Below, in pieces: positions 1 to 64,000 of a DNA stretch of 64,000 bases. The notes under the pieces are model-generated. The model was not told where the DNA came from, did not search any database, and saw nothing but the letters and a program-made list of their open reading frames with translations. The position numbers were made by a program, and so were the translations under genes. The first letter of the stretch is position 1. Each line of letters starts with the position of its first letter. The stretch comes from Polytrichum commune. Lineage: Eukaryota; Streptophyta; Polytrichopsida; Polytrichales; Polytrichaceae. The stretch covers positions 47,137,554-47,201,553 of the forward strand of contig OX485803.1 in assembly GCA_950295325.1 (NCBI GenBank). The letters run 5' to 3'.

Positions 1-87
1 AAGAGTTGCATTTTCGACCAATCACAATTGAGAAACGCCATGTTTTTCATGACCGGTGGACTTCTCCACCGTAGTGTAAACCGGCCC
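1..87. mobile_element. Right end of a Harbinger-like MITE cut by the window edge
   Basis: The stretch ends in GTAGTGTAAACCGGCCC followed by TTA at 88-90. Read in reverse, this terminus (GGGCCGGTTTACACTA) matches the termini of the complete copies at 3,525-4,024 and 27,856-28,369. The left end lies outside the window. A TTA target site together with a GGG-initial terminal repeat fits the PIF/Harbinger (Tourist-like) group of non-autonomous elements. Confidence 0.6.
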
Positions 88-3000
88 TTAGATGGTTGCA
101 ATATTCATGAACATGGATTCAAAATCTATTACTTCTATAGATCAGAACTTTATTGACATTGTGTCTAATAAGTATAGTGGGTCACACTATAAACGAGAAA
201 ACCAACACCAAAACATCAGGGATAATATGAGAGAGTGTGTGTGAGTGTGTGTGAGAGAGAGAGGCTTTGGCTAGCATGTATGAGTATTGTGAATGTACAT
301 TATATTCTCACAATCTGTAACATTGGAGATCGAAGTTGCAGGTTCTGATATTTTTATTGGATGAAAAATAATATGCACTTGAGAGACTTTCAACATAATG
401 AGATCCAATTCATATATGTTTCACCTTGGCAGTTTACAATCTAAGGTTCAAATATTTTCAAAAAGATGTCAAAAATCAAATAACCATCATTAAAAAAATT
501 TAACGTTCTTTATCTAGGAATATATTTGTAAATTTGTAAATATCAGAAAATAATATAGTTCCTATAGGAGTTGCATAGAAACCTAAAATCCAACACTTTT
601 ATGTTGGATTTGCTAAGACATGATACTCCACTGTTCTATATTGAAAAGAAACAACAACAACAACAACAACAACAACAAGTACCTTAAGGTACTCTTCCAT
701 GGATGAGGGCATAATTTTAGGTGTGCAACTTATGAGATGAACAAGATCGATCATTTGCGCAATGATGTGAAAGACAACAACCCGTGAAGAAGGTCGCGCT
801 ATGATTGACGATGGCACTTATAATTTCCATCTCCGGTCACACATCCAAGAAGAAAGGGGGAGATCAAATCACCACTTGAGTGCGCATTTGACCCACTCCA
901 TGTACCCCTTGACCGCCCCCCCTTTTGCAATGTGTGGGACCCACCAATAAAACCCCTTTTGAGACATTTGGAGGCTAACTAACATATCATAGTGTTGGGT
1001 GCCACCGCTATGATCACTCTTCTCCGTCATGCCTTTCAAACCAATGCTTGTGAAAGGAATCTAGGTATCAACTCTATCTAGCGCCCATGCCCCCCTCCTC
1101 TCCCCATTGCCCACTTTATATTGCCAATAGGCACTTGGGCTCCATGTTTCGTTAAGATTTGAACTCAAAGTGCATCACTTATATTCCAATCCAACGCCCG
1201 AAGTTGCTTGCGTTCATTGCTCGATAACAATAATTCCCAAGTTTCATCATCCACCCAAGAGCCCAAGTTGTTAGGAATCATGTCGCATGATACTATGTAG
1301 TCCACCAAACAAATAATAGGCTTTACAACCCACCCAATTGTGCCTCGTGTCATCACAAGGAGGAAGAGAAAAGGCTTACTTGAAACTCAACAAATGGGCC
1401 AAGAGTCATTTGGGAGAATGGGAATCATCACATAGGAGTGTATGCTCTCATTCATCCAACAAAAAAGCCATGGATTATTATGCAATATGGATTTTTGTGT
1501 TTTAAGTTGAGTTGACACTAGAATTAGCATTCAAAACCCTAAATTAGACTAGTTCACATCATTCAAGTAACATTTTTTTAAATGTAAATTACATCTTGAC
1601 CCACTTCTAAGTAGTAAACTCTCAAATTGTTTCTTAAATCCTATAGGTCAAAGGAAGGGTACATATACAAGCACATCTCTCATTCATCTAACACAAAATT
1701 TTATGCACCCAAAGGTTAACTTTCTCTAGTTGGTTTGACACCAAAATTAGTTTGAAAGACCAAGCATTAGTCTGCATGAGGTCACTTGGAACGAATTGAT
1801 CACAAACCTATAGTAGGTCAAGTTTTTATGTTTGATGGACGAGAGGTATGCTTGTATACAATAATTCCCTCCCTCCCTATAGGTCTCATGGGTCTAATAT
1901 GAAGCAAAAAGCATTACACGGAGGTGTGTAAGGTAACTAATATTTTTAGTCAATAACGTCATGAATCTACCTCATCTTTGATTGATTTGTTAATCATATT
2001 CTTCCAATTGGACCAATACATGTACATAAGGGAAATAAAGTAAATTTTGGGCTCATGCAAATGACTCAGATGGAATATGTGTAATGTATTATTGATCATC
2101 ATTGTTGCATACAACCAAATTTTCACTTCCTCTTTGTAATAGGTTATGTTGAATGAAGTCTCCATCCAATGGACCAAGTGAATTTTGACTTCAATACTTG
2201 GTGGGGGCTTGCACAAACTCTCATGTAGACCAAGCAATGATAGTTGAACCTCTATAGCTAAGTCCCATACATAGATGTTTCTTTTGAGGTATTGATAATC
2301 AAAATGATATTTTGACCTAGTGTAAGTGGAAAACTGGTACATTCCACAGTAAGTAGTCATGTTGATCCCAAAAGACCTAGGCAAAATCTTTCTGAAAAAG
2401 TGCTATTAAAAGAAAATCCCAAATCAACGTGAAGACAATTGTACCTTTGATGATGGATACAACTATATGGACAACATCTTTGTATAATCAAGTTTGTTCA
2501 CACATAATCTTAATGGTCCACATGTCCCAAATCTTAAGTTCATAATGTCCACGCATACATTGGTAAGGTTGGGCAGAGATGATTGCCCAAACAAACAAAT
2601 CCTTCTCCACCTTTAGGGGTTAAGTGAATAATAATTAAGGCCCAACCGCACTTGCTAGTTAGCAAGCAATTTTAAGTTGACGTAACATACTTGTTAAGTA
2701 AAATTGAGTCCTCACTAGTAATAGTTAGGTAAGTTGGTGCTAGCCTTAAGGAGCTTTAAGAGCTTCAAGGGCTTGTTAGTTAACTCAATTACACAATGGG
2801 CAAGGACCTTCTACCCCCTTTCAAAAGTATTTCTTTCTCCAAAGCACTTCCTCCCATCACTTGGGGGGGGGGGCATTCTTTTACGATACCCCATGTGGGA
2901 ATCTTATTGAAACACCGCATATTCTTAGCTATGCATATATAATATGAGCTTTTAAAACGAAAAAATGGTATGTGTTATATATATGCTCATAAAATCTTTT

Positions 3001-3384
3001 GTTTGACATGCTCGTCAATGGGAGCACATGTGGGACCCCTTCCTGCCACCCATTATATTTAAAATCCTCGGGACCAAAAATGAAGACAATACATACAAAT
3101 CATGTATGGCATTATAGTCTCATGTATGTATACAAATTTTTTGAGGCTTCAAAGTGTTTTAACACATTGATCAAAATAAAATAAAAGTTTATGGAAGAAA
3201 ACACACACGTGTGCACACACACACATGTTATATATGCTCATGATTCAAATTTTTTTCATTGACATTCTTTTCTTTTAGGAGCATATGTGGGACTCCTTCT
3301 TGAAACCTCATAGAGTTAAATTTTGTGTGATCAAAATGATGACTATACATGGAAATCATTAAGTGTTGTCATGTAGACATCTAT
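88..3384. other. Gene-free AT-rich DNA with microsatellites
   Basis: No gene is recognised. The stretch holds a GTGT/GAGA tract near 232-265, a (CAA)n run at 651-678 and a run of 11 G at 2,863-2,873. A stop-free minus-strand stretch of 141 codons (1,959-2,384) begins with TTG and resembles no family I know. The sequence around 1,415-1,570 faintly resembles repeats near 9,025 and 11,030. Confidence 0.5.
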
Positions 3385-3524
3385 GTTATAGTTGGAGCTT
3401 AGGACTTGGGACCCCGTGTGAAGCGGTAAGTCCCGACTTCCATGCTCTCAACGGTTGAGATTGCATGGATTGACCTCATGTGACTTAGGACTTAGGACTT
3501 GGGACCCATGTGAACCAGACCTTA

Positions 3525-4024
3525 GGGCCACTTCACACACAAGACTCAGAGCCCGTGGCCATTACACTTCAAGCATTCTCATTGGTGGAAATGGTAGAGT
3601 TGGTCCAAGTTTGATTCACACAATGCTAGAGGGACCAACATAGTATATGAATGCAAGATGGGTGTAAAGCCTACATGGTTTCCTACATGACATCAAAATG
3701 GATCATGATTCATGGTCACTTGGAGTATTTTCAAAAACCATCTCTTGGAGGTAGGCCTAACACAAAACCAAGATACCATTTCACTCCAAATGCTCGGAAC
3801 TATTGATTAATTATCTTTTATCATGTGTGAAGACCCGCATGAAAAGAACTTCATTGAAACAACATTTGGTTGAGGGCGCAGTCACATATGGCTTCACACT
3901 ACACTTGAGGGTCCGCGACCACACTACATGATTTTGGAGGTGTGATGGGACGGCCTTTGGACACTTTCTTTTGGGCTCTCACAATTTTATGGCCACGGCA
4001 TTTGGCTCGTGTGTGAACCGGCCC
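3525..4024. mobile_element. Complete Harbinger-like MITE, 500 bp, TTA target duplication
   Basis: The terminal inverted repeats are GGGCCACTTCACACAC on the left and GGGCCGGTTCACACAC when the right end is read in reverse. The similarity extends further inward to a shared CGTGGCCAT. TTA flanks both ends (3,522-3,524 and 4,025-4,027). There is no coding capacity. A further terminus of the same type (GTGAACCAGACC) ends at 3,521 directly against the left TTA, so two elements abut and share one target triplet. PIF/Harbinger assignment rests on the TTA duplication and the G-rich termini. Confidence 0.75.
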
Positions 4025-4261
4025 TTAGACTACTGAACAGCTATGCCAACTTACAAGCAAGTGTTGTTGGGGCCCTTATAAATATTTGTTTCCTCTTCAA
4101 TCTGTAGAGGGCTATTTCTTTCCACATTGTCAGTGTTGAATTATCAATTTCATGTGAAAATAGTGTGGAAACCCTGCCAATGAGGTTACTCCATGTTGCC
4201 TATTTCTTCCAAATTTCATTGTTTTATGTTAAATGAGGCATGAACTATTGTGAGGTGCATT

Positions 4262-4605
4262 GCTCTTTATATGGTTAGTTTATGCGACTAGCCCACTTCT
4301 CATAGGATGTGAACCACACGATTAGCACAAGATGGTTCGCATATGCAAATCAAGATTGTAGCCACTTTCCTCATAGCTTATATTGATACATTAATCATTT
4401 ACAATGTGATGCTTCTCATGCTTCATTAAATGGTTGTATGGGTCCCCTCTCAATTATGTTAACTATTGAACCTAAAATGGTTATCATATTATAAGCATGC
4501 AATTCAATCTCTTTATACATACATCTTTTTGGTATCAATTTTTAGAGTCATACATACCACATACCACTCGAATACAAAAGTCCTAATAAGAAGAGTGCCC
4601 AATGA
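4262..4605 (-). repeat. Dispersed repeat family A, copy 1
   Basis: This copy shares the order of motifs GCCCACTTCTC, ACACGATTAG, TGGTTATCATATT and CTTTTTGGTAT with copies at 10,250, 24,185, 25,625, 26,745, 33,590 and 34,400. It is inverted relative to the copies at 24,185 and 34,400. No protein is recognisable; a decayed non-autonomous transposon is likely. Boundaries are approximate. Confidence 0.55.
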
Positions 4606-7600
4606 GGGTTGTCTACCTCATTGCAAAGTTGTTTCATCCATGCTATGAGCATTAATGGGGTGCATGCCATATATAAACACTACACCTATTTTCGTCATTT
4701 AAAACATGTGAGCATGGTTATTTTAATTCTGTTGCCCTAATTTTGTTGGGTCGTTTTAAAAATTGGAAGATGATATCAATACATCTCATAGCATGGTTTT
4801 TGGAGAATGTATGAACAAAATATGAATTTCCAAAGCGTTGATCGTAAGTGTGGCTCAAAAGTGAGCCTAGGTTGTTATTACATTTGAACCATGTAAATGC
4901 CAACCAAGATTATTTCAGGCTTGATTTTGGGTACTGTAATGGTTCCAGCAATCCACCCAAATTCAACACCCTAAAGCACTACATAACAAATACATATTGC
5001 TTTTTGAGAATGGCCACCACCTAAGAAGTTCCCATGTTGGTTTTAATTCATCCACCAATAAAATTTTGAACCCCTCATAACTTTTGCGTACGAAATTGAA
5101 ACGAGACATGCCTCCATGTGTTGGAAGCCCTTGTCAGTTGCTAACATTACTCATTTCGACATAATAATTGTAGTAGTTGTGCTCAAACTTGAAGGTGATG
5201 GTTTCAACGCTATCTACCTTAAAGGTTAGGATTAGGACTAGTTACCACATTACCCGAACTTTCAAAGAGATTGCAACCATCTCAAATAAACCAATGCTAC
5301 TGTTACTACCAACTACACTAATACATGCAATCAAGTTGCCTTCACAAACAAGTTGCCTCTTTACCCATGCAAGTTGCTTTGAGTTAAGACCAGAAAACAA
5401 AACTTTGTTTATTCATACAGAGCCCAATCACAATACAAGCTACTTACTTACTTGCATTTTGTTAGTATTGTAGTAAATTTTTGAAAAATAGTGTGGAATG
5501 ACGATGTATTAGTGTGGGGCAACCTAATTGCACATACATATGAGTGTAGGTAAGTCTTCAAAGCAATCTATCTTGTTTATCCATAGCCTACACATCCAGC
5601 CATCTAAGTACGTGGTCCTCATCTATTTGTGGATAGCCAATGATTTGCGGCATTGCACGTGTAAGAAGTTGGGTACCTTCTCATCAAAAAGTAATCTATC
5701 TTGAACAAGTTCACCTGCAATCATATGACGAGCCTCTCAAGATGGGCACATGAATTGGCACCCAACATGACATTTGTCAATAGTGGAGTGAAGTGGAAGG
5801 AGGGGATGCATGCCACCCATGTTCAAAAATGCCGGGGTTCCGGAACGCAAATCGGTGGGCCACGGTGAAAGAAATTTTGGTCTTGAGATGTGCTTAAGTT
5901 AACCTCGAGCTTGGTTTCAAGGTTGGTGCTTCTTTTCATTTATTAGAATCGTTTTGTTGTCGACTCCAATTGGAGACGAAGGTTTTAGTAAGCCTTGCAA
6001 ACTGACGTCTTGGATCGGAGTTGAAAACGGACGTTTCAGCTTACACCCAACTCAAGAGGGACGAATCTAAAACCCAAGCTTCTAGGATTTAGGCACATGC
6101 CAAGGTCAGACTTCTTTAACCTTCGCTTACTAAACTCCATTTTTGAAGAAGAAAAATGTTTTTGAACGTGTGTGGCCTGCGCATGATAACCAAGAAGTTG
6201 GATAAAATTGGGCGAGAAGAGAATGTTGCACTCTCATCCATCCATGTTTCCATTTATAAAATATAAATGGTTTTGATTGATTCATGGATGTCTTGTGTTC
6301 CATTAACTTGGGGTATTTGGAGTTAATTTTGATTTAATGTTGTCTTTAAATAGCCTAATTTGCATACTATTTGAGGACATTTTTGTTAGAAGGATGACAT
6401 GTAAGCTTCTATGTAAGTATTTTCCCCTTGCCATAAACTTGGGGCATTGGTGAGAAGTTGTGTTTCAACAACTTGATAAGGCTACAATAACTTGGGATCA
6501 CAACACAAAATATTATGTAAATGTTTGTGTCAATATATGCATTGAATTTCTCACGAACCAAGTATGATTGAAGAGTCTTTGTACCCAAGCGTTATTGCCA
6601 CCTCCTTATGGTAGTTCTATCACAATTTAGGTTACAGTTACTGAATCTTTGGTCTATGACATACCCATGCATATGTCTTAATCGCTTGTACATCAAAGTG
6701 GAAAGTCCTCCTAACAACTCCCATATGTTTTATCTATCCATGCATCTAATGTTTCATTCATGACATCTAGTTTCCATCCTTGAGCAAAGCGGTTGTGCCC
6801 CCATAAAGGACTCGAGTAGATGCTCTCCTCTCACTACTTATGTAATCCACAATAAATAAAGGCTTCACTATTGTGCATCATAACGCTAGTGTTCAATATT
6901 GTATAGCATGGGACGATGCTTTCTACGCACTCAATTTGTGAGAATTCAAAAGGAAAAAAGAATCTTCCTTTTTTTCAAATGTTCAAGAAAGTCAAAATGG
7001 TGACAATCATCAGAGTGACGAAACCACGTACGGATGAAATTGTAGGCTTCCATCCAAATGTGAACACATTAATCCCAAACTTAGACAATGTCATCCTAAT
7101 TTTATGATCTTTGGGAAGGTTTTTAAAACAAAGCAATGTCCATCTACTAATACGCCAACAATCACCAACTACAAAGGGGTTAAGCTATTTTTCGGCACTC
7201 GCCCTCACCGGAGGTGGCCACAAGGACACATAAACTTATGTCCAAGTCAAACCTCTTCAAAAGTGAAGATGTGGGAGCCGGAAATAAAACCAACCTAGCT
7301 TTCTCGAACATGTGAGCCGATTGCTAACTTCTAAGAAACAAAAAGATGCCAACTAAAAGAAGGTGCACCATGTGACTACCCATCCTTTACACTCGATTTC
7401 GGGATCCCATGAAGTACAATGATGTGGTGGCGAGAATAATTTACTTTTGTGGGAGGCCTTGCACATTGGCCGGGAGTCCACACTTCGAGTGTATATGATC
7501 GACTTTGAGGACAAAAATCTTGTACTTGGAACTTAGGTTAGCTGCAGACGGAAAAGAAGAAGAAGAAGAAGTTGTTGTTGAAACCTCATAGACAACTACT

Positions 7601-7667
7601 CAAATTTCTTTTGTGGATATTGCCGCCTGTATATGACATTCTTTTAGTGGCTACACGAATGATTTTT
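4606..7667. other. Gene-free AT-rich DNA
   Basis: Only short open frames (at most about 98 codons) with no recognisable domain are seen. There is a short (GAA)n run near 7,554-7,571. I see no RNA gene, inverted repeat or transposon terminus that I can support. Confidence 0.45.
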
Positions 7668-7915
7668 GACATTAGCAAGCATGCTCAATGATATCTTCAA
7701 CGTAAATACAAAACTATCGTTCCAAGTATCCCAACGTGCTATGCTAAGTGTCATAATGTACATGCATAATCACGTTATGAAGTTACTTATGTTGACGAAT
7801 AGTATCTATTGGCATTTAGTGGACATGATACATTGAGACATGTAAGCATCTAGTTTAGACCCTTAACAAATATATTGTACACGAAATATCATGAACAATG
7901 TAGTGGAAGAGTTAA
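7668..7915 (+). repeat. Dispersed repeat family B, copy 1
   Basis: It shares with 8,640-8,858 and 14,505-14,768 the series CCCAACGTGCTA, GAAGTTACTTATGTTGACGA and a tail reading CATGAACAATGTA. Copies 1 and 2 share that 20-base middle motif exactly. There is no coding capacity and the origin is unknown; probably a decayed transposon. Confidence 0.5.
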
Positions 7916-8639
7916 TCTAGTATATAAGCAAAGCAAGACAATTTACCAGTGAAGGTATTTCAACCCGTGGCAAATTTGGGATCCGCTAATACCTTGCCCA
8001 CATGAACGCATGTAATACATGTAATTTGATCAACTTTTACATGGATATGTTTGGGATTCTAAGAGTTCGTTCTATTACAAATCTATCAGACCCACCCCTA
8101 CCAATTCATAACATATTCAATATTTGTCTAAATCAATTCAAGATTTTGCAGAGCTTTTATGGCGTGTCAATGTCCTTAATGCACAAAAAATGAACATATC
8201 ATAGGGGCATCAATCCCTAAGATCGAGAGGATTTGTTTGTCCGGGCAACCACCTCTGTCCATTCATATCAATGTGTATGTTTATGTAACAATCTTATGAA
8301 TCGGAACATGGGGATGGTTGGACATGTTTTTTGAAGAGGGAACAATCTTACCTTTGAAGAGATGCCGGCCTTGTAGTCATATCCACCACAAGAGGTACAA
8401 TTTATGTTTATTAACCTTCTCAATTGCGATAAATTGTTCTAGGCAATTTTGAGGAGATTTGAGATTGGACGAGCATTTACAAAGTCACCGAATATTTTTG
8501 TTGATAATGAATAGGGTTTGCATACAAGCTCAAAACATTAAAAGCAAAGTGGCTACATGCACAATTAGATTTGCTAATCATCTCGCAATATTTGCATGTT
8601 TCATATCCTATGAGATGTGGGTACATCCCATTACTAATA

Positions 8640-8858
8640 GCTTGGCATGACTAAAACACAAGACTATCATCTAACGTATCCCAATGTGCTACTCTAAATG
8701 TCTCAATGTAGATATTTTTTCACTTGAAGAAGTTACTTATGTTGACGAATGGAATCATATTGGCAGTTCGTAAGTGTGACACTTTGAGACCTATACCTTA
8801 GGCCCTTTGCAAATGGTGTATGTGACACTAAATACCATAAACAATGTAATGTGACGAT
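8640..8858 (+). repeat. Dispersed repeat family B, copy 2
   Basis: It is the closest relative of 7,668-7,915, in the same orientation about 970 bp away. It shares TCCCAATGTGCTA, the 20-base GAAGTTACTTATGTTGACGA and a final CATAAACAATGTAATG. Boundaries are approximate. Confidence 0.5.
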
Positions 8859-9199
8859 CTACGTGTTGATTCAACTAAGAACAATGATCGTGGGGGTCTA
8901 CAATAGTAGTCAACAATTTTTTCCCTCCCTATCCATAGGTGTTGTGAACATTTCACCCTAATTTATTACTTATTTCTTGGCCATTTGTCTTAAGTAATAA
9001 TCATAACAAATCAGTTAACAAAACATGGGTATAGAGAGAGGAAATTATTTTATACGAGTGTACAACTCATCCATCCAAGATAAAAGCTTGACCCGAGGTT
9101 TGTTGTTGGTTCATCTCAAATGACTTTGACTAGACTATTGGGGATTTGCAAAGGTAATTTAGGAGGAGGATAACCCACAAGGGTTAAATGTCAATCTAG
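8859..9199. other. Gene-free spacer
   Basis: No gene is recognised. A stretch near 9,025-9,165 (TCATCCATCCAAGA followed later by GGTTCATCTCAAATGACTT) resembles 11,030-11,195, which suggests one more low-copy dispersed repeat. Confidence 0.35.
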
Positions 9200-9523
9200 C
9201 GCCACTCCACAAGGGCCGTGACCATGTAATTGTGAGGGCCCTTGATTCTCATCTACCGGCCATACCAACTGTCAAAGGCCCTCGACATTGACATGGTTTG
9301 TCGAAATTTGCATCAAACCCTACCTCCAAGAGGTAGGCCTACCACAAATTCCAGCATACCATGAAACATTACCCATAGTTTGCCATGTAGGGTTTTCCAT
9401 CCATTATAATTTCTTTGGGCATGTAGATGTGATGTGAACTGGGACGATCTCCGCCCTTTCAACCATTGTGAGATCTCAGAATGCAATGGTTACGGACCTT
9501 CAGTCTCGTGTGTGGAGTGACCC
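9200..9523. mobile_element. Degenerate Harbinger-like MITE
   Basis: The right terminus read in reverse is GGGTCACTCCACACACGAGA and is followed by TTA at 9,524-9,526. The left side carries the related CGCCACTCCACAAGGGCCGT. Both match the 3,525-4,024 element, including an internal CGTRACCAT motif. The left TTA is lost, so this is an older copy than the one at 3,525. Confidence 0.55.
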
Positions 9524-9534
9524 TTAACCCTAGT

Positions 9535-9722
9535 AGAACAATGAACGGGGAGAACCGACCGCTAGTTACGAATGAACCGGTTAAGCTTGAGAAATAACCG
9601 GTTGAAGTAAAACTACAATTCACTTTAGAGGAATCTATAGGATATACCTCAAATCAATAAAGAAAAACCAAAAGATCCCAACACTTAGATACACTAGGAT
9701 CTTGACTGGTTATTCTGCCCTA
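9535..9722 (+). repeat. Dispersed repeat family D carrying AACCGGTT palindromes, copy 1
   Basis: It contains AACCGGTT at 9,575-9,582 and 9,596-9,603 in the context GAACGGGGAGAACCGACCGC. The series continues with GAATCTATAGGA, AAGAAAAACC and GATCTTGACTGGTTATT. The same series occurs inverted at 36,815-37,080, upstream of the MYB gene. It directly follows the MITE ending at 9,523. The family is unnamed and has no coding capacity. Confidence 0.55.
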
Positions 9723-10249
9723 ATTAACACTGCAGCCGAAGGTAGCTTGCCCAGCAGAAGCCCTAGGGCGTGGGTCAAATATAGGCTGGGTGAAAGGGGG
9801 TGTCAAATAGAAACCCAGGTTTTTGAGATCTGAGCCGACACCCAGAAGCACGCAAGGGCGAAATTCCATGTAGCCAGTGAGGGAGGGGGCTAGGGTCCTA
9901 GGGATGGGGGTTAAATATAAAGGAGACTTAGGTTTTCCATTTTGGGCTAAGTGAAGTGAGGGGTAGTGTAACTTAATTAGTACGTGGAGGCACATATGAT
10001 AATGAGTTCATTATTTGGGGAGTTAATTTAAGGCTCCGTCTTGAGATCTGTGCCCATGCCAACTGTATTGCTAGCCCTATGTTATTTTAACCCCCGTTTT
10101 TTGCGAGGGAGTGTCCCTCATGACTCCTAAGATGTGCGGACGGGCTCCCTCCGGATGAGCTGCTCAAAGGGTTTTAAAATACTCGGCCGTGTGTAAGAAT
10201 TGATAATCATTGTCGTTGGATTTGCAAAGAAGGGTTTGGGGAAGGAAGA
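9723..10249. other. Gene-free spacer
   Basis: A 91-codon minus-strand frame at 9,720-9,995 has no recognisable domain and overlaps the end of repeat family D. A small hairpin-like GAGGGAGTGTCCCTC lies near 10,105-10,120. Nothing else is supported. Confidence 0.35.
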
Positions 10250-10745
10250 TGTGTCTTAAATGGTTACATTTTCCACCTAGCCCACTTCTCCTAACACACG
10301 AAACACGCGATTAGTATGAGGCCTTATACTTGCTTTTTGAAAATGTAGTATTCGGGAGTCTCGAGTCTTTCTTTCAGTTGGAGCATTGAGTTGGTGTTAG
10401 CTTATATTTCATCGAGGTGACCACACTCCGCCACTTTAGGGAATTAGATGGTTTGACACCGTCCCTGAGGTACTTTTAGTCCCATAAGCTTTTTGGTTTC
10501 CCGGACCCTCGAATCAAATTCATATCATTTCATTGGAGCTCGTGTGAATATCTTGTTGGTTATCATAGTGAAGATCCTTGTGCTCATTAAGTGGTCATGT
10601 AGGTTCCCTTAATTTTGTTAACTACCGAGTCTACAATGGTTATCACATTTTGAGCATATAGTCCAATCTTTTTCAAACATATGTAGTCTTTTTGGCATCT
10701 GTTCTTGGAGCCACGCCTAACCAAGTACCATCCGAATATAAGTGT
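10250..10745 (-). repeat. Dispersed repeat family A, copy 2 (interrupted)
   Basis: The family motifs occur in two blocks. GCCCACTTCTCC with ACGCGATTAG is at 10,275-10,320. TCATTAAGTGG, ATGGTTATCACATTTTGAGC and CTTTTTGGCATCTGTTCTTGG are at 10,585-10,710. The intervening ~220 bases match other copies poorly, so they may be an insertion or a decayed part. Confidence 0.45.
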
Positions 10746-13700
10746 CACATTAAGACAAGCAACCGACTTAGACGCATCTACCTTATTGTTGGGATCCAAT
10801 CCCAATTTGCATGGTCGATTGGACGCCTTTTTGTGGTTCATATCTTCAAGCAATACCATAGGCAAGTAAAAGGAAAAAAACAAGTGTACTACTACTACTA
10901 CTTATATGCCTAATGAGTTGGTGCATTTCATCATAGAAAACAACACTCATGTTGATGTAAATTCCCCGAGAAACTAGACTCAAGTTATGTGGCGAGTGTC
11001 CTTATATAATTTGCGGAGAGAGCGGGGATCATCGCATATGAGTGAACATATCATCCATTCAATGCAAAATCTTGCCTTCGCATAGATAGGTTTGTGGATG
11101 ATTCATCTCAATTTCTCAAATGACTTGAATTATACTAATTGTGGGTCTTCTAAACAAACTTTGGTATCAATCAACCCCAAAAAACAACTTTTGGCTGCAT
11201 ATTAATTCATGGTTTATATGTTGGATGTTCAATGAGAGGTAGGCTTGTATGTATATGATAATCCCTCAAATTTACTATGAAATTAAGAATAATATACTTT
11301 ACCTTTGAAAGAATAGGTAAAATGGTGGTGGGGCATTGGGAATCAGTTGATTGAGAAGGTGATTCCTAGCCTCTATTAAAAGCACAAATGGTTTGATATG
11401 CAATTTTCTCTCATGAAATCTATGTGGACTTGAAGAAGGGATCAATATTCCGTTGATGTTGCCACTTCAAATTAGCAATAGATATCTTATTGAGCTTCTT
11501 GGATATAGTTTGCAATTTTTATCACATATGCAGGAGTAAACTTTAATGGATTTTTCATTAAAAAAATTGTAGCTAATAATTGAGCACGATGTTAAGCATA
11601 TGTCAGTTTCATAATAGGTGGAGGTCTCTCATAAACATCTAAAGGGTCCCAAGTCAAGATTGACCTCAGAATGTGCAAAAGTAGATCAATGTCTTCAAAT
11701 GAACTTCTAAAACTCAACAACCTTCAAACAATCATAACTCTACCAATACAACTCATAATCAAGCAAAACTACTAGCAAAGTAGCGCGATTTTAAAGCTTT
11801 CTAACAATTTGTAGACGAGGATGATCGAATCAGAAGTGCCCTCATTATCTACAAAAGTAGATCATTGTCAAGAAATCAAATGCAGAAGTCTACCATTCCT
11901 TCAAATGCTCATAACTTTGCCAATACAACTCCAAATTGGAGAAAAGTACCACCGATAGAAGTGAAAATTTGAGAGCTTTCCCAAAACATGCAAATTAAAA
12001 AAATCTTATAAATATAGAATTCAAATGCTCGAAAACAAACTTGTAACTTGGTTTAAGATTTAGGTGAAACACTATCGTGCAAAAGACAAAAGCTAATGAG
12101 TTTCTTGATTAGGTTTTGATATAGAAGACCTAGTTCCCTAAGTTCCCATGTTTCAACACCAATTTACAACAAAATCTATTTTACCCACATTTCACATGTG
12201 AAAGTTACGTAGAATTCAAAATGAATCATGTGAATTATGCATGTGTGGGGCCCACCATATATGCGTTATTACTTCTATAATATGGCATTCTAGAAGTCTA
12301 AAAGTGTCATGTTAACAACGCCCTAGTCATATTATAAAGATAAATTTCGCGTAGAAAACTTGGGTTACGAAATTTGTGTGATCATATCGAGGTTGTCGTA
12401 TTATCGGGTGTCATATTAAAGAGGTGGGACTGTAGTTGCAATCTCAGAAATGGGGGTATGGAAGATTTGATTCATAATGCCTGCAGCTAACAGTCGCGAA
12501 TAACTACTTTGTGAGCCAAAATAGGACTCCAAGATGAATCCCATACTTGGGATGCGTGTATTCATCCCTTTATTATGGATGGATGAAATGGATGCTTTCA
12601 CTTTTCATCAACATTCATTGTGCCTATTCGTTAACTTAAGTCACCACATGGATGATGTCCGTGTAGAACACTTTTCAAGTTAGTGTGCAGCGATGCTAGT
12701 GCTACTTTGACTTTGGTCTTAATGTTATTTGGTTGTTGGCTTGATTGGCCTCCTTTCATTAAAAAAAAAAAAAACAAGAAAAAAGTATTCACCAAGCATA
12801 ATGTTGAGTCACTCAAAAATGCAATCAATATTGTAGCAAATGCCACGTAATTCAACATGTTGCGAGGAAGTTGTTGGCTCTAGCTGCCCGATGTGGTCAA
12901 TGGACTTTGTTTTGTGTGGCCAATTCATCTCACATGATCCTTGGGGGGGGGGGGTACCTTTCAATAAAAATCAAGAACCACATGCATTCGCAACTTATTT
13001 TAAAAATCTCCCATATACTGAGTTTTTGATGATAAATATACAAGTGACAATATGTATATGTAAGAAAATTCACATTCATATATAGTCATTAACATAACTA
13101 TATAAATATATTTTTGAATACTTACGAACCCCTGTCGTATGTATAATAAACTCCTAGCATTTATTAATAAAGTCGTTAAATATTTATCCATCTCCCAGAG
13201 TTAATTCATAAGCATCTAAGCATTTATAATATGTGTCATATAGGAGCTAATTCAATCAATGTTCCTAAATCTACCATCAAATCGTAAGTCCTTTCAATGG
13301 TGGCTCCATTTTGATACCAACATAAACCGATCTCCATGTTGGATCCTAGAACTTGCAACGATTGTGGTCTTTAAATGCTTGATCCAAATTGTTGGACACA
13401 TCGAAGGTTCACTAATGATTTCAAAACGATTGAGAGAAAACCTACCTGGGAACAACACCTCCACAATTTGGATGTTACCATGATCTAACAAAGGCAACAA
13501 CCACAAAGAAACACCACAAGGAAGTGTCAACCGTTCCTCTTACAACCCTAAGCAAGAAGTGACCTCGTTCTCAACTCAAGGACCTCTTCCAAAACCCTAA
13601 TATTGCCTCCTCCATACATACATGGATGAGAGAAGGAAGTGAGAAAATTATTCCTCTTAATTTCATCCAATATTATCCCATAAAGTCTAGTAACCCTACC

Positions 13701-14504
13701 ATACAAATACAAATCCTAACCCTATATATTTTGTAGAGTTTCTCCATACATGCACATAACTACGAGTTATAATTTGTGTAGCGTATGTACATGTAGTACG
13801 GAAAGTTCAAATTAATAATCCTTTTGTGCACTCATGTATACTCATACGTGCTATGAAAGGTGCACCCCCTGGGCACATGACTTGCACTAGGTTGATTTGG
13901 GGTCTTTGAAGCTCGTTTCTGTGCCACAATAAGAAATAACAACATCGTGGATGCATAGTGTTTCAAGGCGTTTATGTTGGATTCATGAGAGGTACGACCC
14001 TATGTGATATTTCTCTCTCACCTACATAAGGTTTGGTTTCTTTGTGGGCTAGGGACTCGTGGTGTCTTTGTAAACTCGTCCATTGGGAAGGTGAAATTGC
14101 AGTGTTCTATTTTATTGCATGGAAATAGTTATCTCTAGATTATTGGACTCCGAAAATGACCTCAAATTAGACTACATGGTTTAGGATATTTATAGGTGCC
14201 AGTCACCGAATTTGTGATGAAACCTATATGTAGGTCACACTAATGATCAAAAACTTGACCATTACTTTAATTACATAACACTTGAGGTTAGTGTGCTTAC
14301 TGATCCTCTGACATTATCAAAAATACTATGAGGTTTATCCCTAGGTTTTGCAATGGTCCACAAGTTGACCATAGTTGAAAATGTACGACATGTGACATTA
14401 GTATGTTCAATATTATCTTCCTCTTGGGTATTAATGTACATGTAAATACACCACATTTTCCTTGGTATGCTCAGAATTATCATCCTTATGCATATCAAAT
14501 TATG
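10746..14504. other. Gene-free AT-rich DNA
   Basis: No gene is recognised. A run of 12 G lies at 12,943-12,954 and a 14-base A run near 12,761. Frames up to 98 codons show no domain. Sequence near 11,030-11,195 resembles 9,025-9,165. Confidence 0.45.
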
Positions 14505-14768
14505 AACATGTCACACTTGGGCATGAATATGCTCAATAATATCTACCTCTTGCATAATAAAATGTGAAATAATCATCTCAAGTACTCCAATGTGCTACGC
14601 TAAATGTCAAACCATTAGAATCGAGTTACTTCAAATTATTTGTATTGATAAATAGTGTCATGTGGGCGATTGACAATGTGATGTTTATTGGGCTCTAGAT
14701 GGTTAGTGTAGACCCTTCAAATATAGTGTACATGACCTATACATCGTACACAATGTAATGGAATCTAA
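14505..14768 (+). repeat. Dispersed repeat family B, copy 3
   Basis: This is a more diverged member of the family at 7,668 and 8,640. It shares CTCCAATGTGCTACGCTAAATG, here broken up by substitutions, then GAGTTACTTC, TAGACCCTT and a tail reading ACACAATGTAATGG. Confidence 0.4.
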
Positions 14769-15272
14769 TTGGAATGAAACACCCCTCTACTTGTAGAGGA
14801 CTTGTTTTAATAGAGCGATTTCATCCACATAGATGCCACAAACCCCAAGCCTCCCTCCAATTGTAAGTGTTCTCCTACTCTATTTTGGGGGATGTGAGAT
14901 GCCCTATGATTCAACCTATCAATGGAAGATACCATTTGATGTGGCATTAAAAGAAATTAGAAAAAGGAAGTTCAACACTCTTTAAACCCAATAGTTTTTA
15001 GAAAAGAGCAAATTATCACATATGAGTGTAGTTGTGTTTAGGTTTTTGCTATTACTTAAACTAACCTAATGTACAAGGTCGTAGGGAAGGTTGAGCTAGT
15101 GTCTATAAGAAGTAATGTCAAGTTGGATTGATTTTTTCTATCAACAATATGTCTTTTACTCCTTTGTTTCTTCTTTATAAAGCTTAATCCACGCTCTATT
15201 GGTTCCTTCGTGCTTCTTCAATTGTATGTGGTTATGCCCTACGTGTGGGGGTTCCTATCACTTTAATTCCAG

Positions 15273-15303
<31 letters not shown>

Positions 15304-16634
15304 CCGGTCTCCGGAGGAGGCCGGAGTGACTAGAGTGTATGTTTGTAGAACATCCTTAGCCACGCCCTAGGGCAATGGTGTTAGATGTAGAACTACTTCA
15401 CCCTTTTCAGGGAGTAGACACTATATTAGTAACAGATAGCCGGTTAACTAGTAACCGGTAGTATGTGGTAGTTTTTTAGTGGGGTTTATCTAGTAAAGTG
15501 GCATTCTTTATATGTTGGGGTGTACCGAGCTGTGAGATGGGTTGTTTGGTTATGCTAGGTCTTGAAGGTCTGAGACAAATTGTTTGTTCTCTAGTCTACG
15601 TTTATGGACTAGTATTGAATGTGCATATTGTGTGGCGATGTTAATTTGTTGGAATGTTTTTTTTATTTTCACGAGAGGGAGTTTAAGTATTGTTTCTAGG
15701 TTAGTATTGTTCCACTCTAATTCCATCTTATATGTCGGTCATGAAGCTCAAAAGCTTGGAAAGCAGTCAATGGTTCATGGTTAGGACAATGTCTGGGGTA
15801 ATGTCTTTTGAGTAACCGCATAGTCTTTAATTGTCATGAATTATGCTTACGACAATCTCAAAGTTAAGTTCTCTCAATCAACTTATAACCATCATGCAAA
15901 TCTTCACAACTTTAATCACCACCTTCGTCTTCGATGAACGTGCCAACTTGTCTCAAGAACCTTTCACACAAGTTAATACATTAACAACGCATCAACAAGA
16001 TAGGCTATAACCTTTATTATATGATTTAGATTGTCTTGTATGCTTAAATAGACGTCATTGGATACAAACTTACTCAAGTAGGGTAAGTTCTTCTTTCTAC
16101 CAAGGTAATGTCCTTGGTAGCTTATAGCATGTCCAAAGTATCTTTATGCCTAATCATCTCTGCATGTAGGCTCATTGCGTGCTCTAACAAGGTGCAATAG
16201 ATATGCTAGGCTATATTCTAGCTACATTCTTACTGTTTGGTAATGTTTTTCATTCGCATGGTTATTTCTTAGCCTAAGTCTTGGCTATGGCCTTTCAATT
16301 CTCTCTAATATCATTTGTGCCCATCCAAGGCTACGCTGAGTTCTCTGACCGTCACTAGGCTATTGACTTTCCCTCTTCATGTGGGAGTTAACTTCCTCTT
16401 GACCTTTCACCAATCATGTCAATATTCCATCTATATTAGGCCATTGCCCTTCTTGAGCTTCCTAATTCTTCATCTTAAGCTCTCAACTAACATCCTACGG
16501 TTTTCAAAGGCTATCACCCTTCTAACACGATATTCAATATTTTGAGAGAGTGGGATCCTCTCAAAATAATATTGGCCATTTGGACACCTAAAAGTCATGT
16601 TAGGTTGATAAATACTAGATTATACTTCAGACGT
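14769..16634. other. Gene-free DNA with a (GAA)n microsatellite
   Basis: A (GAA)n run lies at 15,271-15,302. The CCGGTTAACTAGTAACCGGT segment near 15,441-15,460 recalls repeat family D but too little matches for an assignment. No coding region is recognised. Confidence 0.4.
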
Positions 16635-16792
16635 GTAGTTTCCATTAAAATGAGAGTATGTTAAGCTGGGAAATCGACTCATTTAGGTTGAGTATACCTA
16701 AATGAGGACAATTATGTTAGTCAATTTAGGTTGAGTCGACCTAAATGAGTCGATTTCCCAGCTTAACATACTCTCATTTTAATGGAAACTAC
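16635..16792. repeat. Perfect 54-bp inverted repeat with a 50-base loop
   Basis: Arm 1 (16,635-16,688, starting GTAGTTTCCATTAAAATGAG) is the exact reverse complement of arm 2 (16,739-16,792). The 50-base loop itself contains smaller ACCTAAATGAG/CTCATTTAGGT repeats. No target duplication is visible just outside the arms. It could be a young foldback element or a template for a long hairpin RNA. Perfect arms amid strongly decayed repeats suggest a recent origin or selection. Confidence 0.85.
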
Positions 16793-17854
16793 GGCGGAAT
16801 TTATGGCAGAAAATAAAATGTTGTTTTTTTTACTTGTATTCTACAACTTTCCAGTGGTTTTCATTTCATTCTTGGATTAATAGTTTGCTTTATGTACTCT
16901 CAATTCACTGGAAAACTCTCATTTAACGAATATTGTGTTTTCTTAGGCAATTGTTCCTCGCTCTCTTTCACAAGTTAAGTGAAGTGAAGTGATTTGAGGA
17001 CTTATTGCCAATAACTTCTCTCATATTTGTATGGCTTCTCAACACTTCCTATTTTCTTTCTTTCTCTCTTGGCCTTCCACCAAACCTAATTCATTCGAGT
17101 GGACCTACTCTCACCTCTCCCAAATCTCAATCTTCATCCATCAAACTCACTCGCCACTTCCTCTCCGACTATTGCTCCTTCAACATCTCCCTCTAGCACA
17201 TCATTACTCAACACTTCACCTTGACATACATTCGTCTTCCTCTTATTCACTCTATCTTTCTACTCCTTGGCCTATCGCCCAAGGTTTCCTCACTCTCATT
17301 CTCAATTCCACCTTCCACATTACTTTCAGTTTGATTAGGCTCAACCTATCTTCCTTGGGATCATTCTCTCATATCGAGAGAAATCCCCACCATTGTTTAT
17401 AGCCTTGGTCACAAGAAACAATGTAAAGAGGACTTAGATTCGGATGTAGGATTTTCAATGGGAGGAAGGGTAGGAAAAAAAATTAAAAATAATCAAAGTG
17501 ACAATGACGATGACAACGGAAGATAGTCTAAAAACATGTTTCACTTAGTTTTAGACATTTCTAAAAGTAAGAGCAATATTTTTTCTTTCTTCCTTCTAAC
17601 ATGGTCACCTTTTTTTTAAGTCGAGACAACCTATTTGAGTTCACTTGCTGCAAAATCCAGGTGACCACTGGACATTATCCATTTATGGACACGCATGAGT
17701 CCGTGTCACTCCCATATCACTTTCTCATCCATTTTTTGACATGCTCATTCATGGTCACTTTTATTCTTGGTGACCTTGTGTAAAACAAAGTGGGATTGCC
17801 AGTCATTTCTCAACCAATGAGAGATTTTACAAACGGGTGGTCATGGTAACTAGT
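16793..17854. other. Gene-free DNA with a strongly pyrimidine-rich strand
   Basis: The plus strand is markedly C/T-rich at about 17,030-17,400. This keeps two overlapping frames open; one starts with ATG at 17,031 and runs 123 codons rich in S, L, H and P. Neither shows a domain, and the composition alone can explain the absence of stops, so I do not call a gene. Confidence 0.4.
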
Positions 17855-18248
17855 CACTACACTAAATACTGGATTTAGTGTCACCAGTTCTAATCTTGAT
17901 CAGTACTAATTGTAGACCGCTCTTGTGATGTCACCAACACTAAATATAAACCTAACATTATTTCTCATTCCTTGTAAACAAAATTGGACATTATATATTT
18001 ACAGTGTTGCAATTATTGTCACTCATTGAGTGATTTTTCATCCAAATTTCAATCATCGATGACAATATTTCATTATAAGAATGTTAGGATAATACCAAAC
18101 TAAATTTAATATACCAAACTAAAAGTGGATGAACTACAAGCAAGTTGGGATGCCAGTACTTGCAAGCTTATTCTAAAGAAGTGTCATTAGAAATGCTACC
18201 TCAGTGGCATAAAATACCATATGACACTATACAATGTTTAGTGTAGTG
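17855..18248. mobile_element. Family C non-autonomous element with CACTA-like termini, copy 1
   Basis: The termini are CACTACACTAAA at both ends when the right end is read in reverse. A second related pair, TTTAGTGTCACC and ATAGTGTCATATGG, lies just inside. The interior matches 33,130-33,515: GTCACC, AACATTATTT, AGTGTTGCAA, TTTCATCC and AATACCATATGACA occur in the same order. The flanking triplets (AGT and CAG) do not match, so the target duplication is lost or the ends are misplaced. CACTA assignment rests on the termini only. Confidence 0.55.
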
Positions 18249-21200
18249 CAGACTGGTCCTTCATTTGTTGCATACATAGCATCAATATCATTGGGGGATT
18301 TGGAGCTGTTTGAAAGGAAAGTTTCCAGATAACATGCATTCCGTGTATAAAACAACCTCCCCATTTGAGTCCATTTTACACATATAATGTTTTGATGTCG
18401 ACGTATAAATAGGTTCATATACCCAAATGCCCATTAGGAATTAATCTCAATGTTGCTACAAGTTTAGTTTACTGTCCCTTCATAAAGACCTTGTAAGACT
18501 TGGCTTCCTGGGCATTATGCTAGATGCCCTAAAAGAAGGTTAAGGTAGAAAAATGGTGAAAATAATCTGATTCGGCCAGAATGAGTGGCTTGAAATGTGT
18601 GCAATATTTTTAAAGATGGAGTAGAAGACATGATGAGGGATGCAAGTTGTTTTGTAATTTGATTTTAAGTGAGTCAAACCCTTTACTTGTATCTCAGAGT
18701 TTCCCTAAATTGAGCATCGAAATGTCATACTCTACATACAAATGCACAAAATGTTTAGTTCAATGTCACCCAAAAGTGATCCCAAGTGGTTTGAAAGAAG
18801 ACTTACCTAGCCTATCACTACATCCAGCTTATAATTGCATCCTTTTCGGGCCATCAGTTTTAAGTTTAACCATTTTGGATCCACACAAGAATTATTCAAA
18901 ACCTAGTTTAGTGCACAAGTAGTGGTCATTCATCATTTTTCGGTTTTCAACCTCAGATGCTTGTTGGAGGCTAGGAGCAGTTTTACACACTCGTCCTAGG
19001 TATTCCTCAATGGCATGCCCAACCACACATACAAACTATTAATCACCACCATAGTACACCCCCCCCCCCCCCACACACACACACACAAAACACCCAAATG
19101 CAAAAATCAAAGCCCATTCGTACACAATCAACAAAGAGAAAGCATACTACTTCACCAAATTGGGGGCAAGTCCAACCCAAATGATGAAATGGTCCATTTA
19201 CAAACATTGAGCACACCTCTCCATATTACTTAAAAAGTTGCCCCACATCAAGAGTACATGATGGTTCAATCTAAAACCTAAAATGGAAAATAGACAACTT
19301 AGAGGAAAACAAACAACTCATCAACTACTCAAGAACGGGGAGGACAAACCAACCCTTGCACTTGTTCCTTGTTGGATGGCAACCCTTCCTTCCAAGATAC
19401 ATGTGTATGGGTTGGTTCACCCTAGCCCTCGAGAACTTGGTTTAATTATGTGAAAAGATGGTTCAACAATAACAAAGTCGATCTCAAATTCTCCAACGGC
19501 TTCTAGATAGTCACATAGATAATGGATGCCCAAATCACACAAGTTCAAAAATTTAAATATGCCCAAGACTTAGGCAACCTACATAAGCAAACCTTTTGGC
19601 CCCACCACCCAACCATCAACTGCACATAATGCACCCAAAATGACAAAGACACTTGGCCCCACCTCCCACCAAATTGTACACCCTGGTTCATAAAAGGTTT
19701 CTCATTCAATCAACAACACAAAGAAGTCTACAAGATAGCCGCTCATTACATCACATGAAACTACACCCTCATCAACGAAAACATAACCAAAACCACCCCG
19801 TAAGACAACATAGCCCCTAGTTGGCAACTGTCATCCGCATGCAACACCTGCAAATGCAAATGTCTAGCATGCCTAAGACCATACATCTCTAGCCTCATCG
19901 ACATACCTAAAGATCCTTCAACCCCATTTTCTTCCATATCAACAACCACAGTCCAATTTATGGAATTCACTTACTGCCATAACATTTTTAAGATTGATCT
20001 ATACAAGAAAAATAAAACAAACACAACCCACTTATAAAAGCTCCCAAACTTAATGGATGGAATGTAAACCCCCAGTAGCACTAACAACTAGTGTAAGAGG
20101 AGCTATTCACATCTCAACCATTGAATGCCTTGAAAACTTAAAATGCCAAATACGCATCATCAAAACACTCATGGAAAATTTGCAAGGATTTTTTTTGTTA
20201 GATACTTAACTTATATCATGTTGAACAAACACAAACTAGAAAAGAACCAACACTCATATCAACCCCCGCCATGAAAACACCTTTGTAATTAGGCCCCAAT
20301 AAGACCACAAAACATACCTACCTACCTACTTACATGCGTAACACCACTAGGGGAATTGCCCATGTTGTGGATGAGTATTCTTTGGTGAGGAATGAGTTTA
20401 TATTCATGCATGTGCTAAGAAACACATGGGGTTCTACTTATTTATTTATTTATTTGCAAGCCCAAACTCAATAAGACATTGGTGCCTTATAGAGTTGATT
20501 GTAAAGTCAAAGTGGGGAGCAAAACCGCAAATTTAAAGGAATCTCTCGTATTTGTTAGTTCCAACACTTATTTGTCACTTCCAATAATTTTATTTCAAAA
20601 ATGCAATTAAAAATGAGGCATACTTTGTGTTGGAGTGTCTCCTTTATAACTTATTAGAGATGGGTTCCTATTCCTATTTTAAAATGTTGTAGGGTTGAGG
20701 CATCTATAACATATAAAATGAGAGAGTTTGCATACGTTTGAGGACTAATAGTGGGGAATTATTTTTCTTGCAAAGAGAAACACGTTCTAAGGAGAATGCA
20801 TATTTGTATTCATGAATATGGAAATCGCTACAAATATTGAAGCGGTAAAGTTTAGGGTAACACACAATCAATCTATAAGTTAACCCATAAGTACATATCT
20901 ACATCCTAGTTCTTGGCTATGATAGTTGTCAAAATTCTCATGAGGGTAATCAATCACAAGCCGCCACCACACAAACCTTAACTCCGTTCACCTAAAACAA
21001 TATAGACCTCATATGTGTCGGCATTAAATGACCCAAGTGAGCGGTGGAATTGACCTCATTGTCTATGGATGCCTCGACCATATTAGGAAGTCTCAAATCT
21101 TCATTCCAACTGGACCATAAAAGTTTTAAAATAGACTAGAGCGAAGACACCTATAACCGATCACTTACGAGATTCTATGCCAAATGTGGAGAAGTGTAAG

Positions 21201-21412
21201 GTGGTGCAAACTTTTCAGTAATTATATTCCTGAATTTGAAATTACTATGAACTTTAAAGCCAAAAGTTGGCCCAATCACATTAGTAATGTCTTGACTATG
21301 CCATAATCACTCATCTTGAAACGAACTCCTCCTCACTTTAACACTCAAAACCGAGGACATTTGTCATGGAACTATCATTTCCATGATGATACCAAACTGA
21401 AGTTGGAGACTG
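18249..21412. other. Gene-free DNA with a possible decayed coding remnant
   Basis: A run of C followed by (CA)n lies at 19,059-19,086. On the plus strand at roughly 19,330-20,030 one can follow long stretches of plausible protein with only a few stops and frame changes. They include a cysteine cluster (CNTCKCKCLAC, about 19,838-19,870). I do not recognise a family. Nothing else is supported. Confidence 0.35.
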
Positions 21413-21492
21413 TGTCACCCACTAGATTCTAGTGGAAATGTAGATGCCACCATTTGGAATCTACATTCCCACTAGACTCTCGTGGGTGAGCA
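21413..21492. repeat. Short imperfect inverted repeat
   Basis: TCACCCACTAGATTCTAGTG and, downstream, ATTCCCACTAGACTCTCGTG form arms of about 35 bases with a few mismatches and a short loop. The flanks show no clear target duplication. It is probably a small foldback element or a chance hairpin in repetitive DNA. Confidence 0.5.
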
Positions 21493-24184
21493 ACCTACAT
21501 AAAAACTAACCTTAGAAATTGTGAAACATGGGACCCTATCTTAACTATCCACAAAAAGACATTACTGAAATCGAATCGTGGCACCCTCTAGACTCCCGAT
21601 GTGGTCCTGATCGGGAATAGGTGCCTCCACTCCATAGCTTAACGTGGCCATTGCATCACGTTACTCTTAAAATTTAACCTTTTCGAAACCACCTTGGTGT
21701 GCTTACTTTTTTTACTTCCGTTGGTAAGCCTTTTGGCTTCTTGGTCTTTGAAAAAACAACTGCATTCCATTGGTGTTGGGTTGTCTTAATTTAAAGATAA
21801 AACCCAAAATCTAAGCCAAAAGTGGATTGAAGACTCAGGGAAGACACAACCACTTGGAGGGAGGGCGCGTGTGCGTCATCTGGCTTCTATAGGTTCTTCT
21901 TCCCTAACTTCTTATTGCCTCGAACTTGTTCACACCTATTTCCAAACCTTCATACACCCTAATTTATAAGCAGCAGATCGACTCATCATAATTTGATGGC
22001 CAGGAATAGTAGTAAATTAAACACCACATTGCAGAGCCTTTATGTTTGGTATTCTGGGGAGCAAAGAGACAAGTTGACAAACCACTTTCCTCTGAATTCA
22101 ATCACCTCAATCATGCCTAGCTTGTGTCCACAACTTACAACAAATCTCATGTCTGTTGGGCTCCCATCAACTGCATTTATGTTCATTTAACTTACGTACA
22201 TTCCCTCATTCACTGATTCCATGAACTTGTTTTAGTAATGTTGTTGTTGTTGTTGTCGTCGTTGTGGGATTAACTTTCTTCTTCTTTCTTTTGGGTGGGG
22301 GTGGAAGACGAACACTTGTCCTCTACAACCATATGTTGCGACTCGGCCATTGCGACTCGAGGAAAGAAAATGCATAAATGAATCATTTTGGTTGTCAACT
22401 AGAGGTTTGTGGTTGTGGTTTTTGGACCATGGGTAACCAAATCCCCCCGCAAGTTGCCAACCATAATGATTTATCTATGCATATTCTTGCCATGAGTTGT
22501 AATGCGCGAGTTGCGACAGATGGTTGCAATGGATAAATATCCTTCAGGTGGGGAGACAAAAACATAAATGGGGTTGCCACATGGAGTTGGCATATCAGCC
22601 ATGATGTCATTCTCTGGCTCATTAAAGGGCGAATTCTATCTATGAAAGCTATAAAGACAAGCCATTGTTTGCGAGGTTCTAATTTGTTATTGGCTTGATT
22701 CTCTAGCTAGAAGAGTTTCGCTAACTCCGATTGCTGATTGTGGTATGATTGGCAGTTGAGTTACTAACCCCCCTAGTTTGACGAACTTGAGGTAAAATCC
22801 ATACTCAAGCTATTCCAAGTAAAAGTAGATTAAATTTGTTTACTCATCTCCACCCCAATTGAGTTGTCAAAAGTTTTAACAACTGGGGGTGGTTGGGCCT
22901 ACAAGGCCACTGGGACTTGAAAAAAACAGTTTGGCATCTCTCGTGAAACGATGTAATCCCACAAAAATGAAGCAACCTAAGCATGATCAACTAAGCCACA
23001 CTAGGCGCCCTAGTGTTCCCTCGTCTTCCCAGTATTTAGCTTGTGATAGAGGAGGTTGTTGCCTCCCCAAACCTTGTGAAAATTGTTGAGGGTATCATCG
23101 TAAATAGCAACTCTTTGCATTTTGAAGAGCTTTGTTCCAAGAAATTATAGCACAATAAAAAGATATCTCGTCAAATCATTTGATGAACCTTCTTGGCATC
23201 CGACCTAGTATTGTTGAATGTGAGGTCATTCCACTCAAACCTTAGTGTTATTGTAGAACTTGATGACGAGTCTTTTTCTTCTTCTTATACATTTAAAAAA
23301 AAAAACCCCATTTAATCTTCTCATAAGACAAACTTGAAGAGACCTCAATGCAAATGAGTCCGCACTAAAATGTGTAACAAGTTTGATGTACCATATAGAG
23401 CTATGAGGCATTATGAATTTTGATGGATACAATGTAATATTTCTATAAGTTTGACGCACATAGGTTGTATGCGATTACTAGACTCTACAAAAAGTGTGGT
23501 GGTAGAATAGAAATAACCACTCTTATCAAAGGTTACACCACTCCGTAACTTCAAATAGTACTTCACACTAATTAAACATTTTAATTTTGATGCAATTACG
23601 ATGAATCGAGTCATACCAATGTCAATGTTCATTTCATGCACTTTTCAAGCTGCACTCTTATCTTCAATTACTAATAGCCCACTTGCACATGGCGAACTTA
23701 TGAAGTTTCTTAATGTCAAGGTGCCCTTGCAAGTTGGGGAGTCACCTTTTCGTGCACTTTTACATAGTTGTTGAATGTTTTGAGACATTTGACAACATTG
23801 AAATAAAATAAGACAACACCTCCCAATTATATATAATGTGGACGGTAATGTCTCGAGTCATACCCCTTTATGCATTCACATTAGTTTGTGCGTGGTATGA
23901 AGAGTCCACCTCATGGGGTCCAATTGGCAATGACCTCTCTTAATTCCTACTGTCCCATATAGTCATTTTTGTCCATATGATAATTTTCTGAAAGATGGAT
24001 GAAGAAAAAAATGAAATTAATTTTACTCAATTTTGTTGTTGTTGCTAATAGGGGGGCTAATAGGTAGATGATATACCCATGACATATTACTTACACGCGA
24101 CCAAAAAATGAATAAAGTTTTTTCTATAACACGGTAAACTATAATTTATAACAAAACGTTGTGTGTTACTATGTGACAAAACTT
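21493..24184. other. Gene-free AT-rich DNA
   Basis: No gene is recognised. There is a (GTT)n/(GTC)n run near 22,241-22,265. Open frames are at most 76 codons. A cysteine-rich 66-codon frame (22,889-23,089) has no recognisable homology. Confidence 0.4.
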
Positions 24185-24620
24185 GTACCTTTGGGACTTT
24201 AAGGTAGGTGTGTCTAATTGGTTACTTATCTTAGTTTGGCACCCATATTTGAGCAGTAGGTGGTTAGCTATGGCTCTGAGAACCACAAAAAACACGTGTT
24301 TGAAAGAGATTGACCTACATGCTCAAAATATACTAACCATTCTAAACTCAACAATCAACACAACTGAAGAGACCTCTATGACCATCTCATGAACACAAGA
24401 ATGTTCCTCACTTTATCACGAATAAGACACGAGCTCCAAAAACTATGAGGAAAATGACTATGGCATTGATTTCGATTAGTTGACCATCTCATGCGAGGCT
24501 AATCGCGTGTTTTTTTTCCCATATCCTAAGAGAAGTGGTGGGCTTGTCGGAACAAGACATAAGTCACATAACCATTCGGGACCCATCCACTTTAACCCCT
24601 AATCAAGGCATTAAGATGTG
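24185..24620 (+). repeat. Dispersed repeat family A, copy 3
   Basis: Its order of motifs matches 34,400-34,790 in the same orientation: TTGGTTACT, ATTTGAG, ACACGTGTTTGAAA, ATGCTCAAA, TAACCATTCTAAA, TCAACAATCAACA, GAGCTCC, TAATCGCGTGTTTT and AGAGAAGTG. These two are the best-preserved copies of the family. Confidence 0.6.
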
Positions 24621-24887
24621 ATTAGTTGAGTTAATCCAATGCTTATATATGTAGTATATGTTACTGATTTGCATGGTTGGGTTAGGGGTACGTGGTGGAG
24701 TTGGTCAGTTATATGATTACACCCAATCATTTCCCGTACTTGGAAACTGCAACTTAGAGCGCACGGTAAGCCTAACCGACTTAATCCACAAGTTAGCCCA
24801 AACCCGGAACAAGTAGCTAGACCAACACCCAGTTTGACCTGACTGACAAAATGCCGTTTAATTATGACTTAAACTTAACTTAACTCC

Positions 24888-24918
<31 letters not shown>

Positions 24919-25624
24919 ACTAAGCTTAACCAACCACCCGTGCCTTTAATCCCCACACGGCTTCAAGTTACGTGTGACTAGGGTTATATATGTCACCTTA
25001 TCCAATCCAAACTTCAAAGCTCCAATTAAACCCACAAACAAACGTAAAGAGATAGAGTGAGCCTAGCTAGCTAGCTCTATAGCCTCCATCCGTGCAGTAA
25101 AATCCGGATCTATATATGAATCTAGCTATGACGATGATGATGGTGTTTGGTAAAAGTCAAATTCTCACATTTGTTGAGGGGTTGACATTGCGTTTGGTTG
25201 TACAAGTGAGATGAGATGTAAATTCCCCTCTATGCATGCGGTCACCGCAATTTATGCCTTCCTTTTCCTTTTCCAAAGCCATTTACTAAGTTAAAGCTTG
25301 CGAAATAAGTGGTACCATGGTTGCCTACCCAATAGGCTAGGGGTTCGTGGTGTGTGTGTGTCTATTGTAAACATATCCATTTGCGGAGGTGAACGTGTAT
25401 TGAATTATGTTGGAGCCTGCAAATGGTTGTTTGTAGATGATTTGGTTCCAAAACTAGCATCAAAAACTCCAGATTATTCTCGTGGAGTCTAGTTTGAATG
25501 AATTGATTATCAACCTTGTAGGAACTTGTTTTTATTAGAGCCTCTTCTTTCATCCATGATGGATGAGTTTACACAAACGCCACAAAATCCCAAGTATGCC
25601 CAAAATGTAGAGTATGTAAACGTG
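24621..25624. other. Gene-free spacer with a trinucleotide run
   Basis: A (CCA)n(TCA)n run lies at 24,886-24,918. No coding region, RNA gene or element terminus is recognised. Confidence 0.4.
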
Positions 25625-25865
25625 GACATGTCTTAAGGTAGAAGGGTTCTCACTTCTCCTACTATATGGAACACATGATTAGAACGGATGGTGAGCGAAT
25701 CCAAATCGAGGATGTAGCCATTTGCCTCAAGGTTTCCATAGCTCATATGACCACGTTACTCAATATAAAGCAAAGATTCTTGTGCTCAGCAAGTGATTGT
25801 ATAGGTCCTTCAAAATACATCGACTATTGAGTGTAAAACACATGGCTAACAAATAGTGTGACTTA
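25625..25865 (-). repeat. Dispersed repeat family A, copy 4 (partial)
   Basis: It carries CACTTCTCCTA, ACACATGATTAG, CTTGTGCTCAGCAAGTG and ATAGGTCCTTC in the family order, inverted relative to 24,185. Boundaries are approximate. Confidence 0.45.
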
Positions 25866-26744
25866 TGGGAACCGCGTGAGGTGAGGGTACAATTGATTGG
25901 GGCAAAGGTCTTGCTCACAAGCAATTAATGACCCGCTCAATAAGGGCAATTTTTTTAATTGTGCATATTTTGTAGCACCTTTCAATTACTTTGAAAGGTT
26001 GGGGTTATTGTTTTCGTGGACCATATGCTTGTCATAAACCAACAAGTGGTTGGTTGGAAGAGTGCTATGCACCGTGATTATCCTCCACATGTGCCCAAGT
26101 CTAATTGGTTATCTAACTGAGACCAAACTTTGGCTCATTTCAAAAACCATCTCAAAAGACAGAGCTAGTAATTCATTGCAATGTGGTTTAGCCTCAAAGC
26201 AATTTCATAAGCCAAAATACATGCAAAATTGAAACGAACTCAAGAGCAACATGAGATGCATTTATTGCGAAAGCTTAAACCAATGACATCTCCAAGTAGA
26301 GTATTGGAAATCCTAGTGCATTTTTATTCGTGTAAAAAAAGAAAAAAGAAAAAAATCCTAACACCAAATTGCTAGAAGGTATAAAGTTTGTAGATGCCAT
26401 CAAAACACCGAACGCTCATACTGCAACATCATGATCTAAACGAATCTCTTCCACGTTGCTTACCTAAACCCGTCATCCAACATTCTTCAACCATTTTTTT
26501 CAATTGTCGGCAAGTTGTTATCTGCTATGGGTGGGATGGGGGAATGTACACTATATAACCTTTTTGCAAAGTCTTTATATCATGGTATCTTAGAAATAAT
26601 ATGAACCTAATTTCATGGACTTTAATAACACCCTACGTTATTTTGAACTCAAAGTCACATATTGTGTGGGGCCTAATTTATTTTGGAACCTGATACCAAC
26701 AAACACCTTATCTTTAGCTGCACGTAGTGTCTAATTATTGGAGA

Positions 26745-26885
26745 GTGTCGGCCCCGTTGCATAGAATGGTTATCCTATTAATTTTGAGTGTAATGTAGTC
26801 CAAAATGTTTTAAGCGCGTGTTGTTTTGGTACCCATTTTCGGAGTCGCATCTAATCACATACCATATAGGTGTTCGGATAAGGTG
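26745..26885 (-). repeat. Dispersed repeat family A, copy 5 (fragment)
   Basis: It keeps ATGGTTATCCTATTA, TAGTCCAAAATG, TTTGGTACCCATTTTCGGAG and ACATACCAT, the far half of the family in inverted orientation. The near half is missing. Confidence 0.4.
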
Positions 26886-27852
26886 AGTAGCCACATCAGG
26901 ATATCTGTTTTAAGTGGACACAATTTTGGCATTGGAACCTCCTTCTAAGAGATCTTTAACCCTCACAATTTCAAGGCGCTTGCAAATCGTGTGAGGAGAT
27001 AGCAAAAAATCCAAGACCTGTTTGGACTTCATGGGAATTTGTTATGAATTTCTAAACACAAGATTATTTTGCCCATACATTAATCATATAACACCCTGCC
27101 TTACATGGAAAGCTCTTTGGATGTTTAATTCATGCGTCCGTGTTGAGCCAAATGTCACGTATGTTGGCCACTCATTTACCCCAAATAATGTTTTTGAAAA
27201 ACTTGTGCGGTCAAGAGGAGCATCCGCTTTTGAATTTTTTTTTTACAAGCCTTCATGAAATAGTTACACGATAGAGCTCATTCGATCACATCACTAGAAG
27301 GAATGGGGGTCCTTTCTAACATCAAAATGACACATAAATGACATTGTTTTGGGACCACCACATGTGTCATGAAGGTTTGCAGCCATTGTGGAAGTAGTGT
27401 CATCTTGGACCAGTCCTGTTTTTTAACAAATAAGTGTCAGAAATGTGATTTCAAAAGGTGAATGACAACTTAATTATGTTGACCACCATAAAAAACCTTG
27501 AAGTCGATGATCCATTATTGCAGATGTTGGTTGAAGACACGTCTCCATTATTAACTACATGATCACCAATCTCAAGATTTCTAGCTACCACCTTCAGCAA
27601 ACGGGATTGTAATAATCAATCTATCAAAGTGCAAAGCTCGTGGACAAAATGCAACACATAGCACATGTCTACCTTTATGTCATGTCTTAACTAAAGCAAA
27701 ATACAATTTAAATGAAGATATTATGGTGTAGTGACTTAGAAAAGGATTTCTAGGGATAGGGTTTAGAGTGATGTCACCTTGGTGCCATCATCATCCGTGA
27801 TAATTTCTATATTACGGGTCAAGGGCCCTAAAGCTCTAGTGTGAAGTGGCCC
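26886..27852. other. Gene-free DNA ending in a MITE terminus
   Basis: No gene is recognised. The last bases (CTAGTGTGAAGTGGCCC, then TTA) form a right terminus of the Harbinger-like family, abutting the next element and sharing its TTA. The left end of this copy could not be located. Confidence 0.4.
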
Positions 27853-27855
27853 TTA

Positions 27856-28369
27856 GGGGCGGTTTACACTATGGACCATGAAGTCGTCCCACGTAAGAGG
27901 CCTATTTTGCGTGGGACGACTTCATGGGACGACTTCCATGGTCCGAGTTACTAAAATATTAGTTTTCATGGTTCATGGGCCCTTCACTAGGTGTAAACCG
28001 AATGTGGACCAAGAGGAATGACCACACACCAAAAAGTGAAGGTGCTGATTTTTTTAATACATGCCCAAAAAAATTCGGGAGAAAAAAATATTAAATTTTT
28101 TTTTCGGCCAATGGATGATTTTCAGCCTTACGGCTCCCTTGATTTCCGTTGAGTCGAGCATTTTGCCTCGCCTTAACGGAAAACCCGTTGGACCATGGCA
28201 CATTATCCAAATGGCAGATTTTAGTAGTTTTTGGGGACCTCAAAGTTAGTGGTCATTCTTCTTTTTTCAAGGTAGTGTAAAGCCAAATGGGACCAAGAGC
28301 ACTTTACTCTCCAATCACAGATTTTAGAATTTCATGGTCATGGCTCTTGGTCCATAGTGTAAACCGCCC
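27856..28369. mobile_element. Complete Harbinger-like MITE, 514 bp, TTA target duplication
   Basis: The two ends are exact inverted repeats over GGGGCGGTTTACACTATGGA and three further bases (27,856-27,878 and 28,347-28,369). TTA lies on both sides (27,853-27,855 and 28,370-28,372). The left part contains an internal perfect 17-bp hairpin (27,877-27,893 with 27,910-27,926, 16-base loop) built on GAAGTCGTCCCACG. No transposase is encoded. The identical terminal repeats make this the youngest copy of the family in the window. Confidence 0.85.
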
Positions 28370-28375
28370 CTTAGA

Positions 28376-31300
28376 TCAAGCTTCGATAATTTTCATAAAT
28401 AACGTTTCAAAACTTTGTAAATTTTTTAGTCTCATCATTGAAGAATATGATGACGATGACAAAGTTGTCTTCTTGAAAGTAGACTGTACAAAATTTTGCA
28501 ATAGTTTCTACTCTAAGTTGTACGCTAGTCCAAGATCAAATGAGCGTTGTGAGGATGTTTGTTTAGAGAGTTGTTGAATCAAGTCCCATACAAATTTTCT
28601 CCTCTTGCCCAAAAGATATTAGACGCATTGATCATGGAAGAGGAACTTACTAAAGCGGTTCAAACACTCGCGTAAGGGAAGAGCCCATAACCGGACATGG
28701 TCTTGGCTAACTTCTTTAAAGCATATTGGTGTTTCGTGAGTGCAAGTTTCATTGCTATGGTGAATGAATTTCTAGTGTGAAGCCGGTTTCCGAACATCGT
28801 TACATGTGGACCCATCATCCGCTTTAGTTCAAAGAGAGGGACTGATAGAAGCTAAGCAGTGGATGAGTGGTGGCAGGAACGGTGAAGATCTTACATCGGT
28901 CAAATCCGACGGTCGAGAATGCACAGGCAACGTGGCCTCACCAGAAGAAAGAAGTTGCTTTCATCGCCCATAGACTTCTTCTCGACAAATTGGAGACCTC
29001 TTAGTGTTCCCAACACCACGTACAAGATTCTCGGCCAAAGCTATTCAAAGACACCTCTAACCTTTGTTGGTGGAGATAATTGACAGTGACCAAACAACCT
29101 TGCTTCCGCTTAGATTCATTCTTGACAATGTTCTTTTTATGCATGCGTCAATTCAATGGCATAAGAAATTGCGCCAAGATTCGATTTTCCTTAAACTAGA
29201 CTTTAGCAAAGCATATGATATAGTTGATTGTAAATTTATATCAATGTTATGAAGAAGTTAGGGATGCTTGACTCCTTTATCAATATGATTGGATTATTGT
29301 TCCAAGATGCCATTGTCTTTGTCGACATTAGTAATCAAGCGTTGGAGCCATTTGAACTTCATAGATGGAGATTTGTCTAAGCAACTCGGTACCCCCTTTA
29401 ACCTACATTTGGAGCTGCAAAACATGGATCAATTTCTTGTTGGCAAAGTCAAAGCCAAGCTCAAGAATTACAGCTGCAAAACATGGATCAATTTCTTGTA
29501 GACAAAGTCAAAGCCAAGCTCAGGAATTGGAGCTCCACACATTTGACACTAGTTGGCAAAACCTTCATTGTGAATCATGTGTTGATGTCGTCCCTCTGGT
29601 ATTTTCATTGCGGTCTAGGGTGGCTCAAAGAAAGTCATGTGGAAGACTAAGCATGTGTTAAGGAATTACCTTTGGTCTGGATCAGAGAACATGGTAAAAA
29701 CATAAGTAAGCTAGGATGATTGTACGATGCCAAAGCAAATTGTGGCCTTGGCCTTACTTTCCCGGATGCGATGAGAGCACTCATGAGTAAGTCGATCATT
29801 CAAACATGTTTTCTTAGGCAATCAAATTTGCACGTTTTGTTGAGGTATTGCATGACGCAACTCCAACCTTATCATGGTATATTTGGACCATCCTCTTAGT
29901 GGTTGTTCTCCTTCAATTTCTCTGTCAAAGGTGGGTCAAAAATTTGGCATCACATTGCTCAATCGTGGAAGGTCACGGTGTGCACAAATGGCATTCTTCT
30001 CTCCGTCATGTCCAGAGGATATTTTGCAACTTAACCTTTGGTGGATGATGGAGTACCAAGGTTTATACTTTGGTATCGCCATGATTAGGGTCATTGTCCT
30101 TTGTAGAGAAGAGTTGCGTTTCTTTTGGGATATTTGGGATCTTAGAAAATATGGTTTTCTAGATCGGGAGGAAGAGTGGAATAAAATATCCTTGCATAAA
30201 TTTATTATGACTTGTGGGTTAAGCTTTTAGAGCACTATGATAGTCTCTGCATGAAGATGATTAACCAACATGGAGCTCCACCCACATCACAAGAATGGGT
30301 TGGTTTGTACATAATCCTAGTAGATGAATAGATGGCTTGTGTTGGATACTTTAAGGATTTCACATTCAAACTGATGCAACTTAGTGCGGTATTCATGGTT
30401 ACCTTCCTTATATCCACAGTGGGGGCTCATACTTTACTCTTACTAAGGTGAAACTGCATGTGAGGAATACAAACCTCCACATTGCTTTCTCGAGTTGGGT
30501 GTCATGAGTTAGGGTCGACAAATCGTCAAGATATTGCGCTCAGACCTAATTCAATTTGTTCCTTGGGAGGTTGGATCAACTGATCTTTGACTTGGCTTGT
30601 TGGTGGTGGTTTGAGGTTCCTCCCTTCTTGGTGTGCTTGGCCAAGTTTGGTAGGTAGTGGATCACTACGCAATAGACACTTAAGAAGCTGATTTTTGATA
30701 AATGGAGTAACGAAATTCCTCCTTTTGCTTCCCCAAGTTGGAACATCATTTGGCATAAGCACAAGGTGCAGATGGAAGTGGTTTTCCTTTGGTTAGTTAC
30801 TCCATAAGGTGGTGGTGGCTAATGAATGATGTGGGCGGATTTTGGAGGAGATTGACATTAGTTGTCCCCATTGTGGCTCGCAATGTGTGGAGTTGGTGGA
30901 GCATAGATCTTTAGTTGGCCTCTTGCTAAACAAGTGTGGCGCTATGCAACCCAACATAATTTGGCAATTCTTTGTCCAAAAGAGGTTGCCTTGGTCCCCA
31001 AAATCTTTTTCAATGATGCAATGCCTCTTTGATAAACCTCTTAGCAAATCACTAAAACCTTTGAGTCGGGTTTGGTTTTTTTTGAGAAGTGGTCATTTGT
31101 GGATCATTTGGCACCAAAGGACTGATTTGGTTTTTCACACTATGAGGTGGCTGTTAGAGAAAACACACCAAATTGTGAGGGATTCTTTGATTGAATGGCA
31201 ACATACTCTTAATGACTTGGAGAAAGCTCCAGACATTGCCTATCAAGATGTGCTATGTGAATTTTACTTTGTTTCGTGTGTCAAAGGTCTTATTATTACT

Positions 31301-31443
31301 CATAACCATATAATGGTTACTTGAAAAATTTAGACCCGGATGGATATTAATTTTGGAGTCCCCTTGGTTTGCGTTGTCTCTCCCGAGGTGGTTGTACTTT
31401 TCCCTTGCAATTGAATTTGTGCCCCCCCCCCAAAAAAAAAAAA
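28376..31443 (+). pseudogene. Decayed LINE (non-LTR retrotransposon): reverse transcriptase and zinc-binding region
   Basis: Fragments of a plant LINE ORF2 follow in order through many stops and frame changes. First comes the reverse-transcriptase N-terminus (KSPxPDMVLANFF near 28,680). Next is the core with RFILDNVLFMH and LDFSKAYDIVD at about 29,115-29,228. The region resembling LTLVGKTFIVNHVL is near 29,545. A zf-RVT-like zinc-binding segment lies at 30,842-31,110 (CPHCGSQCVELVEH). The YxDD region is not readable and the endonuclease domain is absent, so the element is 5'-truncated next to the MITE at 28,369. The remnant ends in ten C and twelve A (31,432-31,443), a typical LINE tail. A 59-bp tandem duplication lies inside (29,413-29,530), and a foreign-looking insert is near 28,840-28,930. 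The family is clear; the exact clade is not. Confidence 0.8.
29413..29530 (+). repeat. 59-bp tandem duplication inside the LINE
   Basis: Two adjacent copies (29,413-29,471 and 29,472-29,530) begin AGCTGCAAAACATGGATCAA and differ at only a few bases. They encode the same LINE peptide segment in shifted frames. The duplication probably arose after the LINE lost function. Confidence 0.8.
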
Positions 31444-32684
31444 CTTCATAAAAACTCTTCTAAAAATCTGAGAAATCCAAGAATATGCCATTTTTGGGGA
31501 CATTAACACATAATGGGAGCTAATGAACGTCATGAACACAACGATTGGATGCTAATTAAGGAGTAGGGTTTGCTACGCGAGGTGGTGAAACCAATGAAGG
31601 ACTTAGTCCAAAGTTCCTGTTAACAGACTTGCATTGAAAGCTTGAATTTGCAATGGCCGAAGTAAGTACATACGATATGAAAGTGCAAGCCGATCGAGGA
31701 CAAAAGTGGATTCAAGAAGTTCAACAAACCCAATTTTTGTTCATTCAAGAAAGTGGTGTGGGTTCGATGGTGGTGACACAACATTCACATCTATCTTGCG
31801 ATTTGATTTTGTCAATTTGCAACAACAACAAAAGTGAAGGAGCCAATATGTTATTTATATCAAGTTGCAAGTAGTGAAAGTGGCAACGCTCATAAGTTAT
31901 ATATTGGAGCTCCCGGACTCCTCTGAAAGCTTTTTGGATGAAGATTTGGGACTTCTACAAAAGATTGGAAGGCAGACTTTCTTCATGCAAACACAAATCC
32001 TTTTTCTCTGCCTTCTAGTTGGGTGGGACTAAGTTATTTGAGGATGCGAACGTTACGTTTTCCACCTACGTGGTCAAAGGGGTCTATATGAAGGGGGTGA
32101 TGTTTTGTAGAATCTACCAAGAAGAGGAGGCTAAAGAAAACGTTGATTGTTATGTAGAGCCCAAAGATTGATACTTTGAGCACAATGAACACCATCTAAT
32201 TTGGGATGATTAGAGACCCTCCATTGGTCTAATGCAGTTAAAATAGGATGAATGAAAAAAAAATGGATACATATCTACATAATCTAGACATAATTCTGGA
32301 TTTTTGGTTGTTTTAATTCCACGGGTGGATGTGTTGATACACTTCTGATCCACCAAGATTTTGTGCACATCCACGAAGCCTTACTGGGTACTTGAATGTC
32401 ATGCTATTTAAATATGATGGGAAAATGAAACATCTAATTTTTTAATGTCAAATCTCTATGATAAATGTTGAATAATAAGATTACATCAAAACAATTGTTA
32501 TAATACTATCTTAATGAACTGTGCACATTCATATCGAAGGATCTTACCATACAATCCTATTATAATATCCTATGACAAAATTCAACATGTTCCTCTCGTT
32601 TTGAGCTCAGACAACTCAATTTCTTCACTTTCGCTTGCATATTCGATACAACACACTTATGGAAACCCTAAACCATGCTAGGAA
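31444..32684. other. Gene-free AT-rich DNA after the LINE
   Basis: A 73-codon ATG-initiated frame (31,653-31,874) has no recognisable domain. No element terminus is seen. The stretch is AT-rich, particularly from 32,220 on. Confidence 0.35.
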
Positions 32685-33113
32685 ATGAAAACCCTATCTC
32701 AAGGAAGCCCGCCCGGTGTGATCACGTGGAGATGCATCCCGCAATTCACAAGCGGCTCAGTCTCTCACAGTGTGGGTGGCCAACATTACATTACATTACA
32801 TTACGTTACTAACGACAAGGAGCTAAAACCCTGTTTGGACTTTATTTGGGAAGGTGTGTGTTTGATCCATACCGCTGGAAATGGTGTAACTATATGGTCT
32901 CCTTTTTTTTGGCAATCTTTTTCGGTAGATTGTGACAAATGCGGCAAACTGAGCTTCAACGGCTTATATATATCTCCCGCAATAAGTGAATATTCTTCTC
33001 ATGGAAACGTGGTTTCGGGCACAAGCTTCAAGCTCGGTTCAAGGGTTTGTATTTCTATTCTTCACAAAGCGGTTGCGGTTAATACGTGGGGCGTCGTAAG
33101 ATTGATCGAGTAA
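32685..33113 (+). CDS. Unrecognised 142-codon open frame
   Basis: The frame opens with ATG and ends with TAA after 142 codons. The predicted protein has no signal peptide, membrane segment or family motif that I recognise. It contains a DCDKCG cluster near residue 84 and several hydrophobic/serine stretches. An imperfect TTACA repeat (about 32,785-32,807) lies inside the frame. The neighbours are repeats: the LINE ends about 1.2 kb upstream and a family C element starts directly downstream. Its length is only moderately unusual for chance, and no intron or promoter evidence supports it. It may equally be a transposon remnant. Confidence 0.15.
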   Translation: MKTLSQGSPPGVITWRCIPQFTSGSVSHSVGGQHYITLHYVTNDKELKPCLDFIWEGVCLIHTAGNGVTIWSPFFWQSFSVDCDKCGKLSFNGLYISPAISEYSSHGNVVSGTSFKLGSRVCISILHKAVAVNTWGVVRLIE

Positions 33114-33129
33114 CCTAGAAAAAGTAAGC

Positions 33130-33515
33130 TACATATGATATTTAGTGTCACCGATTCTTTCTAATTGTCTTATTCAATGCGAATTAATTGTAAACCGTGG
33201 TGTAGTGTCACCGAGGCTGAATGTTAACCCAACATTATTTGTCATTCATTGGGAATTTTTGGGGGGATTTATAGATTTAGAGTGTTGCAAGTACTGTCAC
33301 TTACCAAGTGATGTTTCATCCGGATTTCAGTTATCCATGACGATATTTCATCACAAGTTGCTGACAAGAGAAGGTAGGGTTTTGGCCAATGGAGGAACTC
33401 GTCCATCATCCATGATAATATTTGTTCACTTATTCAAAAGAAATGTCATCCGAAAAGTTAACATAGTGACAAAGAATACCATATGACATAGAATATCATA
33501 TTTAATGTATTCAAC
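33130..33515. mobile_element. Family C non-autonomous element, copy 2
   Basis: It matches 17,855-18,248 along its length: TTTAGTGTCACC, GTGTCACCGA, CCAACATTATTTGTCATTC, AGAGTGTTGCAAGTACTGTC, TTTCATCC and AATACCATATGACATAG. The outer CACTA-like termini are worn, so the ends are approximate. Confidence 0.55.
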
Positions 33516-33589
33516 TCTTCATCCAGTGATTGGGCGAAAAAAAGAATGAAGATTGGACCTCCCCTTATTTAATTGTGGTTATTGGAAGT

Positions 33590-33775
33590 GCATGTTTATT
33601 ATCCTTACAAAATACATACAGTAGGTCCTCTCAAATGTGTTCACTATCGAGTGTGAAGTAGTTAACGAGGTTTGAAGATGTACAATAGTCCAATCTCTCT
33701 AAACATGTGTATTTATGGTGCTTGTTCTTTGATCCTCGTCATACCACACACCAATCAAACACATATGTCAGAGTA
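33590..33775 (-). repeat. Dispersed repeat family A, copy 6 (partial)
   Basis: It carries ATACAGTAGGTCCTCTC, TCACTATCGAGTGTGAAG, TAGTCCAATCTCTCTAAACA and GGTGCTTGTTCTTTG in the inverted family order. Boundaries are approximate. Confidence 0.4.
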
Positions 33776-34399
33776 AGAAAATTAACCGGAGAACACCCAC
33801 ATACCTTAGCTTCGCAAGTAACTTTGGCAAACAGAAAAAAGAAAGAAAGGTGAAGATTAAAACTACACTGATTATCCCAATCAGTGCATGTAACTATTTG
33901 GAATTATGTAGTGCTAAATTAATTTAATGAAAACGTAATGGGGTAGACCTATATGGTCACTTAATGGGAAAGGTAATCTTCATGTTGATAACAAATACGA
34001 TATTCATATGAGGCTTGAGCTCTAGACATTACATGGAAAGGAGTACGAGGCACACAATTTGGACCTACTAATCGTCTTTCACTAATTTGGTTGTTTCATA
34101 TCCTACGAAGTGGTACAAAGCTACATTTGTCCGTCAAGACCCACTTAGTTACTTATTTAGTTGCTCAAGCTAAAGGGAATGTTTACACTGATATGTGCAA
34201 TTAGTAGGTTGCCCCTCCCCCCTCTTTAATTGACATTTCACTCTATCTTGAATATTTATTATCACAAAAAATACAATTTTTTTTACGATGGTTATTCTAT
34301 GGATGAAAAAACAAAGTTACAATTTTTGTAGATTATTATTTTTATTTAAGTTGATTTACATGAGACAACCTATTTGTTAAGGCAACCTAATTGCATATA
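33776..34399. other. Gene-free AT-rich spacer
   Basis: No gene is seen. A fragment near 33,945-34,025 (ACCTATATGGTCACTTAATG) resembles the central part of repeat family A. Confidence 0.35.
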
Positions 34400-34790
34400 T
34401 CAACGTATGTAGAAGGGTTAAGGTAGACACAACCCTAATTTGGTTACTCATCTTCATCAAACACCTAGATTTGAGTGGTTTGGTGTGGTGTGGCTCCAAG
34501 AACGAATACCAAAACGACACGTGTTCAAAAGGGATGGGAATGTGTGCTCAAATATGATAACCATTCTAAATTCAATAATCAACAGAATTGGGGGAGGGAG
34601 GGGAGACCTATATGACCATTTAATGAGCACGGCACTCTTCACTTTGATAATGAACCAAAATACTCCTTTGAGCTCCGAAAAGTGTGAGGAAAGCGGCTAT
34701 GGGCTCGATTTGGATTTGCTTAAGCATATCTCGTAGTAATCGCGTGTTTTGTGTCCTAGGAGAAGTGGGTTAGTGGGAAAAAGCAACCAT
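34400..34790 (+). repeat. Dispersed repeat family A, copy 7, at the edge of the gene island
   Basis: It has the same motif series as 24,185-24,620, including ACGACACGTGTTCAAAAGGG, TGTGCTCAAATATGATAACC, GAGCTCCGAAAAGTGTGAGG and TAATCGCGTGTTTTGTGTCC. It is the last AT-rich repeat before base composition shifts to the GC-richer island around the MYB gene. Confidence 0.6.
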
Positions 34791-36814
34791 TTCATAGTAC
34801 CCATCTACCTTATTAGCCGGGGGGGGGATGAAAGGAGTGGGGCGGAGAGAGAGAGAGAGAGAGAGAGATGGATGAAGTCCGGGGGAGGAGTTCGGCCGCC
34901 ACCGGCCGGCAACTGCCCATGGCGGAAGGAAGGGCTTGAAGAGAAGGAAAGTGTAACGGCCAACCTCTATCTCCTTCGCCACGAAATCCGCCTCCCTCGC
35001 AGCTATTCTCATGAACCTCGCAATCCATGGTAGCACTTAAACTATCCACGTTGATAATATTGCTGCACCTGCAACAAGCACTAACAGCCAACTTAGAAAT
35101 TCCTCTGCCTAGATGCATCAGATATATTATGACCTGCGCTCACCATCAGCCGACTCTAATGAATTTTAGGAGGTTCGCAGCAGCATCAGCACCATGATGA
35201 ACTGAGCGACGGAGAACATTCTCGCTAGAGTGCCGCCGCTGCTGCTGCCTGCTTTATAAGTTTTTACCTCATATTGCAGTTGCAGATGCAGCAGGAGGGA
35301 GTGTAAGTATCCTGAGTGAAAGTGAATTTGGCATTACCTGTGACTCGAGTATCCGGAGTGCCCTTTGCTGCTGGAGTGAAAGTCAAAGTCAAAGCGAAAT
35401 CCATCAAGTGGAGTTGTTGATGGTGATGATCTTGGCTTATAATGGCTAATAATTTCCAGCCTCATCTGTGGTAATAACAGAACAAGTTGGAGATGGAACT
35501 TGGTGTTGCTGGGTGGGCCAAGTGGAGGGGTGGGGGGATTGGAGCAGTAGAGATTTGAGGGAAGGGGGGGGGGGGGGGGGGGGGAGTATATTAGGGAGCG
35601 GGGCATGTGCCATGGGGAATAGAAAATGGGTATTCCAGCATTAAGCGCGGCCTGAACAAGTCTCGTGGACGCAGGATTGTCAACACTTAAGCCTGCAGAT
35701 TCCAGGGTAACAACTTCTGCAACACTACTCCTCTGATAATCCTCTCCTGTCTCTCCTCTCCACTGATGATATATAGCTTAACTTATAACTATATTGCACC
35801 CATCTCCTTGCATAGTCGATCTGAATGAAGAAGTTCATGGATGGTGATCATCAATCAGGCTCAACCTGCAAGAAGCCAGCCACCTAATTTTTTTTTTCTC
35901 CCCTTCATCACTATTTTCCTGCCCCTGCACACCCACTGTACCGACCCTGGAATAGGGGGATGAGAGGTCCCGACCTCGTGGCCACAGTTCTTGCCGCGGG
36001 GCCCAGCTCTCCCCTAATTCAATCCCTGTCGCCTATTATGGCTACTACAGTAACCCAACCCCCGCAATAAACTAAGCCCTCTAACTTGCAGGACTCACGA
36101 AACAAATATTCTACCTGTCTGTCGAGTGGAGGGGGAAGGAGCAGTAGTACAGTAAGAAATCCCAAGAAAAGAAAGGAAAGTAAAAGGAAGGAAAGGAAAG
36201 GAAAGGAAAGGAAAGGAAAGGAAAGGAAAGATAGCTGCAAGAATCCACAAATCACAACGGGTTGGTGTCAGTCAGCCTGTCCATTTTGATCATTCGAACA
36301 AGTTGCGGTTGGATTCTTGCACCAATATGATTGAAAAGGGGGGAACGTCACTGGGTCGATATGCTTTTATCCGGTTCGGCTGAGCTTGTGCAGGAAGCAT
36401 TCAAGGTGATCACCATGAGCAGTGGTTTTGACCAACCACTACTACTGTACTAGAAGGTCGAGGGAGGTAAGGGGGAAGCAGTGGGTAGTATGTTATATTG
36501 TGTTGGTATATTTGTATGTACATGAACAGCAAAGAATAGGAGAGTAGCAGCAGCCCGGATTTTTGAACAGTTTGTCTGACAAGAGCTACTGCTGCTGCAT
36601 GAGGGGCCTGCCAATTCCACCTCGGTCGCCTTTGTCTTACTTGTAGAATAAGCTCCCTCGTCGCGGAGTGTGCAGTCAAAAATTTCTTATTTCGGCCAAG
36701 GGGAGGGTTCCCGAAATCATTAGGGGAGTGCAAGAGGTGAACCTGAAAACAAGGCTGCTTCTGCTGCAGCCAGGCTCGTAAATAAACATAAGTATCAGTG
36801 TCCGGGGAGATTTT
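34791..36814. other. GC-richer upstream flank with simple repeats, no gene
   Basis: The stretch has (GA)n at 34,845-34,868, a run of 21 G at 35,564-35,584 and (GGAAA)n at 36,186-36,230. Many short frames on both strands are low-complexity. No splice-consistent coding structure is recognised. It may hold distal regulatory sequence or a far 5' transcribed part of the MYB gene, but nothing shows this directly. Confidence 0.4.
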
Positions 36815-37080
36815 TGGGCATAATCAGTCAAAATCCTAGCGTTTTCAAGTCCAACCGGTTACCATAATGCATTTTGGCGTTGGCTTCTTGGCCTTCTGTT
36901 GCAAAGAAGAAGAAGTGTCCAACCGGTTTACGGGTTGTGCTCTTTCGGTTTTTCTTCATTAATTTAAGGTATGTTCCATAGATTCATCTATTATAATCGG
37001 TATTTTCCTGAAGTCTTGAGCTGCAACCGGTTTATTTGTTAACTAGCGACCGGTTCTCCCTGTTCATTTGATAAGTATCC
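36815..37080 (-). repeat. Repeat family D copy 2: AACCGGTT cluster upstream of the MYB gene
   Basis: AACCGGTT occurs at 36,853-36,860, 36,921-36,928 and 37,025-37,032, and ACCGGTT at 37,049-37,055. Read in reverse, the block matches 9,535-9,722 (GAACAGGGAGAACCGGTCGC, GAATCTATGGAACATACC, AAGAAAAACCGAAAGAG, GATTTTGACTGATTATGCCC). So these MYB-site-like palindromes belong to a dispersed repeat lying about 2.1 kb upstream of the MYB start codon. Whether they act as regulatory sites is unknown. Confidence 0.6.
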
Positions 37081-38975
37081 CCGCAAACGGAATCTTCCCT
37101 TCCTAATTTGTTGCGCGCGCGACAGATGATCTGCTGGTTGGTTTTTACCCACCTGCACGGTTTGTTCTGTCTCCGAAACGGCTCCCAGGAGCCCGAGGGG
37201 GATGGTCCCTTGTTTTCTGGGGGTTTTTTCTATCCTGGCGCTTTAATTTTATTCTCCTCGCCTTTTAAGGTGGCGCTTCCTGCGCTGCCCCTGCCCTGCT
37301 CCTAGGTGCTAGCCTGCTGGTGAGGTGGTGGTCATGGTGGTGATTTTACCCCCTCCCCCCACCACACACAAGTGACAAGCCCAAGCCCTCTACGTATACT
37401 TACCTAAGTAGTTCTCCTCTCGTATCTTTCTCCTCTGATTTGGGGACTTGGGACATGCGGTAAAAAACAATTCAAGTCCCGCAGAGCAGTGTCTGGCTGT
37501 CTGTCTGTCTGAGTGAGTGATTTTAGGACAAGGGTGCACGGCCTAGTAGTAGCATGTAATGATGGAGACGAAAGCGGCATAGGCAGTCCTTTGCTGCTTC
37601 TACTGTGCTTCTTCTGTTTTCTCTTCTGCCGCTGCTGCTGCTAGCTACTACTGCCGTTGTTGTTGCTGCTGCTGTTGTTGCTCATGACAATACACTCCTC
37701 CCAAGGTCACTTGACCACCCGCCTGTTCTCCCCCTTCTCCCACCTCCCCCTCCCCCTCCTAGTCCTCCTCCTCTAAAGTCTCCAGCCTTACAGTGGTGCA
37801 CGTTGGGCCCTTGGATTTGCCTCGCATGGCCCTTAGATTGCATTCACCTGGGCCATAGTAGCTCCTCTCTCCTCTCTTCCCTTGAGGTTTATTACTTTCG
37901 GGGGGTGAGCTTTTTCACCCGGGCCAAAACCCACCAGCCTTGAAGCGCCTTTCACACTCCAAGTACACTTGGCTCCGGCTATCTGCCTCATCATAATTTC
38001 AGACGTTTCGTGCACCTTCTCTTTTTGTTGGTTTGTTTATATGGCGAGGTGCTCCTCCGCGCGTTTGTTGATGAGGTCACAGTTGTTGGAGTGCACTTCA
38101 CATTCAGGTGGTGATAGTTGCAGTAGTGAGGCGTCTCGGTCCTGTGCACAGAATTTTGTGCGTAACCCTTGTCCTGACCGAACAGCCTGAGCTTGCGTGT
38201 TGCGGTGGTTGATTGACACATATGAGGGTACTACTTTACTTACTTACAGGTTGGGTAACGCTTTCAGTCTCACCTGCAAGTGCAAGTGCAAGTGCGAAGC
38301 GCTCAATTGTTAGTCACAAAGCTGAAAGGTCGGGCCTTGGGGTGGGTTAGCGGCAGGCTGGTGAATGCGGTGGCATTGCGGGAGCCGCAGGAATGCAGGG
38401 AGCCGACCAAATGCACAGACCGACTACTAGTCTCATGTGACAACATCTAACTTAGTGACGAAAAGGTCTGTTGCGCGGATCCGTCTGAGAGAGGTTCGGC
38501 TATTGCCAATGTCCGGTGTGCCTGTCTGTGCTGTGGTGAGAGGAGTGCCAATGTCAGAAGCTTTCCGGCCACGTACCTTTTGAGACATACAGGAGGGCGA
38601 AATTGTATAATCTTGAGAGCAAGTTGTTTGTTTTTTTGGGGGTTCACGGCTGACTGTACAGATGTGAAATTTTCAGAGAATTGCAACCTCCGATGCACAC
38701 CACCTTTGTAATGTACAGAGCTTGAAAGAGGCCGCCGGCAAAAAAATCCTAACGCGGCTCCTTATTGTTGTATAGCAGCAAGTGTTCATTTTGTGCATTG
38801 ATTCTTCAAACGCACAGAGTGCTGAATTAGTATACAGACGTCGGAAGCAGACTAGCAAGCAAGCAGGCAGGCTGGAGCTTCTTGCTTCAAATGCATTTGT
38901 CAGTAAGTCGGTGGCGCAAACAGTATACGCTAGAGGAGTGTGTGAGGGAACGGAACAATTTTCGGAGGAAGATCA

Positions 38976-39044
38976 ATGTCCTGCAAAAGTGAAACAATGC
39001 ACGTAATATCACCTCCTTGTGCCGGTGAATGCGAGGATCGGTGA
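38976..39044 (+). other. Upstream ORF 1 in the MYB leader (22 codons)
   Basis: ATG at 38,976 opens 22 codons closed by TGA at 39,042-39,044. The stop overlaps the ATG of the second upstream ORF by one base. It lies 166 bases before the main start codon. It would affect translation only if the transcript starts upstream of it, which is not shown. Confidence 0.4.
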
Positions 39045-39127
39045 TGAAGCTGGCATCTGCTTCGACTTCCGGTGCGAGGAAAAGTACTACTGTTTCTGAG
39101 GAAAACTTCCGGCGCGTCGGCCCTTGA
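39044..39127 (+). other. Upstream ORF 2 in the MYB leader (27 codons)
   Basis: ATG at 39,044 opens 27 codons closed by TGA at 39,125-39,127, 83 bases before the main ATG. Its one-base overlap with upstream ORF 1 would suit termination-reinitiation. This is inferred from sequence only. Confidence 0.4.
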
Positions 39128-39210
39128 GCTTGCTCTCTCTCTTCATTCATCATCACAACAAAAAGGTTGGTATTGAGTCTGGAACGAGGGACGAAGGTGC
39201 ACTGAGTATC

Positions 39211-42200
39211 ATGTGCCTCCACTTTGTGGAAGAGGAGGTGAAAAGAATGCGGACGTCGTATGAGCTGCAGAGTGTTCCAAGCCAGCATCAGCAGCATCAT
39301 CATCATCAGCAGCAGCAACAACAACAACAACAACCGCACAACAACCTGGAAAGCATCATCTACAACTCCTTGCAGGCTGCGGTTTCGGAGAAGGAAAAAA
39401 ATCGGTCGGTCACCAGTTTCTTCTCTTCGATGGAGACCGCCACGGATGGCGAGAGAACATCGAACTCGGGGTCTGACACCACTCCCGGTGCCAACGGTGA
39501 TTCCAGCATCCCCTTCCAAGCGCTCAACATGTCTGCGGAGGAGCGGTCCTGGCGGATGCGCTCCGCTGAGAGCTGCACAGGGTTCAACCCCGAGCTCAAA
39601 CTTTCTGGCAGCGAGGACGAGGAGATGGAGCATGACGACATGAAGGAGTCTACCAACGAAGATCTGGAGAATTGCCTTGGCAAAGATGCGGAGAGTGTGC
39701 AGTCAAGGTTGTTCCCCCGTGGTCACTGGAGACCTGCAGAAGACGAGAAGCTGCGAGAGCTTGTCTCGCAGTATGGTCCTCAGAACTGGAACCTCATCGC
39801 TGAGAAGCTCCAAGGCCGATCAGGTACCACCCTATCTCCATCCCCTTGACACAGGATTCATCCCACATGTTGCAGAACTTGACCACAATGGCGTAAACTC
39901 CATCAGCTACTAGATAAGCACATGGGAGAAATGCTCCGTGACATAGAATATAACTACAGTTGCAGTACTTCTTGTAAGTAGCGGCCATGGCTGCCTTCCT
40001 TCATCGATCCTTTCGAGCCCGAGTAACAACGATTGGATGAAAGGGGCACCGACATGAGCATCCTCATTGATGATGCAAATGGCGAAACAGAAAGAGAGTT
40101 TGGGATCATCAAACAACCGACAGACAGAAACCTGTGTTTCCTGATCCCCGACGCAAGCGAGAGGCGAGGGGAAGCTAACCCCCTTGATGGTCGGTGCCCT
40201 ACATTGGATGGTGCCACTGTGCTGCGTGCTATTCGGAAAGAATTGCATTGACCCGACTTGCAAACACCGATCGGCTCTCTCCTTCTCCGATATTTGAAAC
40301 CAGGGAACTAGCTAAAGTTTCCAAGAATTGTTAAATGAATGGGGGAAGATATATGTAATTCCTGTCAATTTTCATGGCTCTAAGACGTGGAATCGCATCA
40401 AAAAGTCTGGGATCGGAAGGTTAAGTGTGTCCTTTCTGTTGATTGTTGCAGGCAAGAGCTGCAGGTTACGGTGGTTCAACCAACTCGACCCCCGCATCAA
40501 TCGGCGGCCGTTCACAGAAGAGGAGGAGGAGAAGCTGCTTGCAGCACACCGATTCCACGGCAACAAGTGGGCGATGATCGCCAGGCTCTTCCCAGGGCGC
40601 ACAGACAACGCAGTCAAAAACCACTGGCATGTGGTGATGGCACGCAAGTTCAGAGAGCGCTCTCGAGCCTACGGGCGCCGCAAGGCACAGGTGACAAGGC
40701 GAGGCAAGCGCACCGCCACTCTTGGCAACCATCATCACCACAACACTACCGACTCGCTCACGGCCTGGATCGAGAAGTATTCACTCGGTGGCGAATCCTT
40801 GGACGCATGTAGCCCTTCGGTGCAGCAGGGCAGCGGTGGCTCCCCAACCTCAGCCTTCCAGAGCACCTTCTCTCGCCAACAAAGCTCCGTGGGTAACGGT
40901 AACGGCAACGGCAACCAGCAGCAGATGCACCAAGTTGGAGAGATGAGCAGCCTTGGTGAGGTGTCCAGCCTTCCACCTGTCTCCAAGATGCCCCGCCTCT
41001 CGTTCCTCGGGGCTGACTCCAAAGATGTGCAGGAAGCAAGTGTCGTGCGATTCAACAACACCGGCTTCGGTGCTGGTGCCGCTACTCCTGCCACACCAAC
41101 TTTCATGTCCAAGCCTGTCGGTGCCACCCTTGTCTCAGGTATCACGCTCATGTAACCTGTACAAATGAAGATTCTTCTGTTGTGTGCGGAAGTTCAGCGC
41201 CTGGTCATAGAAGGTTGTGCAGCATAGGTTGGAAATGAGGAAACTGGATGTGTGGAAGTCTGTGATCGGCCATGTCCGGTTATGTCTGAGCTATCTATTG
41301 TGTGGTAGTGCTGTTTGATTGGCTGGCTGCCTTCCTTTGGTTGTTGGTTCCTTGCTAGAGTGACTAACCTGAGTATCATGCAGATTACGATGATAAGGAA
41401 CTCCATTCTGTTTGATTTGGATGTTCACCCATGATTACTGCATCTGTAATGGTGTTTGTCGCCACTGTTCCTGCTTAGAATTGTTCGTGAGGGAATTCAT
41501 GCATGTTGTGTTGTGTTGTTATGATGTTGTGAAGTGGAGAATAAAGCTGAGTGAGTGAGTGAGAGAGTGGCGCATTTGGGTTCATTTGATCTTATTTTTT
41601 ATCCGCGCAGACAGAGAGACTCACAGTGCCATGCATTGGAAATGGCTACATTCTATATGCCAAAGTAGATGACTGGCCATTTGCGGCCATCTCCATGCAC
41701 TTGTCTAATTTCGGCAATATCCTCTCATTGGCTTCCTTCTTGGAGGCATGTCCTTCCTGATGGCCCTTGATTTCTGATGATGTCCGTCCTGCCAGAAACA
41801 GTTGTTGCTCTAGAAACTGTTCATCCTTGTTAGGGCTCAATTGAGGTCTAATACATCATCGTATGTTGTGGACTCATCGAGTGTGCCGCAGCTGTCGAGG
41901 GGTCTGTTGTTGCAATCTCTGCACAAAGTTCTTGCGTACATCATCGCCATGGGAAGAAGGCCAAGCTGATGGTTGTGTTCTGTTCTGTCACAGGTTCCAG
42001 ACCGATGTTCTTGCCGGGTGTGAACGCTGGACAATTCGGGGATAAGAGCAGCCAAGTCCTGGACAGCCAAATGAACGCAGGATTACTCACAAGAGCTGCA
42101 GAGGCTCGAGCCGAGAGGCACAATAGCTTACCAGCATCTTCCGGACCTCTAGCCCCACACTGGTTCCCTGCCCTGCCCAATATCCCCGCATTTGCCAATG

Positions 42201-42688
42201 GTGCTGCTCAAAGCTGCATAACAAATGCTGCAAGTCGAGGCACCGAAATGGAAGGGAGGAGCACTCAACCCGCTGCCATGACTTGCCGATCCGAGCTTCA
42301 GAGGCAGCACCAATTGATGTATGACCGCCAGAGCTCCCATGCAGAGTGGCAACGTGCAGATTCGCGAAGCAATCATGGATCCAACCCAGCTCCAAGCCAA
42401 AACTTAAATTTCTTCCCGCGCCCAGAAATGTCGATATCCATGTCCATGTCCAGCACTGCAAATGGCTCAGGGCAAAGAGACCTGGGGTTTCTGACACCCT
42501 TAGCCCTCGCCGGTCCAGTGCAGCACTTGCACGAAAGGCTATGGAGGGAGAGTTCGCTCAAGATGAGTCCCAGCTCGTGGGGCACCGCAGATGGATCCCA
42601 GGACTCTCATGTCACCGAATCTGCACCATCGCAACCCGAGTCGTCACCGGTGCCTTTCATCGACTTCCTGGGTGTTGGAGTGGCTTGA
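39211..42688 (+). CDS. R2R3-MYB transcription factor, subgroup-21 type (MYB52/54/105/117-like), three exons
   Basis: The exons are 39,211-39,823, 40,452-41,138 and 41,994-42,688. Both introns are GT-AG in phase 1 and each restores a glycine codon, giving 664 aa. The first in-frame ATG (39,211) is chosen; a second follows at 39,247. Residues 25-41 are a His/Gln tract. The DNA-binding R2R3 domain spans about 170-270: R2 starts [12 protein letters not shown] with Trp 173, 193 and 212; R3 has Phe225, Trp244 and Trp263. The FNQLDP linker and the [10 protein letters not shown] end match Arabidopsis MYB52, MYB105 and MYB117. Intron 1 sits at the canonical place in R2 (GRS/GKSC); R3 is uninterrupted. 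The extreme C-terminus [10 protein letters not shown] is the motif I associate with subgroup 21, which ties exon 3 to the gene. Such nuclear factors control organ boundaries or secondary walls in angiosperms; the role here is unknown. All reading frames are intact. Confidence 0.93.
39824..40451 (+). other. MYB intron 1 (628 bp)
   Basis: It begins GTACCA and ends TTGCAG, splitting the Gly205 codon in phase 1. This is the conserved R2 intron position of plant R2R3-MYB genes. Reading through the donor gives stop after eight codons (GTTLSPSP), so retention would truncate R2. No separate gene is seen inside. Confidence 0.85.
41139..41993 (+). other. MYB intron 2 (855 bp) with an internal AATAAA
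   Basis: It begins GTATCA and ends TCACAG, phase 1. If not spliced, translation ends at TAA 41,153-41,155 after GITLM, giving 438 aa. AATAAA at 41,540-41,545, preceded by a TTGTGTTGTTATG-rich stretch, is a candidate poly(A) signal for that short form. The short form would keep the whole DNA-binding domain but lose the C-terminal FIDFLGVG motif. Confidence 0.75.
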
Positions 42689-45600
42689 AAGCACATAATT
42701 TTCCTTCGAAGCCATGGATGGGGCGGATCGATCCTCGCAAGTAGTTTTTTTGTTTTTTTTTTCCCTCTGAATTTCATCATGTCGAAGACATTGCAACGAT
42801 GAAGAGAGAGCGAGAGAGCGAGAGAGCGAGAGAGAGGGAGAGAGAGAGAGAGAGTTCGTACAGATAAATTACGACGGTGCAGCTGCACCATAATCATCAA
42901 GAGGCAGAAGACAATTTCTTTCTTGCAGCGGCAGTAGTTTCCACCGTTCCCAAGTTTCCATCCTTTCTTTCTCTCCCCATAGACCGATCACCAACCCAAG
43001 TTTTTGGTCGGTCGGCAATTTTCAAGTTCCTCAAATGAGATCACAGCAGACAGCAGCAAATTACCAACCCCAGGCTTCTATATTTTGCGCGCAAAGGGCC
43101 CGGTTGTATCCAAGCGGATTATTTACGGATTAATTACGAAGCAGGGTGGAGCTAGCTGTTCCTCTCCTTTTAAGTTCAGCAAGGGTGGTAGCTAGACATG
43201 TACCGCAATGTCCTAACCCTCGCTGACACAACGTATGCTCCGAGGTCCAAGCAGACAGACAGACATAAACCTCTATGTAAACATATTTACACCGACCCCT
43301 GTACATTGAATGATCATCGTAGTAGTAGTTGTATGGAACTTGACACTCTTTCGGCAATTGTGACAAAGCAACAGAGGGATGATGCAGCAGCAGCAGCAGC
43401 AGCAGTAGCAGCAGATGATGATGATATAGACGATTTCAAGGTTTTCTTTAGGTTTGCCCAGCGGTTCGACAAATAATTACTTGATCCAGCAAAGCGCAGG
43501 AATCAGCACCTGCGCTTCGACCATTCCGATTATAGTCTCACCATTTTTGCGAACCACTGGGCTGCAAAAAATGGTTCCACCCACCATGCAATAAATTTGA
43601 CATGTCCTCACGTGTACAACCTTTTTCCGAAACTCGTTCCTCACAGTTTCTCATCCCTGTGCGTGCATGCGTGTGTGTGTGTCTGTTTGTGCGTTTCATC
43701 ATTTCATGTGAAAATTCGAACTGTTCGGAGATCCTGGACAGCATTCTGCGAACTCTTGCCAAAAGGTGGAATATACCATTTGTCTACTTCAGTGTTCGAC
43801 ACGAAGAATCTTTTGGGAAATGCATCAAATTACATGACCTGCGGATCAATTCTCTGTTTATGTGGGATGTCCGTCAGACCTAAACTCTTTGAATGCGTTC
43901 ACCCATGCATTCTTGGTCATGAATACTGTGACAGTCATGATTGGGATGCTCATCCGGCCAGGTGAGCTTGAGAATCGATTGATCGATCGACCCATGAATG
44001 AGCCACGGAGCCCCACTTTGAGGATGGTTTGACTATAAGCTCCCTCTCCCCCCCCCCACCCCCACCCCCCACCCTCGCCTCCTCTTGCACGGACTCGAGT
44101 GGGAATCCCACGCATGTGCGGCCGCCTGCCCACATGATCATTTGTGGTCAGGAAACAGCGGTGTGGCAAACTGCTTCATAAATTGGCCCGAGGCAGTCGC
44201 ACAAGGCCGCACCACTCATCATCTGCATGGGCCTGCCTGCATGACTAGCGGGTGGAATAAATTGCAAGAATCTTGTACACATCCCACGGGTCTTCGCGAC
44301 CAGGATTCATCACCAGCAGCAGGATCAGCAACGCTGCAATGATCATCTCCCGCTGACATCTCCCCCCCCCCTCCAATTTTTAATATTGGGGGGTATCACG
44401 GCGTCATGAGCATAAGACAGCACCACCGCTGTTATTGTTGCTGCAGAGCAGGGTTGAGTATATCTCAATCCCCCCTGACAGCATCTCACGATCCAATTCC
44501 ACCAAGCATCAGTGACGTCGCAGCTGTAAGTAATTCCACCATGGCCCGGCCGGTGCGATCCAGCAGTAAGTAAGTCGTAGTACTACTACTACTACCACCT
44601 AGTGCAATATTGCCACTCTTTGCGACATTCAAGACTCAATCATGCATGACCCAGGGCTAGGTAGCTATAGTCTTTAGGGTTTGGCACCTCTCTCTCTCTT
44701 TTCTCTCTCTCTCCAAATGCTACTTCCAGCAGATACCTGGTGCGCACATAAAGCCCCGCACGCCGGTGGCCAGCCAAAAGGCTGATTATATTACCACCAC
44801 ATGACATGACCCATTTCATCTCTCCATCCATCGCCATTGAATCTTGCACTCAAAAGTCAGTTCCAGGGTTTCAGTTATGTGTAAGACAAAAAAGTTATGA
44901 GCCTCATTACTGTCTGTAAGTACCACCCTCACCCACACACCCTGCCCCTCTTGGGGTACACATGTACACCTTCCTTCTGCAGCAGGTGCGTGTAAGTAAG
45001 TGAAGTAAGTTAAATCCAAAGTAATCTGATCCAAGCCCAACTTTACTTAAGCTTTTCCCATCCTCTCAGCATCAGCAATATCTCACACCACCTCATGTGC
45101 AGCAGGAGTCTTAACAACATGCACAGACACCATTTACTTTGCCCCTCTTCAGGCCCCCTGTATGTACTTACAGCCATAGCTAGCCTTGACCCCCCGTGGT
45201 TTAATTCACCGCTACATAATCTCTCCCTCCCCCTGTTCCTTTTATCCACCGAAAATCTTTGATGTGCATCCAACACAGACAGCTTGATGATTGCAGACGC
45301 CAGGAGGGATGAATTATGAGCTGGCTCCGTGAATATTAATGCGGCCGATGCAGAGTTTGTCTCCACTACTACTCATCCAGCTCAAATTTGGGTTTAATTT
45401 GCTGCAAATCCATTCATCAGGCTCAGATCTCAACCTGCTTTCATCACATCATGCATCCTCCACATCACACACACATTGCTCACAGACAGCTTGATGATTG
45501 CAGACGCTGTGGGATGAATGAGACACGATGGATTCTGCAGGTGCGCCAGAGTGGGGTTTAGTTTTTGTCCCCATTCAAGCTCCTGATCAGTCCGGCTTCC

Positions 45601-46027
45601 GGCCTAGCTAGCTAGCTTAACTTAATTAGCTGCAGGTTTGAGGGAAAGATTTATGATTTGAGATGTGGGCATATATATACAAATATGGGGAAATTCGGGG
45701 ATCAGAGATTTGTATTGGTCAACTTGCATCGCCAATCGCCCCTGTGCATGCATGGTACCGGCTCCGATCTCATTCAATGGCCCCTGCAAAAGGACAATGT
45801 TTTGGGGATGCTACTAAGGATTTGATGAGCCCTGTGCAGGGCCACAGGGGGAGAGAGGCTAGGGGGTGGCTGTTGGCAGGCATGTAACAATATTGTCAGG
45901 GTAATTCTTGTGCCACAGTTACTAATTGTAAGCTGTTGTACTTCCGGCGGCTTTACCGTACCCCACTCTCAGAACCCGAATTCACGCCTCGTAACAACCA
46001 GCCAGGCACCGAGTTACTTCCCCTCCC
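42689..46027 (+). other. MYB 3' flank: 3' UTR and GC-richer non-coding DNA
   Basis: A (GA)n tract lies at 42,799-42,856 and a (CAG)n run at 43,384-43,413. AATAAA at 43,590-43,595 is the nearest clear candidate poly(A) signal for the full-length transcript, though a plant signal need not be canonical. A 27-base segment starting CACAGACAGCTTGATGATTG is present exactly twice (45,274-45,300 and 45,481-45,507). No second gene is recognised. Confidence 0.45.
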
Positions 46028-46498
46028 TTAACTTGTGTCATAGCCAGTGCTATGACACATGATTTTGGACAAAGGAATCAGGCGGTATCGGTTCAATGCC
46101 ATGTTGTGGCGTTGGTCGTTTGGGATCCTCTGGACATGTCGCATACGGCTTTCATGAGATGCTCAACGCTACGCTTGATATTGTATAGGTGTCGCCTTGC
46201 TACAGGGTGTAAAGTGGCTGGCATAAAGGCTGCAATATCAGCCTTTAAAGGCTTGATTGAAGTTTCGGCCTATGTCAATCACCGCAGTACCACATATCTT
46301 TCTAATTACGCACGTGAATGTCTTTACTACTACATAATAACACTTTTGCTGCTCACTAACCTTGTCCTAAATCTCCCTCCATGATAAGCTATGGTAAAGA
46401 AAGATTAACGTAACTATAAACCTAACATAATGAATGTTGTCCTAACAAAGCGATCAATCATATACAATACACCTTCGGGTTTAATTATAGATCCAACA
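46028..46498 (-). mobile_element. LTR-like block, solo LTR or 3' LTR of a Copia-type element
   Basis: Read on the minus strand it starts TGTTGGATCTATAATTAAAC, a typical Copia-type LTR start, and ends after a TGTCATAGC/GCTATGACA hairpin. CTCCC flanks both sides (46,023-46,027 and 46,499-46,503), as a 5-bp target duplication of a solo LTR would. However, GGGAG directly before TGTTGG could also be a polypurine tract, and the expected final CA reads AA. The interpretation is therefore tentative. Confidence 0.4.
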
Positions 46499-46503
46499 CT
46501 CCC

Positions 46504-47420
46504 TAGCGTACAATATTTAATACACATAGATTAAGGCATTCAGGGATGGCTTTCCAAAAATGGACAACAAAAGTGCGACATTTTCAAAAAGCCCAACATG
46601 ACAATCCTTCCCATGTAGAAGAGACGGGGGAAGATGAAGATTCACATGGCACGTTGCACTCCAAACCACCCGTAATGCCCTCATGCCCACATTGGATCTT
46701 ATCCTGCAAAAAGGGGGGGGGGTCATTAAAAAGAGGCCCCTTCGTTAACACAACAACAAGCTCTCTCCAAGTGCTTTAAGATGTTTTCAGTAATGCAACC
46801 TTTGGGATGTAATTTGGAAACTTAAAAGTACAAAGTATAAGCATAGTTGGAATGGTGTCGGTGTTCTTTGAAGTTGTGCAGCAATCATACATCCACAAAT
46901 ACATTGCAAATGCATCGGACAAAGCATGTTACTGGATGATCAGCTTAATTATGACATGTTTGGGACACCCATAATCTCCAAGTCAATGATATCCTTAAGA
47001 AAACGTATGTGGTAAAATATGTAATCTTTGAATCAAACTGAAGGTGAGTTGGCTATTATAAGATGAATTTGAGAGTGTGTCCGTTAAGTCACCTAGCAAG
47101 TTTTCTTGAGATTTTGATTTACATTCTAAAAGAGTGGTGTCGGGCTATTAAAAATCATCTTTCTAGCTTGTCGTACTAGGATGGACGGGCCAAGCTAGCC
47201 TTGGATAAAACCGACCTAAGATCGGGGGTGGCATATCTCCATGGGCAAACCTTATACTAGATCCCAAGGCTCTTACATAGTTTTCGGATTTGAAAGAGAA
47301 GGTTCAAGGAGTTTCAACCAACTTTCAAAATTAGGCTTCAACACAGAATGAACTAAAATGGCAGCACCTATGGTAGATGTACACATTTATGAATCCCCCT
47401 CCCTTCAAAAAAAAATCTTA
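46504..47420. other. Gene-free spacer
   Basis: Frames of 69-77 codons at 46,517-46,779 on both strands show no domain. The minus-strand one could be a trace of the element to which the neighbouring LTR belongs. Nothing else is supported. Confidence 0.35.
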
Positions 47421-47792
47421 GGGCGGTACCATATGGGCGGCAGGCAGGCCGTACTGCTGCCCACCATTGGCCGAGCTCACCTGCCACCTACCACACTGGT
47501 GGCAAGCAGGAACGCGGCAATCCCACTTGGCATCGGGGAGCGGCAGTGCGATACTACCAGGGGAAACCCACTGGTAGTTCGAGCCTGCCGGGCCACATCA
47601 GCAGGGGGTCCACCATTTCGAAGAATCTCCTGCTCCGAGCTCGCGACCCTCCTCAGCACTCTTCCTCGCCCCCGGGACCCTCTGCCGTCCGTGTGGTGGG
47701 AGTGCTGCAAGGTAGGTGACGTGGAGGTTGCCAGGCTAGGTGAAGTCCTAGCCTGCAAGGACGGATAGGCTGCCACCCATGTGGTAAGGGCC
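47421..47792. mobile_element. GC-rich MITE with TTA target duplication, second Harbinger-like subfamily
   Basis: The left end GGGCGGTACCATATGGGCGG and the right end in reverse GGCCCTTACCACATGGGTGG align over 23 bases with five mismatches. TTA flanks both sides (47,418-47,420 and 47,793-47,795). The 372-bp body is far richer in G and C than its surroundings. Long open frames inside it on both strands are explained by that composition. It differs from the GGTTTACACTA subfamily but shares target preference. Confidence 0.7.
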
Positions 47793-48586
47793 TTAATACA
47801 TAGAGTCCCCTAAAGTTGTGAAGTTTCACACATGTCACCGTCATATTTAGCATGATGCAAAAAGTAAGTTAAAAGGGCACGGATATGAGTTCCTTGAAAA
47901 GAGCACTCATTGTACTCAACTTTTCGTCTCCAAGTGACCGGAAACTCGTCGCCCTATGTTGTGAACATGGGTTGAGAGAGAATCTTGCCTTTAATTTATA
48001 GTAATTTCAAAAAATTGAAAATAAATTGTGATTTTTTTGTTAAACGTTGTGATCACGGGGAGGTCACTTCATTGTCAAGTTGACACCACGTGCAGACAAA
48101 GTTTGCTACCCCTATATTACATGCCATATATAATTTTAAATTTTATGATATTTTTTCCACATATACATAACCATTGATAGTATCTTTTGTATACTTTTTT
48201 GAAATTTTTAGTCATCTTTATTTTTTAGTAATTGTTTTAGTTCAATTATGTGTCATTCTAGTTAGAAATGATATGTTTTATGAAAAAACAAATCATCAAA
48301 TTTAGTTACCACTTTTGACTATGTCATAGGTACTGTGTATATCTACTCATGAAAAAAAATTGATAAAATTTTGACCCATTTTGGTGGTGCAACTTACCAA
48401 AAGAAGATTTTTTTTGGTCGCACGTGGTGTTCAACTTGACAATGGAGTGATCTACCCGTGGTTGTGATATCAATTTCCATACCTATGAAAAAACACTCCG
48501 GTTTCACACATGTATTGCAGTTATGTGAAATTGCTCAAGTTCATGGAAATGGGTATGTCTAACTTAAACATTGTAAGCCCCAATAA

Positions 48587-48624
<38 letters not shown>

Positions 48625-49738
48625 CAAGCTTTCAATTTGAGCATTCAAGTGTAAAGTAGACTTAGGGAACAATATGAGAAGGCTCCTTTCTTCAAGCTCT
48701 GAACCCTCATTAGTGTAAAGGGGGGGCTTGATAACCCTACAAGTTTGGGGACATAGGTACCTAGCCAGTTGTAACTTACAGGTAGGTATACATGTAAAAT
48801 ACATCCTACTAAGCTCGAAACAAAATAAATGAGGTTAGTTGTTTATGTATGGAAGAAACATCATAGTATAGATGAACAAGCAGCCATTAACATTCTTAGT
48901 AAATTGGTGTTGAGTAATGGGTGACATTCTCGGGATGAATGGTGATGAGTTCGGTCGTCATCCACCTGTGGATGTGTGTACTCCACATTCAATTTCTCAA
49001 TTAGTGGAGTTATTTATCAGTGTATGTGTGGGATGCCAATGATCTGATGAGGAGTAGGCAGGGCAGGAAAAATGGATTCTCCAACCGAATGGCCATAAAG
49101 GGAATTGATGCACCACGCACAAAACTGTGCAAGCATAGCCAATTTATGGGCGTTGTGTGTGTGTGTCTATTGAATCTCCACAACAATAGTTTCTGAAGCA
49201 AGAAGATGAACCACGGCTCTGCATGCACAATCATCACAAGCCCCAACCATCACGAGAGCAGAGCGCTCGAATGAATATGCATCACCCCAAATTACGTGGA
49301 GTTGGTTGGAGCACGAATGTTTTCGGCATTGTTTGGTCCGATCGAAGTGAAATCATGCGGCGCCGCCGCCGCAACAACAACAACAACAACCAGGTTGTGT
49401 GTGTGAGATCCACAACGAGTCCACCCATCATGGATTGTTTACCTGTTATGAATCCTTATTTTTGTCATTGGGTTACACTTTTATTCCATAAAATTAGCAC
49501 TTGTAATGTATTTTAAGATCGAAACACAAAGTACGTCGGCTCAGTTGGAACTAAGTCAAGGGGCATATTTCAAAGGTGGTTCTACATGCAATATAGTATG
49601 TAAAAAAAGGGCAATGAAGTTATCCACCAACTAATCGTGTTGTCGTGTAAATAGCAATTATGTGTCACTGCAGTTTGAGTACCAACCACCATTAACAAAC
49701 AACACTAAAGCATAGCAAAGTCACACATAAACAACACA
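47793..49738. other. AT-rich DNA including the probable LTR of the methyltransferase retrotransposon
   Basis: A (TA)n run lies at 48,594-48,621. Sequence below 49,746 should be the 3' LTR of the minus-strand Ty3/gypsy element, but without the second LTR its inner end cannot be placed. A GCGGCGGCGGCG and (GTT)n cluster sits near 49,358-49,391. No gene is recognised. Confidence 0.4.
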
Positions 49739-49740
49739 CC

Positions 49741-49759
49741 TCGACATGCCCCCCCCCCT
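49741..49759 (-). other. Polypurine tract and start of the 3' LTR
   Basis: Minus-strand reading gives AAGGGGGGGGGGCATGTCGA. The G-run is a polypurine tract and TGTCGAGG at its end is the likely LTR start, about 280 bases after the pol stop. The other LTR is not in the window, so the LTR length cannot be measured. Confidence 0.5.
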
Positions 49760-50038
49760 TAGCTGACTATAGAGTCCCGCCAAGCAGCTAAAAACCAATG
49801 CCAATCCAAAGGGCATGGATAATAAAGAGATTGCTCCGCAACTAACTAGTGTGATAAACGCCATTCCAAGGAATTGTAGGCTAGGTGCAATGTGAGCCCC
49901 ATCCTTAATCGCCTCTGATGGTTGGCCATCAGATTCCAAAGAATTAAATCCACCGCCTCATGTTGATTGCGTCTGTAAGCCATAACTCCTCATTTTCCAT
50001 TTGGACACGCACAAAATGATGAAAACCACACATGATCA

Positions 50039-50455
50039 TTAAGTACGATTGGTGGAAGCACCAAGTACCGAAGATCCTCGACAGCGAGGACAACTCCATT
50101 GTCCAGATGATAGAGAAGTCAAGGGTGGCCTCGAGCATGTCATATGCCAACCACGTTGACACTGATCACACAAAAGCATAGTAGCCACTCTTTTCTTCTC
50201 TCCACACACAAAATATGGAAGACCCTCTGACACGACGGCCAGTTCAAGATGAACTGTACCCTCAATGGGTAGATGACATGGGGCACAGTTTTTGGAATGT
50301 TCGCGACACCCCATGCCATCATTGCCTTCCAACAACAACAAACCACTCGGCAACACCTCCTTCACCCGAAGGATAGTGCGCCCCGCCCTGACATCCAATG
50401 TCGTAGGCGCCTCACGTTGGAGATAAACATAATCTCCTTGCCGGAATCTCCGCAA
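50039..50455 (-). pseudogene. Integrase C-terminal domain with PHD-type zinc finger
   Basis: The frame opens with an integrase C-terminal barrel-like part (FRQGDYVYLQ, then RTILRVKEVLPSG), about residues 4-45. Residues 81-125 (50,081-50,215) form a PHD finger pattern: YxxC, CDQC at 96-99, WHMTC with His104 and Cys107, and CPRC at 122-125. The first zinc ligand is Tyr81 where Cys is expected, so the finger is probably broken in this copy. PHD fingers commonly read histone H3 tails. At the end of an integrase such a module could guide insertion, as chromodomains do in chromoviruses; that is inference. The protein ends 13 codons after the finger at a natural-looking stop. Confidence 0.8.
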
Positions 50456-51535
50456 CTGAGGTCGGTAAGCACCACTGCGAATGCGCGCATAACGTCATGT
50501 GTCATAGTGCTAAGCAATGGACATATTCTCCATGGCCATAGGCATGGCCTTCTAGAAGAATTGAGCCCGCTCGTGCAAATACTCTGCCCAAATGTTTGGG
50601 TCATCCAAGTCCACAACATGAGCTAGCTTTCCTCGAATAAAAATCGGAAGTATAGACTCACATCCATACAACAATTGATACGGGCTGTAAGATGCCAAAA
50701 AGGTTTGCCTACTAAATCAATAGCCCATAGCAATCCAAGACAACATAAGGTCCCAATTCCAGTGGCTCCCCCGAAGTAATCCATACTTCCTCAAGCCACA
50801 CTTGGTTGTTTGAACAATCTATTCAGCCAAACCATCCGCCTCCGGATGATCCCGAGAGGTGGTGCGGTGATCTATGAGCGCCTTAGTGCACAACTCCTCA
50901 AAAACACCGAGGAACTTCCTCCTTTGGTCTGTCAATACCTCAGCCGGTGCTTCAAAACATACCAACACACGATCCAAAAAGGTAGCCGCCGCCAACTCTG
51001 CAAAATTTTGGGATAAAGCAACAAGCTCAATCCACTTGCTAAAATGCTCCACCATCACCAACACGTACTTTGCTCCACGTGGCGTGACGACCAACGGTCC
51101 CGCAAAGTCCAACGACCAACGGTAGCCTAATCTCATGATAGGTAAGGGTTGTAACTGAGGTGGCAAGGTGTTAAAGCTAGACCTGACCCGGTCACAAACT
51201 TCATACCTCCCGACATAAGCAGTCACTTGCTGATACATGCAAGTCCACCAATATTGGCCACGCAATATTGAATGTGTCTTGCGTATGCTAAAATGGCCAA
51301 GTTCCTTGTGCACTTGTCGCACCAAGGAAGCCCTTTGATCCGGCCTAGGGACAATATGCCTTGTCCCATCCGACCACAATCGAAATAACAAATTGTTCTC
51401 CCAACGGAACCTTGTTATTCGATGTCCAATCTTATCCCTTTCCATTGCCGAGGTAGACAAATGAAAGGTCCTCTGCTGAAACTTATGCAATACGAGAAGA
51501 TCCTCCCATATATCCGCAATAGCTTAAGGCCGATC
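50456..51535 (-). pseudogene. Ty3/gypsy integrase (zinc-binding and catalytic core)
   Basis: The longest open part (50,819-51,490) carries the H2C2 zinc-binding segment (HKELGHFSIRKTH, then YEVCDR with one ligand changed). The catalytic core follows with the three acidic residues in order: LDFAGPL, VLTDQRRKFLG and HPEADGLAE. After 50,819 the same frame continues through further stops (SYSPYQLLYGCES is readable) to the C-terminal domain. The enzyme inserts the element's cDNA into the genome. The D, D and E are present, but several in-frame stops inactivate this copy. Confidence 0.85.
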
Positions 51536-51650
51536 AGTCTCATCATCCGAGCCATGTATCAAAACCTCAATCGCCGCACCAGAAAATAAAGTGAGGTAAG
51601 CAACCGCATGCCAACTTGGAACCACCTCTCACCTCCCCTTAATCTCCATG

Positions 51651-52084
51651 TCACATGGCCCCGGTTAAGTCCTCATCCAAAGGACTTGGATTGCGTGAGA
51701 GTTCATCTACATCCATATTGGTCATCCTAGCACGGTACACCACCTCAAAGTTGTACTCCTGGAGCAATAAAACCCACCTGGCGAGCTTGTCAGTAAGTTT
51801 ATCCGACTTCATAAGCCACCATAAAGGCTGATGATCAGTCACCAAAGTAAAGCGTTGACCATAGAGATATGGCCGGAAATGGGCAATAGCCCATACCGCT
51901 GCCAACGCCTCCTCCTCATAGGATGAATAATTGGCCTTCGTACTGTTGTTGCTTCGTGAAGCATAAGCAACAACATAGTCCCGGCCAAAATCATCATTCT
52001 GAGTGAAAAATGCTCCTAAACCCAATGAACTCCAATATGTATGCAACTGGAAAGATTTGGAAACATCAGGACGTCAAAGCATTG
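51651..52084 (-). pseudogene. Ty3/gypsy RNase H domain
   Basis: The segment reads VAYASRSNNSTKANYSSYEE, then VTDHQPLWWL and DKLARWVLLLQEY, a typical RNase H region of the Ty3/gypsy group. It ends near VDELSRNPS, the usual RNase H boundary. It would degrade the RNA strand during reverse transcription. It is in frame with the reverse transcriptase, separated by single stop codons. Confidence 0.85.
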
Positions 52085-53063
52085 GAGCTGTACCCAGTTT
52101 CTGCTTCAATGTCTCAAATGCCTGTTGTTGCTCACGACCCCAAGTCCAAGGTTGGTCCTTGTTCGTGAGAATGATGAGCGGCTTGGCAATCAAGTTAAAG
52201 TTCTTGACGAATCGCCAGTAGTAATTCGCCAAGTCCAAGAAAGCACAAAGTCTCGGCACATCGACCGGTGTCGGAATCTTCTACAAGGCGTCCACCTTAG
52301 CTTGATGTACCCTAAGACCTCCTGGAACAATCATATGCCCTAGATATGCTAGCCGGTTATGGAAAAACTTGCACCTGTCGTGGTGTAAGCGCAATTCTCA
52401 CCACTGCAACCATTCAAAAATGGCTTGCAGATGCCTCACATGCTCCTGTGGTGTCATGCTGAAAATGATCACATCGTCTATGTAACACCGAGCAAAGGGC
52501 AAGCCAAAGAGGACCTGGTCCATCACCCTCTGAAACTCAACAGGTGCATTCTTCAAGCCAAATGGAAGAAACTTCCAATGGTAAAGTTGATCATTCCCAT
52601 CTTAATCAACTCCCCAAAATGCGGTTTTCACCCAATCTCCCACAAGTAATGGGAGTTGGTGATAGTCGGATCTCAAGTCCAAGGTGCTAAAGACTCGAGA
52701 AAATCCAATGGCATCAAACAATTCTTCCGCAATTGGCATGGGATACCGATCCGACTTGGTCTTCCGGTTAACTGGACGGTAATCCCCGCACATCCGCTTC
52801 TCTGTCCAATTGCCAAAGACATCCATCTTTGATGGCATAACCGTAGCACAAGCATACTCCCCGTTGGAAAATTTGATTAGCCTTGCTGCCGAAAGCTCTC
52901 GGCAACAAGCTTGGAGGCCAATCCTCTCATGAACACTGAGCCTATAAGGTCTCCGAAAAATAAGATGGTCGTCCTCCAGCTGAATGTGGATGGGTTTTCT
53001 TTTATAACCTTCAAGATTCTGAAGGCTAAAAGCAAAACACCTACGGTACGAGCAAATAAATGC
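52085..53063 (-). pseudogene. Ty3/gypsy reverse transcriptase, 3' part of the split pol
   Basis: The frame enters directly from the CACTA target site with the lead-in segment (FAFSLQNLEGY). It then shows RMCGDYRPVNRKTKSDRYPM and FSTLDLRSDYHQLPL with the first catalytic Asp. The catalytic YIDD is intact at 52,473-52,484. The connection region follows (DLANYYWRFVKNF, LGTAPML). At least three in-frame stops interrupt it, near 52,600, 52,405 and 52,280, without frame change. The upstream half of the same polyprotein continues beyond the CACTA insertion at 58,588. Confidence 0.88.
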
Positions 53064-53372
53064 TCGCACTACTACAAAACACGTCTTTTATTCCAACACC
53101 TACTTCACTACATGTCTTTTACTACTATAAACAGTGATTGGAGGAATTATAGAAATCCACATGGGCTCATTTGATGTCCGAATTAACTTTGCGGAGTCAT
53201 AGTAGTGAAGTGGGACAACAATTCAGTTGGGAACGCTCTTGTAAACGTGTTTGGGAACGTCCAGTAGAACGTGCATGACTGTGGTGAAGTGGTCCACATG
53301 GAGAGAATGTTAAGTCCAATTGTCATGTGTTTCAGGGTTTTAGACAGAATACTCACAAAAAAATGACCCGTT

Positions 53373-53592
53373 AGTGTGTATGAGTGTATGAGTGTGAGTG
53401 TGTGTGAGTGTGAAGGAGTATGTGAAAGTATGAATGAGAATGTGTTTGAGAGTGTGAATGACAATGTATGTGTGTGAGTATGAGAGTGTGAGAGTGTGAA
53501 TGAGAATATGTGACAATGTGTGTGTTAGTGTAAGAATGTGAGTAAGAATGTGTATGTGGGTAGGAGAAAAAATATAGTTGTAAGTGTGACAA
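53373..53592. repeat. Irregular GTGAGTGT-type microsatellite inside the CACTA element
   Basis: About 220 bases consist of GTGTGAGTGTGAATGAGAAT-like units of irregular length. The reverse strand shows an open frame of His/Ser/Thr repeats, which is only a by-product of the repeat. Confidence 0.8.
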
Positions 53593-55685
53593 TGGAAGTG
53601 TTGATAGACGCCGTGGGTCGTTCCTTTGTAATTAGCTAAGAAGACTCACGATGAAACATCATGTAAATTTATATTCGCTTGAGAACTACCGTGTCTCATT
53701 AATATGCTCGGTCTCGAATTAATGTTCTCTCTCTTCTCCTTGTGATATGAATATAATTATTGGAGTGAACACATTCTCATTATCATATATTCTCACTCTC
53801 AATGTAAGGCATCATTGATAATAAAAAAAATTAGATTAGAGAAGGTTTCAAGAGGTATAACAATATCGTTGATAACAATATAATTTTCAATAGGTTATAT
53901 AAGTCTTCAAGGAGTTAAGTTCGTAGTTCATAAACGTCAATCACATACTTTATAATATTGCTCCATAACTTATAATAATAAGAAATATATTGTGTTATTG
54001 AATCTTCATTTTTAAGCTCAAGTGTTACTACTTATAGTATTGTAACTTTGATATGTGTAACATATAGTGGTTATAACCTTATATCCAAAATACCATTGAT
54101 TGTTTTGCAATGTCACGTTTTTACTTCAAAGTGTTTCTTGATGACGAGAGTAATTATAACTCTCTTGAGTTTTGCTCAAGAGAGAGAACTCTTCTCTTTG
54201 ATAGTTAATCTTTCACTTGTAATGACATCTAACAACTCACAAGAATCTTAAAGGTAAGAAGTTTCAATAACAATTGTTGTGAGTAGTTAATCAATCAATT
54301 TTTGTTAGTATCAATAAAATCTTTGTTACTATCCTTACAATTTACTTAAAGAATTGAATATGAGTAAGTTCAACTATCATCCATAAGTCACATAATATAT
54401 ATAGGTAGTTTATATTGAGAAGTTTCTCTCAATTAATTGTATCTCTTTCTTAGTAATATTTAAGAAGTTTTACTCTCAATTTAATTGAAATATGCATGCA
54501 AGTCTTATCAACTCAATTTTAATCACTCTATCACTTTATATTTGGATAATTCCCTTTTGAAGAGTTCAATGATAACTTCCACTTTTAAGAGACAATCTTG
54601 TTTTCTTCATTCACGTTGTATGAATTGATGTTTGCTTCATCATAACAATATCTCTCAAAGTTCCATTGATTCTCTGAATATCCTTGAGCGCTTTGTTCTC
54701 ACCCTCACACACTAATCTTTTGAGTTCTTGCTCAAAAGAGTCTACTCTTCTCTCGGTTGCTTAATCACTTAAGTTCCAAGTACCGATTAACAACTTGTAA
54801 GTCCAATTGAGAGAGAGAGATAGATCACACATATTTGTGGAAAAGATAGTATATTGCAAAAGTACTCCGAAAGGAGAGATACAAAAGGAACTCAAGTGTT
54901 TTTTACACTCAAATTTAAGATAGCTTCGTCGTATTGAAAATGAGGTGTAGTCTCCTAAAAGTGTTCCCTTTATATAGTCTTTTCTTCCTAACCTAAAATC
55001 TATATTTAAAATGGTTGTTAACTCCACTTTCCTAGATAACTACATGTCTCCGACATAGGTAGATGATATCTATTATAAACGGTTATAACCGTTTTACCAC
55101 TCTAATATTCGTCTTTCTAAGATTCCACTATATCTTTGTCGTGGCTACATTCCAAATCTTTTTTGAGAATCCATCAAATCTTCATATTGATTGATTTAAA
55201 TTCCAATGATCATACTGGTAGAATGTACCATATTCTTATATACTCCTTAATACTTATATACTCATCGTAATTGCTTAAATTTTTTTTTTTCATAATTGTC
55301 CTTGAACAAAATCTCGTATACTCATACTAATGGAATGTAATCCTAGTCCTATATACTTTCTAATATCCCTATATACTCCTATATATTCCTCATATAAGAC
55401 CTTTCATACTTACATAGTGATCTTCTATCTTTAAGTTCTAAGTTTCCTTCACTAGGCCGCTGGGAACCCATTGCCGTGGGTAAGGGGCCCTATAACCGCA
55501 CGACTTCCTTGTATATCCGTGGAAAGGGGGCCTAAAACCGTGGCCGAGGGCTCTCCGAGTTCCTCTTGTCTTCGGTGCTCATTCTTCGTTTCGGTGGTGA
55601 TTCTTTTCTCCTCTTGGTGATGTATGTTGTCGTTGGCTTCTCCATTGTGTCTCTTTTCTCTCTTATAATGTTGTTACTCAACAAG

Positions 55686-56560
55686 TGTAAATGTGGATAT
55701 GAGAGACAAGCCAAAAGTGAGGAACTTAGAGTGTGGAACCCAATATTTGCAATATTAGGATTTACCATAAATGTGTGAGGAAATAAATGAGAATGTGTGT
55801 ATGACTATGAGAGTGCTAGTGTGGATATAAGAGATAAATCAAAAGCGAGGAACTTGGAGTATGCAACCCCATGTCTTCACCAAATCCAATGACAAAGGTG
55901 TGTGAATGGAAATGTGTGTGTGTGTGTGTGTGAATATATGTGTGAGTGTAATATAAGAATGTTAGTGTGAATATGAGAAATAATCCAAAGGTTAGGGTTT
56001 GGAATGTGTATCCTAATGTTTTCACCAAATGCATTGACAAAGGTATGTGTATATTTGTATGAATGAAAATATGTGTGTGTATGTGTGTGAATATATATGT
56101 GAGTGTAATGATAAGATTGTTAGTATGGATATGAGAAATAATTCAAAGGTTAGAGTTTGGAATGTATAACCTAATGTCTTCACCAAATGCATTGACAAAG
56201 GTATGTGTATATTTGTATGAATGAAAATGTATGTGTGTATGTGAATATATATATGAGTGTAATGATAAGATTGTTAGTGTAGATATGAGAAATAATCCAA
56301 ATATTAGGGTTTGGAATGTATAACCTAATGTCTTCACCAAATGCATTGACAAAGGTATGTGTATATTTGTATGAATGAAAATATGTGTGTGTGTGTGTGT
56401 GAATATATATGTGAATGTAATGATAAGATTGTTAGTGTGGATATGAAAAATTATCCAAATGTTAGGGTTTGGAATGTATAATCTAATGTCTTCACCAAAT
56501 GCATTGACAAAGGTATGTGTATATTTGTATGAATGAAAATGTGTGTGTGTGTGTGAAAGA
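55686..56560. repeat. Tandem array of ~156-bp units inside the CACTA element
   Basis: The anchor AATGACAAAGG or ATTGACAAAGG recurs at 55,878, 56,033, 56,191, 56,345 and 56,503, spacings 155, 158, 154 and 158. Each unit combines a GTGTGTGT stretch with GTTAGGGTTTGGAATGTATA and TCTTCACCAAATGCATTGAC. A more diverged first unit begins near 55,686. Confidence 0.85.
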
Positions 56561-57479
56561 GGGGACCTAAACCAAAGCGTATACGTCTGAGTGAAGACGA
56601 GAAATTAACTTTGGAAGCCGATGCAATGCTGCAGAAAGGTTACGTTCTCACGAAGGGGGGTTGCATTATTCTGAGTGTTTATGCTAAGTTATATTTTTAT
56701 GTAAACATAATTCCACATGGTGAAGTATCACTGTAGCTAGTATGCAATAATGGCCATTGTCGTATTTTTTACTACCCGTAGTCACTGACGCTTACTACAT
56801 ATAGTTATTGGCCTGTAACATAGTTGTCCTATATTACTAGAAGCAGTAATGTGATATCCATAAAGCCGTGGAGTGTTTAGACATTAGAAATGGATTTCAA
56901 GATATATACATTTATGTAAGAAGTGGTGCATACTAAGAACCAGCTGTAGGAAATTCTAAAACTAGGAAATTCTAAAACTTTCGGCTATGTTCGGTAGAAC
57001 TAACATTAATGTCCTTCTCTACATTAGTTTACAATGCATTAATCAATGTAAGGCTAAAATGGTTGAATAAACATTGCAGAGAAATTGAGGTCTAGCCCAT
57101 CAAAAAATGGCTCGAAGAAAATGGAGAAAAAAAGAGACAAAAAATTGATGGATAAGCGTCGGGGTGATAAACCTCCCATTGCCACGAAGGGGAGGTTACA
57201 ATTGGCCAAGCAAAGGGCCATTTCATTCTTTGGGCAGGTGACTGGGTAAGGTTGTGTGCGGATACGTGAGTGTGGAGTGGATTTGTAGACCTATGTTGAT
57301 TTTTAGATATTGACCCCTTTGGAATTTAGTACTTACCATTGTTAGTAGCGATTTGTGAAACATTCATGACATACTATTGTATAAATATGATTTGGTTTTT
57401 TAACATCATTACCATGTTTGTGTGATTGCATTTTGTAGGTAACTGTATTTTGTATGATAAGTGGAAATATATGGTGCAT

Positions 57480-58110
57480 GCCACAAGCATATGACCTTAT
57501 TGAGTCATCCTCATGTTACTAGTTGCAGTAAACGCAATCATTTGTATCATAAACATGACACTTAGTAAAGTGAACATGAAATTAACTACTAATAATAAAC
57601 CCTAAAGATATATGAAGACCATATGACCTCACAACGTAGGGAAAACACCAAAGTTTGTTGTCAACATTACTTTACATAGTAAAGTAGATATCACTTCATC
57701 AAGTAAGAAATATATGTCATTTCCATATTTATTCACTCCTACCAGTCACAGACGCTTACTACGCAAAGTTATTGTCTAGTATGACCAGTGGCAATATAAT
57801 GTGTATGCCAGGAACATATCACTATGTCAAGTGAACCCCATGTTATTCGATACAGTAAACGCAATCATTTGCATTAAAAACATATGACTTGGCAAAGTCA
57901 TATACACTTCACTACTAGTAATACATAACAAAGACATACGACAACCACATGACCTCACAACGTAGGCTAGAAATCACTGGTTGATGTAAACATTACTCCA
58001 CTCAGTGAAGTAAATATCACGACATGTAGTAAAAAAAATATGCATTTGTTGTATTTATTTACTATTAGCAGTCAGAGACACTTACTACGCAACGTTATTG
58101 ACTTTTCGCT
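57480..58110. repeat. Direct repeats with ~327-bp period near the CACTA right end
   Basis: CAGTAAACGCAATCATTT occurs at about 57,526 and 57,853. CTTACTACGCAA with GTTATTG follows at about 57,754 and 58,081. Both pairs are 327 bp apart. The CATGACCTCACAACGTAGG-like segment is also repeated. A more diverged relative lies near 56,740-56,830. Subterminal repeats of this kind are typical of CACTA elements, although these are unusually long. Confidence 0.75.
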
Positions 58111-58587
58111 TTGTTATCCGCGATTACGGGAAACAGTAATGTGTGAAAATTAATTCAACTAATCATCGTCACGATGAAACTTATTTGTTTCAATCACGTT
58201 GTTAACATTGACTAGTAATTTGGAATGTATATATATGCATTTTACATGTTATGACTCTGTGTAGTGAAGTGCAAACACCATACATAACTGGTGCCAGTGT
58301 CATGAGTCCACTAGGCCTAGTTATATGAACGTGTGTCTTATCTTACTTATATTGACGAGGTGTAGTGAAGTAGGACACAACTTTAAAAAGTAAAGCACTG
58401 GAGCACCCCAAACTTCACTGCCATTGGGAACGTGTCCATTGGGAACGTCCTGTCCGACATGACTATGACCACACTTTACTTCTTGTCTGAAGCGACTGGT
58501 CGTTTTCCACGTCAGTAAAGTCTGGGTTTTTTCACTTGTAGAAGTTGAAAAACCCAGTTGTAAAAGACGTGTTCTGTTGTAGTGTCG

Positions 58588-58815
58588 TATTTTCTGTGCC
58601 TCAGCACCAGTGAGATGAGGGCCTAATTCCAATGGCCAATCATCAAATTATGTGGTCTCCCTCTCCACCAAAGGGGAACCACCTAGTGTTGGCACGGGCT
58701 TTAACTGCTACTCATAGGAGGGGGCATTAACCATGCCCCCAATCTCGATACCAACAGTAGAGTCCGGCCTCCCTTCATCACCACCAATATGTGATGATGA
58801 AACCACCACCGGAGA
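58588..58815 (-). pseudogene. Linker between methyltransferase and reverse transcriptase, 5' side of the insertion
   Basis: Minus-strand reading in the pol frame gives ELGPHLTGAEAQKIR, ending exactly at the CACTA target site. Before it lie about 60 residues of low-similarity linker with three stops. This is the segment that in Ty3/gypsy polyproteins leads into the reverse transcriptase. The reading frame here is identical to that at 58,816-59,196. Confidence 0.75.
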
Positions 58816-60298
58816 TTAAAAAAAAAAATTCAAAGCAGTATAAATCCATTGAGCTCGAAGCTCCTCCATCACTTGCTGCTTGAATCGAGAGATTCGTTCG
58901 ACTTCTCCAACCATGGCCTCAATTCCCCCCTCCATGAATGTGGACCGTTGTGCCCCCTTACCAGAGTCCTCTGCCCCCAAAGGCAACAACTGGTTATCAT
59001 GATGCCGTTGCAATGCAAGGCATAAACCAGTAGTCCACACCATGGTGTTAAGATCCATGGTTTGGCCCAACACGAACCGCCGTTGGCCCTCAGAAAGGTC
59101 AGGAGCTGCTGTGGTTCCGGTCCGGAATCCCATAGCATGCTCCCGTTCATCGGCAATGGGTTCGCAATGGGTTTTTGTGTGAGCATCCCACACCATATCA
59201 GGTCCCTAATCGCGGAATGCGAATGACTATGGAAAAGTCATAAAGGTGGGAAAGGCCCTCCGTGGTGCCCCCACTTTGTTGACCAATGCCAACGGGGGAA
59301 ATCATCTCGAACAACCGGCAAAGAGGTCCAGTTTGGATCCAAGATGTCATCCACCTTCTGATCCGAAGGTGGAGGCACTACAAAAAATGTTGTAGCCAGT
59401 GTGAATTGCAGTGCAAGGTTGGTCCAAGGCCACCGAGAGCGGTGAGAATACGAACCAAGTCCCGTGACATCCACAAAAATGGGATCTCCAAAGTGTTGAG
59501 AAACATAATGTTGGCCTTCCAACACCTTGTCCCGAGAGTCTCCCAATAGAGGTACATTCTCAAATATGTACCATGGAGTGAAAAGTTGGTTGGTAAACCA
59601 CCACTGCATAAGCCGGATGAGGTCCCAGAAAAGGCTAGACGTGGGATCCTCTAAACCTCGGCATGCTCCAACACGTGAGTGGCCTTGGCATGGCCATCCC
59701 GCAATCACCAAATCAACGAGGCCCAACCTTCGCAAATCTTCCTCGCTGATAAGTGTAACATCACGAGGAAGACGTCCAAAGCACCCACGGATGGCAGTCA
59801 TATGAAAATATTGTGGGTACAACACCATCAACTAGTGTAAATGGTGATGCGTCACATGGGTGGAGATAGGACAGTTGTCGACATAGATTTACTATCGAAC
59901 GGTGAGGCCAACTTCCAACATGGCTGCCAATCCCGTCCCGATGCCCCCAAACAATTCCACCAAAGTAATCCCCACATCTGGCGGCCGCCACAAAATGGGA
60001 TGTGCCAATGCCGATGGGGCATCCGGTATGACCGGTGTCCTAGGAGTGAGAGAGAGGACAATGTCCTCACACCTCCGGAATAGCTCGGCGGAATCGCGCC
60101 AAGGAGGAAGGGGATCCTTGGGATGGCGCACCAATGCACCCTTAGGTGTCATATCCCGTTGATCATCTGTACTCCCTATGAATGTCAATGACTCTTCCAA
60201 CAATGCGGAACCATAAGGCAATGTGTCCACAATAGCATCACATCCAAAAACCATGGATTATGGTGCTATGGTCGCGGCCGCCGCGAATGCCACGGGAA
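58816..60298 (-). pseudogene. Cytosine-C5 DNA methyltransferase domain (DNMT3-like) inside retrotransposon pol
   Basis: Motifs appear in the canonical order. Motif I is LVELFGGIGTGLA (about 59,928-59,966), the SAM-binding loop. Motif II is IYVDNC. The catalytic GWPCQGHS has its cysteine codon at 59,688-59,690. ENV is in IFENVP (Glu at 59,559-59,561). Motif VIII is YSHRSRWPW (about 59,425-59,450). A C-terminal block GQRRFVLGQTMDLNTMVW (near 59,050-59,100) recalls motif X of DNMT3. The GxGTGL loop and the HRxR-W spacing resemble DNMT3 more than DNMT1 or CMT. About 110 residues precede motif I. Damage: two stops after motif I, one more before motif III, and a frameshift near 59,200-59,240. It would transfer methyl groups from SAM to cytosine in DNA. 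Being in the pol frame argues against a separate host gene. Confidence 0.88.
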
Positions 60299-60475
60299 TA
60301 AGTTCCATGCGGCCGTCCCCAGCCGACCAACTAAAATGTCGTAATTGGTCAAATTTGTCACCTCACACCTGAGAATAAGAGGTGCAGGTGGACCTCCAGG
60401 CTTCACTCGGAAGCTAAGTTGTAATGGCTCCTGAGTATAACCCGTGGCCCGATGTCGTAATGTAAATACGTACAC
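60299..60475 (-). pseudogene. C-terminal remnant of the retrotransposon protease
   Basis: The frame reads LILRCEVTNLTNYDILVGR, which fits the last strand of a Ty3/gypsy aspartic protease. The DTG-type active-site part is missing because the element is cut near 60,475. A deletion with frame change follows directly (near 60,325), after which the frame MELIPVAFAAAATIAP leads into the methyltransferase. The family is inferred from position and this short segment. Confidence 0.5.
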
Positions 60476-61290
60476 TATATAGATGTGTACTTATTTAGTA
60501 TTGCATTGTGATTCTTTGATTTGGAGGAAAATAAAAGGAAATATAATTAGATTACCTTTTTATTTATTATTAGTTTATTTTTAGTTACTCTTAGCTTATT
60601 TTTTTAGTCTTATTTTTTGTTTTATTCTTAGTTTACTTTTGGACCAATAAAATATTAGAAGCCCATGTGATGAGGATAAAAAGGGGACTTTGTCTCTCTC
60701 ATTATGATTATATTTTTGTGTAGTTGTAGGGAAGAGGTTGTTGAGGAGAAGAGGTTTTGGGTTGAAACTGATGGTGTGTGAATTTATAGAAAAAAATTTG
60801 AAATAAAATATGAAGGAGTTGTGTTTCATAGTATTGTTTCTCTAGAGTGATCTCACTTGCTTGATTTGAAGTTAGCAAAAAAATTGTGCTAGTTTGAGTG
60901 GAGGGAGTTTTGTTGGCCTTTATAAAGAAGGGCTAAGACTTCGACCGACCATAGAAGACAGACATGTCTTTTGTTTGCAACGAAACTTTGAGAAAGTATA
61001 GTACTTCTTGTTAGCTTTCTATAAAGATCTCATTCGCTCAATTTGGCATTCATATGAAGATTTGAAGATTTAAAGACTTCTCAAGATTCAAGTGTGTTGT
61101 GGCTTGTGGTTCGTTGTCATTTATGTGATTCCTAGCTGGATTTGGAGGCTAGTTGTATTTGATTTTTTGCATCGTAAATTTGTTGCGGGTTTTGTGGGAA
61201 TTCATAAAAACACTGTTTCATGTTTGTGACAACAAAGTGGGATTGATGACCCACAAGGTTGTTTTCTGTTGTTCCCATTGGTTAAGCATG
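60476..61290 (+). other. Possible 5' LTR and leader of a second Ty3/gypsy element
   Basis: The stretch is AT-rich and contains a GGATAAAAAGGGG box (about 60,676) like an LTR core promoter. At its end GGTTACCGGGGG (about 61,297-61,308) weakly resembles a tRNA-Asp primer-binding site. It abuts the broken protease of the minus-strand element. No matching second LTR was found, so this stays tentative. Confidence 0.25.
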
Positions 61291-61539
61291 ATTGTTGGTT
61301 ACCGGGGGTTTGAAAGTTTAGGAGCCAATCTTTCGGACGTCAGCTCGTGTTTTGACGTCCCGTTTTACCCGTCCGAGGCCTGTGATTTCTTATCACCCTA
61401 CCCTACCCTTACCCTTAATCCATTTAGAGCCGCAATAGAATAGGCCGACGGGAAAGAGTTTGAAGATTTGAAGAAACTGAAGACCGAGACTCTTAAAGAC
61501 CAAAAGATTCGACGGTTCGACAAACAAATCTAGTTGCAG

Positions 61540-63137
61540 CCAAAAGCCCAATGTTTTCCCAAGGCGGAACCCTCTCTACCCGACAACGTGAGGCCTTAGG
61601 CATGATATTTTCAGTCCAAAAGTTTTAGCACTATCTCTTGGGAAATAAATTTGTATTTCATGTAGATCATGATGCATTGAAATTCATGATTAATCAACCT
61701 CAACTAAGTGGACGAATAGCAAGGTGGATGTTACTTTTGCAAGAATTTAACTTTATAGTCGAAATCATACCAAGCAAAAATCATGCAAATGTTGACCATC
61801 TCTCAAGATTAAATGAGGAATCAATATTGGAACCCATGGATGATTCATTTCTGGATGCTCACTTGTTTTGTATGGATGTCATTCCTCCGGAGTATGCAGA
61901 GATCATTGAATATTTGCAAAATAATAAATTCCCTTTCGATTTTAATAAAAAATAAAAGCGTCGATTGGTTTTCAAAGCCATGCCTTATACCATTCTTGCT
62001 AATACCTTATATAAACAAGGGGAAAATGGTGTTTTTACATCGTTGTGTCATCAGTTCAGAAATCCCTTTGATTCTAAAAGAATGTCACGATAATATGGCA
62101 GGAGGTCATTTTGCAGGAGATGTCACTGCTAGAAAAATCTTGCAAAGTGGTTATTGGTGGCCTACATTTTTTCTGATCATACGACTTACACTCGACAATG
62201 TGATGTTTGTTAACGAATAGGAAAGCCAACTGACTCCTTAACAATGCTCTTCACACCTATCCTAGCCTTGGCACCATTTGAAAAATGGGGAATTGATTTT
62301 GTTGGACCGATTAATCCCCCAAGTCGTCATGGAAGGTATCAATATATTTTAGTGGCCACAGATTATGTCACCAAATGGGCAGAGGTTGAAGCCACTAGAA
62401 AAGACGATAAACACGTGGTAGCTATATAAGTTTTTGCGAGAAAAGATTTTATCCTGTTACGGTTGTCCAAAGGAGTTGGTAAGTGATCACGGAACCCACT
62501 TTGTGAATGATGTTATTAAAGAACTCACAAAGAAATATTAAAATAAGCATCGACTCATTTCGCCGTATCACCCACGAGCTAACGGCCAAACGGAAAAGAC
62601 TAATAGAATTTTGTGTAAAATGATCACTAAGACTGTCCAAAATTCCATGACTGATTGGGATAAAAAGTTATTAGACGCGCTATGGGCTTATCGTATTGAG
62701 TGACAACTAAATTTACACTCTTCCAATTAGTTTATGGCCAAGAGGCTATCCTACCAGTTGAATTGGAACTACCCTCATTAATGATAGAAATTGATGAGAG
62801 ATTAGGAGAAAATGAATCTCTTCAGGAGTGAATTGCCATGTTAGAAAAAATGGACGACATACGAAACCAAGCCTATTTAAACATGGCAACCATACAAAAA
62901 TGACCTAAAACTTATTACAATAGTAAAATGAAAGCTAAAGTCATTAATGCGGACGATCTCGTCTTACTATACGACAGTTGTTTTCAAAAGTTTCTAGGCA
63001 AGTTTAAATTGCATTGGGTGGGACCTTATAAAGTCAAAACAGCTCATGACAATGGCTCATTTGAATTAGTCAACTTCGAAGGCGTACCTCTTCCTACAAG
63101 AATCAACGGCTATCGTTTAAGGAAATACCATACATAA
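61540..63137 (+). pseudogene. Second Ty3/gypsy remnant: RNase H and integrase without reverse transcriptase
   Basis: RNase H starts at REALGMIFSVQKF, followed by HVDHDALKFMINQPQLSGR and SKNHANVDHLSRLN. The H2C2 region is GGHFAGDVTARKIL. The integrase core shows FEKWGIDFVGPI, LVSDHGTHFVND and PYHPRANGQTEKTN, that is the D, D and E. The C-terminal part FKLHWVGPYKVKTAHDNGSF ends at TAA 63,135-63,137 with no chromodomain or PHD finger. Several stops and frameshifts (near 61,633, 61,955, 62,220, 62,430, 62,540 and 62,700) inactivate it. Protease, reverse transcriptase and gag are absent, so the element carries a large internal deletion. It differs clearly from the minus-strand methyltransferase element. 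Confidence 0.85.
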
Positions 63138-64000
63138 CTGAGGCAATTATGTAAATAAAGTGAGGGGGAGCCATTGTAATTTGTATATATAAAAATTTGT
63201 ATATTTAAAACTTTAAGTTTGAAGTGGTGAACCTAATTAATGTTTGAAATTATTTTTACTCTATTTTACTTTATAATTGATTATGTATAAATTAAATTAA
63301 ATTGAAAAAATTGAAAATTATTGAAAATTATTGGACGAATTAAAATGGTTTACAAAATTCAATAAGAAAAAAATGGTAAATTGGAATATTATGAAAAAAA
63401 CTATGAGGAAATGTTTTTATGAAATATGAGGGTAACGGAATTAAAAAGAGTTCAAGCTTAAAAAAATGAAGCTTACCAGAACCAATTAGTTAATCTAGCT
63501 AATAAATTCAAGTACTATCCACCTAACTAAATAAATTAAGTGTTGAGTTAAGGTCCAACGAAATTATGTGGGCAATAGGCTCAATCACGTAATCATAGTA
63601 GTGGGTAAGCTAAGTGACGGCGGATAGGCAATAGGCTCAATTAGTGTACCATTAGTGACTAACAACCCATCATTATATCGTCATTTGGAACCGCCAAGAA
63701 AGCGGAGCAGGCAATAAGATAGGGGTGGCTATTTCCGTCCAAATTTCAGATGTGCCTAGTTGGGATGCTGAAACTTTTTTTTAAAAAAAAAAATTTGAGC
63801 GTTCCGCAAAGCTGGTGCAAGAGTAACTATGAAAAAATCAAAAATTTCCGGCATGTTTATGATTTCCTACAAATTTTTAAAGGAAACCTTGTAGAGTGAC
63901 CAACACCCGCACATAGGGTACATGGTATATCCACAGGGTGGATTTCTAAAACCGACCGTTGGCAGCCAATGAAATGTTGGCAGCGCTGTGAACAGTAAAA
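63138..64000. other. AT-rich sequence downstream of the second retrotransposon
   Basis: AGTGAGGGGGAG near 63,159-63,170 is a possible polypurine tract, 20-30 bases after the pol stop. A 3' LTR could start at TGTAATTTG near 63,176, but it does not resemble the putative 5' LTR. Beyond this the sequence is very AT-rich and no gene is recognised up to the window end. Confidence 0.35.

Follow-up and report, generated by a model that had tools for sequence, protein, structure and literature searches.

The 64,000-nucleotide stretch of Polytrichum commune DNA analysed here (the window) contains a retrotransposon copy on the minus strand that extends from a protease at about 60,451 down to 49,641. Along its coding strand the copy comprises the end of the protease, a methyltransferase (MTase), a stop codon, the start of Pol, a foreign insertion, reverse transcriptase (RT), RNase H, integrase, a PHD finger and one terminal-repeat segment (Table 1).

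Table 1. Features of the window retrotransposon copy and of the transposon inserted in it.
Feature	Position in window	Strand	Evidence
Protease C-terminal remnant (retropepsin)	~60,258-60,451	minus	Translation VTNLTNYDILVG; 86.9-91% DNA identity to copy L041
DNMT3-like MTase, motifs I to X, in three frames	59,035-59,972	minus	Motifs; PF00145; relatives at most 79% identical
Stop between ORF1 and Pol, TAG-CAG-TTA	58,702-58,710	minus	Leaky-type context
Pol N-terminal residues FDDWPLELGPHLTGAEAQ	58,585-58,647	minus	Severed by the insertion; compare EFDNWPLDLGPHLTGAEAR in ORF2 of L001
CACTA-type DNA transposon, 5,518 bp	53,067-58,584	not assigned	Ends with CACTAC in inverted orientation; CGA duplicated at the target site (3 bp)
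RT, broken	52,074-53,066	minus	90.4% DNA identity to L041 over 51,944-53,069
RNase H	51,654-52,073	minus	PF17917, E 3e-33
Integrase, zinc-binding domain and DDE core	50,822-51,523	minus	PF17921, E 1.1e-13; PF00665, E 2.6e-10
PHD finger, after integrase	50,081-50,209	minus	PF00628, E 2.7e-10
Purine run immediately 5' of the B repeat, a possible polypurine tract	49,749-49,760	minus	Similar runs before B1 in L001 and L028
Split direct repeat, B segment, forming the 3' terminus of the copy	49,641-49,746	minus	90.6% identity to B of L043

A preliminary description of this DNA had reported the motifs of a C5 methyltransferase, in order on the minus strand, next to a protease remnant, and both were found. 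Motif I (LVELFGGIGTGL) lies in the minus-strand frame 59,895-60,257, PCQGHS (about 59,690) and ENVP (about 59,550) in the frame 59,238-59,831, and an ERE-MGF...LGQ block in the frame 58,816-59,205. The middle piece matches PF00145 above the Pfam cut-off (E 7.2e-11); the first and last pieces, searched singly, gave no MTase family match in Pfam, and an NCBIfam scan returned the general dcm model only, below its cut-off. The retropepsin C terminus differs between the window copy (VTNLTNYDILVG) and intact relatives (VTDATNYDILVGQQALYPLGFG), and the remnant has homologues in P0009, P0013 and P0066. That the MTase stands between protease and RT held for the order on the same strand, but the MTase and RT are kept apart by the CACTA-type insertion, and only about 20 residues of Pol are left beside the MTase. 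Its assignment to the pol frame did not hold, as the MTase of the window copy occupies three frames with stops and intact copies carry it in the Gag-protease ORF. The RT piece at 52,605-53,087 matched nothing in Pfam at E 0.01; it was identified by its DNA identity of about 90% to the RT of the intact copy L041. The purine run that precedes B may, to judge by its sequence, function as a polypurine tract. No Gag was found between window positions 60,000 and 64,000 or in the 10 kb that follow the window, and the element is truncated upstream of the protease remnant. The window copy is dead, 5'-truncated, broken in its frames and split by a transposon.

The inverted CACTAC-type ends of the insertion have ACACGTCTTTTA in common, and CGA flanks it on both sides. 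When the flanks are rejoined without it, four of four uninterrupted copies align with them over 238 bp (87-88% identity), and the sole gap is two bases present twice in the join. No transposase was recognised inside the insertion, which carries tandem repeats with units of about 154-158 bp and about 326 bp (window 55,837-56,557 and 57,452-58,103).

Elsewhere in the window, a plus-strand RNase H/integrase fragment (61,629-63,100) represents a second, different Gypsy-type element, and an R2R3-MYB gene of at least three coding blocks lies on the plus strand at 39,100-42,685. The best named relatives of this gene are three Ceratodon purpureus proteins (350, 340 and 338 bits), followed by Marchantia (338 and 325 bits), Riccia and Sphagnum; a named Ginkgo protein scores 276 bits and other seed plants about 255 bits or below. 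Four proteins without a species name score higher than the best of the Ceratodon proteins. By these scores the gene comes from a bryophyte, most probably a moss. Scans of the 64-kb window for tRNAs and Rfam families gave no match.

The genome searched amounts to 407.8 Mb in 64 contigs, seven of which are of 42-78 Mb. A PF00145 search gave 123 scored matches among 353 candidates and the window MTase piece as query gave 150 among 631; when merged, these define at least 206 distinct MTase loci, at least 66 of them on contig C4. The closest other copy to the window piece, among the matches listed, is 75% identical. An RT query produced 144 scored matches among 2,256 candidates, and for at least 102 of the 144 a listed MTase lies upstream in the same orientation, 0.6-6 kb away; among the first 64 rows, which are window-like and match the query at 94% identity or more, the count is at least 60. 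Six further RT matches (C6:13.55, C1:72.41, C1:33.56, C3:7.30, C3:7.32 and C1:7.41 Mb) have an MTase among the listed matches of a human DNMT3A query, and 36 of the 144 are without a partner among the MTase matches listed. An unbroken ORF1 frame of at least 1,347 aa is present at no fewer than 23 loci (1,386 aa at eleven loci, 1,356 aa at one and 1,347-1,372 aa at eleven more). The family is large and recently active. Between about 45 and 59 Mb, contig C4 holds 35 of its 66 listed MTase loci, many with stops; this cluster may represent pericentromeric or sex-linked sequence.

Family-wide carriage of the enzyme by a Ty3/gypsy-type element, and the existence of further copies with the same order and intact frames, had been raised as possibilities in the preliminary description and are borne out by these counts. 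Two findings named there as contrary to the idea, namely the absence of the MTase from all other copies and a grouping with a nearby host gene, were not seen: most RT matches are paired with an MTase, and the one host-type MTase gene examined, at C2:4.70 Mb, is a DRM. The element MTase has motifs I, IV, VI, VIII and IX/X in conventional, unrearranged order, whereas in the host DRM the motif VI-X block lies ahead of motif I, and because of this rearrangement the DRM is ruled out as the direct source of the element MTase. With the human DNMT3A domain as genome query, 148 matches were listed, of which one was a recognised host gene and most others coincide with element loci. This calls for caution in annotation, as most of the DNMT3A matches listed coincide with retrotransposon loci.

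The layout of intact elements was read from ten loci of a 'subfamily A', picked for long frames, from one window-like ('W') copy taken end to end, and from parts of others. ORF1 of the ten A copies (1,386 aa, in one 1,356 aa) encodes Gag, zinc knuckles, protease and MTase; where ORF2 is intact, it continues the frame of ORF1 with one stop between them, and its 1,047-aa frame is found in seven of the ten. In copies with intact frames the MTase is the end of the Gag-protease-MTase ORF, upstream of the stop and outside the RT-bearing ORF. The domain order, with RT, RNase H and integrase behind Gag and protease, is that of Ty3/gypsy elements. This layout is common to the ten A copies, the window-like copies and an independent contig, CADCWO010000201.1 (L001; 9,285 bp, with ends that overlap by 127 identical bases), where an ORF1 on the plan of the A copies precedes RT, RNase H, integrase and PHD finger. 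L001 is filed under a cyanobacterial MAG and is probably misbinned eukaryotic DNA. P0007, a close MTase relative filed under Candidatus Obscuribacterales, is probably misbinned in the same way.

The stop between ORF1 and Pol reads UAG CAA UCA in nine A copies and UAG CAA CCA in one, UAG CAA UUA in five W copies, UAG CAA UCA in L001 and UAG CAG UUA in the window copy. Thus UAG-CARYYA, in three spellings and the window's own, is present in 17 of the 17 copies whose frame reaches the stop; the frames of L013, L016, L017, L019 and L042 end elsewhere and L012 has no such frame, which places them outside this count. We take UAG-CARYYA to be the leaky stop context of the TMV (tobamovirus) type. The peptide past the stop is partly conserved, and the constancy of UAG-CARYYA is therefore not independent evidence for readthrough.

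At the start of the element lies a repeat, A, which measures about 440 bp in the majority of A copies, more than that in L026, and 334 bp in W; the other end carries B (about 105 bp), A and B. The full arrangement A1-internal-B1-A2-B2 was found in eight of the ten A copies and in the W copy, and A-internal-B in two of the ten. Seven of the eight A1/A2 pairs show 99.3-99.8% identity and the remaining pair 94.6%, and the dinucleotide GC joins B1 to A2, a joint that recurs in L001. All 11 copies with both ends are flanked by a 4-bp target duplication, the ends being TGTC...GACA. A plain LTR structure was abandoned because the sequence beyond the 3' repeat is shared among copies; in place of two conventional LTRs as direct terminal repeats, the element has split repeats. 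Its DDE integrase (PF00665) and short target duplication are nonetheless those of a Ty3/gypsy element, and take the place of the tyrosine recombinase and absent target duplication that an identity of the DIRS/PAT/Ngaro type would entail. No usual tRNA primer site after A1 was recognised by eye. From the sequence of these repeats, reverse transcription may treat B-A as its LTR, and the integrase may act on the B-GC-A joint of circular DNA; the A..B form is equally well explained by recombination of B1 with B2.

As to the identity of the enzyme, the PDB sequence matches listed are led by DNMT3 (29 of 50, best E 2.9e-8), and so are the fold matches, which makes DNMT3 the nearest among characterised C5 methyltransferases by both sequence and fold. 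The tRNA enzyme DNMT2 appears among the sequence matches at E 2.1; CMT and DNMT1 are absent from the PDB matches listed, an absence that leaves both possible. PCQ is present in 88 of the 89 relatives that cover the region, the 89th having WECQ with the cysteine retained, and the HR block in 68 of 69. By its sequence the element enzyme is DNMT3-like, as had been proposed at the outset, with its best match to DNMT3. It differs from the catalytic domains of animal DNMT3, to which it is 22-26% identical in structural alignments, in having PCQ where those have PCN and in its seat within a retrotransposon polyprotein.

Between subfamilies A and W, identity is 64-65% in the MTase, 70-71% in the protease, 61% in Gag, 31-34% in the linker and 33-37% in the tail. 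The omega of the MTase between A and W is 0.08-0.11, a rough value because dS is saturated at 2.3-3.2; the MTase of L001 is 68-70% identical to that of A or W, with dS beyond measure. Among W pairs with open frames omega is 0.18-0.33, and 0.38 in a pair with the truncated-frame copy L042. Within the young subfamily A, mean pN/pS is higher for the MTase (0.0112/0.0197) than for Gag (0.0114/0.0346) and protease (0.0084/0.0237), and MTase pairs with the broken copies L017 and L019 gave 0.77 and 1.1. The RT, with an omega of 0.05-0.06 and 86-87% identity, is under tighter constraint than the MTase at 64-70% identity. Taken on these sequence comparisons, the MTase domain is retained over long times under purifying selection, as the preliminary description had suggested might be looked for, and less strictly than RT. 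Along ORF1, dS between L040 and L041 shifts from 0.49 in Gag to 0.11 in the protease, 0.20 in the MTase and 0.03 in the tail, and such sharp shifts suggest recombination or template switching between copies.

The window copy has C-to-T changes at 27 of 150 CG, 17 of 137 CHG and 39 of 595 CHH sites. The excess at CG and CHG shows only that copies were methylated by something; it is not specific to the element enzyme because host methylation predicts it equally, and the host has a DRM.

In an MTase tree of 57 rows, built by a quick method with one DNMT3A fragment as outgroup, A and W fall in different supported clades, each with database relatives, and the split between them is therefore probably older than the host species. 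Thirteen long database relatives (P0079-P0091, 1,252-1,451 aa) have the MTase near the C terminus. Its place varies among distant relatives: P0095, P0096 and the partial P0078 have it after RNase H, and before integrase in the two complete ones; P0046 and P0094 have it before RT. P0095 and P0096, with the MTase at this second insertion place, also end in a PHD finger. When seven MTase-bearing elements were compared among themselves, the main groups of the RT and MTase trees agree, with weak support in the MTase tree. The differing places could reflect a single capture and a subsequent move, or two separate captures. Among the MTase homologues listed, the sole eukaryote named is Closterium (P0054), which sits on a long branch, and no K. 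nitens protein is named. IMG/VR gave no relative with the window fragment as query and six weak matches with an alignment (32-58% over short stretches). In GTDB the one element contig found was L001, besides four weak matches to Streptomyces.

The explanation that we consider best, and to which we give about an even chance of being right, is that the window holds a dead copy of a large moss family built of a Gag-protease-MTase ORF, a leaky-type UAG and Pol, whose MTase would methylate the element's own cDNA de novo. It starts from what can be read in the sequence, namely domain content and order, the stop context, retention in the family, purifying selection, the best match to DNMT3 and integrase-type target duplications, and from there we infer readthrough, packaging, catalytic activity, cDNA as substrate and any benefit. 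Ribosomes would mostly halt at the UAG and sometimes read through, in the same frame, into RT, RNase H, integrase and PHD finger; with most of them terminating, the MTase would be made in Gag-like amounts, so that its packaging with RNA and cDNA would be possible. Packaged with Gag, the enzyme would meet the cDNA and methylate it de novo before or during integration, and new copies would consequently arrive already marked. Elements of this kind may chemically mark their own copies.

Other roles for the domain were weighed against the same observations. That the enzyme works chiefly in trans within the nucleus, on host chromatin, older copies or neighbouring DNA, with the element limiting its own damage or competing with other elements, seems unlikely to us; the PHD finger, which belongs to the element and on this account may guide integration or binding, speaks for it, as do the C-to-T changes of the window copy, but host enzymes including DRM are enough for that decay spectrum, and a place in the Gag-protease ORF would concentrate the MTase in particles. 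We find it similarly doubtful that the domain no longer methylates DNA and instead assists Gag by binding nucleic acid or methylating RNA. The faster evolution of the MTase relative to RT is consistent with such a loss, and, in the account of de Mendoza et al., the Klebsormidium domain was inactive in yeast and RNA methylation is raised for a LINE-borne enzyme (PMC5890265); the catalytic motifs are kept, however, with the PCQ cysteine retained in every relative that covers it and the HR block in nearly all, and the best sequence match is DNMT3 and not DNMT2. A single chance insertion, or a host-gene fragment beside an unrelated retrotransposon, might be supposed from the window copy by itself, which is broken and split from its RT, but the family-wide loci with MTase upstream of RT, the full-length ORF1 frames and the matching layout of L001, which comes from a different source, refute a single host-gene insertion and leave this reading with a negligible probability.

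A wider proposal, which joins cDNA methylation by the packaged enzyme with the split repeats, is tentative and on balance improbable: an old green-plant lineage in which the MTase, in Gag-like amounts, would methylate cDNA before insertion and the DDE integrase would act on the circular B-GC-A junction and not on LTR ends, circles with one or two repeats giving the A..B and A..B-A-B forms, each with a 4-bp duplication. If it were true, land plants would long have been host to a parasite that arrives pre-methylated.

The order A1-internal-B1-A2-B2 is also that of PAT/Ngaro/VIPER-type elements as these are described in PMC6681497; according to the same description they encode a tyrosine recombinase, whereas the integrase of the moss element is of the DDE type and its target duplications are of 4 bp. 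Among published elements the one that comes closest is KnitGypsy-Dnmt3, from the charophyte Klebsormidium nitens, described as a Gypsy-type element with a DNMT3-type domain (de Mendoza et al. 2018, PMC5890265), and the preliminary description was right to recall MTase-bearing retrotransposons from Klebsormidium and dinoflagellates (PMC5890265). By the text and the Fig. 4 legend of that report, the Klebsormidium and moss elements have in common an unrearranged DNMT3-type domain, Gypsy-type domains and DIRS-like repeats, and the text gives the Klebsormidium domain, like that of the moss element, as under purifying selection (PMC5890265). The text speaks of a Pol polyprotein ORF in KnitGypsy-Dnmt3 (PMC5890265), and the moss MTase, fused to Gag-protease with a leaky-type stop before RT, may differ from it in this; the moss element differs in its bryophyte host and its hundreds of loci, and it has 4-bp target duplications and a PHD finger, the comparison with KnitGypsy-Dnmt3 being by description only. 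In yeast, KnitGypsy-Dnmt3 gave no methylation, a result its authors call inconclusive, and two copies of the dinoflagellate SymbioDIRS-Dnmt3 are reported to give de novo CG methylation there; for the dinoflagellate elements the authors propose cDNA methylation (PMC5890265). SymbioDIRS-Dnmt3 resembles the moss element in being a retrotransposon with a DNMT3-type domain and differs, as described, in being a DIRS element with a tyrosine recombinase and with its MTase in one ORF with RT (PMC5890265). A literature search, with most subscription papers and all preprints outside its scope, turned up no recognised report of a retrotransposon with a DNMT from mosses or from land plants at large. The many copies of the moss family, of various ages and subfamilies, with full-length ORF1 frames and young repeat pairs, make self-methylation testable in a land plant. 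DNMT3-bearing retrotransposons were previously described from algae, and what the moss family adds is a land-plant host, the position of the enzyme together with Gag ahead of a leaky-type stop, and the large number of loci that carry it.
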